From NCBI GenBank assembly GCA_030949325.1, contig JAUZSQ010000089.1, positions 1-64,000 on the forward strand: a stretch of 64,000 nt of DNA, given 5' to 3'. Positions 1 to 64,000 of this stretch are shown one piece after another. Source of the stretch: Sulfurovum sp. GTDB lineage: Bacteria; Campylobacterota; Campylobacteria; Campylobacterales; Sulfurovaceae. A program made the translations under genes and the position numbers. A model generated the notes under the pieces. It was not told the DNA's origin. It did no database searches and worked only from the letters and a program-made list of their open reading frames with translations. Numbering within the stretch: the first letter of the stretch is position 1; every line of letters begins with the position of its first letter.

Positions 1-2
1 GG

Positions 3-689
3 CGTGAGTATGTTGAGGTTTTGGCTTCTATGTATGATTTGTCTTTAGAATGGCATATTGATGATGCAGAGCATTTTAGCAAAGGGGAAAAGCTTTTACT
101 TGTCTCTGGGGATTCTAAGTCTATACTTTCTTTGGAGCGTTCTATTTTAGATATAGTACTTCATGCTTCTTCTATTGCGACGCTTACGGCACAATATGTA
201 GAGGCTATTAAGGGAACGGGGGTAAAGCTACTTGATACGCGTAAGACTAGACCTTTGTTGCGTGTTTTTGAGAAATATGCTGTGCGTTGTGGGGGAGGGA
301 TTAACCATCGTATGGGGCTTGATGATTGTTTGATGCTCAAAGATACGCACCTCAAAACCATTGATAATTTGGATGTTTTTATGAAAGAAGTACGCCAAAA
401 GATTCCTTTTACTTCTAAAGTAGAGATAGAATGTGAAGACCTAGCTATGGTCAAAAAGGCGATGAAAGCAGGGGCTGATATCGTGATGTGTGACAATATG
501 AGTATTGAAGCTACTCAAGAAGTAGTCGTGTATCGCAATGCTCACTATCCTCATATCTTGCTAGAAGCCAGTGGCAATGTGACTTTGGAGACTATTGGGG
601 CTATTGCTAGGACAGGGGTAGATGCAATTTCTTCTGGTTCTGTCATTCATCAGGCAAAATGGATTGACTTATCTATGAAAGTAGAATAG
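3..689 (+). CDS. nadC: Nicotinate-nucleotide pyrophosphorylase (quinolinate phosphoribosyltransferase), 5' partial
   Basis: Converts quinolinate and PRPP to nicotinate mononucleotide, CO2 and PPi in de novo NAD synthesis; cytoplasmic. The reading frame is open to the left edge (codons REYVEVLASMYD precede the first possible TTG at 21), so the real start lies outside the window and about 50 residues are missing. Visible NadC motifs: LLDTRKTRPLLR, the glycine-rich CGGGINHRMGL stretch, ADIVMCDNM and the C-terminal LLEASGNVTLETIGAIARTG barrel segment. The remaining length fits a family protein of about 275-285 residues. It is followed by a DHH phosphoesterase gene 51 bp downstream on the same strand. 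Confidence 0.95.
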   Translation, partial: REYVEVLASMYDLSLEWHIDDAEHFSKGEKLLLVSGDSKSILSLERSILDIVLHASSIATLTAQYVEAIKGTGVKLLDTRKTRPLLRVFEKYAVRCGGGINHRMGLDDCLMLKDTHLKTIDNLDVFMKEVRQKIPFTSKVEIECEDLAMVKKAMKAGADIVMCDNMSIEATQEVVVYRNAHYPHILLEASGNVTLETIGAIARTGVDAISSGSVIHQAKWIDLSMKVE

Positions 690-711
690 GGATATGTTAA
701 TCCAATTAGGC

Positions 712-729
712 TATAGTATGCATACTATA
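712..729. repeat. 18-bp perfect palindrome between nadC and the DHH gene
   Basis: TATAGTATGCATACTATA is perfectly self-complementary. It ends just before the AGAGG ribosome binding site (731-735) of the next gene. It could be an operator or a small hairpin in a read-through transcript. No regulator is implied by the sequence itself. Confidence 0.6.
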
Positions 730-740
730 AAGAGGTGACT

Positions 741-1709
741 ATGCCAAATCCACTATTTCCTTTTGAGGAAGTAAAAGAGCAGATTGCTCAAGCTTCACAT
801 ATTACAATTCTGACACACATCAATCCTGATGCGGATACTATAGGTACAGGATTAGGTATTTATGCCATGCTCAAAAAAGACAAGAGCAAAAAGATTGAGA
901 TAGTCAATGTCTCTCATGCTTTGCCTGTGTATTTAGACTTTTTGCCCAATTATCATAAGATTAAAGATAAGATGGATTATCATGATAGTTTGATTATCGC
1001 CTGTGATGCTGGAAGTGCCGATAGGTTAGGCGTAGAGGTACAAGGCAGAACCTTACTCAATATTGACCATCATCATACCAATACAGGCTATGGAACTATC
1101 AATGTGGTTCTTGGTGAGTATGCATCTAGTTCACAAGTGGGCTATGGCTTATTTGAGTCTATGTATGAGATAGGGCTAGAGACAGCGATTTGTTTTTATA
1201 CGGCATTGTTATCAGATACGCAATATTTCACAAGCAAAACGGTCAACAAAGAGGTATTTGACTTCGCTCAACGATTGATAGAAAAAGGGGTCAAGCCTGA
1301 TGAAGTGGCGTATCATTTTACCAAGAGGCGTTCTTTGGCATCTTTGCGTATTTTGGAGCGTGGATTGGCTTCGTTGAGCTTATATGAAGAAGCAAGGGTT
1401 TCTGTGATTTGTATAAGCAAAGAGGATATTGTGGCAACAGGTGCGAAAGTCCACGATATGGAAGGGCTTGTAGATTATGCACAGTCCTTAGCTACCGTAG
1501 AGATTGCTATATTGGCAATGGAATTAGAAGGGGGGATACGTATCTCCTTACGAAGTACAACGATAGATATTTCAAGACTGGCACTTGTCTTTGGTGGTGG
1601 TGGACATAAGGGGGCTTCAGGGTTTACTTTATCTGAGGCACTATTAGAAGAGAGCATTGAGAAAATTTTACAACAAATAAAGATATTAGGGTATATGAAT
1701 GGCGTATAA
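741..1709 (+). CDS. DHH/DHHA1 family phosphoesterase (NrnA-like)
   Basis: Probable manganese-dependent phosphoesterase that cleaves short oligoribonucleotides or pAp-type nucleotides, by family analogy. Motifs in order: THINPDADTIGTG near the N-terminus, ACDAGSADRLG, the signature NIDHHHTNTGYG (DHH), and C-terminal DHHA1 motif GGGGHKGASGF. About 322 residues, usual for NrnA-type proteins. ATG 741 is preferred over GTG 735 because AGAGG at 731-735 is correctly spaced for it. The end overlaps the peptidase gene by 11 bp, suggesting co-transcription. The exact substrate cannot be told from sequence. Confidence 0.85.
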   Translation: MPNPLFPFEEVKEQIAQASHITILTHINPDADTIGTGLGIYAMLKKDKSKKIEIVNVSHALPVYLDFLPNYHKIKDKMDYHDSLIIACDAGSADRLGVEVQGRTLLNIDHHHTNTGYGTINVVLGEYASSSQVGYGLFESMYEIGLETAICFYTALLSDTQYFTSKTVNKEVFDFAQRLIEKGVKPDEVAYHFTKRRSLASLRILERGLASLSLYEEARVSVICISKEDIVATGAKVHDMEGLVDYAQSLATVEIAILAMELEGGIRISLRSTTIDISRLALVFGGGGHKGASGFTLSEALLEESIEKILQQIKILGYMNGV

Positions 1710-3081
1710 GAGTACAAAAAGTAGTGGATTGAAGATGGTAGTAGGGCTAATGTTTTTGGCATTGTTGATAAGTATAGGATACATTTATACAGCAGAAGAG
1801 TTTGAACGCGTAGCACCTACAATCAAAAGTGCAGATAATATGTATTGGAATAAGATAAAGCCTATCAAAGTGGTATTACATGATAATATTGGCTTGAAAA
1901 GTTTTGACCTCATTTTGAGTGATGGTAAGAATAGTGTAAGTGTAGGGCGTGGAGAAATAGATGCAGAGACTAAGAAACAAACGCTGTTGATTAAGTATCC
2001 TGAAGGTAAAGGCTTAGACCCAGAAGCAAAGAAATTGATATTACAAGTCTCAGTTTCAGACCGTAGTTTTTGGAACTTTATGCAAGGCAATAGCAATCGA
2101 AAAAATATTACTATTTTACTTGATTATAAAAGACCCAACGTCAATATTTTGTCAAACTCTTATAGTATCACCCAAGGAGGTTCTGCCCTTGTAGTCTTTC
2201 AAGCCGAAGATGAAAACTTGGATGAATTGTATGTTGAGGTAGGCAAAGTACATTTTAAAGCACAGCCTTATCGAGAAAAAGGTTTTTATGTGGCATTGAT
2301 TGCTTGGCCTTTTAATCAAGATGACTTTAAGGCACAACTTATTGCTAGGGATATAGCAGGGAACAGTCGCAGCGTAGATATACCTTACTATGTCAAAACG
2401 CATAAGTATCGTACTTCATGGATACAAGCCAAAGATTCTTTTATTGATGGCAAGATTACGGACTTGGCATCAGAAGACCCTAAGTATGCAGGGATTACAG
2501 ACAAGATAGAAAGATTGAAAGCTGTCAATGAAAAGATGCGTTTGGCTAATGAAGAGTTGATTCACTCTTTGGGAAAAAATCTCTCTACTGATTTTTTGAC
2601 AAGCTGGAAAATTACTAAGTTTTATCCTTTACGCAATGGACAAAGGGTCGCTAGTTATGGGGATGAAAGACATTATTATTATAAAACCAAAGACAATATA
2701 GTCTCCCACTCTTACCATGTCGGATATGATTTGGCAAGTACTAAAATGGCATCTATCAAGACTTCTAATGCAGGAAAAGTAGTCTTTTCTAGTAGCAATG
2801 GTATTTATGGAAACATGCCTATGATTGACCATGGGTTAGGACTCTATAGCCTGTATGGACATTGCTCACAAGTCTTGGTCAATGATGGAGATGATGTCAA
2901 AGCAGGAGATACTATTGCCAAAACAGGTGTTTCTGGCTTGGCATTGGGAGACCATTTACACTTTGGTCTTTTGGTACAAGGAATAGAGGTCAGACCTGTG
3001 GAGTGGTTTGACCAAAGTTGGATTAGAAAAAATATAGACAATATCTTCAAAGAAGCAGACATCATTATCAAGGGTCAATAA
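1699..3081 (+). CDS. Membrane-anchored M23 (LytM) peptidoglycan peptidase
   Basis: Predicted cell-wall endopeptidase or carboxypeptidase acting on peptidoglycan in the periplasm. One N-terminal transmembrane segment (about residues 11-30, VVGLMFLALLISIGYIY) is followed by a long periplasmic region and a C-terminal LytM domain. The zinc/catalytic signature is complete: HVGYDLAS, IDHGLGLYSLYGHCSQV and GDHLHFGLLVQG. 460 residues. It overlaps the upstream DHH gene and sits directly upstream of lpxC, the same arrangement as in Campylobacter. M23 peptidases of this phylum help set helical or curved cell shape; that role here is inference. Confidence 0.88.
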   Translation: MAYKSTKSSGLKMVVGLMFLALLISIGYIYTAEEFERVAPTIKSADNMYWNKIKPIKVVLHDNIGLKSFDLILSDGKNSVSVGRGEIDAETKKQTLLIKYPEGKGLDPEAKKLILQVSVSDRSFWNFMQGNSNRKNITILLDYKRPNVNILSNSYSITQGGSALVVFQAEDENLDELYVEVGKVHFKAQPYREKGFYVALIAWPFNQDDFKAQLIARDIAGNSRSVDIPYYVKTHKYRTSWIQAKDSFIDGKITDLASEDPKYAGITDKIERLKAVNEKMRLANEELIHSLGKNLSTDFLTSWKITKFYPLRNGQRVASYGDERHYYYKTKDNIVSHSYHVGYDLASTKMASIKTSNAGKVVFSSSNGIYGNMPMIDHGLGLYSLYGHCSQVLVNDGDDVKAGDTIAKTGVSGLALGDHLHFGLLVQGIEVRPVEWFDQSWIRKNIDNIFKEADIIIKGQ

Positions 3082-3096
3082 TTTAGAGGATTATGC

Positions 3097-3102
3097 TATA
3101 AT
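3097..3102 (+). promoter_or_regulatory. Extended -10 promoter of lpxC
   Basis: TGCTATAAT, an extended -10 box of the type used by Campylobacterota housekeeping sigma factor, lies 30 bp before the lpxC start; the predicted leader is about 24 nt and contains AAGGAGAGG. Confidence 0.55.
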
Positions 3103-3132
3103 AAGAACTATTTAAGACAAAGGAGAGGGTAT

Positions 3133-4017
3133 ATGCAACAACGGACGATTAAAAAATCGCTTGAAGTCGTGGGTATAGGTTTGCACAAGGGCAACCCTAT
3201 TAAACTCAGACTAGAACCTTTAGGGATAGATGCAGGTATTGTATTTTACCGTGAAGACTTGGCATTGAGTATCCCTCTTTCTCCTGATGCTGTCATTGAT
3301 ACACAGATGGCCACGGTCATTGGTACCAAAGCAGGGCGTATTTCAACGATTGAGCATTTTTTATCAGCAGTATATGCCTATGGTATTGATAATATGCGTG
3401 TCATTGTAGATGAAGCTGAAATGCCTATTATGGATGGCTCTTCCATCTCTTTTTGTCTTTTGCTTGATGAAGCAGGAATCCAAGAACAAGATGCTCCCAA
3501 AAAGATTATTTCTATCAAAAAAACGATTGAGATTAAAGAGGGCAATAAATTTGTACGCCTTACGCCTCATGATAAAGCCGTATTTGATTTCAAAATCAAT
3601 TTTGACCATCCTGTGATTGGTGAACAGTCCTCCTCTTTTGAATTCTCTACTAAGAATTTTGTAGAAGAGATTGCAAGGGCTAGAACCTTTGGTTTTGCTC
3701 GTGATATTCAATATCTACAGAGTCGAAATCTAGCCTTAGGTGCGACACTACAAAATGCCATTGGATTAGATGACTATAAAGTACTCAATCCCGAAGGTTT
3801 ACGTTTTGAAAATGAGTTTGCAAGACATAAAGTCTTAGATGCTATGGGTGATATGATGGTATCGGGTTATAATATTTTGGGTAAATATGAATCCTTCGCA
3901 GGAAGCCATGACCTTAATTATAAATTGACTAAAGCCTTACTTGCTGACAGTAAGAATTATGATATTGTGGCTGTTGAATCGTTACAAAGTAGAAGTTTTG
4001 CAAAAGCCTTTGCCTAA
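3133..4017 (+). CDS. lpxC: UDP-3-O-acyl-N-acetylglucosamine deacetylase
   Basis: Catalyses the committed, zinc-dependent deacetylation step of lipid A synthesis. Conserved elements: STIEHFLSAVYAYG (E74/H75), ARTFGFARDIQYLQ, ARHKVLDAMGDM (zinc ligands H232 and D236) and AGSHDLNYK (catalytic H259). 294 residues, as expected for the family. ATG 3133 follows an ideal AAGGAGAGG. The 3' end may overlap the following tsaB-like gene. lpxD, from the same pathway, is at 33.9 kb. Confidence 0.96.
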   Translation: MQQRTIKKSLEVVGIGLHKGNPIKLRLEPLGIDAGIVFYREDLALSIPLSPDAVIDTQMATVIGTKAGRISTIEHFLSAVYAYGIDNMRVIVDEAEMPIMDGSSISFCLLLDEAGIQEQDAPKKIISIKKTIEIKEGNKFVRLTPHDKAVFDFKINFDHPVIGEQSSSFEFSTKNFVEEIARARTFGFARDIQYLQSRNLALGATLQNAIGLDDYKVLNPEGLRFENEFARHKVLDAMGDMMVSGYNILGKYESFAGSHDLNYKLTKALLADSKNYDIVAVESLQSRSFAKAFA

Positions 4018-4468
4018 GCGTTATAGCATAGTGGTTATCGCTATTTCTTCTCCTTTACTTTTGGGAGTGTATGAAGAAGATAGTCTGATTGAAACGATTA
4101 GCTCAGAAAAAAAAACATCAGAAATTCTCTTGCCTTTACTGCTGGAACTGCTGGATAAGTATGCAATACATCGTGTTATTTATACTAGAGGACCAGGTTC
4201 TTACATGGCGATTAAGCTCACTTATATTATGCTAAAAACCCTTGAAATTACTAGAGGGATACAGTGTTTTGGTTGTAGTGGATTTTCTTTTAATGGAGGC
4301 AAACCAATCAAAGCGATAGGAAACCTTTATTTCTTCAAGGAAAAAGAGACTATAATGACACAAAAATATGAACAGCAGGTTTCTATACCTTTTGTATTAT
4401 CTCAAAGTATTCAAGACTTGGTACTAGATGATGCATCCATTCCTGAGTATCATTTACCTGCTGTTTAA
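3998..4468 (+). CDS. TsaB-like protein (tRNA t6A biosynthesis partner)
   Basis: Resembles the shortened TsaB homologue found between lpxC and thrB in Campylobacter. TsaB dimerises with TsaD in threonylcarbamoyladenosine tRNA modification; it is non-catalytic. Visible are an ASKHA-type N-terminal strand (IVVIAISSPLLLGVYEED) and YTRGPGSYMAIKLTYIMLKTLE, matching the TsaB GPGSFTGLR-type helix. About 156 residues, shorter than E. coli TsaB (231). Start uncertain: TTG 3998 gives a natural N-terminus and overlaps lpxC by 20 bp; ATG 3959 and GTG 4031 are alternatives. Assignment rests on motif plus synteny. Confidence 0.65.
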   Translation: MQKPLPKRYSIVVIAISSPLLLGVYEEDSLIETISSEKKTSEILLPLLLELLDKYAIHRVIYTRGPGSYMAIKLTYIMLKTLEITRGIQCFGCSGFSFNGGKPIKAIGNLYFFKEKETIMTQKYEQQVSIPFVLSQSIQDLVLDDASIPEYHLPAV

Positions 4469-4480
4469 AATGGAATTATT

Positions 4481-5361
4481 ATGTTTATAAGTGTACCTGC
4501 TACTTCTGCTAACCTTGGACCTGGATTTGACACCCTTGGTTTGGCTGTTGATTTAAGAAATGAAATTATTATTACCCCTTCAAAGTTTTTAAGTTTATCC
4601 ACACAGGGTGAAGGGAGTGATAATCCCAAAATTAAGAAAAATTCTCTTTTCTTAAGTATATTTAATGAAAACTATAAGCGTTTATCAGGTAGAGATGACA
4701 ACTTTAGATTTGAATTTCATAACCGTATTCCTATTTCACGAGGCTTAGGCTCCTCTTCTGCTGTGATAGTCGCAGCACTCTCTGCTGCGTATACAGCAGC
4801 AGGTAAGAAGTATAACAAAAGAGAAATCCTCAATCAAGCTTTACGCTATGAGCCACATCCTGATAATATTACGCCTACGGTTATGGGAGGATTTAATGTC
4901 GCTTGTGTAGAAGGTGATAGGGTATATAGTAAGAAAAGACGGATGCCAGACTATCTCAAAGCTGTGATAGTTGTACCCAATCGTACGATTTCTACAGCCA
5001 AATCAAGAACAATTTTGCCTAAAATGTATCGCAAAGAAGAGACAGTATATTCTTTGTCTCGTTCAGCCTATATGACAGCGTTGTTTATGTCTGAATCATG
5101 GGACTTGTTGCGTATTGCATCCAAAGATAAACTACATCAAGCCAGACGTATGAAAATGATACCTGAGTTGTTTGATGTACAGAAATTGGCACTCAAGCAG
5201 GGGCATTGATGTCAACACTTTCAGGGTCAGGTTCTACATTTTTTAATCTTGTTTATGAAAAAGATGCAGAGAAAATGGCACAAGCCCTTCAATCAAAGTT
5301 TCCCCAATTTAGGGTTTTTACCTTGGCTTTAGATAACAGTGGTGTTATCACCAAAAATTAA
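4481..5361 (+). CDS. thrB: Homoserine kinase (one frameshift)
   Basis: GHMP-family kinase that phosphorylates homoserine for threonine synthesis. The N-terminal [18 protein letters not shown] and the ATP loop [16 protein letters not shown] are typical. The first frame stops at 5209 after ALKQGH. The family C-terminus ([24 protein letters not shown]-domain) continues in the next frame to TAA at 5361. One missing G in the run at 5200-5203 restores the full 294-residue protein. This is most likely a sequence error, not a pseudogene. Start ATG 4481, 12 bp after the tsaB-like gene. Confidence 0.9.
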
Positions 5362-5396
5362 GCGATAAGCTTAATCTCTTTTTAGGTATAATACGC

Positions 5397-5630
5397 ATGA
5401 AAAAATCACAGCCAATCCGTATGTGCATTACTTGCCGAAGTAGATATCTCCAAAAAACTTTGATTAGATTGAAGTTTTCTGCTAAGGAAGTGATAGCCTT
5501 TGATGGCATAGGTAGAAGTTTTTACCTTTGTCATGAATGTAGTCAGAATCAAAAAAAAGTCAGAGGCTTAGTGAAACGTTTTAAGCAAAATGAAGAACGG
5601 TTCACTAAGTTATTGATACAATGCACTTAA
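5397..5630 (+). CDS. ylxR: YlxR-family (DUF448) RNA-binding protein
   Basis: Small basic protein of 77 residues with the family signature PIRMCITCRSR near the N-terminus, GRSFYLCHEC in the middle and a Lys/Arg-rich C-terminus. YlxR proteins are encoded beside infB in many bacteria, and the gene is directly upstream of infB here. In other bacteria it has been linked to RNase P or nucleoid regulation; its role here is not shown. A TATAAT at 5387-5392 lies almost against the start codon, so a leaderless transcript is possible. Confidence 0.85.
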   Translation: MKKSQPIRMCITCRSRYLQKTLIRLKFSAKEVIAFDGIGRSFYLCHECSQNQKKVRGLVKRFKQNEERFTKLLIQCT

Positions 5631-5649
5631 TTTAAGGAGTTAATGAAGA

Positions 5650-8422
5650 ATGGATAAAGTTAAAATCCAAGATATAGCTGCAGAAGCCAGTTTATCAAAC
5701 GCCGAGTTACTAGGAGAAAGCCAAAAAGTTGGGCTTTAATGTCAAAGCAGGAAATAGTACTATTAGTATAGAAGATGCAGGTATTCTTGTAGAATATGCT
5801 ATCACTGGTACTTTACCAAAGAACTTTAAGAAGCCTAGTCTCAAGTCGGGTATTAGAATAGTGAAGAAAAAAGTAACTATGATAAAGAAGGTGGCTGACC
5901 ATCCCACAGGAGTCACTCGAAAAGAAGTGACAAAAGTCAATCTGACTCCTGAGAAAACGCCTATCAAAGAAGCTGTTCTTGAAGTAGTGGAAGAGAAAGT
6001 TGTAGCCAAAGCTATAGTAAAAACTGTAGAAGAAAGTATAAAATTCATAGAAGAAGTGAAGATACCTTTAGAAATTATTAGTCCAAAAGTAACTACCGAA
6101 GCGACGAAGGAAGCTGAAGTAGAAGCTACACTTGTCCCTAAAGAAGTCAAAAAGCGTAAGGGTATTTCTGTTGTCAGTAAAAAGCCAGAAGTGACCCCTG
6201 AAGACAAAGAGACTACAGGAGAAAAGAAGCCTTTACGAAGAGTACTTTCTCGTGGTGGCATCAAAATTGTCAAAAAAGCCAAACCAGTACCGATGCGTGC
6301 AGGGAAGAGAATCTCTTTTGGTTCTACGAATTATGAACCTTATATAGGGAAGAAAAAACCGAAGAAAATAGCCCATGCCAAAGAAGCTGGAACAAGAATG
6401 GATATTTTCAATCATGACAGTATGTCTTCTGAAATTGACAGTGGTTTTGGTGGAGAAGAAGTAGTACTTTTGGATTTCTCAGACAAAAATATCTATGAAG
6501 ATATGATGCGTCAAGAGCAAAAACGTAAAGAAGAGATGAAAAAACGTGAAGCCAAAAATGGTGGTCCCGGTCAAAGGAAGACAAGCCTTCCGTCCTCAAC
6601 AAAGACGTTCTTTAAAGCGTGGTGGTAAACGTAAGAAATATATCAAAGAAGAAAATACTGAAATCATTACAGCGATTGAGATTCCTGAAAATGTAGAGTG
6701 TATGAGTTTGCTGAAAAAGTAAACCAATCGATGAGTAGTGTCATTAGTGTCTTGTTTGCTTTAGGTATGATGGTTACTAAAAATGACTTCTTAAGTAAAG
6801 ATGAAATAGAAATCCTTGCAGAAGAATTTGAAGTTGAAGTCGTTACAGTTAATCCATTGGATGAGCTAGTTGTAGCAGATGACTATGATGTAGAAGAAGA
6901 TGAAGAAGCAGTAGAGAGACCTCCTGTAATTACTATTATGGGTCACGTTGACCATGGTAAAACTTCACTTCTTGACCGTATTCGTACCTCAAAAGTAGCA
7001 GACAAAGAAGCAGGTGGGATTACACAGCATGTAGGTGCCTATCAAGTAGAAAAAAATGGTAAGAAAATTACTTTTGTAGATACACCAGGTCACGCTGCCT
7101 TTACAGAAATGAGAGCGCGTGGTGCGCAGGCTACAGATATTGTTATTATCGTAGTCGCAGCCGATGATGGGGTGATGCCTCAAACCAAAGAAGCTATCTC
7201 TCACACCAAAGCAGCAGGTGTACCTATGATTGTAGCTATCAATAAGATGGACAAAGAATCCGCCAATCCAGATAATGTTAAATCTCAGCTTTCAGAGCTT
7301 GGGGTGATGGCAACTGATTGGGGTGGAGAGCATGAATTTGTGCCTGTGTCTGCACATTCTGGTATGGGAATTGATGCTTTATTAGAGACTATTTTACTTC
7401 AAGCTGAAGTGATGGAACTCAAAGCAAATCCTACACGTTCTGCCAAAGCTACAGTAGTGGAAGCTTCTGTTGCCAAAGGTTTCGGACCTGTGGCGAATGT
7501 CATTATCAAAACAGGTACTTTGCGTATCGGTGATAATGTGGTGGTAGGAAATACCTATGGACGTATCAAAGCGATTAAGCTGGATGACGGAAGCAATGTC
7601 AAAGAGATTTTACCAAGTACACCTGCGGCTATCGTGGGACTCAATGCTGTACCTAAAGCAGGAGATGAACTCGTTGTGATGGATACAGATAAAGAAGTCC
7701 GTGAACTCGCAGAAAAAAGAGCAGAGTATGACAGAGCCAAAGTCTTGTCCAAGACGACTAAAGCTACGATTGATGACCTCTCAGCACTTATTGCTGAAGG
7801 TCAGTTAAAATCTCTACCAGTGATTATTAAAGCCGATGTTCAAGGTTCACTTGAAGCGATTAAAGGTTCTTTAGAGAAGCTTAGAAATGATGAAGTCAAA
7901 GTCAATATTATTCACGAAGGTGTGGGTGGAGTGACCGAAAGTGACTTGACACTAGCCGATGCCTCTGAACATGCTATTGTGCTTGGATTTAACGTCCGTC
8001 CAACGGGTGCTGTGAAGAAAAAATCCAAAGAATTGGGTATTGAAATTCGTAGTTATGCGGTTATTTATGATTTACTTGATGAAGTCAAAGCCCTTCTTGG
8101 TGGTATGATGAGTCCAGTCATTAGTGAAGAAGTCACAGGTCAAGCAGATGTTCGTGAGACCTTTATTGTTGGTAAAGTAGGTACTATTGCAGGATGTAAA
8201 GTCTCAGATGGTTCGATTTCCAGAAATGCCAAAGCCAGACTTATCCGTGATGGTATTGTGATTTATGAATCTAAGATTTCTTCACTTAAGCGTTTCAACG
8301 AAGATGCAAAAGAAGTCAAAAATGGTTATGAATGTGGTATTATGATTGAAAACTTCAACGATATTAAAGAGGGTGATGTAATCGAAACCTATAAAGATGT
8401 TGAAGAACAAGTGACACTCTAA
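5650..8422 (+). CDS. infB: Translation initiation factor IF-2 (three frameshifts)
   Basis: GTPase that places initiator tRNA on the 30S subunit. The N-terminal IF2_N fold begins [21 protein letters not shown], then a long charged Lys/Glu region, the G domain ([27 protein letters not shown]) from about residue 430, and domains II-IV to the end. About 924 residues when joined, normal for the phylum. Three single-base breaks interrupt it: an extra G near 5713, an extra A near 6578, and a missing G near 6698. The gene is essential, so these are almost certainly sequence errors. AAGGAG at 5633-5638 supports start 5650. rbfA follows after 1 bp. Confidence 0.95.
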
Positions 8423-8423
8423 G

Positions 8424-8807
8424 ATGACAGCCGAAGAGATAAAACGCCATAGGGTAGAGTCTATCCTCAAAGAGATTCTACCCGAAGCCTTTGCAGGATT
8501 GGGTGATGAGCGTATTCGAGGGTTGAGCGTGACAGAAGTCAAGTGTTCTCGTGGACGCTCCAATGCCAAAGTCTATCTTGATAAATCGTTTCTCAATGAG
8601 AAAGAACAAGGTGAAGCACTCAGACAATTACGAAAAGTCGGTGCGTATTTACAAAATCATTGTAAGCAAAGTGAGGGCTGGTTTAAAGCCCCTATTTTTA
8701 CTTTTGAATTTGACTATCAACTAGAGCAAGTCTCACGGATAGAAGACCTTTTCAAACAAATTGAAGGACGTACCAAACCTAAAGAGGATAGCCAATATGA
8801 ATCTTGA
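8424..8807 (+). CDS. rbfA: 30S ribosome-binding factor A
   Basis: Late 30S subunit assembly factor with a KH-like fold that binds near the 5' helix of 16S rRNA. 127 residues, beginning MTAEEIKRHRVESILKEIL, with the family pattern DERIRGLSVTEVKCSRG followed by AKVYLD and the C-terminal IEDLFKQIE. The start is 1 bp after the infB stop and the end overlaps rimP by 11 bp, so it belongs to the infB operon. Confidence 0.93.
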   Translation: MTAEEIKRHRVESILKEILPEAFAGLGDERIRGLSVTEVKCSRGRSNAKVYLDKSFLNEKEQGEALRQLRKVGAYLQNHCKQSEGWFKAPIFTFEFDYQLEQVSRIEDLFKQIEGRTKPKEDSQYES

Positions 8808-9228
8808 AGTACAAATCGCTAAAATTATCGAAGCCAATGGAGCATTTTTGTATGATACAGAAATAGTCACAGAGTTTGATGAGACTATTTTTAGGGTACT
8901 TATTACGAAAGTAGGAGGAGTAAAGCTTGATTTATGTGCCAATATTTCACATGAACTCTCACCCTTTTTAGATGTACATCCTCCTATGAGTGAAAGGTAT
9001 AGATTAGAAATTTCCTCTCCTGGAATAGAACGTAAACTTTCCAAAGCTTTACATTTTCAAAATGCCATAGGTGAAAAAGTAAAGATAAAACTAGGTGCTG
9101 GTCAAAAACTCAAAGGTACACTTAAATCTGCCGATAACCAAGGTATTACCCTAGAGACTAAAGCAGGGGATGAAAGTTATCCTTATAGTGAACTCAATAC
9201 TTGTAAAACATATTTTGAGTGGAATTAG
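8797..9228 (+). CDS. rimP: Ribosome maturation factor RimP
   Basis: Helps 30S maturation. 143 residues from ATG 8797, chosen over upstream TTG 8761 because AGAGGA at 8782-8787 is well placed for it. Family features: CANISHELSPFLD, the YRLEISSPGIERKL motif (RimP SPG hallmark) and a small C-terminal SH3-like domain with GEKVKIKLGAGQKLKGTL. Overlaps the 3' end of rbfA in the standard infB-rbfA-rimP cluster. Confidence 0.93.
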   Translation: MNLEVQIAKIIEANGAFLYDTEIVTEFDETIFRVLITKVGGVKLDLCANISHELSPFLDVHPPMSERYRLEISSPGIERKLSKALHFQNAIGEKVKIKLGAGQKLKGTLKSADNQGITLETKAGDESYPYSELNTCKTYFEWN

Positions 9229-9253
9229 GGTATATTTTAAAAAGTAGGTTGTG

Positions 9254-10782
9254 ATGGCAAAGCGTACGGCGATTATTGATATTGGTTCCAACTCAGCAAG
9301 ACTGGTCATTTTTGAAAAGACAAGCCATTATGGATTTCACCTTATTTGTGAACAAAAATCCAAAGTACGTATTGGTGAAGGTGCCTATGCCAAAGAGGGT
9401 TATTTGCAGCCCATTGGTATCAAACGAGCCTTTCTTACTCTCAAAGCCTTTTTATATACTATCAAAAAATATGAAGCCCACAAAACCCTTTGTGTGGCTA
9501 CTTCGGCTATTAGAGATGCACCCAATGGCAAAATATTTGTCGATTGGATATACCAAGAACTAGGGCTACCTATCAAAATTATTGATGGACAAAAAGAAGC
9601 CAAATATGGTGCTATCTCTGCGTCTAATCTCTTGCCTATTGATGAAGGTATTAGCATTGATATTGGTGGAGGTTCTTCGGATATGGCTTTACTCAAACAG
9701 GGTCAAATTATAGAAACCTATTCTCTTAATCTTGGTACTGTGCGTCTGAAAGAGCTCTTTTTTGACCATGAAAAAGACAATCCTTATGCTAGGGAGGAAG
9801 CCAAAGCCTATATCAAAAATGAACTTCAAAATCTTCCTTCTACCTTTAGACATGCTTTAGCTATTGGTATTGGTGGTACGGCAAGGACACTTAGCAAAGG
9901 GATTATGAAGCTTTCTAGCTATCCTTTGGATAAGCTTCATGCCTTTTCGTATTCTATCGAAACCTATCATAAGTATCTTCATGCGATTCCTCTGTCTTCC
10001 ATGAAAGACCTCAAACAATTTTCACTCAAAAAAAACCGTTATGACACCATACGAGAAGGGACACTTATCTTTAATCAAATCCTCTCTCATATCGGAGCCA
10101 AGAGGGTAATGTGTTCTTCTGTAGGTGTCAGAGAGGGCGTATTTTTGGAACACTTACTCAAAGAGGATAGGCTTAAATTCCCCGACCAAATAAATCCTAG
10201 TGTTGCTTCTATTTTAGACAGGTTCAAACCTCTTGTATGGAGTGAAAAAAAACGAAAAAATAGACTCAAAATTGCTTCTGAACTCTATGAAGTATTGACT
10301 CCCGTCATTGAGTGTGAACAAAATTACAAAAAAAAGAATTACGTTGGGCATTACAACTTTCCAACATAGGCAAAACACTCACCATCTACAAAACACACCA
10401 ACACGCCTTTTATATCGCCATGCACGAACTCAATTATGGATTTACCCATAGGCAAATGCTCTTGATTTCTGCATTGTTAAGAATGCATGGTCGTGTACTA
10501 CTGTATAAACCTCTATATGAACAATATAAAGCACTTCTCCCTCCAAAGCAAACCTTGGCTTGGTTGTCCTTTATTTATTCACTGTCGGTCTTTTTACATG
10601 AAGCTTCTAATGATGCGAATATTCACTTTAGCTATGAGAATAATACCTTACATATCACAGCAGACAAATCCCTCTACCTTGCCAATGAGCGTATTCACAC
10701 CATACAAAAGCCTCTTGATTTTGAGATTGTCATAGAAGATGCTTCTAGTGTACCTAGCCATAGCGATTTGGGTATATTATGA
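9254..10782 (+). CDS. Ppx/GppA family phosphatase, long form with HD-like C-terminal domain (one frameshift)
   Basis: Exopolyphosphatase or guanosine pentaphosphate phosphohydrolase. ASKHA-type motifs: IIDIGSNSARLVIFE, CVATSAIRDAPNG, SIDIGGGSSDMAL and AIGIGGTARTLSKG. The first frame ends at 10369. The C-terminal domain (KELRWALQLSNIGKTLTIY, then HELNYGFTHRQMLLISALLR, HD-like) continues in another frame; one missing A in the A8 run at 10328-10335 joins them into about 509 residues. ATG 9254 follows GTAGG. A shorter paralogue lies at 30742-31644. The stop overlaps the MNT-HEPN start (ATGA). Confidence 0.88.
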
Positions 10783-11519
10783 GGTTATCAAATAAAGAAA
10801 TGAATGCAATCAAGCATAGTTTTGATAATATATTTAATAGTGGTGAGATTTATATTTTTGGTTCGCGTGTCGATGATAGTCAGAAAGGTGGAGATATAGA
10901 CCTTTATATTTGTACAGAAGAAACAGAGAATCTAAGAGAGAAAAAGATAGATTTTTTGACAGAGCTAAAAGAATGCATAGGTGACCAAAAGATAGATATT
11001 TTGATATCAAGAGATAAAAGTAGAACGATTGAAAAAGAAGCATTATATCAAGGAGTAGTATTGGATACCAAAATATTAAAATTACAAAAATATTTAAATG
11101 AGTGTAGTAAACATAAACTAAGAATAGAAAAATCGTATGCAAAAGTGAAGCATATCTTTCCTCTATCTGCACGAAGGTATGAAAACTTAGAAGATGAGGA
11201 AGTTGAAGCTATTGACCAATATCTTTTTAGATTCTCTAAACTTCAAGATACTTTGGGCAAAAGAGTATTTAAATTGATACTCTCTGAGTATGAAGATGGT
11301 ATTGAACAGCTCACTTTCTTGGATATACTCAATGGATTAGAAAAAATAGGGGCATTGGAAGATGTCAATATATGGAAAAGGTTGAGAGATATTAGAAACG
11401 ATATTTCACATCAATACGATGATGAACCCGAAGATATGGCAGAAGCTTTAAATAATATTTTTGCATACAAAGAGGAACTTATCGGTATTTTTGATAAGAT
11501 AGAGTATTTTATCAAATAG
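10779..11519 (+). CDS. Single-chain MNT-HEPN protein (nucleotidyltransferase fused to HEPN toxin-type domain)
   Basis: 246 residues. The N-terminal part is a minimal nucleotidyltransferase: IYIFGSRVDDSQKGGDIDLYI contains GS followed by DxD, as in MntA antitoxins that AMPylate their toxin. The C-terminal part (about 110-246) is a HepT/HEPN-like helical domain (DQYLFRFSKLQDTLGKRVF) with the RNase motif R-x4-H-x-Y in RDIRNDISHQY. Known HepT-MntA systems encode the two as separate genes; here both lie in one uninterrupted frame. The start overlaps the Ppx/GppA stop by 4 bp. Since the sequence contains indels, an artefactual fusion of two overlapping genes cannot be excluded. Role: a toxin-antitoxin or defence module (inference). 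Confidence 0.75.
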   Translation: MRLSNKEMNAIKHSFDNIFNSGEIYIFGSRVDDSQKGGDIDLYICTEETENLREKKIDFLTELKECIGDQKIDILISRDKSRTIEKEALYQGVVLDTKILKLQKYLNECSKHKLRIEKSYAKVKHIFPLSARRYENLEDEEVEAIDQYLFRFSKLQDTLGKRVFKLILSEYEDGIEQLTFLDILNGLEKIGALEDVNIWKRLRDIRNDISHQYDDEPEDMAEALNNIFAYKEELIGIFDKIEYFIK

Positions 11520-11541
11520 GGCTTGAATTTGAGAGGAAGCA

Positions 11542-11568
11542 AAGATACTAAACTAGGTTTAGTATCTT
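11542..11568 (+). terminator. Hairpin after the MNT-HEPN gene
   Basis: A 12-bp stem (AGATACTAAAC pairing with GTTTAGTATCT plus one outer A-U pair) with loop TAG begins 22 bp after the stop codon. There is only a weak T-rich tail, so this is a probable but not classical terminator. Confidence 0.5.
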
Positions 11569-11639
11569 AGTCTACTATTTTACCCATAAAAACTTCACTC
11601 ATTTAAGTTATTATTTAGTGAAATATTGTAAAAATACAC

Positions 11640-11744
11640 TTGTGTAGATGCATACCATTTACTAGAGAGAGTTAGGTCGGAAACTTATTACTCCTTCTTT
11701 TTTCAAAGCTTCTGTATCCTTTTGGGTATAGGAGCTTTTTTTTT
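11640..11744 (+). ncRNA. Candidate small antisense-like RNA ending in a strong terminator
   Basis: There is no ORF of note here, yet a strong intrinsic terminator closes it at 11744. Two internal segments, AGGTCGGAA (11674-11682) and CTCCTTCTT (11691-11699), are exact complements of TTCCGACCT (11820-11828) and AAGAAGGAG (11800-11808) in the next small mRNA. Those target segments are the early codons and the ribosome binding site. The order of the segments is right for antiparallel pairing of two plus-strand RNAs. The 5' end is not defined; a weak -10-like TATTGT at 11624-11629 is the best promoter candidate. Confidence 0.5.
11707..11744 (+). terminator. Strong rho-independent terminator
   Basis: AGCTTCTGTATCC and GGGTATAGGAGCT form a 13-bp RNA stem (three G-U pairs) with a TTTT loop, followed directly by a run of nine T. 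The G-U pairs work only in the plus-strand RNA, which fixes the direction. No protein gene lies just upstream on this strand. Confidence 0.8.
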
Positions 11745-11755
11745 GGGTGTAAGGG

Positions 11756-11784
11756 GAGATTGTCACATCATGATGTACAGTCTC
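11756..11784 (+). promoter_or_regulatory. Leader hairpin upstream of the small peptide gene
   Basis: GAGATTGT pairs with ACAGTCTC and, after a bulged C, ACATC pairs with GATGT around a 2-nt tip. This stable hairpin stands 15 nt before the ribosome binding site of the 24-residue ORF and could be the 5' end structure of its mRNA. Confidence 0.5.
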
Positions 11785-11814
11785 ATGGGATAAGGAAAGA
11801 AGAAGGAGGACAAT

Positions 11815-11889
11815 ATGCATTCCGACCTGCATACTATCGTGTATCTTGTGATAGCTATATCTTATATAGTTCTTGCATTTTTGCATTAA
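11815..11889 (+). CDS. 24-residue hydrophobic peptide, candidate type I toxin
   Basis: ATG 11815 is preceded by AGAAGGAGG (11801-11809) with 5-nt spacing, one of the best ribosome binding sites in the window. The peptide begins MHSDLH, continues TIVYLVIAISYIVLAFL (a single membrane span) and ends in H. Size, hydrophobicity and the complementary upstream RNA resemble type I toxin-antitoxin loci (TisB/IstR, ShoB/OhsC or Zor/Orz style), but I recognise no sequence family. It lies in an accessory patch beside an MNT-HEPN gene and a broken protease gene. Toxicity and regulation are inference. Confidence 0.5.
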   Translation: MHSDLHTIVYLVIAISYIVLAFLH

Positions 11890-11895
11890 AAAAGT

Positions 11896-11915
11896 CAGAG
11901 GATTTAAATCCTCTG
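11896..11915. terminator. 20-bp palindrome after the small peptide gene
   Basis: CAGAGGATTTAAATCCTCTG is a perfect inverted repeat 6 bp after the peptide stop. It is a probable transcript end hairpin for the small mRNA, although no long T-run follows. Confidence 0.45.
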
Positions 11916-11991
11916 TCTCTCGCCTTAACAAATATCAAATAAACTTATCTCTTCAAATTCAAACATAACAATTTCATATTTTTCTAAAAAC

Positions 11992-12711
11992 TTATTCAAA
12001 ATTTCTGTTAGTTCTATTGGTATCAAAAGTATAATCTATTTCATGGACATCTAAAAACATTGTAGCAACATTTGCTTTTATAGCTAGATTAACATTTTCT
12101 GCTAATTTAGCATAAATAACACCTACAATACTACCTGTATTATCTAAAAGAGGTCCTCCACTATTACCAGACTGTACAGGTGCAGTTAATTGTAGTGTTG
12201 TAGTATCATTAAATAAATCTGTAAGTGAACTAACATTTCTACCACTTCTGAATTTTAGATATGTTTCACTATGTTCAGTGGATGTTAATATTGCTAAATA
12301 ATTTGTCCTGACAATAAATTTTATTTTTGCAGAAGAGATAACTCCATCTCTTATAATGTTAATATTACGACATGAATCAACAACATGTTGATTTGTGATT
12401 ATATGTATAGGATACAACTTCTTTTTTAGGTTTTTCTTGTTTTGTATAGGTATAATCATATATAGGTATTGATAATCTTCCAACAGGATATCCCTGTTGA
12501 TCTTTATACTGACTGCTTATAGGCAGTTTAATTTCTACTCGACGTTTTTTTGACTTTCCAAAAACTAATACACTTCGAATATCAATAAAAAGATTATTAA
12601 TATCTGTTGGTACAACAATTATATTAAATCTACTCTTTGGTAGATAACGGGGTATGTGCCATATTTTAGAGAGAGTAGTTTATACTTGTAGCTGTCTTTT
12701 TGGGAGTCATT
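11992..12711 (-). pseudogene. Trypsin-like serine protease, frameshifted and lacking the catalytic Asp
   Basis: The intact C-terminal frame (12483 to 11992) has ITNQHVVDSC (catalytic His), SGNSGGPLLDN (catalytic Ser) and a final beta-barrel strand. The catalytic Asp position reads TNYLAIL where the family has NDLAIL, so Asp is replaced by Tyr. Upstream, coding sequence runs on in another frame (PTDINNLFIDIRSVLVFGKS, then KRRVEIKLPISSQYKDQQGY) to a possible ATG at 12711, with at least two frame breaks. The usual GSGF segment before the His motif is not seen. It is probably a decayed S1C-type protein. Function unknown. Confidence 0.55.
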
Positions 12712-12717
12712 ATGGGG

Positions 12718-12743
12718 AGAGAAAAGGCTTAAGCCTTTTCTCT
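12718..12743. terminator. 26-bp palindrome downstream of ilvC
   Basis: Perfect inverted repeat centred on GGCTTAAGCC with AAAA/TTTT arms. It lies 7 bp beyond the ilvC stop codon and reads as a hairpin in both directions, so it may end transcription from both ilvC and the converging side. Confidence 0.7.
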
Positions 12744-12749
12744 TTGGTC

Positions 12750-13778
<1,029 letters not shown>

Positions 13779-13855
13779 TTATCCTTTGTGAATTGAAAAT
13801 TTTGAGGATTATACCGAAAGATTGCTTATTGTTTAAAGATTTTATGGATTTATGT

Positions 13856-13861
13856 TATAAT
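13856..13861 (+). promoter_or_regulatory. Extended -10 promoter for the NfeD/SPFH pair
   Basis: TGTTATAAT lies 27 bp before the NfeD-like start, in the region between ilvC and this divergent pair. Confidence 0.5.
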
Positions 13862-13888
13862 TAATGAGAAGTGACAGGAAGGAAAAAT

Positions 13889-14347
13889 ATGTTTATACTA
13901 CTCAACGAAACCATTTTATGGTGGCATTGGATTGTTTTTGGCGTTGTCTTGTTGATAATAGAAATGAATACAGGTACTTTTGTGACTTTGGGTTTAGGAC
14001 TTGCGATGATGATTGTAGGACTTTTAGACCTTTTTATGGATTTGTCATTTATCACAGAAATCATCATTTTCTCTGTCTGTTCTATTTTGTTTTTTGTCAC
14101 ATGGAAGCGTTGGTTGAAAACGCCAACGGTGACAAGTATCGGACAATCTAATCATACTTTTGACACCTTAGGTACGGTTAGCTCTGAGATACTCAAGCAC
14201 CAAAAAGGCAGGGTAACATTTGATACCCCCGTCCTAGGAACAAGTACTTGGATAGCTACATCGGACGAAACCCTTAGCGAAAATACACGTATTAAGATAG
14301 TAGATATTAAGGGACAACTTATGCTTGTCTCACCTCACACACATTAG
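13889..14347 (+). CDS. NfeD-like membrane protein
   Basis: Short NfeD-type partner of SPFH proteins. Three or so membrane spans (WWHWIVFGVVLLIIEMNTG, LGLGLAMMIVGLLDLFM, ITEIIIFSVCSILFFVTW) precede a C-terminal OB-fold (LGTVSSEILKHQKGRVTFDTP to VDIKGQLMLVSP). About 152 residues. AGGAAGGA before ATG 13889 decides the start over upstream GTG 13871. The SPFH gene follows 9 bp downstream, the common pairing for this family. Thought to act in membrane microdomain or protein quality control; no direct evidence here. Confidence 0.82.
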   Translation: MFILLNETILWWHWIVFGVVLLIIEMNTGTFVTLGLGLAMMIVGLLDLFMDLSFITEIIIFSVCSILFFVTWKRWLKTPTVTSIGQSNHTFDTLGTVSSEILKHQKGRVTFDTPVLGTSTWIATSDETLSENTRIKIVDIKGQLMLVSPHTH

Positions 14348-14356
14348 GAGCAAACT

Positions 14357-15216
14357 ATGGAAGCATTAACCGTCGTCAGCGTTTTAGCAGTACTTATCAT
14401 CATCACCCTTTACAAAGGTATCAACATCGTCCCTCAAGGGGAAGAGTGGTTGGTAGAGAGACTTGGGAAATTTTCTCGTGTGCTTCACCCCTGGACTCAA
14501 TGTCATTATCCCTTATTTGGAGTCAGTACGACAAAAGATTACGACTAGAGATATCATCTTAGATATTCCACAGCAAGAAGTTATTACGCGTGACAATGCT
14601 GTCATAGAGACCAATGCCATTGCCTTTATTCGTGTAACCAAGCCCGAATATGCTTTGTATGGAGTAGAAGACTTTAGGGTAGCGATTCAGCAGTTGATTA
14701 TGACTACTTTGCGTTCTATCTTGGGTGAGATGACTTTGGATGAAGCCCTTTCCAATCGTGAACACATCAAAAATAAGCTCAAAGAAGCTATCTTGGATGA
14801 TGTAGCAGATTGGGGTGTGACGGTAAAATCTGTAGAAATACAAGATATAAATCCTAGTGCTTCTATGCAAGAATCTATGGAACGTCAAGCAGCAGCAGAG
14901 CGTGAAAGACGTGCGATAGAGACCACGGCAGAGGGTCAAAAAAAACGCAGCGATACTCGAAGCTGATGGTAAACTTGCAGCTGCCGAAAGAGAAGCCAAA
15001 GGACAAATCCTTTTGGCAAATGCTTCAGCAGAAGCGATTAGAGTGATAAGTGAAAATATCAAAGACCAAGAACTCCCTGCTATGTTTTTGTTGGGTGACC
15101 GTTATATCAATACCTTGGAGAAAATGACAGAGAGTCCCAATGCAAAATTTGTGGTCTATCCTGCTGACTTACAAGTTGCGATTAAAGGGATGCTAGGGAA
15201 TGTCTTCAATAAATAA
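14357..15216 (+). CDS. SPFH/stomatin-like (band 7, QmcA-type) membrane protein (two frameshifts)
   Basis: N-terminal membrane segment (VVSVLAVLIIITLYKGINIV), then a band 7 domain: VPQGEEWLVERLGKFSRVLHPG, LDIPQQEVITRDNAVIETNAI, LGEMTLDEALSNREHI, followed by a coiled coil rich in Ala/Glu (RQAAAERERRAIETTAEGQ). An extra C near 14491 and an extra A in the A8 run at 14938-14945 split it into three frames; joined, it gives about 286 residues ending DLQVAIKGMLGNVFNK. Paired with the NfeD-like gene upstream. Its end overlaps the start region of ligA. Confidence 0.88.
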
Positions 15217-17170
15217 TATGAACAAGCAAAGCTATCCTAGCTATATCAAGACACTTAAACAATGGGCATATGCCTATTATGTAGAAGACAATCCTCTGGC
15301 AACGGATGAAGAGTATGATGAGCTTTATCATGCTGTCTTAGACTATGAGACAATGTATCCAGAAGAAAGGGCAGAAGATTCGCCTACTTTACGTGTGGGG
15401 GGCATGGTGCGTGAAGCGTTTAGCAAAGGCACACATATCAAACGTATGTGGAGTATGGAAGATGTATTTACGCTTTCCCAAGTCCAAGAATGGCTTGATA
15501 GAACGCATAAAAAAGTAGAATCCTCAGGGTATTTTTGTGAGCCTAAGTTTGATGGTGCCAGTATGAATCTACTCTATGAAAAAGGTGTCTTGGTCTCTGC
15601 GATTACGCGTGGCGATGGCTTAATAGGAGAGAATGTCACCGACAATGTACGCACCATGCATTCTGTACCTTTACGTATTGATTATGAAGAACGCATTGAA
15701 ATTCGTGGAGAAGTGGTGATTCGTAAAGATGATTTTGAGGCGATGAACAAAGAAAGAGCAAAAGAAGGATTATACCTCTTTTCCAATCCTCGTAATTCAG
15801 CCTCAGGTAGTCTTCGACAATTGGATTCTAGTGTTACAGCCAAACGCCGTTTGGTATTTTATCCTTGGGGTTTGGGTGAAAATACGTTGAGTGAAACAAA
15901 ACTCTCTAGTAAAATGGATTTTATTTATACGCTAGGTTTTCTTTCACCTCCTCATGTGCAGTTGTGTCAAAATACACAAGAGATAGAAGCGTTTTATCAA
16001 AAGCTCATTACTCTTCGTGAAGACATCCCTATGATGATGGATGGTATGGTCATCAAGATTGATGAAATAGACAAGCAAGAGATACTAGGCTATACGGGTA
16101 AATTCCCTAAATGGATGTGTGCGTATAAGTTTCCTGCTGTAGAAAAGGTTACCCAAGTCAATGCTATGACTATTCAAGTAGGACGTACAGGGGTTCTAAC
16201 TCCCGTAGCAGAACTTGAACCCGTAGAGATAGATGGTGCAATCATTTCCCGTGCGACTTTGCATAATTTTGAAGAGATAGAACGTAAAGGGCTTATGATA
16301 CACGATAGTGTGATTCTTATCCGTTCTGGTGATGTCATTCCCAAGATTACCAAAGTCTTGAGCGATAGAAGAGATGGAACGCAAATACCAATACTGCGAC
16401 CTACACACTGCCCCACTTGTCAAAGCGAAGTCCTAGACGAAGGCATACAAATCAAATGTCCCAATATGGAGTGTTCTGATAGGGTGATTATGGCTTTGAG
16501 TCATTTTGCCTCCAAAAGCCGTATGAATATTGACGGTTTGGGTAGCAAGATTGTAGAAATACTCGTCACTCAAAACAAAGTCAAAGATATTTTGGGACTT
16601 TATACACTCAAAGCCGAAGATTTAGAAGGATTAGATGGCTTCAAAGAAAAACGTATTAGCAAATTACTTTTAAGCATAGCCGATACCAAAGGCACAGACT
16701 TGGCTCGTGTACTCTCTGCTATAGGTATCGAACATATTGGTCAAACCGTGAGTAAAGTCTTGGCAGAAACCTTTGGTTTAGAGATTATAAATGTCAGCCA
16801 AGAAGCCCTTATCGCCATAGACGGCGTAGGTGAAGAGATGGCAAAATCGCTTGTTGAGTATATGCAAAATAATCAAGCCTTTGTTTTAGCATTGTTTGCA
16901 CATATTAATCCCAGCATTATCCAAAAAGTCCAAGCCAAAGAAAATCCTTTTAAAGGTAAGTCTATTGTCCTAACGGGTACGATGAGTCAAGGTAGAGAGG
17001 TGGTGAAGAAGATGTTAGAAGATTTGGGTGCCAAAATCGCTTCTTCTGTGAGCAAAAAAACCGATTTTCTTATCTATGGAGAAAAAGCAGGAAGTAAACT
17101 GACCAAAGCCGATACTTTAGGGGTCAAGACTTTGGATGAAGAGGCATTTATGAGGCTTTCATCTTTCTAA
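15200..17170 (+). CDS. ligA: NAD-dependent DNA ligase
   Basis: Seals nicks in replication and repair using NAD. 656 residues with domain Ia at the N-terminus (YYVEDNPLATDEEYDEL), adenylation motif CEPKFDGAS (active Lys about 116), RGDGLIGENVTDNVRT, OB domain, four-Cys zinc finger (CPTC and later CPNMEC), helix-hairpin-helix repeats and a C-terminal BRCT domain (KSIVLTGTMSQGREVVKKML). Start could be ATG 15200, which overlaps the SPFH gene, or ATG 15218; neither has a clear ribosome binding site. The gene has no frame break. Confidence 0.96.
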   Translation: MSSINNMNKQSYPSYIKTLKQWAYAYYVEDNPLATDEEYDELYHAVLDYETMYPEERAEDSPTLRVGGMVREAFSKGTHIKRMWSMEDVFTLSQVQEWLDRTHKKVESSGYFCEPKFDGASMNLLYEKGVLVSAITRGDGLIGENVTDNVRTMHSVPLRIDYEERIEIRGEVVIRKDDFEAMNKERAKEGLYLFSNPRNSASGSLRQLDSSVTAKRRLVFYPWGLGENTLSETKLSSKMDFIYTLGFLSPPHVQLCQNTQEIEAFYQKLITLREDIPMMMDGMVIKIDEIDKQEILGYTGKFPKWMCAYKFPAVEKVTQVNAMTIQVGRTGVLTPVAELEPVEIDGAIISRATLHNFEEIERKGLMIHDSVILIRSGDVIPKITKVLSDRRDGTQIPILRPTHCPTCQSEVLDEGIQIKCPNMECSDRVIMALSHFASKSRMNIDGLGSKIVEILVTQNKVKDILGLYTLKAEDLEGLDGFKEKRISKLLLSIADTKGTDLARVLSAIGIEHIGQTVSKVLAETFGLEIINVSQEALIAIDGVGEEMAKSLVEYMQNNQAFVLALFAHINPSIIQKVQAKENPFKGKSIVLTGTMSQGREVVKKMLEDLGAKIASSVSKKTDFLIYGEKAGSKLTKADTLGVKTLDEEAFMRLSSF

Positions 17171-17576
17171 AGAGGTGATATTCTTCATTTTTGAGTGCAT
17201 TTTCTACCATGATATTGGGCATGAGGTTGGCATCTATCCAACCTCCTGCTGGACTCATCATTTCTAGCTTATCTTCATGTTTTAGGGTATTGATTTTTTG
17301 TCTTTTGAGTATCTTTTTCTTAGGCTTAGTATCTACTTTATCAAAGTTTACTTCTTCTTTATAATAGATAGTTAGGGTACAATTTTCTTTGTCTTGACAC
17401 CAATCAGGTTTGCCATCTTCGGTATAAAATACTTTTTGTCCATTGTGGTATTCGACTTCAAGGATATAGTATCCTTCTAGTCTAAGTGATTTGGTCAGTA
17501 CAAAGACGACTTTTCCCATACCAAAGACAATAGAGTAAAGTTCATCATGGAGTTTTATATCTTTAAATTTATGCAT
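17148..17576 (-). CDS. Hypothetical protein
   Basis: 142 residues, not recognised. N-terminal half is beta-rich (LYSIVFGMGKVVFVLTKSLRLEGYYILEV) with two Cys (DWCQDKENC). The middle is basic (KKKILKRQK) and the C-terminus is helical. No signal peptide or membrane segment. The tail overlaps the 3' end of ligA by 23 bp, convergent. GGATAACC in minus orientation (AAAAGGATAACCCATG) supports the start. The IS4-type element begins 53 bp upstream of its start codon. Confidence 0.6.
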   Translation of the reverse strand: MHKFKDIKLHDELYSIVFGMGKVVFVLTKSLRLEGYYILEVEYHNGQKVFYTEDGKPDWCQDKENCTLTIYYKEEVNFDKVDTKPKKKILKRQKINTLKHEDKLEMMSPAGGWIDANLMPNIMVENALKNEEYHLFRKMKAS

Positions 17577-17628
17577 GGGTTATCCTTTTATGTGTATGCT
17601 TAGGTGAGTAAAATTATAATGATATAAG

Positions 17629-19028
17629 CATACCTTTCTACACAACTAACTCAAAAGAAAAAGTGCTATTATACAAGTAAAAGAAAAGACATGAATAAAA
17701 GACTAAAAAAAGATATCAGAAGTTAGTAAGAGGTGAGATGAATACAAAACATAAAAGCCAAAGTGGAATGAACCTAGTATTGGAGACAGATGGATGGAGT
17801 CAAGTCCAAGCGTCATGGCGATTTTATAATAATGAAGAAGTAACAATTCCCTCACTCAATGACCCAATCATAGAAGAAGTGGTAGAGCAAAGTAACAAAA
17901 GAGTAGGTAACTATACCTTGGTAGCCTATGATTGGTCAAGCATTTGGACTATAAAAGCATACAAAGAAACAGGAACTTGTGACTAAGAATAAGAAAGGGA
18001 ATGCGAAACAAATAGGCTATGATTTGCAAGGTTCATTGGCAATGGATGAGAAAGGAAATCCTTTGGGTGCCTTTAGCCCAAAACTTAGCAACAAGTGAGA
18101 AGATATACTCAACTTATGATAGCAATATTGATACAAACTTAACGCATTTAGAGGAGTTGGTTCAAAGAACTAAATACATACGAGAAAATTATAAGTTTGA
18201 AAAAGAGTTGGTTGATATTATTGACAGAGAAGGAGATAGTGTAGCCTTAATGAGAGAGTATGAAGCTAATGGTTGGTGCTATCTGATTCGAGCTAAATCA
18301 AATCACAAAGTTTACCTGCCTGACGAGGATAGAGAGGTAAAACAAGGAGATTTGGCAAAAGAATTAACGCTAGGAAGCTACCTTAAAACCATTAAATATA
18401 AAGTGGATAAAAAGATGCAAAAGGTGAAGATATTTGTCAATGAAATAGAGGTAAATATAAAAAGAGATGCCACCAAATCAGTACTTGACGAGGACGGTAA
18501 GCGAAAAACTATCTTCACAGCAGGAAAAAGTATTAAGGCAAGGTTTGTGGTGGAGAGATTGGTTGATGAAGACAATAATATTGTTGCCCAATGGATGCTT
18601 TTGAGCAATGTTCCCAAAGAGGTCACAGCCACAACTATTGGTACTTGGTATTATCATAGATGGAAAATAGAAAGCTATTTTAAACTTCTAAAATCTTCTG
18701 GATTTAATCTTGAAAGTTGGCAACAAGAAACTCCAATGGCTCTGTTTAGAAGACTTCTTGTGGTCTCCTATGCTACATTGTTTGTTTGGAAGATTGAGCG
18801 TTCGGAAGAGAAAATGCTCCTGCTGTTAGAAAGTTTTTAGTGCAACTCTCAGGACGACTTATTGAAAAGAACAAAGAATTTACAACACCTGCTTTTACTA
18901 TCAGGTCTTTGGGTTTTTATGAAGATGATGAATGTTTTAAAGATTCACGATGTTGAGGCTCTTTTTTGCCTTTAAAGAGCAAATCGGATATGATGGGCAT
19001 GGAACTTTGAGTTGTGTAGAAAGGTATG
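17629..19028 (+). mobile_element. Complete IS4-type insertion sequence, 1400 bp
   Basis: Bounded by perfect 19-bp inverted repeats CATACCTTTCTACACAACT (17629-17647) and its complement (19010-19028). An 8-bp direct repeat GATATAAG flanks it at 17621-17628 and 19029-19036. It encodes one broken DDE transposase. It sits between the hypothetical gene at 17.5 kb and tlyA and interrupts no visible ORF. An intact target duplication suggests the insertion is fairly recent. Confidence 0.92.
17738..18975 (+). pseudogene. IS4-family transposase, several frameshifts
   Basis: DDE transposase with the IS4 YREK signature intact: YYHRWKIESYFKLLK (Y-x2-R-x3-E-x6-K). VDIIDREGDS probably holds the second acidic residue; VAYDWSSI is near the first. 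Frames change at about 17945, 17965 and 18065, and again after 18780 and 18900, so no single ORF exists (longest piece 18019-18840). The joined product would be near 400 residues. With four or more breaks in 1.2 kb, real decay is possible, although local sequence errors may contribute. Confidence 0.85.
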
Positions 19029-19080
19029 GATATAAGAAGGATTTTATGTTTAAAATCATAAGGATTTACGGAATCAATGT

Positions 19081-19086
19081 TATAAT
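19081..19086 (+). promoter_or_regulatory. Extended -10 promoter of tlyA
   Basis: TGTTATAAT ends 27 bp before the tlyA start, just outside the right end of the IS4-type element. Confidence 0.5.
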
Positions 19087-19113
19087 AGCTTTAAACTTGA
19101 CGAAAGAAATAAT

Positions 19114-19839
19114 ATGAGATTAGATAAATACTTGGTAGATGAGGGTTACTTTGAGAGCCGTAATCGTGCAAATGATGCGATAAAAGCAGGATTGGTCAAT
19201 GTCGATGGCAAAAAAGGGAAACCTTCCAATAAAATAGATAAAAATACGCTAGTCGAAGTAGAAGACAGTAAATTTTATGTCTCTCGTGCAGGGAGAAAAC
19301 TGGATAGTTTCTTAGATGCCTATACTATAAATTTTGAAGGTAAAAGAGCTTTAGATATAGGCTCGAGTACAGGAGGGTTTGCTCAGATAGTTTTGGCACA
19401 GTCTGTAGTATCGTTAGATTGCGTAGATGTAGGGTCAAATCAGTTACATATCTCTTTGAGAGAGGAAGCCAGACTTTCTTTGTATGAAGAGACAGATATA
19501 CGAGACTTCAAAAGTCCACAAGCACAAAGTTATGAAATGATTACTTGTGATGTGTCTTTTATATCTATGCTCAAAATCCTTGACAGTATTGATGGGCTTA
19601 GTGCAGAGGGTACAGATATTATCATCCTTTATAAGCCTCAGTTTGAAGTAGGCAAAGATGTGAAACGTGATTCTAGGGGCGTAGTACAAGATACCGATAC
19701 AATTGCTAGACGCAAAGAAGAGTTTGAAGCCCAAGTCCTTACTTTGGGTTGGATAGAACAGTATCAAGCCCAATCAACAATACAAGGCAAAGAAGGCAAT
19801 CAAGAATACTTGTACCATTTTGTAAAGCAAGGAAAATAG
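19114..19839 (+). CDS. tlyA: TlyA family rRNA 2'-O-methyltransferase / hemolysin
   Basis: Predicted S-adenosylmethionine-dependent cytidine 2'-O-methylation of rRNA; Campylobacter and mycobacterial homologues affect capreomycin sensitivity. N-terminal S4 RNA-binding domain (MRLDKYLVDEGYFESRNRANDAIKAG, cut here to motif level: RLDKYLVDEG, RANDAIKAGLV), then an FtsJ-like domain with the SAM motif ALDIGSSTGGFAQ, and ITCDVSFISM and LYKPQFEVGK. 241 residues. First gene of a co-directional run with ribF. Confidence 0.92.
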   Translation: MRLDKYLVDEGYFESRNRANDAIKAGLVNVDGKKGKPSNKIDKNTLVEVEDSKFYVSRAGRKLDSFLDAYTINFEGKRALDIGSSTGGFAQIVLAQSVVSLDCVDVGSNQLHISLREEARLSLYEETDIRDFKSPQAQSYEMITCDVSFISMLKILDSIDGLSAEGTDIIILYKPQFEVGKDVKRDSRGVVQDTDTIARRKEEFEAQVLTLGWIEQYQAQSTIQGKEGNQEYLYHFVKQGK

Positions 19840-19841
19840 AT

Positions 19842-20651
19842 TTGTCCTTTAGAAATACGATTAAGTCTATTGCCATAGGTTCATTTGATGGCATACATAT
19901 TGCGCATCAAGCCTTGATAGAAAAAGCCGATGCGTTGGTGATTATAGAACGCAATGGAGGGTATTTGACAGCAGGGTATAAACGTGCCAATTTTACCTCT
20001 AAAGTCTGTTGCTTTTATCATTTTGATAGTATTAAAGGACTTAGCCCCAAAGAATTTGTCGAAATGCTCAAAAGTGATTTCCCCAAACTTGAGACGATTG
20101 TCGTGGGGTATGATTTTCATTTTGGCAAAAACAAATCAGGCAATGCAAGACTTTTGGCATCGCTTTGTGATAGAAAAGTACTGATTATTGATGAGGTAAG
20201 TGTTGACGGTATTTCTGTGCATTCTCGTACGATAAAGACGTATATCCAAGAGGGTAATATGCTGTGGGCAAAGAAGCTTTTGGGACGCAGGTATCATATT
20301 GAAGGCTCTGTCATTAGAGGACAAGGTATAGGCAAAAATGCACTTTTTGCGACTTTGAATCTTGAGGTAAAATCGTACGTTTTACCCAAAGAAGGTGTGT
20401 ATGCTACACAAATGTGTATCGCAGGGGTATGGAGAGATTCGGTGAGCTTCTTGGGGCATCGTGTAAGTACCGATGGTGCTTTTGCCATTGAGACACATAT
20501 TTTGGACAAGGAGATAGCCGAAGTCAGAGGGAGAGTATCCTTAGCCTTTGTCGGACATATACGAGCCAATGCGAAGTTTAAAAGCCTAGCCTTACTCAAA
20601 AAACAAATAGGAGAAGACATCATGAAAGCCAAGGAGATATTATCATGCTAA
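19842..20651 (+). CDS. ribF: Bifunctional riboflavin kinase / FAD synthetase
   Basis: Makes FMN and FAD. The N-terminal nucleotidyltransferase shows AIGSFDGIHIAHQALI and VVGYDFHFGKNKSG. The C-terminal kinase shows EGSVIRGQGIGKNALFATLNL, with the family PTANL seen as FATLNL. About 269 residues, a little short for the family. TTG 19842 is taken as start because AAGGA (19829-19833) stands 8 bp before it and it follows the tlyA stop by 2 bp; upstream in-frame codons would overlap tlyA. The end overlaps the hydrolase gene by 7 bp. Confidence 0.88.
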   Translation: MSFRNTIKSIAIGSFDGIHIAHQALIEKADALVIIERNGGYLTAGYKRANFTSKVCCFYHFDSIKGLSPKEFVEMLKSDFPKLETIVVGYDFHFGKNKSGNARLLASLCDRKVLIIDEVSVDGISVHSRTIKTYIQEGNMLWAKKLLGRRYHIEGSVIRGQGIGKNALFATLNLEVKSYVLPKEGVYATQMCIAGVWRDSVSFLGHRVSTDGAFAIETHILDKEIAEVRGRVSLAFVGHIRANAKFKSLALLKKQIGEDIMKAKEILSC

Positions 20652-21415
20652 GTACTTTGCGTACACTAGGAATAACAGTGATTATACTGTATGTTGCTAT
20701 AGGGATTTTTCTGTATTTGAAACAACGTAGTTTTTTGTATTTTCCTACACAAAATAAGGTAAGTACTTATCCTAGTATTATTTTAGAGAATGAAGAAGAG
20801 AAAATACAAGTACTAGTCTTAAATAAAGGGAAAAGTCATGGACTTTTGTATTTGGGAGGCAATGCTGAGTCTATGGCAAGTAGAGCGTCTGAGATAGAAA
20901 AGCAGTTTCCTGAGGCTACTGTGTATTTGATGGACTATAGAGGATTTGGAGGAAGCACAGGAGAACCTACTGAAAAAGGCTTATACAGTGACGCACTCAA
21001 ACTCTATGACCAAGTAGCCCCCCAACATGAGCAGATTAGCGTCCTAGGACGCTCGTTAGGGACAGGAGTAGCTACGTATGTATCGGTAAAAAGAACGGTG
21101 TACAAATTGGCACTAGTCACCCCTTATAATAGTATTTTGGCTCTTGCCCAAGCACAATATCCTATCTATCCTATTGCATGGATATTACATGATAGCTATG
21201 ATTCTGCGAAGAGGGTCAAAGATATTGAAGCCAAGACCTTGATAGTTTTGGCTGAGTCTGATAAAGTAATTCCCTACAAGTATTCCAAGACTTTGATAGA
21301 AGCTTTTGGTACAAAAGAGATGGAAGTGATAACTATCAAGGGTACAAATCATGTGAATATTACATCTAATAAAGACTATGATACTGTCTTAAAAGCATTT
21401 ATGAAAGAGGAATAA
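20645..21415 (+). CDS. Membrane-anchored alpha/beta hydrolase
   Basis: 256 residues. An N-terminal signal anchor ([18 protein letters not shown]) precedes an alpha/beta hydrolase fold similar to the ABHD13/Bem46 group. Visible: [15 protein letters not shown], nucleophile elbow [11 protein letters not shown] (Ser), acid [17 protein letters not shown]-type strand (AESDKVIP) and catalytic His in GTNHVNI. Substrate unknown. Overlaps ribF and is followed 2 bp later by cmoA. Confidence 0.82.
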
Positions 21416-21417
21416 GG

Positions 21418-22128
21418 GTGAGTACAGACAAGGTATTTAGCGAAAAAATCACCAAGAAATTTGAATTTGATGAAGCTGTAGCTTCGGTATTTGATGATAT
21501 GTTGAGCCGTTCTGTGCCTCTTTATGATGAGGTGCGTAAGCTCAGTATTGCCTTGATATTGGCGGAACAAAAAGAAGGGAAACACGTCCTTGACCTTGGG
21601 GTTTCTACAGCCAAGTTTTTGTTGGATTTACACAGCAAGATGGATGTCAAAATGGAGCTTAAAGGCATTGATAATTCCCAAGCCATGCTAGACAGAGCCG
21701 AACAAAAATGCCAAGCCTTTGGAGCAGATATTGAGCTACAATTGGCTGATATGCTCTGCTATCCTTATGCCAATGAAGAGGTGATTATTGCAAACTATAC
21801 CTTGCAGTTTATTCGTCCTATGCAAAGAATAGAATTGGTCAAAAAACTTTTTGATGGACTCAGTGAGCATGGGCTGTTTATCTTTTCTGAAAAAGTGGTT
21901 TTTGAGGAGAGTACTTTGGACAAAGAGATTATCAATATCTATTATGACTACAAAAAAGCCCAAGGCTATAGTGAGTATGAAATAGCCCAAAAAAGAGAAG
22001 CTTTAGAAAATGTACTCATCCCTTTTACGATAGAAGAAAATATAAATATGTGTAAAAAAGCAGGATTCACCCAAATTTCTACCGTCTTTCAATGGGCAAA
22101 CTTTGTAACTTTTGTGGTGAGGAAGTAA
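21418..22128 (+). CDS. cmoA: Carboxy-S-adenosyl-L-methionine synthase
   Basis: Uses SAM and prephenate to form carboxy-SAM for wobble uridine modification (cmo5U34) of tRNA. Signatures: [19 protein letters not shown] near the N-terminus, [16 protein letters not shown] as the SAM site, and [12 protein letters not shown]. 236 residues, family length. GTG 21418 start lies 2 bp after the hydrolase stop. No cmoB was seen in this window. The 3' end overlaps the convergent sulfatase gene by 50 bp. Confidence 0.9.
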
Positions 22129-24049
22129 TATGTTCATATCTATCTAAGCCCTGTGTATGAAAATAACTAGCACTTTGGTAATAATCTATCGTATCTTCCA
22201 AGTCTTGAGCTAAAGGTATAATTTCTTCGTAAGTGTTGTGATGTAATCCTAATTCTTTGACTTTATAGGCTTTGGATGTCCCGTTAGGTAGTAGCATGGT
22301 AAGTTTATTATTTTGATAAAGTCCTAGTTTTTGGTACGTACCTATTAATGCTCGTGGTTTGAAGTGTTTACTTAAAATATTTTTACCATAAAACTTACTT
22401 TGATAGTCCCAATTAAGTAAAGCTAAGAGTGTAGGAGCTAAGTCTATTTGTGAAGATAGCTTTGTGATTTTTTGTGCCTTAATAAGCTTTGGGGCATAGA
22501 TGAGGAATGGAATTTTATAGCGATATAGAGGTAAATCATTTTTACCTGCACTACCTCCGTTATGGTCTGCTACAAAGATAAAGAGTGTATTCTCAAACCA
22601 TGGTTTTTTGGAGGCTTTTTCTAAAAAGTTATGGACTGCATAGTCTGTATATTTGACACCCCCCCAACGTCCTGTATGGCTAGGAATATCAATTTTCCCC
22701 TCAGGATAAGTAAAAGGTCTATGGTTGGAGGTAGTCATTACAAAAGAGAAAAAGGGTTGGTCTTTATGATAGGAATCATCTGCTTCTTTGATACTTTTGT
22801 TATAAAGGTCTTCATCACAGACTCCCCAAACATTCGCAAAACTAATTTCTTCTTTGGCAAAATTCTGTCTATCTACAATTTTAAAACCATTATTACCAAA
22901 ATAGGCGTTCATATTGTCAAAATATCCATGTCCAGCATAGATAAACTTATTGTCATAGCCTTTTTCGTGGAAAATCCATCCCAAACCAAACATATTATGA
23001 TTGTCTGGTCGTTTTACAATACTTCTCCCTGGCGTAGGGGGTATAGACATGGTGACTGCTTCCATACCTCGTACAGTACGCGTCCCTGTAGCAAAGAATT
23101 CAGAAAAGAAGAGAGATTTTTTACTCAATGCATCAATATGAGGCGTAATATTTTTTGTATCCCCATAGATTCCCATATACGAAGCACTAAGGCTCTCTAT
23201 CATTACTAACATGACATTGTATTTCTTTTCTTGACCTTTGTTACTAATATTACGTAAGGTATGGTTTAAATCATTAGAGATAAATTGACTATTCTTTGTC
23301 TGTACCAAGTTTCTATACGAGGTTAAGAGGGCGTTAGTCTCTTTGGTTATATAAAACTCATCATAGTCTAATTCATTATTTCTAAAGGCAGAAAAAAGTG
23401 AATAAAAACCATTTTTGGATAACTCTTGGTTGTATCTATTCTCAGAGATATGAGTAATAAGCGTTTGTTTATGAAGGGTATTAAAAAAGACTAGGGGAAT
23501 AGTTAATAAAATAATACTCATTATAAGTCTATGTGTATAACTACTATTATCATTGAAGAAGCTTGAAAATTGTGCACTTTTACGAGAGATAATGCCAAAT
23601 ATAAGACTTGTAAGTGCAAAAACTATAGCCAATAACCAAGGAATAGGATAGGATTCTCTAATATTTTGAATAACCTCATGGGTATAAACCAAATAATCTA
23701 CAGCAATAAAATTAAATCTTTTACCAAATTCTTCCCAAAAGAACCATTCACTAATAGCATTGAATACGATGCTATAAATGACGGAGAAAAAAATTAGAAG
23801 TGCAATTATCTTATGTGTTTTTGTATTAAATAATCTAGAAGGGACTACAAATAAATAGACAACAAAGGGAATGATATAATAAGAATATGCAACAATATCA
23901 TAAAACAAACCTAAAGTAAATATTTGTATTATAGAAAATATATCTCTATCAATTAATGTCCAAGAATCTATCAAGAGAACACTTCTACTTATGAGACTCA
24001 CACTCAAAAATATAAGCAAAAAATAGTTTAAAAAATTATATCTATTCAT
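22079..24049 (-). CDS. LtaS-like membrane sulfatase/phosphoglycerol transferase
   Basis: 656 residues: about five N-terminal membrane spans (to about residue 210), then a periplasmic alkaline phosphatase-fold domain. Metal and nucleophile motifs: [29 protein letters not shown] (Thr nucleophile expected here) and [13 protein letters not shown]. In Gram-negative bacteria such proteins move phosphoglycerol or phosphoethanolamine head groups onto envelope glycans; the substrate here cannot be fixed. It overlaps the 3' end of cmoA by 50 bp, convergent. Confidence 0.85.
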
Positions 24050-24147
24050 ATCTATCCTATTATTTTAATTAAAAAGAATTATACCTTTATATTGATAGTC
24101 TTTTGTTAATTTATTTCTATTTGTTGTAAAATAAATAAATTTTTAGC

Positions 24148-24153
24148 TATAAT
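24148..24153 (+). promoter_or_regulatory. -10 promoter box before the DAHP synthase gene
   Basis: AGCTATAAT in an AT-rich stretch, 56 bp before the start codon. The leader also contains an imperfect repeat of TATTATAGTTATGCC around 24176-24195. Confidence 0.45.
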
Positions 24154-24209
24154 AATTCCAATTAATTTTTAGGCATCTATTATAGTTATGCCTAGTATAA
24201 GGATACACT

Positions 24210-25556
24210 ATGACTTGGACACCAAGTAGTTGGAGAAATTTCCCCATAAAACAACAACCCACTTATCAAGACCAAACCCTGCTCAAAGAAGTAGAAGCTA
24301 CATTGAGTACTTATCCTCCACTGATTTTTGCAGGGGAAGCCAGAAAGCTCAAAGAGAAACTAGCAGCAGCAGGACGTGGCGAAGCCTTTTTACTCCAAGG
24401 TGGAGACTGTGCTGAAAGCTTTTCTGAATTTAATGCCAAAAATATCAAAAACCTTTTTAAACTTATGCTCCAAATGAATATGGTGCTGATGTATTCTACA
24501 GGTAAACCTATCGTCAAAGTAGGACGTATCGCAGGACAGTTTGCAAAACCAAGAAGCTCTGACTTTGAAGAGATAAATGGTGTTAAATTGCCTTCTTACC
24601 GTGGTGACATCATCAACGGTATGGCATTTACAGAAGAAGCACGAATCCCTAACCCTCACAATATGATAAAAGCCTATAATCAATCTTCTGCTACACTCAA
24701 TCTACTTCGTGCCTTTTCTCGTGGAGGATTGGCAGATTTAAACAAAGTACATCAATGGAACTTGGACTTTATCAAAGACAATCCTTTAGGGAAAAAATAT
24801 GATGAACTCTCCGATAAAATAGACCATTCGATGAAGTTTATGGCAGCTTGTGGACTCACTTCTGACGTGATGCCACAGCTTCACCAAACGACACTTTATA
24901 CTTCCCATGAAGCACTTTTACTCAATTATGAAGAAGCATTGACACGAAGAGATACTGATACAGGTGATTATTATGACTGTTCGGCTCACATGCTTTGGAT
25001 TGGTGACAGAACAAGAGATTTGAGCGAAGCACATATCGAATACTTTAGAGGTATTGCCAATCCTATTGGCTGTAAAGTAGGACCTAGCATGAAAGAAGAT
25101 GAACTCATCGAACTCATTGATGCACTAAACCCAGAAAATGAAGAAGGAAGACTGAACCTTATTGTGCGTATGGGTGCATCCAAAATCCAAGAGTATTTCC
25201 CAAAACTCCTCAAAAAAGTCAAAGATTCAGGACGCAATGTCGTATGGTCTTGTGACCCTATGCACGGAAATGTAGAGAAGTCTTCATCAGGATTTAAAAC
25301 ACGTGACTTTGCCAATATCCTCTCTGAAATAGAGCAATTTTTTGCCATTCACAAAGAGATGGGAACAATAGGTGCAGGTATACACCTAGAAATGACAGGA
25401 AACGATGTTACCGAATGTACAGGAAGCACTTCCTCGGCTATCACAGCCGAAGGCTTAGCCAGTCGTTACCATACCCAATGCGACCCAAGACTCAACGCCT
25501 CACAAGCCTTAGAACTCTCGTTTATACTCTCCGATACGATTAAAGAAGCTGAGTAG
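24210..25556 (+). CDS. Class II (plant-type) 3-deoxy-7-phosphoheptulonate synthase
   Basis: First step of the shikimate pathway, condensing phosphoenolpyruvate and erythrose 4-phosphate. 448 residues, typical for the class. Motifs: [35 protein letters not shown] (metal Cys), [34 protein letters not shown] and [28 protein letters not shown] before ATG supports the start. It stands alone, convergent with a lipid kinase-like gene. Confidence 0.96.
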
Positions 25557-25562
25557 TCTGAC

Positions 25563-26255
25563 TTAGGGCTTCTTTGTCTTTACCACTATCTGAATATACC
25601 CCTCAGGCTTAATTTTAAATATGGCATCTTTGATAAGGACGATGTCGCCATCTAGTTCTATAAAGTTGTAATGATTTTCTACATTGACGGACATAGCTAC
25701 AACTTCTCCACGAAAGCTACCTAGTTTTTTGATAAAACGTGCAGGAGTGAAGATGAAGAATCGTTTGGAGCTAAAGAGCATAAATGGTGTCAGGATGAGA
25801 TGTAAGGGGAGCAGAAAGAGTATGGAAAGTAGGTATTTGAGTATGCCTTTTTTGAGGATGCCTAGGCGTAAGGTTTCTGCTAGAAGGATGTGCTGTAAAT
25901 CACCCATATTACCTGCTGAAAAGAGAAACATTTCGTGATTGAGACTAAAGTAATGATGCTTTTGTGTAGGCAAAGTCTCTTGCTTGGAGAGTCTTGTTAA
26001 GACACTTTCTAAGGATGGTACTTTATGTATCTTGGCAATCACATTAAACGAGCCAATAGGGTTGAGTATGATTTTGGCATGATGAGGAAGATGATGAATG
26101 AGGGTGGTGACACGTCGTATGGTACCATCTCCTCCATGAATAATGATGTAGTCATAGGCTTCTAGTGATGTATCTTTAGACAGTAGAGATTCGCTAATAG
26201 AATCAATATCAAGTGTATCATGTGTGATGGTTTTACCAATAGATAGAAGTTTCAT
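25563..26255 (-). CDS. Diacylglycerol kinase-like (DAGK catalytic domain) protein
   Basis: 230 residues with YIIIHGGDGTIRRVTTLI (the GGDGT nucleotide motif) and ILNPIGSFNVIAK (the PxGTxNxxA motif with Ser for Thr). A hydrophobic stretch (LLSILFLLPLHLILTPFML) may touch the membrane. Shorter than YegS/DgkB (about 300), since the N-terminal part before GGDGT is only about 40 residues. Lipid or sphingosine-type phosphorylation is a family inference. Divergent from pqiA with an 35-bp gap. Confidence 0.72.
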   Translation of the reverse strand: MKLLSIGKTITHDTLDIDSISESLLSKDTSLEAYDYIIIHGGDGTIRRVTTLIHHLPHHAKIILNPIGSFNVIAKIHKVPSLESVLTRLSKQETLPTQKHHYFSLNHEMFLFSAGNMGDLQHILLAETLRLGILKKGILKYLLSILFLLPLHLILTPFMLFSSKRFFIFTPARFIKKLGSFRGEVVAMSVNVENHYNFIELDGDIVLIKDAIFKIKPEGYIQIVVKTKKP

Positions 26256-26274
26256 TTGAACCCTTATTTTTATT

Positions 26275-26290
26275 GGCTATAATTATAGCC
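26275..26290. promoter_or_regulatory. 16-bp palindrome with back-to-back TATAAT boxes
   Basis: GGCTATAATTATAGCC is perfectly symmetric and holds a TATAAT -10 box on each strand, between the divergent lipid kinase-like gene and the PqiA genes. It ends exactly where ATG 26291 starts. Confidence 0.55.
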
Positions 26291-26935
26291 ATGAAACTTG
26301 AAAATGAAGATGCCTTAGACAATTATATTATCTGTCATCAGTGTTTGACGCTTCATGAAGAAATAGCGATTGCTGATGGTTCTCATGCTTGTTGTACAGG
26401 ATGTGGGGGAGTATTGTATCGCTATAATACCCAGCGTATAGACCATGGTTTGGCATTGAGTATTACAGGGTTGATTTTCTTTGCTTTGGCAAATTTTTTT
26501 CCTTTGGTGCAGATTGAAGTCTTAGGTACAGAACAATTTATCACTATTTCCAAGACCATTTTTACCCTTTTTGAGAGTGGATTTTATCTGGTAGGTTTGA
26601 TTTGTGCTTTTCTTATCTTTATTTTTCCTTTGATGATTTTTCTTATTAATCTATGTGTATTTGCTTTACTCAAAGCACAAAAAGGCAAGAAAATCACCAA
26701 AGAACTGTTGGTTTTGTTGGCATATATTACCCCATGGAGTATGACAGATATTTTTCTCGTGTCTATTCTGGTGGCATTGGTCAAGTTGATAGGCTATGCT
26801 CAGATACATATTGGTGTGGCTTTTTGGGCTTTGTTGGTTTTTGTGTTGATTGATGTATATTTGGTCAAGCGTATTCAGATTTTTGAAATATGGATGTTGC
26901 ATAAGCGTATCTTTGCTCATAAGGATGAGGTATGA
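26291..26935 (+). CDS. PqiA-like protein, first half-size gene
   Basis: Inner-membrane protein of the PqiABC/YebST type, which helps lipid transport across the envelope. Zinc-ribbon-like CHQC and CTGC pairs near the N-terminus are followed by a four-helix PqiA domain (GLALSITGLIFFALANFFPL, then LVGLICAFLIFIFPLMIF and ITPWSMTDIFLVSILVALVKL). 215 residues from ATG 26291. E. coli PqiA carries two such domains in one chain; here the second is the next gene, overlapping by 4 bp. Confidence 0.85.
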   Translation: MKLENEDALDNYIICHQCLTLHEEIAIADGSHACCTGCGGVLYRYNTQRIDHGLALSITGLIFFALANFFPLVQIEVLGTEQFITISKTIFTLFESGFYLVGLICAFLIFIFPLMIFLINLCVFALLKAQKGKKITKELLVLLAYITPWSMTDIFLVSILVALVKLIGYAQIHIGVAFWALLVFVLIDVYLVKRIQIFEIWMLHKRIFAHKDEV

Positions 26936-27528
26936 TAGAGGTCGATGAAAGTACACTGATACGTTGTGCTATTTGTGGAGCAGTCAATATGGATAAAGGC
27001 AAGAAAAATATCTGTAGGCGTTGTCATTCGTCTATTAAAGATAAGCATTTTAGCACACAGAAGTCATGGGCATATTTGATTACGGGCATGATTGCGTATA
27101 TCCCTGCAAATATGTATCCCATTTTGATAAGCACCCAATTTGGGCAAACAGAGGGCAGTACTATCTTGGGAGGGGTGATATTTTTGTGGGAACATGGTTC
27201 TTATCCTATTGCGATGGTGATATTCTTTGCTTCTATTATTATTCCTGTATTGAAATTTTTGATTTTGATATATTTGTTGATTTCGGTAAAATACCCTTTG
27301 GGAAAGGATAAAAAAGTGACTAAACACAAGCTTTATTATATGACAGAAGTGATTGGCCCTTGGTCTATGATTGATGTGTTTGTGGTGGCTGTACTCTCTG
27401 CACTTATTCACTTATCTATGGTATCTATTGTCGCAGGAACTGCGGTAACGGCATTTGCCATTTCTGTATTTTTTACACTGTTATCTGCACATGCATTTGA
27501 TGCACGTCTTATCAAGGAGAACTGTTAA
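26932..27528 (+). CDS. PqiA-like protein, second half-size gene
   Basis: 198 residues with CAIC and CRRC metal-binding pairs, then membrane spans of the PqiA domain (WAYLITGMIAYIPANMYPIL, SYPIAMVIFFASIIIPVLKF, VIGPWSMIDVFVVAVLSAL). The PWSM(T/I)D motif is shared with its neighbour. Start overlaps the previous stop (ATGATAG) and its own stop overlaps the pqiB start, so the four pqi genes are translationally coupled. Confidence 0.86.
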   Translation: MIEVDESTLIRCAICGAVNMDKGKKNICRRCHSSIKDKHFSTQKSWAYLITGMIAYIPANMYPILISTQFGQTEGSTILGGVIFLWEHGSYPIAMVIFFASIIIPVLKFLILIYLLISVKYPLGKDKKVTKHKLYYMTEVIGPWSMIDVFVVAVLSALIHLSMVSIVAGTAVTAFAISVFFTLLSAHAFDARLIKENC

Positions 27529-29210
27529 TGTCACAAGATATACCCAAAGTAAAAGTATCTAATAAATTCAATCTTTTAACGTCCATTTGGATAGTACCTT
27601 TTATAGCCATGTTGATTGCTGGGTGGTTAGCTTACCAATACTTTGAAGACTTAGGAGCAGAGATAGAGATTGTATTTGCTCGTAATGAAGGATTGATTGC
27701 AGGGCAAAGTGTGGTCAAATTCAAAAATGTACCTATTGGCAAAGTCACCAAGATATATCTTAAACAAGATATTGATGGGGTAGTCGTACGTGTGCGTATG
27801 TATTCCAAAGCCTCCAAGCCTTATCTTTCGGAATATGCCAAATTTTGGATTGTCAAACCAGAAGTGGGATTCTCAGGTATTAGTGGACTCGATACGATTA
27901 TCTCAGGAACATATATTGATATTTACTCCAAAGAAGGAGGAACATTTAAAGAAAATCATCTAGGGCTAACCGTACCTTATCAAGATACGAGCCAAGGTAA
28001 ATATTATCATCTGCTCTCTGAAAAGGGCAAAAATATTAGTGTAGGAATGCCTGTATTTTATAAAAATATACAAGTGGGAAAAGTACAGTATAAATACCTC
28101 TCTTTAGATTATAAACATATAGAGATTATTTTGTTTATTGATAATGAATATACTTCTTATATCCATCAAGATTCCAAATTTTGGATAAAAAATGCTATGA
28201 GCTTAGATTTCTCTAAAGGGAAGTTTGATTTGGATATTGCTCCGTTAAACTTTTTGTTGACAGGAGGGATTGTTTTTGATTCTTCGGGAGATTATCATAC
28301 TCAAGTACTTAGCAAAAGAGCTACCTTTGTTTTGCATGACAGTGAAACGATAGCCAAGAGTCATGTTTTGGGTGCTATACAAAAGGAACATCGACTTTTT
28401 GTACTCCTCACCCAAGAATCTATCGCTGGATTATCGGAGGGTTCATTGGTACGTTTTGAAGGCTTTGATATTGGTAAAGTAGTCAACATGAAGCTCTCTT
28501 ATAGTAAAAAAACACATAAAATGCTAGGAGAGGTCTTGGTCAAAATAGATACATCGGTATTTCAAGACCATACAGATAAGCATAGTACAGGAGAAGATAA
28601 TCTATATCTTGCCGTCAAAGAAGGACTTCGTGCCAAGATTACTGACCTAGACCCTATTACAGGGGCACAATTTGTCGATTTGACATTTGAGTATCAAGAT
28701 AAAGCAGGAACACTGGGACAAAGAGGACAATATGTGAGCCTTCCGATGAGTAGTCAGAGTGCCAAAGGGATTATGGCAGCGGTCACAGAGATATTGGATA
28801 CGCTCAATACCCTGCCTTTAGATGCCTTGTTGGCTTCTGTGACTGAGGTTATTGAAGCTAGTAAAGTGCCTATTGCTACGAGTAATACTTTGCTTCATTC
28901 CTTACTCGAACCTGTAGAAAATGCCAATACTTTATTGCTTTCTTTACAAAAGTCCGTTGAAGATATTAATCGTTTGACGCGTAAAGAGGCGTTTCATGTC
29001 ATGCCTGATGAACTCAATAAAGTCTTGCGTGAAATGACAAAAACCCTCAAAGAGACTTCTTCTGTGGTCAAAGGATATGATAGTAATTCTTTGGTCAAAG
29101 AACAATTGACACAAACACTAGAAATATTGAGTCAAACATCTGCTGAAATGCAGTTTTTCTTACGAATGCTCAACCGTAAACCTAATTCACTTATATTTGG
29201 AGACAATTAA
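27528..29210 (+). CDS. pqiB: PqiB-like MCE-domain protein
   Basis: Periplasm-spanning lipid transport tube subunit. 560 residues: N-terminal membrane anchor (LTSIWIVPFIAMLIAGWLAY), three successive MCE domains starting near residues 45 (EIEIVFARNEGLIAGQSVVKFKNVPIGKV), 155 (GKNISVGMPVFYKNIQVGKV) and 275 (LTQESIAGLSEGSLVRFEGFDIGKV; shown in parts), then a helical C-terminus. Overlaps both neighbours by 1 bp. Confidence 0.9.
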   Translation: MSQDIPKVKVSNKFNLLTSIWIVPFIAMLIAGWLAYQYFEDLGAEIEIVFARNEGLIAGQSVVKFKNVPIGKVTKIYLKQDIDGVVVRVRMYSKASKPYLSEYAKFWIVKPEVGFSGISGLDTIISGTYIDIYSKEGGTFKENHLGLTVPYQDTSQGKYYHLLSEKGKNISVGMPVFYKNIQVGKVQYKYLSLDYKHIEIILFIDNEYTSYIHQDSKFWIKNAMSLDFSKGKFDLDIAPLNFLLTGGIVFDSSGDYHTQVLSKRATFVLHDSETIAKSHVLGAIQKEHRLFVLLTQESIAGLSEGSLVRFEGFDIGKVVNMKLSYSKKTHKMLGEVLVKIDTSVFQDHTDKHSTGEDNLYLAVKEGLRAKITDLDPITGAQFVDLTFEYQDKAGTLGQRGQYVSLPMSSQSAKGIMAAVTEILDTLNTLPLDALLASVTEVIEASKVPIATSNTLLHSLLEPVENANTLLLSLQKSVEDINRLTRKEAFHVMPDELNKVLREMTKTLKETSSVVKGYDSNSLVKEQLTQTLEILSQTSAEMQFFLRMLNRKPNSLIFGDN

Positions 29211-29809
29211 TGAAAATATTACAAAGAAGTGTACTGCTTTTGGCAGTGTTTATCTTGCAAGGGTGTTTCTCTAGCAATCACTATTATATTCTTTCCGTAG
29301 CTTCAAATCCTAGCCATACCTATCCTAGTCACAATTTGATACTAGCAGTCAAGAAGGTGACGATACCTGCGTATTTATACAAAAGAGAGATTGCTATTGC
29401 TGCGTCTTCTTCTAAAATTATCTTACTGCCTTCCTCGCAATGGGGTGAAGACTTGGATACGGGATTGACCAACCGTATCATAGGGTTTTTGCAAAAGAAG
29501 TTTAAAAATCCTCATGTGTATCCTTATCCTTGGGGACTCAATACCCAAGCAGATATCAAAATCTCTATTCAAGTGACCCGTTTTATTGCAGAAAATAACA
29601 GCGTCTATTTGGATGCCACATGGAATATAGAAGACTTAAAGACCAAAGAAGTACGTGCGAAGCTTTATAGTGTGCGTATTGATACTACAGCAGAGATAGA
29701 AGATATCATCAAGAGTATGGACAAGGCCATGAGCGACTTTGAAAATAGTATCGCTAAAGGTATCTATCAGTTTAATCAAATGAATCAATCAACAAAGGAA
29801 AGAGAATGA
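29210..29809 (+). CDS. pqiC: PqiC-like outer-membrane lipoprotein
   Basis: 199 residues with a lipoprotein signal peptide ending in the lipobox LQGC at residues 16-19, then an ABC-type transport auxiliary (PqiC/YmbA, DUF330) domain: NHYYILSV, ASSSKIILLPSSQWGEDL and TNRIIGFLQKKF. Expected to sit at the inner face of the outer membrane as the end of the PqiB tube. Overlaps sppA by 4 bp. Confidence 0.86.
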   Translation: MKILQRSVLLLAVFILQGCFSSNHYYILSVASNPSHTYPSHNLILAVKKVTIPAYLYKREIAIAASSSKIILLPSSQWGEDLDTGLTNRIIGFLQKKFKNPHVYPYPWGLNTQADIKISIQVTRFIAENNSVYLDATWNIEDLKTKEVRAKLYSVRIDTTAEIEDIIKSMDKAMSDFENSIAKGIYQFNQMNQSTKERE

Positions 29810-30735
29810 AATTTTTGGGTTTTGGAAAAGAAGAAGAGACAGAAGTATTAGAAAATCGAAAAGCAGGGTGGGATTTGGCAAGTGCGAAGATTAAGACTTC
29901 TATGTTTATCTTGGCAATTGTTGCTGAGGTAGCCTTGTTGCTCTTTTTGGCAAAGACGTATGGATTGTTGGGGGAGAGTGTGCCTGTAGGCGATAAAATT
30001 GCTGTGATTGACTTCAATGAAGCTGTGACACAAAAGTTTGTCAATAAAGTCATCAAGCAAATGGAGAAAGTCAAGAAAGACAAAGAATACCATGAAGTAC
30101 TTTTTATTATGAATTCCCCAGGAGGGTCTCCCACGGCGTCAGAAGAGTTAAGTGCCTATCTCAAAGACTATATCAAAGATAAAAATATCACGATGTATGT
30201 ACAAGCTATTGCTGCGAGTGGAGGGTATTATATCGCTTCTGCTATCAAACCCTTAATTGCCAATCAAAATGCTATTGTAGGTTCTATTGGGGTAATTTTA
30301 CCTCATTATAGTATTGGCAAATTAGCAGATACGATAGGGATAGAAGAAGATGATTTGAGTTCAGGTAAATACAAAAAGCCTTTGAGTCTCTTTAGAAAAG
30401 TCAGTGACGAAGAACGTACCTATCTTCAAGAACAGTTACTTAGCCCTACATACCAAAACTTTATCCAAGCCGTAGCAGACAATAGAGAGATGGAAAAAGA
30501 AGCATTACTTCCTTATACTGAAGGCAAGATATTTGTAGCCAATGCCAAAGAGATTCGAGGGATATTAGTTGATGAGATTTCAGTACTATATAAAGTCAAA
30601 AAAGCTATTAAGAAACGTTTGGACAAAAAAGTAAGCTTTGTCAATATTATGCCTTCAGATGAAGTAGGGTTTTTCAAAGACAAGATAGAGTTTAAATTTT
30701 CGTTAGACTCCCAATTTGATGAGGGGTTGAGATAA
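29806..30735 (+). CDS. sppA: Signal peptide peptidase SppA (single-domain S49)
   Basis: Membrane-bound serine/lysine peptidase clearing cleaved signal peptides. 309 residues: one membrane span (TSMFILAIVAEVALLLFLA), then IAVIDFNEAV, the oxyanion segment FIMNSPGGSPTASEEL, nucleophile Ser in AIAASGGYYIASA, VGSIGVI and the Lys region DLSSGKYKKPLS. Half the size of E. coli SppA, as usual in this phylum. Joined to pqiC by a 4-bp overlap. Confidence 0.92.
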   Translation: MKFLGFGKEEETEVLENRKAGWDLASAKIKTSMFILAIVAEVALLLFLAKTYGLLGESVPVGDKIAVIDFNEAVTQKFVNKVIKQMEKVKKDKEYHEVLFIMNSPGGSPTASEELSAYLKDYIKDKNITMYVQAIAASGGYYIASAIKPLIANQNAIVGSIGVILPHYSIGKLADTIGIEEDDLSSGKYKKPLSLFRKVSDEERTYLQEQLLSPTYQNFIQAVADNREMEKEALLPYTEGKIFVANAKEIRGILVDEISVLYKVKKAIKKRLDKKVSFVNIMPSDEVGFFKDKIEFKFSLDSQFDEGLR

Positions 30736-30741
30736 TATAAG

Positions 30742-31644
30742 ATGATAGCCATAGATTTGGGTTCAAATACCTTGCGTGTGTTAAAGTATGATTGTGAAAG
30801 TAAAGCTTCTTTACAAAGCTATGAACGGGTGGTCAAAACGGCTGATGGTTTGGTGGATTCTGGACGGATTAGTGATGCAGCAGTGTGTCGAATTATCAAT
30901 GCCATACACACAGCACAAGTAGAGATAGATTTTGCTGAAGATTCTGTGTCTGCTGTGACTACCGAAGCGATGCGTAGGGCAAGTAATCGGGCTGAGGTAC
31001 TCAAAGAGATTTATACGCTGACAGGTATTGGCTTTGATATTATCTCAGGAGAAGAGGAAGCGAGGTTAACACTTCTAGCAGTCAATCAAAGGTTACAATA
31101 CCTTGCAAGACCTAGTGATAACTTTGTTTTAGTCGATATTGGAGGAGGTTCTACGGAACTGATTTTTAATTATGGCAAAAAAAGTATCACGAAAAGTTTT
31201 CCTGTAGGTATTGTGACGATTGCTCAAAGCTATAAAGACCTAGAAGCGATTGAAAAAGCACTACCTAGAGAAATGTTAGAAATGGAAGTATTTTGTAAGC
31301 AGATGTATGCGACTAAAGGCATATCGCAAGTGTTTGTAGCTACTGCTGGTACGCCTACTACGGTAGCGAGTATGAAATTAGGACAAGATTATGCTCACTA
31401 TGATGCGAGTAAAATCAATGGCAGTACTTTGTCTAAAGAAGAGTTAACTTTTTATCTACACAAACTCCTTGATATGCCTTTTGAAGCACGAGAAAAGGCT
31501 GTAGGTACAGGACGTTCTGATTTGATTGCAGCAGGGATACTTATCTATAGACATCTCTATAGTTTATTGAACTTTGAGAGTTGTATTATCATTGATGATG
31601 GGCTTCGTGAGGGTGTGGCTTTGGACTTTTGCCATAAACTCTAA
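30742..31644 (+). CDS. Ppx/GppA family phosphatase, short form
   Basis: 300 residues, ASKHA fold only: IAIDLGSNTLRVLKYD, VSAVTTEAMRRASNR, FVLVDIGGGSTELIF and VATAGTPTTVASM. It lacks the extra HD-like C-terminal domain of the paralogue at 9254-10782. Possible exopolyphosphatase or (p)ppGpp-related phosphatase. 6 bp after sppA, in the same run. Confidence 0.88.
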   Translation: MIAIDLGSNTLRVLKYDCESKASLQSYERVVKTADGLVDSGRISDAAVCRIINAIHTAQVEIDFAEDSVSAVTTEAMRRASNRAEVLKEIYTLTGIGFDIISGEEEARLTLLAVNQRLQYLARPSDNFVLVDIGGGSTELIFNYGKKSITKSFPVGIVTIAQSYKDLEAIEKALPREMLEMEVFCKQMYATKGISQVFVATAGTPTTVASMKLGQDYAHYDASKINGSTLSKEELTFYLHKLLDMPFEAREKAVGTGRSDLIAAGILIYRHLYSLLNFESCIIIDDGLREGVALDFCHKL

Positions 31645-31656
31645 TCTAAATTTAGC

Positions 31657-31662
31657 TATAAT
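31657..31662 (+). promoter_or_regulatory. -10 promoter of ilvB
   Basis: TAGCTATAAT lies 33 bp before the ilvB start; a second TATAAT is at 31672-31677, nearer the ribosome binding site GGAG. Confidence 0.45.
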
Positions 31663-31694
31663 CAAACTAAAATATAATATTGGAGTGTGTAATC

Positions 31695-33398
31695 ATGCAA
31701 ATGTCTGGTGCACAAATGGTGTGTGAAGCAATTATCGCTGAGGGTGTGAAGACCGTATTTGGTTATCCTGGTGGAGCTATCATGCACGTTTATGATGAAG
31801 TATATAAACAAGAGGGGTTCGAGCATATCTTGAACCGTCACGAACAAGCATCGGTTCACGCTGCTGATGGTTATGCAAGAGCTACGGGTGAAGTGGGTGT
31901 GGCAATGGTCACATCTGGACCTGGCTTTACCAACGCGGTGACTGGACTGGCTACTGCGTATATGGATTCTATTCCATTGGTGGTTATTTCTGGGCAAGTG
32001 CCTTCGCATCTTATTGGAACCGATGGTTTTCAAGAGATAGATGCTGTGGGGATTTCACGACCGTGTACCAAGCATAACTTTTTGGTGCGTTCCTTAGAAG
32101 AATTGCCTCGTGTTTTAAAAGAAGCATTTTATATCGCACGTTCTGGTAGAGCAGGACCTGTACTTGTGGATATTCCCAAAGATATTACGGTGGAGATTGG
32201 TGATTATGTCTATCCTGATGAGGTAGACCTACCTAGTTATAAACCGACGTACAAAGGCAATACTAGGCAGATAGAAAAAGCCGTTGAAGCGATAAAAGCT
32301 TCTAAGAAACCGTTGCTGTACTTAGGTGGAGGTGTCGTACTTTCTAATGCATATGAATTGGTACGAACACTGGCCAAAAAGACACAGATACCAGTGGTTG
32401 AAACGCTTATGGCAAGAGGTGTGATGGGTGATAAGAATCCACTCTTGCTAGGAATGCTAGGTATGCATGGTAACTATTCTTCCAATATGGCAATGAGTGA
32501 AACGGATTTAGTCATTTCATTTGGTGCTAGGTTTGATGATAGGGTCACAGGTAAACTTTCCGAATTTGCCAAGTATGCCAAGATTATTCATGTAGATATT
32601 GATGCTGCGAATATTGGTAAAATTGTGGCTGTAGATTATCCTATTGTAGGAGATATTACCAAAGTGATTGAAGTGATGCTTCCTTTACTTGATGGCATTG
32701 ATACCGATAGATTTGAGGCATGGAGAAGTATATTGGCACGTTATGAAGCCTTGCATCCTTTGTCTTATGTAGATTCTGATGAAGTGATTAAGCCACAATG
32801 GGCTATAGAGCGTATTGGTGAGCTTGTGGGCGTTGATGCCATTATCACCTCTGATGTTGGTCAGCATCAAATGTGGGCTGCACAGCATTATCCTTTTGAC
32901 AGACCTCGTCAATGGATAAACTCTGGTGGGCTTGGTACGATGGGCTTTGGTTTTCCTGCTGCTTTGGGTGCAAAAAAAGCCTTTCCTGATAAGATTGTGA
33001 TTAATGTCACTGGGGATGGTTCTATTTTGATGAATATGCAAGAACTCGTCACAGCAGCTGAGTATAAAATACCTGTGATTAATCTCATCTTGAATAACCA
33101 TTTTCTAGGCATGGTCAGACAATGGCAAACGTTCTTTTATGAAAAGCGTTATTCGGAGACAGATTTGAGCTTTCAGCCCAATTGGAAAGCCTTGGCAGAA
33201 GCTTGTGGAGGGATTGGCTATGATGTCAAAACCAAAGCCGAGTTTGATTTTGCTATCAAAGATGCGATTGCACAAGATAAGGTATGTTTTATGAATGTTA
33301 TTGTTAACCGTTTTGAAGATGTACTGCCTATGGTACCTTCTGGTGGGGCATTGTTCAATATGATGTTACCACAGACTACAAAAGATGAGGAGGCATAA
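31695..33398 (+). CDS. ilvB: Acetolactate synthase large subunit
   Basis: Thiamine diphosphate enzyme that starts valine/leucine/isoleucine synthesis. 567 residues with TVFGYPGGAIMHVYDEVY, RHEQASVHAADGYARATG (catalytic Glu in HEQ), FGARFDDRVTGKL (FAD region) and the ThDP motif GDGSILMNMQEL...LILNNHFLGMVRQW. ATG 31695 has GGAG at 31682-31685. ilvN follows 1 bp downstream. Confidence 0.97.
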   Translation: MQMSGAQMVCEAIIAEGVKTVFGYPGGAIMHVYDEVYKQEGFEHILNRHEQASVHAADGYARATGEVGVAMVTSGPGFTNAVTGLATAYMDSIPLVVISGQVPSHLIGTDGFQEIDAVGISRPCTKHNFLVRSLEELPRVLKEAFYIARSGRAGPVLVDIPKDITVEIGDYVYPDEVDLPSYKPTYKGNTRQIEKAVEAIKASKKPLLYLGGGVVLSNAYELVRTLAKKTQIPVVETLMARGVMGDKNPLLLGMLGMHGNYSSNMAMSETDLVISFGARFDDRVTGKLSEFAKYAKIIHVDIDAANIGKIVAVDYPIVGDITKVIEVMLPLLDGIDTDRFEAWRSILARYEALHPLSYVDSDEVIKPQWAIERIGELVGVDAIITSDVGQHQMWAAQHYPFDRPRQWINSGGLGTMGFGFPAALGAKKAFPDKIVINVTGDGSILMNMQELVTAAEYKIPVINLILNNHFLGMVRQWQTFFYEKRYSETDLSFQPNWKALAEACGGIGYDVKTKAEFDFAIKDAIAQDKVCFMNVIVNRFEDVLPMVPSGGALFNMMLPQTTKDEEA

Positions 33399-33399
33399 T

Positions 33400-33879
33400 A
33401 TGGCACAAGTTATCGACGAAAGACGTGTTATTTCTGTCATTGTCCTCAATGAGAGTTCTGTTTTGGCGCGTATTACGTCTTTGTTTGCAGGGCGTGGTTA
33501 CAATATCGAATCTCTGACCGTTGCACCCATTCCCAATACTCAGATGTCGCATATTACGATTGCTACGAATAGTTCAGCACGGACTATGGAGCAGATTTCC
33601 AAGCAGTTACATAAACTCATCCCCGTCTATAAAGTCATAGAACATGAAGAGATGATTGAAAAAGAGATGGTCTTGGCAAAGTTTCCTATCCAAGAAAACT
33701 TGGCAGATATTTCTGTACTCGCTTCTGCGTATAATGGAGGTGTCGTCAATGTAGGCAAAGAGATGATTATCGTAATGGTAGCAGATGAACCCAAGCGTAT
33801 CAAGCACTTCATCGAAGCTTCTGAGCGTTATAACCCCTGTGAAATAGTACGTGGTGGTGTCGTGGCTATCGAGAGATAA
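33400..33879 (+). CDS. ilvN: Acetolactate synthase small (regulatory) subunit
   Basis: 159 residues from ATG 33400, placed by GAGGAG just upstream. N-terminal ACT domain ([33 protein letters not shown]) binds valine for feedback control; the C-terminal ACT-like domain ([37 protein letters not shown]) completes it. Its stop overlaps the lpxD start by one base. Confidence 0.95.
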
Positions 33880-34835
33880 TGCACTATACACTTTCTTATA
33901 TTGCTAAAGCTATTGGGGTAGAATTTAAGGGAGAGGATATCAAAATAGAGGGGATTCATACACTCAGTGATGCCTCTGCTTCACAACTCTCCTTTTTTAC
34001 CGATAGTAAATATATCTCAGAACTCTCGCAAACCAAGGCAGCAGCTGTACTCATTGATGCAAAACATGCTCCTCTTTTACCTTCTACTACTATTGCACTT
34101 ATTAGCGATGAAGCCTATCTCAAATTGGCAGAGGCTTCAAAGTTTTTTGCTCATAGCTTGAGTATTGATAGTCAAAAACCTACATTAGGTGAGTGCTGTG
34201 AGATAGCCCAAAGTGTCTCTTTTGGCAAAAATGTCATATTGGGAAACCATATTATGATTATGGCAGGATGTTATATTGGTGATGATGTGACGATAGATTC
34301 AGGCACACTTCTCTATCCCAATACTACACTTTATCATCATACACAAATTGGAAAAGACTGTATTATTCATAGTGGTACAGTCATTGGCTGTGATGGCTAT
34401 GGTTTTGCACATACAAAGCAAGGTGCGCATATCAAGATTCATCAAAATGGTATCGTGGTAATAGAAGATGACGTAGAAATAGGGGCAAATTGTAGTATAG
34501 ACAGAGCTGTTTTTGGTGTGACGTGGATACGCAAAGGCACGAAGCTAGACAACCTTGTGCATATCGCACACAATTGTGACCTAGGAGAACATACACTCTT
34601 AGCAGGACAAGTAGGATTGGCAGGGTCAACTACCTTAGGACGAAATGTAATCATGGGTGGACAAAGTGCCTCCGCAGGACATTTGCGTATAGGAGACTTT
34701 ACGACCATCGCAGGTAAAAGTGGCGTTACCAAATCTCTAGCAGGAAGCCAAACCTATGCAGGTTTTCCTGCGATAGAACATAGACTTTGGCTCAAAATAC
34801 AAGCAAAAATATCGAGGCTTATCAAAAAGATGTAA
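33879..34835 (+). CDS. lpxD: UDP-3-O-acylglucosamine N-acyltransferase
   Basis: Third step of lipid A synthesis. 318 residues: N-terminal uridine-binding domain ([20 protein letters not shown]) then a left-handed beta-helix of hexapeptide repeats ([20 protein letters not shown] and onward) with catalytic His in [12 protein letters not shown] and the closing [20 protein letters not shown]. Located after ilvN as in Campylobacter. Confidence 0.95.
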
Positions 34836-34902
34836 AACTTTACTGTTACAAAATAAAAAGTGTGCTATACTAGATTACAATACATTATACAAAGGAAGAA
34901 CA

Positions 34903-35133
34903 ATGAGTGGAAACGTGACGAAAATAGATGAGATGACTTTACATGGAACAAAAGACGGTCAGATTAGTATCTCTACGCTAGAACAGCCTTATGGTCCAAA
35001 GAGTGAGACAGTAGTGAGTATTGGTATTTCTCTCCAAGCAGATTCAGCTGAACCAGATTGGAAAGTACATATTCCTGCTTCCAATATTGATGCTGTGATT
35101 TCAGCACTACAAAAAGCACAAAAGCAGATATAA
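34903..35133 (+). CDS. Conserved small hypothetical protein
   Basis: 76 residues, not recognised. Soluble, mixed alpha/beta, beginning MSGNVTKIDEM with the C-terminal PDWKVHIPASNIDAVISAL. AAAGGAAG before ATG 34903 gives good start support. It stands alone between lpxD and metH. A weak ACCTC/GAGGT hairpin lies about 15 bp after its stop. Confidence 0.7.
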   Translation: MSGNVTKIDEMTLHGTKDGQISISTLEQPYGPKSETVVSIGISLQADSAEPDWKVHIPASNIDAVISALQKAQKQI

Positions 35134-35230
35134 CGCTTTGGCTTTTACCTCTTTTAGAGGTGAAGTCCTTGATAGACCTTATCCCCTTATTTTAACCCTA
35201 CTTTTTAACCCTACTTTCTACATACTTTGC

Positions 35231-35236
35231 TACAAT
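35231..35236 (+). promoter_or_regulatory. Extended -10 promoter of metH
   Basis: TTGCTACAAT precedes the metH start by 27 bp. A tandem repeat of TTTTTAACCCTAC-like units lies just upstream (35189-35217). No cobalamin or SAM riboswitch could be recognised in the 129-bp intergenic region. Confidence 0.4.
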
Positions 35237-35262
35237 TATAAAATTATGTTAAAGGGATATTT

Positions 35263-38200
35263 ATGGCTATTACTGAAACAATTCAAGCACTCTTAGAAGA
35301 GCGTATATTGGTTATCGATGGGGCTACAGGTACGCAGATACAAAATTTGGAGATTCCTCAGGAAGCATGGCTAGATGCAAAAGGGATAGACCAAGAGGGA
35401 TGTAACGAGCTTCTCAATGCCACAGCTTCGGAACTTATGGAAGGTATTCATAATGCCTATGCCAAAGCAGGGGCTGATATCATTAAAACCAATACCTTTG
35501 GGACGATGCCATGGGTCTTGGATGAGTATGATATGGGGGAACGATGTTATGAACTCTCTTTCAAAGGTGCTCAAATTGTCAAAAAAGTGTGTGATGCCTA
35601 TAGTACAGCAGAGAAACCTCGTTTTGTTTTGGGTTCTATTGGACCAGGGACAAAATTACCTTCATTAGGGCATATTCATTATGATGAAATGTATGAGGGT
35701 TATAAACTCACAGCATTAGGGCTTATTGATGGGGGTTGTGATATTTTTATGCTAGAGACTTGTCAAGACCCTTTGCAGATTAAAGCAGCACTTCATGCTT
35801 GTGAAGATGCCAATATTGAGCGAGAGATAAAGCTTCCTATTATGGTATCGGTGACGATTGAACTCTCAGGCTCTATGCTTATTGGTACGGATGCTGCTAC
35901 GATTGTGACGATTTTAGAGCCATTTGATATTATGTCTTTGGGGTTCAACTGTGGGACAGGACCAGACCAAGTCAAGAAGCACCTCAAAACACTTTCCCAA
36001 CTTTGTAAGTTTCCTATTTCTGTGCATTCTAACGCAGGATTACCTCAAAATAGGGGAGGATATACCTATTATCCTATGGGACCTGATGAATTTACCAACA
36101 AGCAGTTAGAATTTACAGCCTTTGATGGAGTGAGCTTTTTGGGAGGATGCTGTGGGACAACGCCTCAGCATATTCATGCCTTGCAAAAAGCTGTGAAGGA
36201 GATTAAACCCAAGAAGCCTACAGGGAATATTCCTCCAAGTATTTCTTCTTTGTTTAATACCACAGAACTCTTTCAAGAACCTGCCCCTCTGCTCATTGGA
36301 GAGCGTTCTAATTCTACGGGTTCCAAGGCTTTTAGAGAACTGATTATTGCTTCGGATTATGAAGGGACGATAACCGTCGGTCAAGCACAGGTGCGTGATG
36401 GCGCTCACTGTTTGGATGTCAATGTGGAGTTTGCAGGGCGTGATGGTGCTAAAGATATGAAAGAGATTATGGGATTGTATAACCAGAAGATTCCTCTGCC
36501 ACTCATGCCAGATGCTACGCGTGTGCATACGATGGAAGAGGGGCTTAAGTGTATTGGTGGAAAGCCTATTATCAATTCAGTCAATCTTGAAGATGGTGAA
36601 GAAAAGTTTCATGCCATTTGTAAACTTGCCAAACGCTATGGTACAGCATTGGTCTGCTTGACGATTGATGAAATAGGTATGGCAAAGACTACGCAAGACA
36701 AAGTAGCCCAAGCTGAACGTATGTATGATATGGCAGTCAATATTCATGGCATTGACCCAAGAAACCTGATTTTTGATATGCTTACATTTACAGTAGGTTC
36801 GGGAGATGTCGAATACCGTGACGCAGCGATTCAGACACTTGAAGCGATTAAACAATTGCATATTAGACATCCTGAAGTAGGTTCTACCTTGGGGCTGTCC
36901 AACATCTCTTTTGGGCTAGATATTCATGCAAGACGCTTTTTAAATTCGGTCTTTTTGCATCATTGTTTGAAAGTAGGACTCACGACGGTGATTATCAATG
37001 TCAAGCATATTGTACCTCTGATGAAGATGAGTGACGCTGACCGTGAGATATGTGAAGAATTACTCTTTGCTCCTGATGAGAAGACACTGTTTACCTTTAT
37101 CGAACACTTTTCAGATGTCAAGATAGAAGATGAGGGTGCCGATGAAGCCTATGAAGCCTTACCCAATGAAGAGAAAATTGCCAAACTTTTATTAGATGGT
37201 GACAAAGAACGTATGATACCTTTGGTAGAAGAATCACGTCACAGTATAGCCCCTGATAAAATCGTCAATGAAATTCTCATTGATGCGATGAAAGTCGTCG
37301 GTGAACTCTTTGGTTCGGGGCAAATGCAATTGCCTTTTGTCTTGCAAAGTGCCGAGACGATGAAAACTACGGTAGATTATCTTAATCCCTATCTCACCAA
37401 GCAAAAAAAAGAGACAGAGACTACCTTAGTCATTGGTACAGTCAAAGGGGATGTGCATGATGTGGGGAAAAACCTTGTGGATATTATCTTGTCAAACAAT
37501 GGTTTTAAAGTCATCAATGTAGGGATTAAAACCCATTTAGAAACCTATTTGGACGTGCATGAGAAAAACAATGTCCAAGCCATTGGTATGTCAGGACTCT
37601 TGGTCAAATCTACAGCAGTGATGAAAGACAATCTCGAAGCGATGGCAGATATGGGCTTGGAAGTACCTGTCCTTTTGGGGGGAGCTGCTTTGACACGAAG
37701 CTTTGTAGATGATTTTTGTCGACCTATCTATAAAGGACCTATCTTTTATTGTAGAGATGCTTTTGATGGGGTAATCTCAATGGGACGTATCGAAAAATAC
37801 AATGAAGACCCTAGTGTTGGACTTGATACACGTTTGGCAGGAGATATGAAAGAGCGTGAGGTCAAGGTCAAAAAGAAAATCGTTATTCCTCCTTTTGCCC
37901 AAATTAAAATGCCAGAACCCCAAGCTGTACCCACCCCTCCTTTTTGGGGAAGACGTGTCTTACAAAAAGCAGATTTGGATTTGGAAATGCTCTTTTCTTG
38001 GGTCAATCAACGTACGGTGATTAAATTTCATTGGGGATACAAATCTAAAGGCATGAGCAAAGACGAGTATCAAAAGCTTTTGGACAAAACTGTTTATCCT
38101 GCTTATGAACGACTCAAACGAGAATTTATAGACAAAGACCTTTTTGACCCTACGATTATTTATGGCTATTATCCTTGTCGTTCCAACGATAAAGAGCTTT

Positions 38201-38766
38201 TACTTTTTGATGAATCCCAAGGCTGGAATGTCGATGCCAATGCCTCACGAAAAAGTTTTGAAGAAGCCAAAGAGGATGCTATTGCGAAGTTTAGCTTCCC
38301 ACGTCAAGGGCGTAAACCCCATCGTGCATTGAGTGATTTCTTTCATCAAGAGAGGCATGATGTGATACCGATTACTTGTGTGAGTGCAGGGTCAAAGTTT
38401 TCTGCCTATGAAAAAGAGCTTTATGATGCAGGAAAATACCTAGAATACAATATGGTACATGGATTTTCTGTAGAACTAGCCGAAGCCCTAGCCGAAGTAG
38501 CCCACAAGCAAATACGCCTAGACCTAAACATCGCAGACAATGAAGGTAGCTCTTTGCGTGATGTGCGTATGAACCGTTATCAAGGGGCTAGATACTCGTT
38601 TGGTTATCCTGCTTGTCCTGATTTGGAACAAAGTCGTATTATCTTTGATTTACTCAAACCCGAAGAGTTTGGGATAGAACTCTCTGAGACTTTTCAGATA
38701 CACCCAGAACAAAGCACGACAGCGTTAGTCGTGCATCATAAAAAGGCTACTTATTATGCCGTGTAG
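35263..38766 (+). CDS. metH: Cobalamin-dependent methionine synthase
   Basis: Transfers methyl from methyltetrahydrofolate via cobalamin to homocysteine. 1167 residues without a break. Homocysteine domain (VIDGATGTQIQNLEI, zinc Cys in GFNCGTGP and GGCCGTT), pterin domain (LLIGERSNSTGSKAF, DVNVEFAGRDG), cobalamin domain with TVKGDVHDVGKNLV (His ligand) and GMSGLLVKST, and the reactivation domain near the C-terminus (RYSFGYPACPDL). AAAGGGATATTT before ATG. Its 3' neighbour is the YchJ-like gene. Confidence 0.97.
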   Translation: MAITETIQALLEERILVIDGATGTQIQNLEIPQEAWLDAKGIDQEGCNELLNATASELMEGIHNAYAKAGADIIKTNTFGTMPWVLDEYDMGERCYELSFKGAQIVKKVCDAYSTAEKPRFVLGSIGPGTKLPSLGHIHYDEMYEGYKLTALGLIDGGCDIFMLETCQDPLQIKAALHACEDANIEREIKLPIMVSVTIELSGSMLIGTDAATIVTILEPFDIMSLGFNCGTGPDQVKKHLKTLSQLCKFPISVHSNAGLPQNRGGYTYYPMGPDEFTNKQLEFTAFDGVSFLGGCCGTTPQHIHALQKAVKEIKPKKPTGNIPPSISSLFNTTELFQEPAPLLIGERSNSTGSKAFRELIIASDYEGTITVGQAQVRDGAHCLDVNVEFAGRDGAKDMKEIMGLYNQKIPLPLMPDATRVHTMEEGLKCIGGKPIINSVNLEDGEEKFHAICKLAKRYGTALVCLTIDEIGMAKTTQDKVAQAERMYDMAVNIHGIDPRNLIFDMLTFTVGSGDVEYRDAAIQTLEAIKQLHIRHPEVGSTLGLSNISFGLDIHARRFLNSVFLHHCLKVGLTTVIINVKHIVPLMKMSDADREICEELLFAPDEKTLFTFIEHFSDVKIEDEGADEAYEALPNEEKIAKLLLDGDKERMIPLVEESRHSIAPDKIVNEILIDAMKVVGELFGSGQMQLPFVLQSAETMKTTVDYLNPYLTKQKKETETTLVIGTVKGDVHDVGKNLVDIILSNNGFKVINVGIKTHLETYLDVHEKNNVQAIGMSGLLVKSTAVMKDNLEAMADMGLEVPVLLGGAALTRSFVDDFCRPIYKGPIFYCRDAFDGVISMGRIEKYNEDPSVGLDTRLAGDMKEREVKVKKKIVIPPFAQIKMPEPQAVPTPPFWGRRVLQKADLDLEMLFSWVNQRTVIKFHWGYKSKGMSKDEYQKLLDKTVYPAYERLKREFIDKDLFDPTIIYGYYPCRSNDKELLLFDESQGWNVDANASRKSFEEAKEDAIAKFSFPRQGRKPHRALSDFFHQERHDVIPITCVSAGSKFSAYEKELYDAGKYLEYNMVHGFSVELAEALAEVAHKQIRLDLNIADNEGSSLRDVRMNRYQGARYSFGYPACPDLEQSRIIFDLLKPEEFGIELSETFQIHPEQSTTALVVHHKKATYYAV

Positions 38767-38776
38767 AGGATAAAAG

Positions 38777-39169
38777 ATGCAAATAAAATGTTATTGTAAG
38801 AGTCAAAAATTATTTTTGGAATGTTGTGAGCCTTTGTTGCGTGTCGATAGCATTGCCCAAACAGCGTTATTGTTGATGCGTTCGAGATATTCGGCGTACT
38901 GTTTAGGAGATGTCAATTATCTTCAAGCGACAACACATGACCATACATGGACAGATGAAGAGTTAAAGTTCATAGAAGATTGGGCAGATAACAGTACTTG
39001 GCAACATTTGGAAGTTGTCGATTCTTCTGAGACTATGGTAGAGTTCAAGGCGTATTATATCTTTGACGGAAAGCAACATCTACACCATGAAAAGTCCACT
39101 TTTCAAAAGGTCAATGATATGTGGAAATATATTGATGGAGAAGTCTTTGAAGATAAAGTTGAATTTTAT
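38777..39169 (+). pseudogene. YchJ-like (UPF0225) protein, N-terminal part cut by IS3 element
   Basis: The frame starts with a SEC-C zinc motif (CYCKSQKLFLECCEPLL), then the YchJ central domain: LLMRSRYSAYCLGDVNYLQATTHD and QHLHHEKSTFQKVNDMWKY-type strands. Native sequence ends at VEFY (39169), where the IS3 element begins; the frame runs into the IS to stop at 39202. The missing C-terminal SEC-C motif is found beyond the IS at 40521-40598. Before insertion the protein would have been about 155 residues. Function of the family is unknown. Confidence 0.85.
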
Positions 39170-39263
39170 AATGTACCCCATAACCAGCACCAAAAAAAGT
39201 AAATCATTATTCCAAAAAAGCAATAAAATGCTAAAATATAAATAATAAAGCAAGGGGTATAAA

Positions 39264-39467
39264 ATGAGTAGAAAAAGAAAAACATATAGTGCAGAGTATA
39301 AAGCCAAATTAGTAGTGGAAGTTCTGAGAGAAGAAAGGACCCTCAATGAGATAGCCAGTAGTTATGAAGTTTTACCTAAGAGTCTCCAAAATTGGAAAAA
39401 GCAATTTTTAGAAAATGCTTCACTAGCATTTGATAAAAGTGCAGTGGTCAAAGAGTATAAAGAATAG
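39264..39467 (+). CDS. IS3 transposase OrfA (HTH protein)
   Basis: 67 residues with the IS3 OrfA pattern: RKRKTYSAEYKAKLVVEVL, then LNEIASSYEVLPKSLQNWKKQFL, a helix-turn-helix for end recognition. It stops at TAG 39467; the same frame continues with IETLEREKDATS, so the TAG may replace a CAG, and natural IS3 elements also join OrfA and OrfB by programmed frameshifting. CAAGGGGT precedes the ATG. Confidence 0.82.
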   Translation: MSRKRKTYSAEYKAKLVVEVLREERTLNEIASSYEVLPKSLQNWKKQFLENASLAFDKSAVVKEYKE

Positions 39468-40472
39468 ATTGAAACTCTTGAAAGAGAGAAAGATGCAACT
39501 TCAAAAGCTGGGTGAAGTGATAGTAGAGAGAGACTTCGTCGTGGGAAAGCTAAAAAGCTCGGTATCCTCTAAAAGTAGAAAAGAACTACTGGAAACTGGG
39601 CTTGAAATATCCAAAAATACACAGCTAAAACTATTGAGTATTCCTAAGAGTTCAATCTATTATAAAGCAGTAGTACCATTCAGTAGTGATACAGGTCAAG
39701 AGATACTCAATGTGATAGATAAAATCTATACAAAGTATCCCTATTATGGACATAGAAGAGTGCATAAAATGTTAGGTAGATTTGGCTTTTACCATCGGAC
39801 GAAAGAAGGTTAGGACTGCAATGAAGCTCATGGGTATCATCGCCTTATATCCGAAGCCTAAGACAACCATAGCCAATAAAGAGCATCAGAAATATCCATA
39901 TTTATTGAAGGCATTTAAGAATGATAAAAATCAAGTGGTTATTGATAAACCCAATCAAGTTTGGAGTACCGATATTACCTATATCAAATTGGACAAAGGC
40001 TTTGTCTATTTGGTCGCAGTCATTGATTGGAACACCAAAAAGATACTCTCTTGGAAGCTCTCAAATACGATGGATGTATCACTCACAACTGGGGTACTGA
40101 AAGAAGCCTTGGAGAAGTATGATAAACCTGAGATATTTAACACAGACCAAGGTTCTCAATATACAGCAAAAGAGCATATTCAAATATTAGTTGATAACAA
40201 TATTTCTATTTCAATGGATGGAAAAGGAAGAGCGACTGACAATATTGTAATTGAACGATTTTGGAGGTCACTTAAATATGAAGATGTTTATCCTCAAAGC
40301 TACTCGACCATCAAAGAAGCTAGAACAAGGGATAGGAAAGTATATCAATATTTACAACACAGAAAGACTTCATCAAACTTTGGACTATGCTACTCCTGAT
40401 GAAATGTATTTTAAAGGGGTGAATAATCAGGTATTTCAGAGTAGGGAAATGTTACTAGATGTAGCATCCTGA
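39430..40472 (+). pseudogene. IS3 transposase OrfB, several frameshifts
   Basis: DDE integrase (rve) core in pieces: VWSTDITYIKLDKGFVYLVAV (first Asp), FNTDQGSQYTAKEH (second Asp) and NIVIERFWRSLKYEDVY (Glu). The N-terminal HTH_21 part (GISKNT to YPYYGHRRVHKML) is in one frame to 39813. The core is in the next, and the C-terminal YNTERLHQTLDYATPDEMY in a third. Breaks lie near 39495, 39795 and 40315. An extra T near 39795 accounts for one. Probably inactive as read, unless these are sequence errors. Confidence 0.83.
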
Positions 40473-40520
40473 GGTGGAATAAGGAATTGGATTTTATTGG
40501 TCTTGACTTTGGGGTACATT

Positions 40521-40598
40521 TTATTTTTACGCAATAGCAAATGTATTTGTGGCAGTGGAGAAAAATACAAACGCTGTTGTTTTATAAAGATAAGCTAG
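40521..40598 (+). pseudogene. C-terminal SEC-C remnant of the IS-split YchJ-like gene
   Basis: Directly after the IS3 right end and TTAT repeat, one frame reads FLRNSKCICGSGEKYKRCC, then FIKIS and TAG at 40596. CxCGSGxKYxxCC is the textbook C-terminal SEC-C motif of YchJ proteins. Joining to the N-terminal piece (EFY|FLRNSK) needs one extra base in the T-run at the junction. It has no start signal of its own. Confidence 0.8.
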
Positions 40599-40630
40599 AA
40601 AAGTGAGGCTAGATTAGGGGACTAAAGCAC

Positions 40631-41209
40631 TTATCTTCCCCCATGAATCATATCAGAAACACTCCCTTTTGCATCTGTATTTTCTGCGATAATCACCCCA
40701 ATAATATGTAAAGGTACAAAATATAGTACGGCATTAAAGACGAGTTCATGTATCTCTTTGATATCATGGGCTGTACTTTTGACCAAGCCTAATTCTTGAT
40801 AAAAATGCATAATAAGACCTGAGAGAGCCATGAATCCTAAGACAATATAAAGCAGAGTATAGCCTAGAGTGACGAGCTTTTTATGCAAAGTCTTTTGGCT
40901 AAAATCTTGATAGTTTTGTCTGCCACTTTGGGTAAAAAATAAGACGATTCTCCAAATAAGCAAAGCTGTCAAGGCATAGCCCAAAAGAATATGCCACTCC
41001 CACATAGGAGCACGTATCGCCTTTGCCAAGACCTTGGCTTGTACTTCTGTGACTTCGATATTGATATGAGAGAGTTGTTGTAAGAGGATATGTGAATTGT
41101 CTCTCCATGATAAAAAAGTCTTGCGTAACAATACCGTAGCCAACAATCCCAAGACAACCAAAGCATGAATCCAATGCCATATTCTAAAATCTAATCGCCA
41201 TTTGTACAT
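40631..41209 (-). CDS. Cytochrome b561-type membrane protein
   Basis: 192 residues with four membrane helices and histidines placed for two b haems: IWHWIHALVVLGLLATVLL, EWHILLGYALTALLIWRIV, LYIVLGFMALSGLIMHFY and LYFVPLHIIGVIIAEN. Fits the cytochrome b/b6-like family that serves as quinone-linked electron carrier for hydrogenases or soluble partners. No partner reductase gene is adjacent. It converges with the YchJ remnant. Confidence 0.8.
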   Translation of the reverse strand: MYKWRLDFRIWHWIHALVVLGLLATVLLRKTFLSWRDNSHILLQQLSHINIEVTEVQAKVLAKAIRAPMWEWHILLGYALTALLIWRIVLFFTQSGRQNYQDFSQKTLHKKLVTLGYTLLYIVLGFMALSGLIMHFYQELGLVKSTAHDIKEIHELVFNAVLYFVPLHIIGVIIAENTDAKGSVSDMIHGGR

Positions 41210-41269
41210 ATCTTAGCCTTTTATAATAGTGAATACTCTATTATATCACTAAAAGAAAGAAGCATAGCA

Positions 41270-41500
41270 ATGGAAATAAAAAAAGGCATCTATCAACACT
41301 ACAAAGGTGAAAAATACGAAGTCTATATGACCGTACAACACTCAGAAACCGAAGAATGGATGGTAGTCTATAAAGCCCTCTATGGGGAGCAAGGCATGTG
41401 GGTACGACCTTATGATATGTTTGTAGAAGCAGTGGAGGTTCGTGGGGAGAGAGTGCCTAGGTTTGGGTATGTTGGCGATAAGGGAGAGGGAAATAGATGA
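41270..41500 (+). CDS. DUF1653 family protein
   Basis: 76 residues matching the DUF1653 pattern throughout: GIYQHYKGEKYEVYMTVQHSE, VYKALYGEQGMWVRPYDMF and ERVPRFGYV. Function of the family is unknown. AAAGAAAGAAG precedes ATG 41270. Its stop overlaps a 38-codon ORF by 4 bp. Confidence 0.85.
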   Translation: MEIKKGIYQHYKGEKYEVYMTVQHSETEEWMVVYKALYGEQGMWVRPYDMFVEAVEVRGERVPRFGYVGDKGEGNR

Positions 41501-41613
41501 AAATTGAGCAAGTAAAATCAGCAAAGAACATAGAGGAACTCAGGCGATGTTCTATATGCCACAAAAAGAACAAGCTATCAAGATACAGATTCTTTAATCA
41601 GAGGGTGGCTTAG
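41497..41613 (+). CDS. Possible 38-residue ORF with CxxC
   Basis: Starts in an ATGA overlap with the DUF1653 gene and reads MKIEQVKSAKNIEELRRC then SICHKKNKLSRYRFFNQRVA. A CSIC pair could bind metal, but the ORF may only be a fragment of a longer lost protein. No family recognised. Confidence 0.3.
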   Translation: MKIEQVKSAKNIEELRRCSICHKKNKLSRYRFFNQRVA

Positions 41614-41654
41614 AGGGTATTTTGGCTAGGGTGTTGACTTTAGCTAAAGCAATT

Positions 41655-43574
41655 TTAAACCTCTTTCAACCCCACCAAAAGCTCCGAAAACACAGAAGCC
41701 CTTTCTTTCTTATTTTCGTGTGTCATGTTATAAAGTATTTCGCTTAGTTTTAGGGGGATGTTTGGGTTGAGTTTGTGGGCTGTGTCTCTTTTGATGCTTG
41801 TGGGTTTGAGCATGTTTGCATTCAGTCCTATGACGGAATCGTAGCGTTTTTCGTTTGTGAGTAGTTTGTAGAGTTTTAGTCCAAAGTTGAAGAGTTCGTA
41901 TTCTTCTCTTTTGCTTGATTTGGGTTCTGCTTCTAGTTCAAAAGGGATGTGTAGAGAGAGCTTTTCATTGAGGATGTAATTGATTTTGGTATAAAATCCT
42001 AAGGCTTGGAATGAGTAGTTTCTTGAGAGAAACCTATTGTCAAAGGCTTCGTAGGTTTCGCTTCTTAGCTTGTGCGTGGCATAGGTTTGTAGTAGGTATT
42101 TGATATGGTATTTGGCTTCTGTGATAGGGAGTGCTTTGTGTAAGATATGGGCTTCTTTGGCTTCTCGCGTGATTTTACCTCCGATGAAGATATGTACGCC
42201 ATCAACGCGTGTGCCATCACTGAGTTTCGCCTTGCATCCTTCTAGCCCTATATCAGCGATACCGTGGACTCCACAGCCCTTGGGACAGGCAGACCAATTC
42301 ATACGTACAGAGGCATTTTCTATAGGGACTTCAGAACTAAGATAATGTGCCATTTCTATGGCATCAGGCTTATTGGGGATGACTCCAAAGCTACAAGTCG
42401 CAGTTCCTGCACAGGCTATCATATCTGCAAAGTAGAGGTTGTTAAACTGTGCATAGTGGGTGATGAGGTCTTGACTTTCAAATGCTTCAAGGTTTTCTTT
42501 GTCTATATTTACGATATAAATATTTTGGTCATAGCTCAGTCTTAAATCCCCTGAACCAAAAGACTCTGCTAAGTAAGTAGCATCTATGAGGTGTGAACCT
42601 GTATAAATACCCGAAGGCACGATGATTTTATAATTGAACTTAGCATTTCGTCCTAGTACTTTGTTTGAACCTAGTGCGATATTTTGAGACTGCACCATCG
42701 TAGTCCCTGCTGTAGTAAAGTCTGTTTCTGCTTCTGCTTTTACTGCCTCTATAAAGTTGTCTATCCCCACATCATTGATGAGAAAGACCAAACGGTTTTT
42801 GTTTCTATTGTCTCTGTAGCCGTAATTTTTGAAGACCGTGAGTAGTGACTCAAAAAACAGAGGCACTTCATGACTTTGCACAAAAAGGTTTGCATCTTGT
42901 GACTGCATACCCACCCTTGCACCAAGATAAATATTGAAGCCAAAAATACCATCTTTTTGAGCCAAGATAAAGTTACAATCATGACCATAAATATTACATG
43001 AGTTGGAGAGTGAGCCTAATATGCCTGTGTTAAATTTCCGTGGCAATACAGAAAGCCATTCGGGATTTTCTCCAAAGATAGCTTGTAATTTATCTATGAT
43101 GGGTTTAGTCTCAATAATATTGTCATAGGCAATGCCATCAAGTGGGTCGGTGACAATATTACGAGGATTATCAACACCTGTTTGAAAAGTGGAGATGCCT
43201 ACGTCTTGTAGTGCTTCGAGTACTTTGGCTATATCTTCTATCTTTAAATAACGCAGTTCTATTTGCATACGTGTGGTGATGTCTATGTAGTCATTGCCGT
43301 ATTTTTTGGCTACTTCACCGATGCGTAGTGCTTGTGCATTATTGAGTTGCCCAGCAGGAATACGCACACGAAGCATGAAGTCTTCGCCTTTGTCAAAGAG
43401 TCCAAAACATTTGAGGAAATACGTCGAGTCTTCTTTGGCTAAACCTTCATATCCATCCGAAGCAATTTGGGCTAGTTTGGCATGTACATCCATAGGCATT
43501 TTAAGTGCTTTGGTGATTTCTACTTTATTGACTTTTTTACTTCGTGCTTCTTTGGCTTTTTCCAAAATACTCAT
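41655..43574 (-). CDS. Sirohaem/4Fe-4S nitrite or sulfite reductase
   Basis: 639 residues, two ferredoxin-like half-domains followed by sirohaem domains. The cofactor Cys set is present: ACAGTATCSFGV (C-x5-C) and WSACPKGCGVHG (C-x3-C). MLRVRIPAGQLN and YIDITTRMQIELRYL form the first half; a second RLSYDQNIYIVNI segment is in the other half. Start ATG 43574 is set by AAAGGAAATC; the frame is open further upstream. It overlaps the sirohaem synthase gene by 4 bp, fitting cofactor supply. Whether nitrite or sulfite is the natural substrate cannot be decided. Confidence 0.9.
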   Translation of the reverse strand: MSILEKAKEARSKKVNKVEITKALKMPMDVHAKLAQIASDGYEGLAKEDSTYFLKCFGLFDKGEDFMLRVRIPAGQLNNAQALRIGEVAKKYGNDYIDITTRMQIELRYLKIEDIAKVLEALQDVGISTFQTGVDNPRNIVTDPLDGIAYDNIIETKPIIDKLQAIFGENPEWLSVLPRKFNTGILGSLSNSCNIYGHDCNFILAQKDGIFGFNIYLGARVGMQSQDANLFVQSHEVPLFFESLLTVFKNYGYRDNRNKNRLVFLINDVGIDNFIEAVKAEAETDFTTAGTTMVQSQNIALGSNKVLGRNAKFNYKIIVPSGIYTGSHLIDATYLAESFGSGDLRLSYDQNIYIVNIDKENLEAFESQDLITHYAQFNNLYFADMIACAGTATCSFGVIPNKPDAIEMAHYLSSEVPIENASVRMNWSACPKGCGVHGIADIGLEGCKAKLSDGTRVDGVHIFIGGKITREAKEAHILHKALPITEAKYHIKYLLQTYATHKLRSETYEAFDNRFLSRNYSFQALGFYTKINYILNEKLSLHIPFELEAEPKSSKREEYELFNFGLKLYKLLTNEKRYDSVIGLNANMLKPTSIKRDTAHKLNPNIPLKLSEILYNMTHENKKERASVFSELLVGLKEV

Positions 43575-44833
43575 CTGATTTCCTTTAATTGTTCTGGATA
43601 GTTTACGACTTCGCCAAAGACAATAATCGCAGGTCTTTGGGCATGTTTTGCTTCTTGTGCTAGGTTTTGTAGTGTAGTAATGATAACGCTTTGTGTGGCA
43701 CGACTGGCATGAGAAATAATGGCACAAGGTTTTTTCTCGTCTATGCCATATTCTTGGGCATAGTCTTGTATCTCTTTGGCACGAGAAAGCCCCATAAGGA
43801 CGACTACGGTATGGTGTTTGAACTTAAGCTGTTCTATCCATTCAAGATTCAAAGATGCACCTTGAAGATGGGCAGAGACTACGCTAAATGATTGTGCAAT
43901 CCCTCTAGCAGTCAGAGGAATATTTGCCATAAGAGGGGCAGAAATGGCAGAAGATATTCCTGCGATGACTTCTGTTTTTATCCCTTTGGCATGGAGATAT
44001 GCCAATTCTTCTGCACCTCGTCCATAGATAAAAGGGTCTCCTGATTTGAGCCTTGCAACGCTATAGCCTTCCTTGACATATTGTAATATAAGGCTATGTA
44101 TTTCTTCTTGGGGTTTGCTATGAAAGCCCTTTTCTTTGCCTACAAAGACTTTGTGGGTCTTCGTTGGGAGAAGCTCCATAATCTCATCTGAGATGAGGTG
44201 GTCATAGAGGACAACTTCTACGCTTTGTATTATTTTGTAGGCTTTGAGTGTGAGTAATTCAGGGTCACCCAAACCACAACCCACGAGATAAACTTTGGTC
44301 TGCATTTTTTGCAAAGTTTCTAAAGTTTCTTCTTTGTTAATGATACCTTGGCTTCGTTTATCTGAGAGTTTTTGCATAAAGCTATCTAGGTCTTGGGGAA
44401 TCTGCTTTTCACAGAGGTCACGAAAATGTTGGGCGAGGGTAGGACTAGCTCCAGAACTTGATACGGCGATTTGCAAAGGTCTATTCGCAGTTAATGCCAT
44501 AAAATAAAAGTCACAATAGGCAGGTTTATCTACAATATTGAGTAAAATATCGTGATGCTTTTTATAAGTCAAAAGCATTTGAGCCACGCACTCTTCACCA
44601 CTTGCATCTATAATAATAAAAGTATCGCCGATGTCATTTAGGCTAAAAGACTTTTCTCTAATATAGGCACAATAAGAATGCATTTGTGGCTGAATAACTT
44701 CTGCAATGACCGAAAAATGTATATTATTATCAAACAATACTTTTGCCTTTTGTAAGGCTACTGTTCCTGCCCCTATCAAGAGTATTTGAGGGGATTTTAA
44801 TAATATAGGTAAAGTGCTTCTATTTTTTAGCAT
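43571..44833 (-). CDS. cysG: Sirohaem synthase (Met8-like plus uroporphyrinogen-III methyltransferase)
   Basis: Fusion of 420 residues. The N-terminal dehydrogenase/ferrochelatase part has ILLIGAGTVALQKAKVLFD and VSSSGASPTLAQHFRDL. The C-terminal SUMT has VYLVGCGLGDPELLTLKA, RLKSGDPFIYGRGAEELAY and GISSAISAPLMANIPLTARG. Together they turn uroporphyrinogen III into sirohaem. Translationally coupled to the reductase downstream, which needs this cofactor. Confidence 0.93.
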   Translation of the reverse strand: MLKNRSTLPILLKSPQILLIGAGTVALQKAKVLFDNNIHFSVIAEVIQPQMHSYCAYIREKSFSLNDIGDTFIIIDASGEECVAQMLLTYKKHHDILLNIVDKPAYCDFYFMALTANRPLQIAVSSSGASPTLAQHFRDLCEKQIPQDLDSFMQKLSDKRSQGIINKEETLETLQKMQTKVYLVGCGLGDPELLTLKAYKIIQSVEVVLYDHLISDEIMELLPTKTHKVFVGKEKGFHSKPQEEIHSLILQYVKEGYSVARLKSGDPFIYGRGAEELAYLHAKGIKTEVIAGISSAISAPLMANIPLTARGIAQSFSVVSAHLQGASLNLEWIEQLKFKHHTVVVLMGLSRAKEIQDYAQEYGIDEKKPCAIISHASRATQSVIITTLQNLAQEAKHAQRPAIIVFGEVVNYPEQLKEIR

Positions 44834-45009
44834 GATTATCCCTCTTTAAATTCATAGTATTATAGCTTATAAGATAAAAGAGAAGGTATAAAGGAGTGAT
44901 TACTTTTTATATAATTTCTGAATTGGACATTTTTTTGATGCCTCATACTTTTACCTAAGGCATAGGATTTGTGTTATACTATGTAATATTTTACATACAA
45001 AGGCATAAA

Positions 45010-45183
45010 ATGGTAGCATATAGAAGAGATGAAATTATATCAGCGAGTGAGATGGCAAGAGGTTTTTCCTCTGTCTTAAATGAGTTAATCCAATACACAA
45101 AAGAAAGATTTGTAATTTCTAAAAACAATAAACTAGAAGCCGTCATCGTCCCCATAGAAGAGGGTATGGGAAGTGTATGCTAA
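45010..45183 (+). CDS. Phd/YefM-type antitoxin, orphan
   Basis: 57 residues: VAYRRDEIISASEMARGFSSVLNEL resembles the Phd DNA-binding start, and ERFVISKNNKLEAVIVPIEE is the usual Phd strand before the toxin-binding tail. The expected tail after PIEE (YERL...) is missing, the frame ending in GMGSVC, so the toxin-binding region is truncated or frameshifted. No toxin gene follows; an IS4-type element begins 61 bp downstream. A TATACT -10 box stands at 44983-44988. Confidence 0.65.
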   Translation: MVAYRRDEIISASEMARGFSSVLNELIQYTKERFVISKNNKLEAVIVPIEEGMGSVC

Positions 45184-45243
45184 TGCTTCTTTGAGGGTTT
45201 GAAATACTATGATGCTAGAATAGTATGATATTTTTTGTAATAA

Positions 45244-46696
45244 CAATACCTTAGCCAAAAACACTCCCTAAGACACCCTCTCACGAGAGTGAATCGCCCC
45301 TAAATTCGCAATCTTAATGGATACCTTCTGAATTAAATACTCGTTAGCTAAATGGGGAAGCAATTTAAATACCTCTTTGACGTATTTAAGCCCGTGATAG
45401 TGGGCTTTTAGGTCAAGAATACTCATCTCATTCATATCAGAATTTTGGCGTAATCCATGAGAGAAATTGACCATAAAAGTAGAGAGATTTGCCCAATTAT
45501 GGATAGGTATTTTCTTAATGTTCATAGAATCCTCCATTCCCCAATACTGCTTGGCATCTCTAAAGACAAATTCAATCTGAAAGCGAAGTGAATAGTAATC
45601 AATAACCTTTTCATAGTCCAATGTTAACTCGGTAGAAAAGAGATTCACATGAGAGATTTTACCTGTGCTTAAATTTCTCTTTTGGATAATCACAACATTG
45701 AGAGTATCAGCAAATTTACGATGGGACATTTCCATTTGATAAATTCTTGTTTGGATATTCTTATCTTCGTCTATGCTATCTGCTTTTAGATAGTCTTTTG
45801 GAATGTTATCATAGTCAATAGCATCTCCATATTTCCTAGGAGCTCCTCTTCCTGAATACTCTCTACTATAAGGAAATAGCAGTGCAGAATTTTTTTTTGA
45901 AGTTTGGAAATGATATGTAATCCACATTGCCTCACCATTTGTACAGCAGGATTATTTCCAAATGCTCCATCAAAGACAAAATAGACAATATCAATATGCT
46001 TGTCAATCCGTTTAAGTGCCTTGTTTACGGACTCTTGGACAAATTTTAGATAGGGAGAGAGTTCAATATCTTTTTTATCTTGATTCCCACTTCCTTTAGG
46101 TCTTCCGACTTTAGCATCCTTTTTTTTCTTACTCTTCTTCACACTTTTATCTTTGATACAACCTTCTTTTTTTGTCTCGCACTATCTGTTCTGTACTTAG
46201 TGGATAGGCTTTTCTTGTCTCTACGCTTATCAACGAAAGATTGAGAAATGCCAAACTTTTTATCACTTGATTTTGGATAGAAGAATAAAACCTATCTACC
46301 CCATAAGTATGCTTCCCACTTTTGCTTACTACTACTTCATCTCCACCCAAAAGATAGATTGAACCCTTTTTTGTTAAATGCGTTTTGATAAACATCCAAT
46401 TGATTTCTTCCCAATTTATCTTTGAATGAAAGAAGCGTGTAATTGTCCGATAACTCCCTCCTTTTTCACTCCATCTGCTCAATCCTAACATTGTAATCCG
46501 TCCTCGCATTGAGAGCAAGGCTTGGATGATTATTTCTAGTTGTTTATGCTTGTTTTTTGCAATTATAGGTGCGATACATCTTAAGAGTGTTATAATTTCT
46601 GTCATGGGATAACTTTATGTTTTTTTGGTTTAAGATTATAGCAGTTATCTCATGACCTCTCTTTATTTTTGGCTTTGCTTTTTGGCTAAGGTATTG
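45244..46696 (-). mobile_element. Second IS4-type insertion sequence, 1453 bp
   Basis: Perfect 18-bp inverted repeats CAATACCTTAGCCAAAAA at 45244-45261 and its complement at 46679-46696 enclose one broken transposase gene. No direct repeat was found at the flanks, so one edge may have been lost or rearranged. Different in sequence from the IS4-type element at 17.6 kb. Confidence 0.85.
45268..46605 (-). pseudogene. IS4-type transposase in three frames
   Basis: N-terminal piece (46605-46147) has YLLGGDEVVVSKSGKHTYGVDRFYSS with the first Asp and SLAFLNLSLISVETRKAYPL. The middle piece (46142-45786) has a basic linker and FVFDGAFGNN, probably the second Asp. The C-terminal piece (45927-45268) has DYYSLRFQIEFVFRDAK, the YREK signature (Y-x2-R-x3-E-x6-K). 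One base change in length near 46145 and one near 45900 would restore about 445 residues. Confidence 0.82.
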
Positions 46697-46786
46697 AGGC
46701 ATAGAAACCCCTTTTTAATTTTTGAACTATTATATCGAAAGTTTTAGATGAATAATACCCAAAGCCAAAATCTACTATAATAAAAA

Positions 46787-48736
46787 ATGTTAATACCTAG
46801 TACAATCACAGCTACCAAAACCCTTATTCATGCGATGGCACTCCTTATGCTTACCTTGGCATTGAGTCTTGCTAGTTATTATTTGTATAGTCCTTTTTTA
46901 CGTGAGCTGACACTCGCTGTGATGATTTTGGCTTTGTTTGTGTTGTTTTATGCCATGTATCAAGACTTAAAACAGAGCTGTTATGCTTCTTGGGTGATTG
47001 TAGGTATTTTGCTAATTCTGTTGGGTTTGTATTTTGTACAAAGAATGGAACTACATCGTTTTGATTTTATGGTGGGGGATGCTTCTGATTATTTTGCAGC
47101 AGGGATTTGTGCTGTGACTTATAGTCAAGATATAGGGTATATTTTGCCTCTTTCTGCTACTTTTACGGCTATAGGTTATGCTATTTTTGGTATTGAGTAT
47201 GCCTTGCTTCCTTATGTGATATTTTATGCCTCTAGTATTCCTCTATTTTATTTCCTCTTTCGTTTGTTTGGACTCTCTCGTCTTATAGCGTTGATGATGA
47301 CCCTTCTCATGATTGTCTTGCCTTTGAGTATTTGGTATGCCAAGTCTTCTTTTTCGGAAACACTTTGGCAGATACTGCTTTTTGTTTTTGTACTCAATAG
47401 TTATTTTATATTACAACAACCGCGTATTGGCTTGATTCAGCTATTTATACTGCTACTCATCCTCGGACTCGCTCCTCTTTTGCGTGTCGAAGGGGTATTT
47501 TTTTATGCCTTGCTTCTCTTTCTTTTACTCTACCACTTTTGGAAATTCCAACACTTTTTTAGTATGCTATGGCTCTCTTTTGGCTTCTTTATACTTGCTA
47601 TTTCTATACATATTAGCCTCTATCTGCGTCCCTCTTATCTCTTGGATAGACAGTATAGCCGTATCTTAGCCGATGCTACCCAGCAGAATGTCATGCTATG
47701 GCTTTATAGTTTGGCTCTGCTGTTTTTTGTCTTTATTTTCCTATGGTCATATAGCAAAAAATATATGAGGAAGTACCCTATCTCTAGGTGGATTGTCCTC
47801 CTTAGCCTTGTGAGTAAAGGCTTATTGGCATATATCTATTCAGTCAAAAAAGATGTAGACTTTATAGATATGCTTTGTCTCAATGAATATGGTTTTGCCT
47901 TGGGTAACTTCGGATGGGTACTAAGTAGTCTTATGATAGTAGGTATGCTTTTACTCTATATTCGTGCCTATAGTGGTGAAGATATGGCTGTGATTTTTGT
48001 CGTGATTTATAGCGTGTTTTATCTCCCTTTCCTCATGCAATCGGTGAGGTTTGAGGATGCTCATGCCTTTTTGTTTTATTGGAACCGTTACTATTTTTCG
48101 GTCTTGATGGTAGTCCATATCTTTGCCTTGGGTCTCATCTTACAATATGCCTATACTCTCATGCACAAAATCATGCACTATTCACGTACTATGAAGCCCC
48201 TCTTTATACTAGGTCTTGTTTTACTCTTAGGACTTTCTTTTGATACCAAGCTACATCAAATAGTTGTCAAAGAATCCCATCTCAAAGGCTCTTATGCCTT
48301 GTATCCATGGGTACAAAAGTATGTAGGACGACAAGGTATCTCTCTTGTTACCCAAGCAGGGGTTATTTATACCCAAAATGCTAGACCTGAGGGACGCCAA
48401 CAGATAGAATACCTCATCGGCAGAACCTTTAGCCTCTACAAGATGCCTATCAAAGGACATCATAGCATTCCTAGCCAAAGCGACTTTCCTTATGCCTATC
48501 CTCTACATCATGCCAAAGCCAAGTTTGTGCTTTGTGTGGCACAAGAACCTTGCCTACTAGACAATCCTGCCTTAGTCAAGCTTGATAGTCTAGTCTTGCC
48601 TTTGGAGTGGAGAGAACACTTTGGACTAGCTACTGATGCCAAGCAGAACCATGAGTATAGACTCAGCCACTCTCTAGTCCAAAAGCGTACCCTATATGCT
48701 ACCCTTTATAAGGTCATGAAATATCCAAAACCTTAA
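46787..48736 (+). CDS. Polytopic membrane glycosyltransferase-like protein
   Basis: 649 residues with about 12 membrane helices and an extramembrane C-terminus. The first loop holds DFMVGDASDYFAAGI, whose Asp residues resemble the acidic site of GT39/GT-C enzymes using lipid-linked sugars. It ends with a soluble region (YPLHHAKAKFVLCVAQEPCLL). TATAAT at 46776-46781 is so close to ATG 46787 that the mRNA may be leaderless. The 3' end overlaps the convergent GT2 gene by 4 bp. Sugar and acceptor unknown. Confidence 0.65.
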   Translation: MLIPSTITATKTLIHAMALLMLTLALSLASYYLYSPFLRELTLAVMILALFVLFYAMYQDLKQSCYASWVIVGILLILLGLYFVQRMELHRFDFMVGDASDYFAAGICAVTYSQDIGYILPLSATFTAIGYAIFGIEYALLPYVIFYASSIPLFYFLFRLFGLSRLIALMMTLLMIVLPLSIWYAKSSFSETLWQILLFVFVLNSYFILQQPRIGLIQLFILLLILGLAPLLRVEGVFFYALLLFLLLYHFWKFQHFFSMLWLSFGFFILAISIHISLYLRPSYLLDRQYSRILADATQQNVMLWLYSLALLFFVFIFLWSYSKKYMRKYPISRWIVLLSLVSKGLLAYIYSVKKDVDFIDMLCLNEYGFALGNFGWVLSSLMIVGMLLLYIRAYSGEDMAVIFVVIYSVFYLPFLMQSVRFEDAHAFLFYWNRYYFSVLMVVHIFALGLILQYAYTLMHKIMHYSRTMKPLFILGLVLLLGLSFDTKLHQIVVKESHLKGSYALYPWVQKYVGRQGISLVTQAGVIYTQNARPEGRQQIEYLIGRTFSLYKMPIKGHHSIPSQSDFPYAYPLHHAKAKFVLCVAQEPCLLDNPALVKLDSLVLPLEWREHFGLATDAKQNHEYRLSHSLVQKRTLYATLYKVMKYPKP

Positions 48737-49671
48737 ACTTCTTTTTCTATAATATACCGTGGTCGTCCTTTGCCTTGCTCGAAGCTTCGTCCTACATATT
48801 CTCCAATGACTCCCAAGCTCATTACTTGAATCCCTCCGATAAAATAGATAGATACCATCGTAGAAGACCAGCCTTGTACGGCATTGCCCAAGATGAACTT
48901 TTCTATCACTACCCACACGATACCCACTAAAGACAAGAGAAAAAGTACAAACCCCGTAAGCGTAATCAATCTCAAAGGTCGCACAGAAAAAGAGGTAATC
49001 CCATCAAGGGCAAAGAGAAGCATTTTGACCAAAGGATATTTACTCTCTCCTGCGAAGCGTTCTGCACGTTTATAGTATAAACTACAAGAACGAAATCCCA
49101 ACATAGGTACTATCCCACGCAAAAACAGATGTATTTCACTAAATTGACTCAGAGCCTCTAAGGCTTTGTGACTGAGTAACCTATAATCTGCATGATTTTG
49201 AATACTCTCTATCCCCATAAAATGCTGAAAACGATAAAAAAACTCTGCTGTACGACGCTTAAAGCGACTGTCATGCTCTCTCTTGTCTCGTACCCCATAG
49301 ACCACATCATAGCCCTCATGATATTTTTGTACAAAACCTTCTATGAGCCTCATATCATCTTGTAAATCAGCATCCATAGAGATAAGTGCATCAGCCAAGT
49401 CTTTGAGTTGCATCAGTCCTGCGATGAGAGCATTTTGATGTCCGAAGTTTCGTGAGAGTTTGATACCTCTAAAGCGTGTATCTGCTTGACTGAGGTTTTC
49501 TATGTTTTCCCATGTATTATCCTCACTTCCATCATCGACATAACAGACAAAACTCTTGCTATCAATATGCCCTTGTGCTATCAATCTATCCAAGATAATA
49601 CAGAGCTGTTGGCTACTCTCTTCTAAAGTGTTTTCTTCATTATAACAAGGTATCACGATGCCTAATTTCAT
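48733..49671 (-). CDS. GT2 family glycosyltransferase (GtrB/DPM1-like)
   Basis: 312 residues. The GT-A domain has IVIPCYNEENTLEESSQQL, YVDDGSEDNTWENIENL, SRNFGHQNALIAGL and SMDADLQDD, followed by two membrane helices (LITLTGFVLFLLSLVGIVWV and STMVSIYFIGGIQVMSLGVI). Such enzymes put a sugar on polyprenyl phosphate for use by GT-C enzymes such as its upstream neighbour. AAGGAGAAGG fixes ATG 49671, although the frame is open to 49716, inside that neighbour. Confidence 0.88.
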   Translation of the reverse strand: MKLGIVIPCYNEENTLEESSQQLCIILDRLIAQGHIDSKSFVCYVDDGSEDNTWENIENLSQADTRFRGIKLSRNFGHQNALIAGLMQLKDLADALISMDADLQDDMRLIEGFVQKYHEGYDVVYGVRDKREHDSRFKRRTAEFFYRFQHFMGIESIQNHADYRLLSHKALEALSQFSEIHLFLRGIVPMLGFRSCSLYYKRAERFAGESKYPLVKMLLFALDGITSFSVRPLRLITLTGFVLFLLSLVGIVWVVIEKFILGNAVQGWSSTMVSIYFIGGIQVMSLGVIGEYVGRSFEQGKGRPRYIIEKEV

Positions 49672-49703
49672 TACCTTCTCCTTTTGACTATTTGTTCTTC
49701 TCA

Positions 49704-51434
49704 TCAAAACCACCATCCGTCAAACCATTGTAGCCATGCTATCATCGTACTATTTTCTATAGGATAGCCAGAAAGTACAGGATAAAAACCCAAAAATAAC
49801 AAAGCCACTAAGGCTAAATACCCCCTCCACAGTCTAGACATAAAAGCAAAGCGTTCGATACTGTCTCTCATCATATACACAATGCCCAAAAGTACAAAAG
49901 GCAAAGCATAATAAAAATGATAAATAAACAGCAACCTACCCACAAACATATAAGGCAAGTATAACGCCATAAAACCAAATAAAATGACTGAAGCTTCTAT
50001 ACTCTTAGGCACGATAACAACCCAACACAGATACAAAATAGCCACAATCCCTAGCCAAAATAAAGCAGGATTGCCCAAAGCATTGATGGAGCTAAGTACC
50101 CCATCGTCCAAGACCTTATAATATCCCATAGGTTTCATATCTAGCATCCATGACCACCAAGGGGAGCTATAGGGGTGCGTGGCTTCTAAGGAAGCATGAT
50201 AATGATACATATTGAGATTATAATCTATAATACTTTGTAGCGTACCCGTATGGCTATAGAGTTCCCAAAAGCTTAGTATATACACCACAAAGCTCAATCC
50301 TCCATACGCTATGAACCCATAGCCCAAGAGACGAACCCCTCTAAAACGCTTCTGCAAAGGATAACGTATCCAAAGCAGATACAAAGCAATCGCCACAAAG
50401 CCAAAGACTGCGAAAAGTGCCGACCACTTCACCCCTATACCTAGACCCAAAAATACAGCACTAAGCCACAAATACCCTAAGCGTTGCTTCTGAATAAAAA
50501 CATAAAGATAATAATAAGCGATGACAACAAACAAGACCCCAAAAGTATCCACAAGCCCCATACGAGCTTGTGCAAGGTGCATAAAGCTATACGTCATCAA
50601 AAAGCCAGAGACAAAGCCATACAAAGGTGTGCCAAAGAGTTGTATGGCAAAATAATACGCCATAAAAACCAATATCCCTGCAAAGAGTACATTCATAAAA
50701 CGCCAACCAAAAGGTGTCATCCCAAAAGCCTTGATACCTGAGAGAATCAACACCTTGCCCAAGTAAGGATGGGTATTTTCATAGACCGTCTCATCATACA
50801 TAAATTCATATGCCGTTCTGGCAAAATAAATTTCATCAAAAAACATACCCGAATAGTAGCTTGTATCTATAGCTAACTCTGCTTCATCATTGAGATACTT
50901 TTTAGTACTCGTATAAGGAATATCCATGCCTTCAAAAGAAAAATGCACTTCACTTAGCATCATCTCATTGCTTGTAATACGCCACAATACTTTAGTACTC
51001 TCAAAACCAGTATCAACACATCGCCAACGAAAGGAATAAGGATAATCCTCATCATAGCTATAAAAATGCTTCCAGCCTTGGGCTGTCTGTCTCTCTAGGC
51101 TAAATTTGACATTTTTATCTACCCCTACATAATAACAGACCTTATCAACTGCCACAGAACTAGCAAAATCAAAGACTGTTATACTCTGATGGGTAGTGAG
51201 TATATGTGCCGTCTGAGGGGTATGCATACTCCCCAATCCCCAAAAACTATAGAGATAAAAACTCCCCATCAAAAGTACCACAAAAGGCAAAACCAAAGGA
51301 GGTTTATGGGTCAAGACACGATACCCTATCAGAACCAAAAGCCCCCCAAGTACCAGCGTCCCTAGCCCAAAGACTATCCCTTCAGTATAACAACATAAAA
51401 AGCCCAATATTGGCAAGATAGCCAAGATTTGCAT
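49704..51434 (-). CDS. PMT/GT39-type membrane glycosyltransferase
   Basis: About 576 residues. A luminal domain (residues about 60-200) is followed by many membrane helices. GT39 motifs: SYYSGMFFDEIYFARTAYEF (catalytic Asp-Glu) and ENTHPYLGKVLIL, GWRFMNVLF, and AQARMGLVDTFGVLF. Such enzymes move mannose or another sugar from polyprenyl phosphate to protein or glycan. ATG 51434 is 10 bp after the HAD stop; TTG 51452 would overlap it. It seems to be transcribed with the Ter operon and the GT2 gene. Confidence 0.82.
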   Translation of the reverse strand: MQILAILPILGFLCCYTEGIVFGLGTLVLGGLLVLIGYRVLTHKPPLVLPFVVLLMGSFYLYSFWGLGSMHTPQTAHILTTHQSITVFDFASSVAVDKVCYYVGVDKNVKFSLERQTAQGWKHFYSYDEDYPYSFRWRCVDTGFESTKVLWRITSNEMMLSEVHFSFEGMDIPYTSTKKYLNDEAELAIDTSYYSGMFFDEIYFARTAYEFMYDETVYENTHPYLGKVLILSGIKAFGMTPFGWRFMNVLFAGILVFMAYYFAIQLFGTPLYGFVSGFLMTYSFMHLAQARMGLVDTFGVLFVVIAYYYLYVFIQKQRLGYLWLSAVFLGLGIGVKWSALFAVFGFVAIALYLLWIRYPLQKRFRGVRLLGYGFIAYGGLSFVVYILSFWELYSHTGTLQSIIDYNLNMYHYHASLEATHPYSSPWWSWMLDMKPMGYYKVLDDGVLSSINALGNPALFWLGIVAILYLCWVVIVPKSIEASVILFGFMALYLPYMFVGRLLFIYHFYYALPFVLLGIVYMMRDSIERFAFMSRLWRGYLALVALLFLGFYPVLSGYPIENSTMIAWLQWFDGWWF

Positions 51435-51444
51435 CCATACTATT

Positions 51445-52172
51445 CTAGCCAAGTGTCACAGGCACTTTCTTCGGCACAATCTTAAAATCTGCCAAATTCA
51501 TAAAATCCAAATCTGAAATATTATCTCCCGCTCCTAAAGTCAAGATAGGTTTATATTCTTCTATCAGATAAGCTACAGCAAACTTTTTATTGAGAAAATG
51601 GGGGAAGTATGGCAAAAGAGTTATCATTTTCATAGAGGTAAAAATCTTGATGCGTGGCTAAGAAAGTATTTAATGCATTTTTGACTTCGCTTAGAATCCC
51701 TTTATCATCAAGATTAAATTTATTGTAAATACTAATATAAAAATCATCAATCACTTTGACCACGAGTTCTACATCAAGAGAATCCAATACAGCATGAAGT
51801 GCTTTTAATACCTTGGGGATAGAGAGTATTTTTGCATAAGAGGCGTTCATTTTTTTTTGCCATACTTTGTCTATTTCTCCCTCTTTTAAAATGAGTCCTC
51901 CAAAATTTAAAATCACATGCTTAATGGCTTTTTCTTTGGCAAATACTGTCCGATGATAAGAGTCCAAATTTCTAGCTGTGGTAGGAATAAACGTAATATT
52001 AGAAGCAATCAGCGTATCAATAAAAAGCTTTGTGCCTTCATAAAAAAATGAGTTTTCTTTCCCCTCTTTGGTATATCCTCCCACGACTGTGGCTTGGCTA
52101 AAATCTGTTTTGCGTCTTGTTTGGATGAGTGTATCATCTATATCACTAAAAAAAAAATATTCTATTTGGCAT
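51445..52172 (-). CDS. HAD-family phosphatase of the Ter biosynthetic set (two frameshifts)
   Basis: Motif I FFFSDIDDTLIQTRRK (DxDxT), motif II PTTARNLDSY, a cap region and motif IV TLGAGDNISDLDFMNLA. Start ATG 52172 reads MPNRIFFFSD and needs nine T where the sequence has ten (52148-52157). A C5 run near 51600 must lose one C to join the C-terminal piece (HFLNKKFAVAYLIEEYKP). Joined length about 242. Such phosphatases accompany TerD/PRTase/CitE clusters. The start overlaps the lyase gene by 11 bp. Confidence 0.8.
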
Positions 52173-53049
52173 CTCTTACTCCATAGTTTTCGTATCGTTT
52201 GATGATAGACTTTGCCCAATTTGAGTGCGTCGTTTTCTCATACATTCTGCCTTTGTGGCTAAAAATAGCAGACTTTTCTTCTAAAAGTTTATCCGCAACA
52301 TACTTTTCATCTACATTGATTTGGTAACTCTCTTGAATGTTTTGCACCTGCTTAGGATGAATAGAAGTCTTGTTAAAGATTTGATGTTCAGCATCACTTT
52401 CTAGCTCTCTTTTGAGCGTTTCCATGGCTTCAAAACAAGCAAAAACAGGAGAAGAAACCTCAAATCCATTGGCTTTAAAAGATTGATAATCGTAGAAAAA
52501 ATGAGATACAAAGGCAATATCTCATAAATCGTTTTGTCACAAGTTCGCATCATTCCAAGCATACTTAATATATCTTCTCCACCCATGCGTATCACTAAAA
52601 TACGCTCTTTAAAAGGCTCTAACTCTTGCATGATTTTGCCAAGTTGTACATGGCTAAACACATCTTTGGTTTCCAAAATAGGCATAATATAAAAATGCTT
52701 TTGAGCAATAAAAAGTGAAAGATACTCTGCGATATTCTGCGTGTCAAACTTCGCCAAAGCAAAGCCATCAATACTATTAATATTTTGTAGCCTAAGTATC
52801 ACTCTAAGGTTTTCAATATTGCGAGGACGGATAAAAACCTTAAGAGGAGAAAGTGTTAAATCCTTGATAATTCTCTCTAACCTTTGCATCCCCTTTGGCA
52901 TATCAGACAAAGCCGTAGAGTCTTCTAGGCAAATGACCACAGACTTTAAAAAAAGGATATTTTTCAGCAGTCAAAATCGCTTCTAAGTTCTTTTGCAATA
53001 TCGGAATATAGAGCGTCGCACCCAACTCAAAATAATCAATTTTTCTCAA
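52162..53049 (-). CDS. HpcH/HpaI (CitE-like) carbon-carbon lyase of the Ter set (frameshifted)
   Basis: TIM-barrel lyase in pieces: FELGATLYIPILQKNLEAIL at the N-terminus, VVICLEDSTALSDMPKGMQR, KVFIRPRN, IMPILETKDVF and IRMGGEDILSML (metal-binding Glu/Asp), then SPVFACFEAMETLKREL at the C-terminus. Breaks lie near 52960, 52520 and 52500. Start TTG 53049 is suggested by AAAGGA five bases upstream and overlaps the stiP end. About 295 residues when joined. In Ter systems this lyase is proposed to build the nucleoside-like product. Confidence 0.78.
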
Positions 53050-54136
53050 CACTGTCCTTTGTCATATTTTTAATAATCGCCAAAGCCTTATAAGGCAAGG
53101 CTTTATCTTCTATCACTTCTACCTCTTTTTCTTTGGCAAGAAGCAGTAAATGCCCTATCTCTTGGGAAGCTAAATTTTGCACAAGTATCACATAAGGCAC
53201 ACGCCGAAGCAAAACTCTCGTACTCTCTCCAATACCTGGTTTGATATGATTTATATCGCTAATCTGCCACTCTTTTTGTAGTGTAAGCAAAAAATCACGC
53301 ATCTTGCTACGCAAAATACTATCTCTTGAAACCAATGGCTTTGTATCTATCGTTAACCCTTTAATAAGCGTTGTTATCTCATCTATAAACCAAAGACTCA
53401 AATCACTTTTGGCATATTCTGCGTAATATTTACAACCATGAAAGTCACCCTCTTTTATATGCTCATCATTTAAAATACTCCGAGATACCAAACCTGAAAT
53501 CGTAGAATTGAGTGCCGAAGAAGGGATAAGATAATCATCATTATTCACAGCAAAATCCGAAACCGAAGCAATATCAGAAATGACATAAAGCTTGTCACTT
53601 ATATTTGTTTTATTTTCCTCATTAAACTTCTTGATAAAGACTTTAAGTTCTCTATTTATCACTCCTTTACCCGTCCACCCATCTATAAAAATGAATTCAC
53701 TTTCAGGGTTTTCTTTGAGTATATATTTGAGTGCCAACTCGTCTATTTCTCTGTCTCTAATAATCGAAATAGAATAATGATTAACCTGCGTATCAAAAAC
53801 ATCTCTAAGCGTTCTTTTGAGCAAAACCCCAATCGGAGTCCCTGCACGTAACAAAGAAACCAGCACAATATTCTTCTTTTGACTTAGATGATAGGCTAAA
53901 GTCAAAATATCAGAGGCAAAACGTTTTTTATTGTCTGCATAAGCCTGATAAAAAATCTCCAAATACGCAAGACTAGGCTCATATTCAGGACTAAGCATCT
54001 GCGAATAATGCGACATCCCACTCTGAATAAGCCTCTCTTTCTCATCAATCTGCGTAAATTTCATATCAATCACTTTGACCAAGAATGACACATCCTCTTT
54101 GAGATAAGAACCGTGGAACATGATTTTGGTGTTCAT
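53036..54136 (-). CDS. StiP family protein (PRTase with PELOTA RNA-binding domain)
   Basis: 366 residues. Begins with GSYLKEDVSFLVKVIDM, typical of StiP. The PRTase core has VLVSLLRAGTPIGVLLKR and the PRPP loop FIFIDGWTGKGVINREL. The C-terminal PELOTA-like domain has GESTRVLLRRVPYVILVQN and IGHLLLLAKEKEVEV. Databases call the family cysteine protease StiP, but comparative work on Ter systems reads it as a phosphoribosyltransferase. 16 bp after BrnA. Confidence 0.85.
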   Translation of the reverse strand: MNTKIMFHGSYLKEDVSFLVKVIDMKFTQIDEKERLIQSGMSHYSQMLSPEYEPSLAYLEIFYQAYADNKKRFASDILTLAYHLSQKKNIVLVSLLRAGTPIGVLLKRTLRDVFDTQVNHYSISIIRDREIDELALKYILKENPESEFIFIDGWTGKGVINRELKVFIKKFNEENKTNISDKLYVISDIASVSDFAVNNDDYLIPSSALNSTISGLVSRSILNDEHIKEGDFHGCKYYAEYAKSDLSLWFIDEITTLIKGLTIDTKPLVSRDSILRSKMRDFLLTLQKEWQISDINHIKPGIGESTRVLLRRVPYVILVQNLASQEIGHLLLLAKEKEVEVIEDKALPYKALAIIKNMTKDSVEKN

Positions 54137-54151
54137 TTTTTATAGTCCTTG

Positions 54152-54379
54152 CTATATGTGCTGTAATTCTTTTCTTAGTAAAGCATTAATGAGTGTTTGA
54201 TACGGTACTTTTTTCTCACTTGCTAATTTTTTAAAATATAAAACGATATCGTTATCTAGCCTTAGAGAAACAGGTATTTTTTTGGGTTCATAAAATCTAC
54301 CACGCACACCCTCAGAAAAGTCATATTCATCTTGCATCTCATAGCTATCAAAGTTCTCTCTTTCTTTAATGTTCTTCAT
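54152..54379 (-). CDS. brnA: BrnA-type antitoxin
   Basis: 75 residues. Variable acidic N-terminus, then PKKIPVSLRLDNDIVLYFKKLA and PYQTLINALLRKEL, the ribbon-helix-helix DNA-binding part of BrnA/DUF4415 antitoxins. It neutralises the toxin and probably represses the pair's promoter. The start overlaps the BrnT stop by 4 bp, the normal brnT-brnA order. Confidence 0.87.
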   Translation of the reverse strand: MKNIKERENFDSYEMQDEYDFSEGVRGRFYEPKKIPVSLRLDNDIVLYFKKLASEKKVPYQTLINALLRKELQHI

Positions 54380-54651
54380 AAAAAAATCCTTTCTTTTTGA
54401 TTTGCTTTTCTTGCACTTATTATTCTAATAATTTCTTCACCATTTTCATCAAAAAACATATTAGCAACAACGAGAATTTTATCTTTGCTTGTTTTACCTA
54501 AAGTAATCCATCTTTCTTCAAAATAATCAAAACGATGGTCTAGTCGTGAAATATGCATAGCATCTAAAAAAACTTCTTTTGCTTCATCAAAACTAATTTG
54601 GTGCTTTTCAATATTTATTTTGTTCTTCTCATCACTCCATTCAATTTTCAA
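54376..54651 (-). CDS. brnT: BrnT-type toxin (RNase fold)
   Basis: About 91 residues from TTG 54651, which has AAAAGG six bases upstream and gives the family start KIEWSDEKNKINIEKHQISF; an ATG at 54678 is the longer alternative. Further motifs: DEAKEVFLD, EERWITLGKTSKDKILVVAN and IRIISARKANQKER (catalytic basic cluster). Ribonuclease toxin, by family. Placed inside the Ter operon between PRTase-TRSP and StiP. Confidence 0.86.
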   Translation of the reverse strand: MKIEWSDEKNKINIEKHQISFDEAKEVFLDAMHISRLDHRFDYFEERWITLGKTSKDKILVVANMFFDENGEEIIRIISARKANQKERIFL

Positions 54652-54679
54652 AATAAACCTTTTATAGACATATCTCATT

Positions 54680-54965
54680 ATAGCAGTTCGTATTTACAAT
54701 GTCAATATTTATGAAGCTCTATTAACAGAGACTTATGATAAATTAATTGTGGCAATGAAAGTTGTTTTGAATATGGTTTGAGGTTTGGTAGGTATGAATT
54801 TATATAGTCAGTTCACTACATTTTCTTATAGATTCCCCACAGAGGATGGCAATGCCAATGAATTAAGCTTTTTAGCTCTTCGGAAGTGAGGTTTTAACCT
54901 CGCCAAATAACCTACCGACGCTAAGGAATAGAAGTAAATAGTATAGTCTTTTGAAGATTAAACTT
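54680..54965. other. 286-bp spacer between BrnT and the TRSP gene
   Basis: No convincing gene. On the plus strand a short open stretch reads NIYEALLTETYDKLIVAMKV before stopping near 54780, possibly an ORF remnant. GGTAGG (54790s) and CCTACC (54910s), plus GAGGTT/AACCTC around 54885-54898, form hairpins. The region breaks the otherwise tight Ter operon and may hold the promoter of brnTA. Confidence 0.4.
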
Positions 54966-56067
54966 TTATGAAATGATATTCCCCATAAAAACCTCCTCAA
55001 CATCCCCAAAAACTTCCAAAAGTTGCTCTTTTAAATTACAACTTTCAGGTACTTTTGTGGTCTCATAACAAAGCAATATTTTATCATAGTCTCTATCTAC
55101 AACATTATAAAGAAAGTTGTCTATTTCTTCAAAATAATTGTCTTTAAATGAGAGTTTAGAACTAATCGCTCCGTCTATGTTTACTGGGCTTCGGGTGGTG
55201 GCTTGGAAGTAGCTTTCTATGCCATTTTCTTCAAGATATTTTGCCAATAGATAAGGAGGATACATGAATTCTGCTGTACCTAGGACTAAGACTTTTTTTG
55301 TCTTTTAGACTTTTTAAACTTTCGCTACTTACATACTCAGAGAAATCTAACTCTAATTTTTTGACTCCATAGCGTCCAAAATTGTGGGGGATGATTTCGT
55401 CTAGGTCTTTGACTTCTTGGGCTTCGGAAATGACTGTGGTTTCAAAATCTATGGCTTTAGGTGTAAAGCTAAATGACCCTTTGTAGAGTGAGAGATAGTT
55501 GAAGTTCTCATAAGGAGTCGTTGCCCAATTGAGAATGGTGAGTAGATAATATTCTTTGACTAAGGGAAGAACCTTTTTCATTTCATTGACGAGATTATTG
55601 GCTGTGTTTCCTGTGGAAACTTCATCGTCTATCAAAATAACGCGTTCTATCTTGCCTAGTAATACTTTGAGTTCTTCGTCTTTTGGCTCATAAAAGATAT
55701 GACTTGGGGCATGACAATGTTCTTCGTAAAAAGAGAAAAATACCTTTTGAGAGGTTTGAAATCGTGTAGAATGTATGTAAAAACTATTTGATACGTTCGC
55801 TTCTTCAAAGACCCCTTGACCCAATGCCGTGGCTGTTTCTGCAAAGCCAATAAAGAGTGTGGGTTGCGAAGAGGTGGGAATGAGTGAGGCAAGGGCTTGA
55901 TAGGTATTTTGCATGGTAGAGGGTTTTGTGGGCAAGTGCTTACCTAGCACTTTACTCACAAATAAAAACCCTCTTTTTTTGTTGATACGCGAACCATAGT
56001 CCACGAGTTTTTCTAAGGTTTCATCAGAGTGTATCTCTAATGTACCTGTTTTTAACGCAATTTTCAT
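54966..56067 (-). CDS. Phosphoribosyltransferase with C-terminal TRSP domain (one frameshift)
   Basis: First frame (56067-55231): VSKVLGKHLPTKPS, LFIGFAETATALGQGVF (PRTase fold), then RVILIDDEVSTGNTANNLV, the PRPP loop. The C-terminal TRSP region (VLVLGTAEFMYPPYLLAKYL, then FQATTRSPVNIDGAI) is in another frame to 54966. One extra A in the A7 run near 55296 explains the break. About 366 residues. Paired with StiP as the two PRTases of Ter-linked pathways. ATG 56067 is 1 bp after the TerC-like stop. Confidence 0.86.
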
Positions 56068-56068
56068 T

Positions 56069-57065
56069 TTAAACTTCTTCTTTCTCTTCTGCTTTTTCTT
56101 TTCTATTGGCTAGAACAGAATGATAGGTCGCAACAGCGATAAATCCTACACCGATTGTTCCTACGATAATTTCATTGATGTGCATAAACATTTTGGCGAA
56201 CATAATGAGTGCCAATGCCAAAATCGCATATTGAGCCCCATGTTCCAAATAACGATACTCTGTAAGCGTCTTTTTCTCTACAAAATAGAGGGTCATACTT
56301 CTTACAAACATTGCTCCCTACACCCAAACCTATCATAATAATAAAGATATTACTACTCAAAGCAAACGCACCAATAACACCATCAAAACTAAAGGATGCA
56401 TCTAAGACTTCTAGGTATAAGAAGCCCATAATACCACTTCTTACGCCATCAGAACCCATCAAGTCATCAAGTGAAGAGATGAGTGAATGCAAGAACATTC
56501 CACCAAAGTATGCCAAGGCAATTCCTGCACTTGAAGTTTCGTAAACCAAGCCTAGACCAATAGCTACAGCGATAATAATTTCAATATTGTTGACGCTTCC
56601 TGCTTTGTTCAATACTTTGCTATTTTCGATAATTTTAATCCATTTTTCTTCTCTGTCTGTATCAAAGATGAAGTCTAAAAAGACCATAAGTAAAAATGCA
56701 CCACCAAAGGCATAAATAAGACTTCCTACGGATTCGAGTGTATGTTGATATTTGTCAGGGTCATTGAGGGCTAGATTAAATGTTTCTACCACTCCCAAGT
56801 TTCCTGCAACGGCTACAATGACGATAGGGAAAACAAAACGCATACCAAAGACAGCAATAGGAATACCAAAAGTAATAAATCGCTTTTGCCATTTGGGTTC
56901 CATCGTCTCTAATACTTTGGCATTGACCACAGCATTGTCAAAAGACAATGAGACTTCCAAAATGATAAGAAGTGCTGTAATATACAGAGCATAAAATCCA
57001 CCAATATAAAAAGCCAAAGCCAAACCGATAAGCGTAATGACTATGGAACTATAAAAATACTTCAT
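56069..57065 (-). CDS. TerC-like integral membrane protein (DUF475; one frameshift)
   Basis: About 331 residues with seven or more membrane helices. LEVSLSFDNAVVNAKVLETM and LDASFSFDGVIGAFALS carry the Asp residues typical of TerC-type metal sites. The first frame runs to 56172 with a wrong tail; an extra G near 56312 separates the last part (AMFVRSMTLYFVEKKTLTEY). TerC proteins are thought to handle metal ions at the membrane with TerD/TerB. The start overlaps the TerB stop by 1 bp. Confidence 0.86.
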
Positions 57066-57535
57066 TATTTAATGGCACTCAATATTTTTCTTTGCATTTC
57101 TACTTCTGTATCATCCAAATGCCCATCACTTTGTGCAATATGTGCAATCAATGCTTCTATCATTGGTGGATATTCAGGATAGGCTTTCATCTTGCCTAGT
57201 TCAGAGAGTAGTTTTGCTTCCATCAAAATCCATTTGGTAGGGTTATTGACTACTTCAGACATCGCTTCAATGTGAAACTCATAAAGCTCTATCGCTTCTG
57301 TTGTCAAATTTAGGTCATTAATCTCATCAATATCTTTAATCAAATCTAAAGCAGTAATAATCTCTTGTGTGTCTGCTTTTTTGTCTGCCATAGTCATCAA
57401 TGCCATACTGACAACAAGCGAATTTACAAACTTTTTCTCTTTTGAAAAGCTCTCTGGTGTATATTGTTTAAATTTCTTACCTGCTTCACCCAATAACTCT
57501 GTACTTCTCGTTTTTATTTTATTCCAATCTAACAT
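57065..57535 (-). CDS. terB: TerB family protein
   Basis: 156 residues, all-helical. Characteristic TerB metal-site pattern: MALMTMADKKADTQEI in the first half and IAQSDGHLDDTEVEMQRKIL in the second. TerB links TerC at the membrane with TerD in the cytosol. Gap of 9 bp to terD upstream, 1-bp overlap with the TerC-like gene. Confidence 0.87.
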   Translation of the reverse strand: MLDWNKIKTRSTELLGEAGKKFKQYTPESFSKEKKFVNSLVVSMALMTMADKKADTQEIITALDLIKDIDEINDLNLTTEAIELYEFHIEAMSEVVNNPTKWILMEAKLLSELGKMKAYPEYPPMIEALIAHIAQSDGHLDDTEVEMQRKILSAIK

Positions 57536-57544
57536 TTTTCTTCC

Positions 57545-58117
57545 TTATCCTATAAATTTATCTACAAAACCTTGTAGTCCTGCATTGAAACCAGCACCCA
57601 CAGCCTTGAATCTCCATGAACCTGATTTTTTGTAAAGTCTTCCAAATTCAATTGCTGTCTCACTTGAAAAATCTTCTTCCAAATCATATTTAGCAATCTC
57701 TTTATTGCTGTCTAAATCATACATTCGGATAAAAGCATTACGCACTTGTCCAAAATTTTGATTTCTTTGATGTGCTTCATCAATGGTTACCACAAAAACC
57801 AATTCTTCAATCCTAGAATCTATTTTGCTCAGTTTTACAAATAGGCTTTCATCATCACCATCGCCTTCACCCGTTCTATTGTCACCTTGATGGGCAATTG
57901 CACCTTCTGGGGAGTTTAAGTTGTTGTAAAAAATAAAATAGTTATCCGCAGGTATTTTTCCTGTACTCTCTAGCATAAAAACCGAAGCATCTAAGTCAAA
58001 ATCTACGCCAGTATCACTGTCGTTGGTATCCCAACCCAAGCCAAATCCTATATTTGTCAAACTCGGTGCTTCTTTAGATAAATCTATTCTGCCACCTTTA
58101 CTTAAACTAATCCCCAT
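57545..58117 (-). CDS. terD: TerD family calcium-binding stress protein (third copy)
   Basis: 190 residues. LSKGGRIDLSKEAPSLTNI start, [22 protein letters not shown], the calcium loop [34 protein letters not shown] and the end [15 protein letters not shown]. Very like the first copy at 58744-59322, pointing to tandem duplication. Metal stress and tellurite resistance family. Confidence 0.92.
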   Translation of the reverse strand: MGISLSKGGRIDLSKEAPSLTNIGFGLGWDTNDSDTGVDFDLDASVFMLESTGKIPADNYFIFYNNLNSPEGAIAHQGDNRTGEGDGDDESLFVKLSKIDSRIEELVFVVTIDEAHQRNQNFGQVRNAFIRMYDLDSNKEIAKYDLEEDFSSETAIEFGRLYKKSGSWRFKAVGAGFNAGLQGFVDKFIG

Positions 58118-58138
58118 TCTTTATCCTTTTATATTTTC

Positions 58139-58744
58139 TTACAAATAGGTACTTTCTACTGTTTTTAATGTTTGTGCCAATTTGGCATCTTTACTTGGTT
58201 CACCAATCGCTGAAAATTTCCATTCTCCATTGCGTCTATAAAGTTTACCCAAAATCATAGAAACATATCCAGCAAATTTTGGATCACTAGCGATATTGTA
58301 AGTCGCTACAATTTCATTGACTCTACTCGCTGTTCCTTCATAAAGTCTAATAGACGCAAAAGGAACAGTAGCAAAATCTTTCCCTTGAAATGAGTTGAGT
58401 ACAAACACTACATTATCAATATTGGCAGGAATTTGAGCAAGGTTAATCTGAATCACTTCATTATCAAGTCCATCATCACCATCCATATCACCCGTAGTAT
58501 CATCACCAGAATGTGAAATACCTGCTGATTGTAGCTTACCAAAATAGACCGTATCTACAAGTTTTTTGTTATTGTCAAAGATACCTACAGATAAATCCAA
58601 ATCTACAGGTACTTTTTTCATTCCACCAAAGAGACCTTTTTTGTCAATTGCTCCCCAGTTTGCACCAATACAAAAAGAGTTTAAATCGCTACCATTGCTT
58701 TTTTTGAGGTTTATTTTTTGACCTTTTGCTAGAGAAATTGCCAT
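58139..58744 (-). CDS. TerD family protein, divergent copy
   Basis: 201 residues. Same fold but altered: LAKGQKINLKKSNGSDLNSF, GANWGAIDKKGLFGGMKKVP, DLDLSVGIFD and a changed calcium loop DTTGDMDGDDGLDNEV. Similar to TerX/TerZ-type paralogues that partner TerD. Overlaps the first TerD stop by 1 bp, 21 bp before the third. Confidence 0.88.
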   Translation of the reverse strand: MAISLAKGQKINLKKSNGSDLNSFCIGANWGAIDKKGLFGGMKKVPVDLDLSVGIFDNNKKLVDTVYFGKLQSAGISHSGDDTTGDMDGDDGLDNEVIQINLAQIPANIDNVVFVLNSFQGKDFATVPFASIRLYEGTASRVNEIVATYNIASDPKFAGYVSMILGKLYRRNGEWKFSAIGEPSKDAKLAQTLKTVESTYL

Positions 58745-59322
58745 TATACACTCACTCCATACGTTTTACAAAACCCAGCCAAACCGTCATTGAATCCAGC
58801 ACCTACGGCTTTGAAATTCCAAGAACCATTTTTTCTATAAAGCTCACCAAAGTTAATCGCTGTTTCACTTGAATAGTCTTCATCGAGTTCATACTGTGTA
58901 ATCACAGAACCACCATCTTTGTTCAGGATTCTAATAAGTGCATTATTTACTTGTCCAAAGTTTTGATTTCTTGATTCTGCTTCATCAATAGTTACTGTAA
59001 AAATAATTTTATCTACAGCAGCATCTACTTTGTCCAAATCAATTTCAATAACCTCATCATCTCCATCACCTTCACCTGTTCTATTATCACCTTGATGTAC
59101 GATAGCACCACAGGGAGACGTTGCGTTATTATAGAAAATAAAGTGACTGTCTGTCAATACTTTACCATCTGTTCCTACTAAAAAAACCGAAGCATCAAGG
59201 TCAAATTCTGCACCTGTATCGGTTGCATTTGCATCCCAACCAAGACCTACTATGATATTTTTTAACCCTGGAGCCTCTTTACTTAATGATACTCTTCCAC
59301 CTTTGGATAGACTTACTGACAT
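58744..59322 (-). CDS. terD: TerD family calcium-binding stress protein (first copy, operon head)
   Basis: 192 residues: [39 protein letters not shown], the calcium loop [40 protein letters not shown] and [27 protein letters not shown] before ATG 59322 is a good ribosome binding site. It heads the Ter operon; a divergent gene begins 137 bp away. Confidence 0.93.
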
Positions 59323-59424
59323 ATTATTTCCTTTGAATTAAAATATAGATTAACCTATTCAATTATCTAGGCTAAAATATATTATATCCTATAGATATTA
59401 ACAGAGTATTTTATCCCAATAGGC

Positions 59425-59430
59425 TATAAT
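59425..59430 (+). promoter_or_regulatory. -10 promoter of the gene divergent to the Ter operon
   Basis: AGGCTATAAT lies 28 bp before ATG 59459. The 136-bp region to terD also holds AT-rich boxes around 59360-59400 likely to serve the Ter operon on the other strand. Confidence 0.45.
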
Positions 59431-59458
59431 ACGCCAAAATTATAAGTAGGTAACAATC

Positions 59459-60250
59459 ATGACAGAAGAGACGCAAAGTTATACATTTCCATGGGGATTT
59501 CATTTGGGAGATTTATCTCAAGGTAGAGAACGCATACCCCTTTATACTCCTAGCAATGACGGTGGGTTTTGTTTACTCTATGACAAGGCTTCTGAGAAAC
59601 AAGCAGATGACCTGATAGAGAGTCTGTGTTTGGAGCTTTTGTCTTCTATGCCCTATGAGCATCTCAAAGTCAAGATGTTTGACTTTGGTAAAAAGAAGTT
59701 TTACCACCTCTCTCCTTTGCAATATATTCATCTCTATCACAATTCTCACAACACAGAAATGATTGAACAAACCTTTCAAACGATAGAAGAGTTGGTAGTC
59801 TCACGCCATACAGACCTCTTGTGCTGTAACCGTAAAACTATTGATGAACATAATCAAAAGTCCAAGCTAAAACAAGGCTATCAGTTGCTACTTATCAACC
59901 TAGAAAACTTCCCAAGCCAAGACTTTAGCCTACGTCGTATCCAAAACTTTGTAGAATCAGCACAAAAAGCAGGAGTCTATGTCATTGCATTTGGCAATCA
60001 ATCCATACAAGAGAGTCAAAATCCCAACGTCCAAGCTATACTCAAATATTTCAAAACCATCAAAGTCACGAACAATGTATTTGACATTAACGTAGAACTT
60101 TTTGAATTTATGGAACTCTTAGAGACACATACCTTTGCACCTCTGTCCCTCAACAAACCAGAACTCCTACAGTCGACCCTCACCAAGGCAGACCTAGAAC
60201 AGCTAATGAACCCAGAGAATATAAAGCTAGAATCCGATACTAAAGTGTAG
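59459..60250 (+). CDS. Unrecognised protein, possibly related to Ter-linked FtsK-like proteins
   Basis: 263 residues, cytosolic. FPWGFHLGDLSQGRERIPLY, then GGFCLLYDKASEKQADDLIE and ELLSSMPYEHLKVKMFDFG recall the segment before or within FtsK/HerA-like ATPases in some Ter gene clusters. No Walker A or B motif is present, so it is not an active ATPase as it stands. IYVI-type strands (AGVYVIAFGNQSIQES) support an alpha/beta fold. Divergent from terD. The end overlaps the ciaB end by 11 bp. Relationship is a weak inference. Confidence 0.5.
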   Translation: MTEETQSYTFPWGFHLGDLSQGRERIPLYTPSNDGGFCLLYDKASEKQADDLIESLCLELLSSMPYEHLKVKMFDFGKKKFYHLSPLQYIHLYHNSHNTEMIEQTFQTIEELVVSRHTDLLCCNRKTIDEHNQKSKLKQGYQLLLINLENFPSQDFSLRRIQNFVESAQKAGVYVIAFGNQSIQESQNPNVQAILKYFKTIKVTNNVFDINVELFEFMELLETHTFAPLSLNKPELLQSTLTKADLEQLMNPENIKLESDTKV

Positions 60251-62100
60251 CAGTGACCGTCTGTTGCCCAATCTCTTTGTATCGTGCATAATAATGCTCC
60301 ACAAAGGCTCTAATTTTTGTATTTTTAGGTAAATATACTCCTGCTTCTTTTTGGGTATATTGCCCTAAATACTGCTGTGCATCGACTTTGGCAAGATAAT
60401 TTTCTGCCAAATCTTGATATGCACTTTGATACCCTGCTTTCATCGCTTCATATTGACTATAATCAATGATTATCTGCTTGTCATAGCTAATAATACCTGA
60501 GGCAAAGAGAATATCCAAATGAATCAAACCTTCACAATAATACGGCAAGACTTCACTCACTTCTCTCCATGCCATAAGTCCTACAGCACGAGAGACGACA
60601 TCATCCACGATATGCTTTTTGAGGGCTTCTTTTTCATTGGCAAAAAATGCCATAAGCCCTCCTGCTGTGGCTTTGAACTCTTCGATGTTTTTGAATTGTC
60701 CTGTAGTATTCATACGTGTTTCTGTATCCATATCTATCCACAAGATATGCCCATACTCATGTCCCACGGTAGAGATGTCATAGATTTCTTGCCAAAGTGT
60801 AGGATTACTAGCAATAAGAGTTCTTTGGGCAGTAACAAAATCTTCACCCATCACCTCAACACTCAATTTCATCATAGGTTTAGATTTCTTAGATTCCATC
60901 ACAAAGTCTGCGTAAGCAAAGATTTTCTTGCCTAGTTCATTGGAGACTTGCTCATCATTGGGAACCACTTGTGCTGAGAAAAGTCCATTGAACTCTGCTC
61001 CATAATATAAAATAGGTTGACCGATATAAAGCTGTGTTTCATCAACTTGTGTGAGGTTCTTTGCCATGAGTTGTTCTGCCATAGCGTATTGGCTACTTTT
61101 ACCCAAAGATTCTGCCATGAGTAGAAGCAAACTTTTTGATATTGTCTCGCGTAGGTGAACCTTCTTGAAGCGTAGGATTGACAATACGCAAATCCCACTC
61201 CAAAGCCACAGCCTTACGATAATGGTCTTCATAATACTCCAAAGGATGCCCCACCTGCAAAGGTGCTTTGACTGCCATCCACTTTCTATCAACCTCTGCC
61301 CACTTACCTATGAGTGCATCCGTTTGTTTATGGGTAAAGGCTTCTTCTAAGGCAATGAAATACGCTATCCATTCCTCTTTTTGCCCAAAGACTTCATCTT
61401 CTTCTTTCTCCAATCGCTTAATCAACTGAAGCAACGAAGTACTCACCCCTGCTACATGCTGAGGAAATGCCTCTGAATATGCTACAGATTGATAGGCACC
61501 TGCTTCATCTTTTTGTAAGACAGAATAACATCTATCCCCTACATTGCCTTGTGTGTCCTTATCAAGCAGACCTTCGTCTTGTAACATCGCTAAGACTTGA
61601 CTCTCATCATTATCACAAAGTGCAGAAAGTTCAGGATTAATTTTATTGATAATCTGACGTGTCCAATCGCTTTGCCATAGCGTCATCTGTCGTCCTACAT
61701 AATGCACACCAAAAATCAAAGAACGATAAAAAGGCGTAAGCAATTGTTCTTGCTCTATCCACTGTATCAACTCTTCATGGCGTTCTAAGTGAAAGTGACT
61801 CACAAATCCATACGCCACTTCTTTTTTCATCTCTATCTTTCGTGCATCAAAGCCATTCTTTTGCATCACCTGCTCCAAGGCATCCTCACGCAACCCTACA
61901 AGACGTGTAAGCCCTGCCATATACCCTTCACTATCCCTAGGTATATTCATTAGCGTCAAGAAAAGTTTTATCAACTTTTCTGCTTCATCATTCCCTTTAT
62001 TCTCATCCAAGAGGTCATAAAAAGCATTGAGCTTGGCTTGTCTTCGTTGTAACTCATCATAAATCGTTTGTAGGTCTTGCATAAATTGTTCTGTTTTCAT
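60240..62100 (-). CDS. ciaB: CiaB-like protein with metallopeptidase motif (one frameshift)
   Basis: About 619 residues when joined. N-terminal part (62100-61099) is helical (QTIYDELQRRQAKLNAFYDLL). The C-terminal part has TVGHEYGHILWIDMDTETRM, a HExxH zinc site, with EEFKATAGGLMAF as probable third ligand region. Length and pattern match the invasion protein CiaB family of Campylobacter, common also in free-living relatives. One extra A near 61140 explains the break. Its real biochemical role is unsettled; peptidase activity is inferred from the motif only. Confidence 0.78.
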
Positions 62101-62140
62101 TGAATCGTTCCTTTGTAATAGTTGTCTAGTCTAGTGATAT

Positions 62141-62557
62141 TTATCTAACAATAAAATAAAGAGAAATGACTATTAGACTCATAGGCATCAATATTTTAAA
62201 CACATAATATTTAAAAGAAGCCTCTTTCAGACTTACCCATGAAATATATTTATAATGTTCATAACTGCTATAATACTTATAGAATATATAACTTTTAATA
62301 TAACATTTCCGTAACCAATAAAAAATACTCAAGCCTAGAATAGCTACTATAATTACGATATTATACCATGGGATAATCAAAATATCTTCAAAAATCCTCA
62401 TGTTGCTGTCATAGCTTGTGATATGAATATTTTCTTTAAATATTTTCAATAAAAATAAACTAAAGGAAAGAATCAGTGCAAAAATTGTCAAAAATGTTGT
62501 CTTAGCAATATCTAAATAGGTAAAGTGATTGTTCTTTTTAGCCACAGTAGATTCCAA
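62141..62557 (-). CDS. Small membrane protein of unknown function
   Basis: 138 residues with three likely membrane spans (TTFLTIFALILSFSLFLLKI, ILIIPWYNIVIIVAILGLSI, YVFKILMPMSLIVISLYFIV). Not recognised. Its start overlaps the next gene upstream by 20 bp, so the two are probably expressed together. Very AT-rich. Confidence 0.6.
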   Translation of the reverse strand: MESTVAKKNNHFTYLDIAKTTFLTIFALILSFSLFLLKIFKENIHITSYDSNMRIFEDILIIPWYNIVIIVAILGLSIFYWLRKCYIKSYIFYKYYSSYEHYKYISWVSLKEASFKYYVFKILMPMSLIVISLYFIVR

Positions 62558-63284
62558 AGAAATGACTACATTTTTTCATATTCTCAACAATTACTTTAGA
62601 TTCTTGACTGAGTTCCTCTTTATATAAAGCAAAAAAAGTGTTTACATAACTCAGATAACCACGAATTTCTTCAATAGCATTCATCGCCTTTAAATGCCCA
62701 ATACAAGTATCCAAAGATTTTATATCCCTTTCTACATTTTTGATATGCTTCGCAAAAGTATTAATAATAATATCAGCAGGAAATATATCTCGGCTCACTT
62801 TGAGTACGTAATCAATTTTCTGATGATGATGACTATCACCATGCAAACTCTGCTTAATCATCATATAGGCAATTTGTGCAAAAGTATCCATTAATGCTGT
62901 ATCAATATCTTTAATTTGATTTGATTTTCCAAGATAAGGGCTATCAATACGTATTTTCCCATTTCTCTCTAAAGAGTAATTAAAGCCAATAGAAAAAGTA
63001 TCAGCATAGTAAATACTTACCCTGCCTTTAAGGCTAGAGTCTAAAATTTCAAAAGAAATCGTACCAGTAGGGGAAATTTCTTTGATATGAGAAGTTGTAA
63101 TATATGGAGAAAGAGAGTCTTTAAAGTTTTTTAAATCTAAATTCCAAAATCTAGTTTTATCTTCAGAAAATTTAATATTTTTTCCAAAGTTTGAATACAT
63201 TTGCTTAGGAGTAATAAAATTATAATCTAAGACTCCTAAATTAGTCGGTATCCAACTATACCATTTTAGCGTATCTATCAACAT
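62538..63284 (-). CDS. Hypothetical protein
   Basis: 248 residues, not recognised. N-terminal half is beta-rich (TGTISFEILDSSLKGRVSIYY); the rest is helical with a His-rich spot (HGDSHHHQKIDYVL) that might bind metal. No clear signal peptide. Middle gene of a three-gene unit with the 84-residue protein upstream and the membrane protein downstream. Confidence 0.6.
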   Translation of the reverse strand: MLIDTLKWYSWIPTNLGVLDYNFITPKQMYSNFGKNIKFSEDKTRFWNLDLKNFKDSLSPYITTSHIKEISPTGTISFEILDSSLKGRVSIYYADTFSIGFNYSLERNGKIRIDSPYLGKSNQIKDIDTALMDTFAQIAYMMIKQSLHGDSHHHQKIDYVLKVSRDIFPADIIINTFAKHIKNVERDIKSLDTCIGHLKAMNAIEEIRGYLSYVNTFFALYKEELSQESKVIVENMKKCSHFFGIYCG

Positions 63285-63294
63285 AAACTTAAAA

Positions 63295-63549
63295 CTAATG
63301 CAATAAACCCGTATCAGCTAGTTTAGCTTGTCGAACAAAAGCTATCCTACCTTTTTTGTCTTCAATCAATGTTAACCCTTCTGTATAAACACGCCCTTCA
63401 GAATGCCATTTATCAGAAATTTTAAAGTTCTCTTGTAGTCCTCTTTTAGCTTCTGCTCTTAAAAAAGTATCAATATTACGAGGATTTAATTTCACTAGAA
63501 GCACTATTCCTACTAGCAAACCCACAAAAGGTATTATTTGTTCAATCAT
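63295..63549 (-). CDS. Small membrane-anchored hypothetical protein
   Basis: 84 residues: one N-terminal membrane segment (IIPFVGLLVGIVLLVKL), then a cytosolic tail with WHSEGRVYTEGLTLIEDKKG, probably a small beta hairpin domain. Not recognised. 10 bp before the 248-residue gene; AGAGAG-type ribosome binding site. First gene of the unit. Confidence 0.6.
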   Translation of the reverse strand: MIEQIIPFVGLLVGIVLLVKLNPRNIDTFLRAEAKRGLQENFKISDKWHSEGRVYTEGLTLIEDKKGRIAFVRQAKLADTGLLH

Positions 63550-63661
63550 ATTTACTCTCTTATATTTTTATATTAAAATATTTTTTAGGTAGAAAAAATT
63601 TTAATATAGAAATAAGACTAACTAATATAGCGTAAATTTAATATTTTTACAAGTCAAGTTT

Positions 63662-64000
63662 TCATTTCAACATTCTAATAATAGGCTTCGCCAATCCCAA
63701 AGCTTTGGCACGATGTGAAATCTCAGACTTCACAGCATCATCTAGTTCAGCCAATGTTTGGCTAAATCCTTCAGGGATAAAAATAGGGTCATATCCAAAA
63801 CCCTTCTCTCCTCTAGGTGTATCTATCACATCGCCATGCATCCAACCATGTACCACATATTCACCATACTTTGAGATTATGGCAATAGAAGCCGTATAAA
63901 AAGCAGGGCTTTTTTGCACATCTTGGGCTTGAAGATTCTCTACTAGCTTCATCATATTTTCTTTGTCTGTGGCATTTTCTCCTGCGTATCGTGCAGAATA
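63662..64000 (-). CDS. rdgB: XTP/dITP diphosphatase (RdgB/HAM1), 5' partial
   Basis: House-cleaning enzyme that hydrolyses non-canonical purine triphosphates. Reads from the window edge [20 protein letters not shown], then [39 protein letters not shown] and the end [10 protein letters not shown]; all are RdgB motifs. About 112 of roughly 200 residues are present; the N-terminus lies beyond 64000. An ATG at 63955 is internal, not the start. Confidence 0.93.

Follow-up and report, generated by a model that had tools for sequence, protein, structure and literature searches.

The antitoxin of a type I toxin-antitoxin pair is described as an RNA from the opposite strand that overlaps the toxin gene or lies nearby (PMC12390103). 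In tisB/IstR-1, shoB/OhsC, zor/orz and dinQ/agrB, the antitoxins are divergently transcribed and pair within the 5' UTR of the toxin mRNA, outside the start site and the coding sequence (PMC4147584, PMC3567139). The aapA/isoA pairs of Helicobacter pylori, with the 30-residue toxin AapA1, are also under RNA control of translation (PMC8322730). In type III loci, an antitoxin RNA, an intrinsic terminator and the toxin gene follow each other in that order on one strand (PMC4147584). Phages P1 and P7 carry the antisense RNA C4 in the icd operon; its a' and b' loops, when paired with the target mRNA, partially occlude the ribosome-binding site, and the Icd protein stops host cell division (PMC5320573, PMC8198154). 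Type I pairs have mostly been found by similarity to known ones, and their antitoxins have been sought on the opposite strand (PMC12390103). The cassettes described below have been missed by both routes, because they encode a tiny peptide with no database entry and a same-strand RNA; we found no description of this peptide/antisense family in open-licence papers.

The first cassette was found in a 64,000-nt stretch of a Sulfurovum sp. contig (JAUZSQ010000089.1), referred to as the window. We propose that an antisense RNA probably silences a membrane peptide in a type I toxin-antitoxin-like manner, within a self-contained cassette associated with mobile elements. The layout, with the RNA upstream on the same strand and a terminator between the two parts, sets the cassettes apart from the type I pairs known so far and recalls type III loci and P1 c4/icd. 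The window copy is chromosomal and surrounded by housekeeping genes; it sits between a fused nucleotidyltransferase-HEPN gene (10779-11519, + strand) and a trypsin-like gene fragment (11992-12483, - strand), followed by ilvC (- strand). The coordinates of its features are listed in Table 1. Rereading of the letters (blocks, Shine-Dalgarno region, ATG, T9, stop codon and palindrome) showed that all coordinates given in an earlier sequence-only reading were exact. The peptide, MHSDLHTIVYLVIAISYIVLAFLH, has 24 residues, and its ATG is preceded at 5-6 nt by a AGAAGGAGG site. Among the ilvC neighbourhoods scanned, it is the only small ORF behind a Shine-Dalgarno (SD) site that exceeds a Kyte-Doolittle value of 2.1 over 15 residues.

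Table 1. Features of the peptide/antisense cassette in the window.
Feature	Position	Strand	Remarks
Predicted antisense RNA	11641..11744	+	5' end approximate; extent deduced from the layout, with a weak promoter-like stretch (near 11624-11640) on one side and the terminator on the other
Antisense block 1, AGGTCGGAA	11674..11682	+	Read directly; exact complement of codons 2-5 (11820-11828); duplex prediction
Antisense block 2, CTCCTTCTT	11691..11699	+	Exact complement of the SD region (11800-11808); longest exact block of the window
Intrinsic terminator, stem-loop and T9	11705..11744	+	Predicted energy of -20.8 kcal/mol for the hairpin ahead of the T run; T9 at 11736-11744
Leader of the peptide mRNA, 70 nt	11745..11814	+	Contains GGTGTAAGGGGAG, similar to GGTGTAGGGGAG in G247
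Shine-Dalgarno region AAGAAGGAGG	11800..11809	+	Read directly; AAGAAGGAG at 11800-11808
ORF of the 24-residue single-span membrane peptide	11815..11889	+	ATG at 11815, stop codon ends at 11889; family alignment
Target at codons 2-5, TTCCGACCT	11820-11828	+	Sequence read directly
3' palindrome CAGAGGATTTAAATCCTCTG	11896..11915	+	Equivalent in position to the post-stop hairpin of other cassettes

According to RNAduplex, pairing of the upstream segment to the start region of the peptide ORF has a predicted energy of -31.5 kcal/mol, compared to -15.8 +/- 3.5 kcal/mol in dinucleotide shuffles (z -4.5, 0/300 as good). Of 102 windows of 50 nt around the locus, the start region is also the best target. 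The two 9-nt exact complements reported earlier, to the SD region and to codons 2-5, were confirmed to the base.

Searches within the genus returned no further cassette. A tblastn search of 78 genomes, including that of the window, found no peptide homologue in the other 77, and the sole weak match has another sequence context and lacks a terminator, an SD-preceded ORF and an antisense segment. The ilvC neighbourhoods of relatives contain no cassette, and a DNA similarity search against 60 relatives gave only short chance matches. An order-wide search (Campylobacterales) returned low-scoring ORFs of the same size, of which those in G111, G397, G247, G113 and G141 are preceded at 48-64 nt by a T-run terminator. 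The profile built from these five ORFs retrieved G385, G205 and G391, and a peptide pattern retrieved L135, L136, L137, L141, L144 and L146 from IMG/VR, together with L142, which is identical to G205. A second profile added G488 and two tandem copies in G102, and a search by the leader motif alone, which takes in neither the peptide nor the antisense segment, added L157, L158, L159 and L166. In total, 21 cassettes with complete upstream regions, the window included, were collected from five families of the order and from phage contigs; removal of the near-identical sisters G141 and G385 left 19 non-redundant cassettes. They share a layout of a 5' segment, a strong intrinsic terminator, a leader of 47-81 nt and the SD/AUG of a single-span peptide. 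Several candidates were rejected. The weak profile matches L114-L130 have no short ORF behind a terminator, L160-L165 and L167 from a second motif scan are chance matches, and L152 (G098, contig C25 near 2289, same genus) is a short GCTACTT repeat array whose translation mimics the peptide profile. A degenerate start-peptide pattern gave one Aestuariivivens match, taken as chance, and no match in viral contigs, and tblastn with three peptides found none in plasmid and phage records. Rfam returned nothing above threshold; a sub-threshold L10 leader (E 0.28) and others were taken as chance.

All members of the peptide family are 22-39 residues long and have a single hydrophobic span, within the size usual for type I toxins, which are small hydrophobic peptides mostly under 60 residues. 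Alignment of 14 sequences showed that Y10, A14, Y17 and A21 (window numbering) are invariant, forming the pattern Y-x3-A-x2-Y-x3-A, a seven-residue Tyr/Ala repeat. In most close pairs the pN/pS of the ORF is about 0.2-0.3, which indicates that the peptide is under selection, while one diverged pair aligned without gaps, L137/G111, gives a value nearer 0.8. Thus the ORF, whose possible breakage in relatives had been named as a point to check, is intact and under purifying selection. The family has no match past the cut-off in Pfam, NCBIfam, PHROGs, PADLOC or PDB, and no sequence match to PDB chains at E <= 10.

All cassettes have a segment complementary to the ribosome-binding site, the start codon and the first codons; it lies some 50-90 nt upstream of the point where the T run ends. 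The paired letters are unrelated between families, yet the complementarity is kept, as seen in the exact complement blocks ATGTTCCCGCAT (G111), GCTACACTCTGC (G247), TCTCTTGCCAGA (L136), TATGCTACCAAC (L137), GCTAATCCACAGCG (G102b) and ATGGATTTCCACAC (L166). As the antisense segments are too diverged for alignment with MAFFT, permutation was used in place of column covariation. Summed over the cognate pairs of a 13 x 13 matrix, the energy is -515, compared to -300 +/- 25 after permutation (0/100,000). For the 19 non-redundant cassettes, the cognate energy is -639.9 against -368.2 +/- 21.5 permuted (z -12.7, 0/20,000), the cognate partner ranks first in 16/19 rows, and the duplex covers the start codon in every one of the 19. 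The longest exact complement averages 10.9 nt in cognate and 6.3 nt in non-cognate pairs. Among 15 non-redundant loci, the antisense/start-region pair has a z of -10.7, whereas 14 other region pairs show nothing comparable (|z| about 0-3); the sole notable one, antisense against the rest of the ORF (z -3.1), may reflect duplexes that extend into the ORF. The four cassettes retrieved by the leader motif alone served as a prediction test that all of them passed, each having a peptide and an exact complement of 11-14 nt. Moreover, L144 and L159, whose flanks are nearly alike, differ at codon 2 (CTT/ATC) and in step at the matching antisense positions (AAG/GAT), so that changes in both partners restore the pairing. 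The complementary segments are therefore retained at homologous loci far above background, a comparison that had been suggested from the window alone. Altogether, the cognate advantage over permuted pairs, the control pairs and the complementarity of the motif-only cassettes argue that the pairing between the antisense segment and the start region is almost certainly under selection.

In all 17 cassettes folded, the two parts are separated by a terminator, with a hairpin of -15.5 to -27.6 kcal/mol and then a run of 5-11 T, which extends to the family the strong plus-strand terminator first noted upstream of the window peptide. In 10/19 cassettes, compared to 1.3 expected, a perfect TATAAT occurs 88-128 nt upstream of where the T run ends; the window has a weak -10 only. 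By contrast, the 19 leaders contain no perfect consensus -10, and near-matches are fewer than in shuffles, so nothing in the sequence marks a separate peptide mRNA. The terminator between the parts, with TATAAT upstream and none in the leader, favours a real, separately terminated upstream RNA. Since the leader lacks a consensus -10, it is a serious possibility that the peptide mRNA arises, in the manner of type III loci, when transcripts started at the upstream promoter occasionally read through the terminator. Such a read-through RNA would silence itself, and silencing may thus act in trans, in cis or both.

The covariation fits pairing between two RNAs and pairing within one RNA alike. The locus might accordingly have one promoter and one RNA that mostly ends at the terminator, with no trans antisense RNA; rare read-through would fold its own 5' segment onto the SD/AUG, until a signal such as a protein, RNase cleavage or temperature opens the pairing. 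Both segments indeed lie on the same strand in nested order, no consensus -10 follows the terminator, and the minimum-energy structure of the full-length window RNA (-102.4 kcal/mol) contains the antisense/start-region pairing. However, the segments are separated in each cassette by a strong terminator with T5-T11, so that a working promoter would inevitably yield an abundant separate RNA. The terminator stem and the antisense blocks have no bases in common, nor was an antiterminator seen. We consider such a solely cis-acting leader unlikely. The sequence-only reading had offered a related alternative, a single leader RNA with an attenuator and intramolecular anti-SD pairing; its intramolecular pairing is conceivable, as both RNAs lie on one strand.

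The leaders also share a G-rich motif, GGTTGGGTTATGGGGT or GGGGCGGTATCTC, located between the terminator and the SD (for example L136:7088-7160), with an information content of 9.9 bits compared to 5.9-7.0 in shuffles (window excluded from the test); it pairs with neither the antisense RNA nor the 3' hairpin. A leader hairpin proposed earlier at 11756-11784 is predicted by folding in the window and is no feature of the family, as the other leaders differ there in sequence. Following the stop codon, the cassettes have a conserved hairpin (for example L136:6960-7028), often with CTAACCAAC on the loop side, which is possibly the mRNA end or a processing signal. At first glance the 3' palindrome of the window resembled a tRNA 3' end, but it is better explained by this hairpin, common in position across the family. 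A hok-like 5'-3' interaction between leader and 3' hairpin is unsupported (z +1.2).

Starting from the computed peptide family, terminator, pairing kept through sequence turnover and phage context, we infer that two RNAs exist, that they pair at least partly in trans and that the peptide is toxic. In the proposed mechanism, a constitutive-looking promoter would produce a short antisense RNA ending at the intrinsic terminator. This RNA would pair over the ribosome-binding site, the AUG and the first codons of the same-strand peptide mRNA encoded just downstream, so that ribosomes could not start on it. When the mRNA escapes the antisense RNA, the single-span peptide would most probably harm or de-energise the inner membrane, as type I toxins do. 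We have good confidence that antisense silencing would include at least some trans action, and the peptide is more likely than not a toxin. The activity of the window copy is uncertain, given its weak own promoter and its absence from the rest of the genus.

Most members lie in phages or prophages. Their neighbours include the major head protein (G111), the anti-repressor Ant (L136), the tape measure protein (L137), a RecE-like exonuclease (G113) and a minor head protein (L144), and an Ant-like protein adjoins the G391 cassette. The position and orientation vary among these contexts, as expected of an independent cassette. Two genomes, G102 (L153/L154) and G391 (L113), have tandem copies, spaced about 390-420 bp, whose antisense specificities have diverged; in the second copy of G391 the peptide is truncated and the antisense segment kept, as expected if the peptide is harmful. 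The phage setting at varying positions could also suit a peptide that is silenced in the lysogen and serves as an accessory function instead of a toxin, in superinfection exclusion at the membrane, modulation of lysis and lysogeny or regulation of a host membrane complex, and the Tyr/Ala heptad suggests specific helix packing over plain hydrophobicity. This role appears quite improbable in view of the start-site silencing, the tandem copies, the truncated copy beside an intact antisense segment and the small size, all of them usual for type I toxins; nor was a conserved phage partner gene found. Accidental complementarity, expected if any pyrimidine-rich sequence ahead of a terminator matched a purine-rich SD, is negligible: it might explain CTCCTTCTT alone, but the start-codon and coding-sequence blocks pair too, and shuffles, sliding targets, motif-only retrieval and the permutation test, which by itself refutes it, all speak against it.

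Our preferred reading, antisense silencing of a probable toxin, shares with tisB/IstR-1, shoB/OhsC, zor/orz and dinQ/agrB a single-span hydrophobic peptide and a nearby small RNA with short complementarity to the mRNA. As in type I pairs, complementarity and covariation give an RNA complementary to the putative toxin mRNA, which would presumably block its translation. The earlier idea of a silenced hydrophobic peptide/small-RNA pair gains support from the retained pairing, the purifying selection on the ORF and the terminator between the parts, whereas the layout is not that of the four systems it named: their antitoxins are divergent and leave the start site uncovered (PMC4147584), while here the tandem RNA covers the SD, the AUG and the first codons. 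The antisense segment lies upstream on the same strand in all cassettes examined, and by the usual opposite-strand description (PMC12390103) the cassette is therefore no standard type I member, though it most likely works like one. Compared to aapA/isoA, it has a hydrophobic inner-membrane peptide of similar size and RNA control of translation, but IsoA is an antisense RNA that forms an extended duplex, whereas the cassette RNA is not opposite-strand and its peptide matches no PDB chain. The order RNA, terminator, peptide gene on one strand is that of the type III loci toxIN, cptIN and tenpIN. Their RNA, however, is a tandem repeat that binds an RNase toxin protein, while the cassette RNA complements an mRNA; no repeat array was seen by eye in the upstream segments, and in place of an RNase there is only the 22-39-residue peptide, with no domain match above cut-off. 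The phage-borne P1 C4 RNA, which pairs at ribosome-binding sites, is the closest mechanistic precedent. It differs in its three conserved stems, RNase P processing, Rfam entry and 73-residue Icd; the Rfam C4 covariance model has no match in the window or 11 homologous loci, and no downstream same-strand ant gene as in P1/P7 was found.

The cassette joins type I, type III and P1 c4 logic. In environmental bacteria of the order, it is a candidate device for addiction or exclusion by phages. More tentatively, it may represent a new class of antisense-controlled toxin loci in phages of the order, in which a single promoter would yield an excess of terminated antisense RNA and rare read-through peptide mRNA, type I chemistry on a type III layout, with fast-changing specificity that gives each phage its own non-cross-reacting pair. 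If so, such pairs could serve phage-phage exclusion or plasmid-like addiction. The family provides 19 natural compensatory variants for testing the evolution of RNA pairs and their cross-talk, and its shared parts (terminator, G-rich leader, tiny Tyr/Ala-heptad ORF and upstream antisense segment) can guide further searches.

The genes flanking the window copy have features of their own. The trypsin-like fragment is an apparently truncated Trypsin_2-like protease ORF, weakly similar to the protease part of RT-Protease_XI defence proteins. In the gene on the other side, a nucleotidyltransferase of the MNT type is joined to a HEPN-like domain, an arrangement that recalls a fused type VII toxin-antitoxin pair, although the toxin-antitoxin family models score below their cut-offs. 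Its relatives are 74% identical in G019 and 69% in G069, and several broken copies occur across the genus, one of them on contig C28 of the window's own genome. Downstream of this gene, a strong hairpin, AAGATACTAAAC-TAG-GTTTAGTATCTT (11540-11580, + strand), is probably its own terminator and would insulate the cassette transcriptionally on that side.
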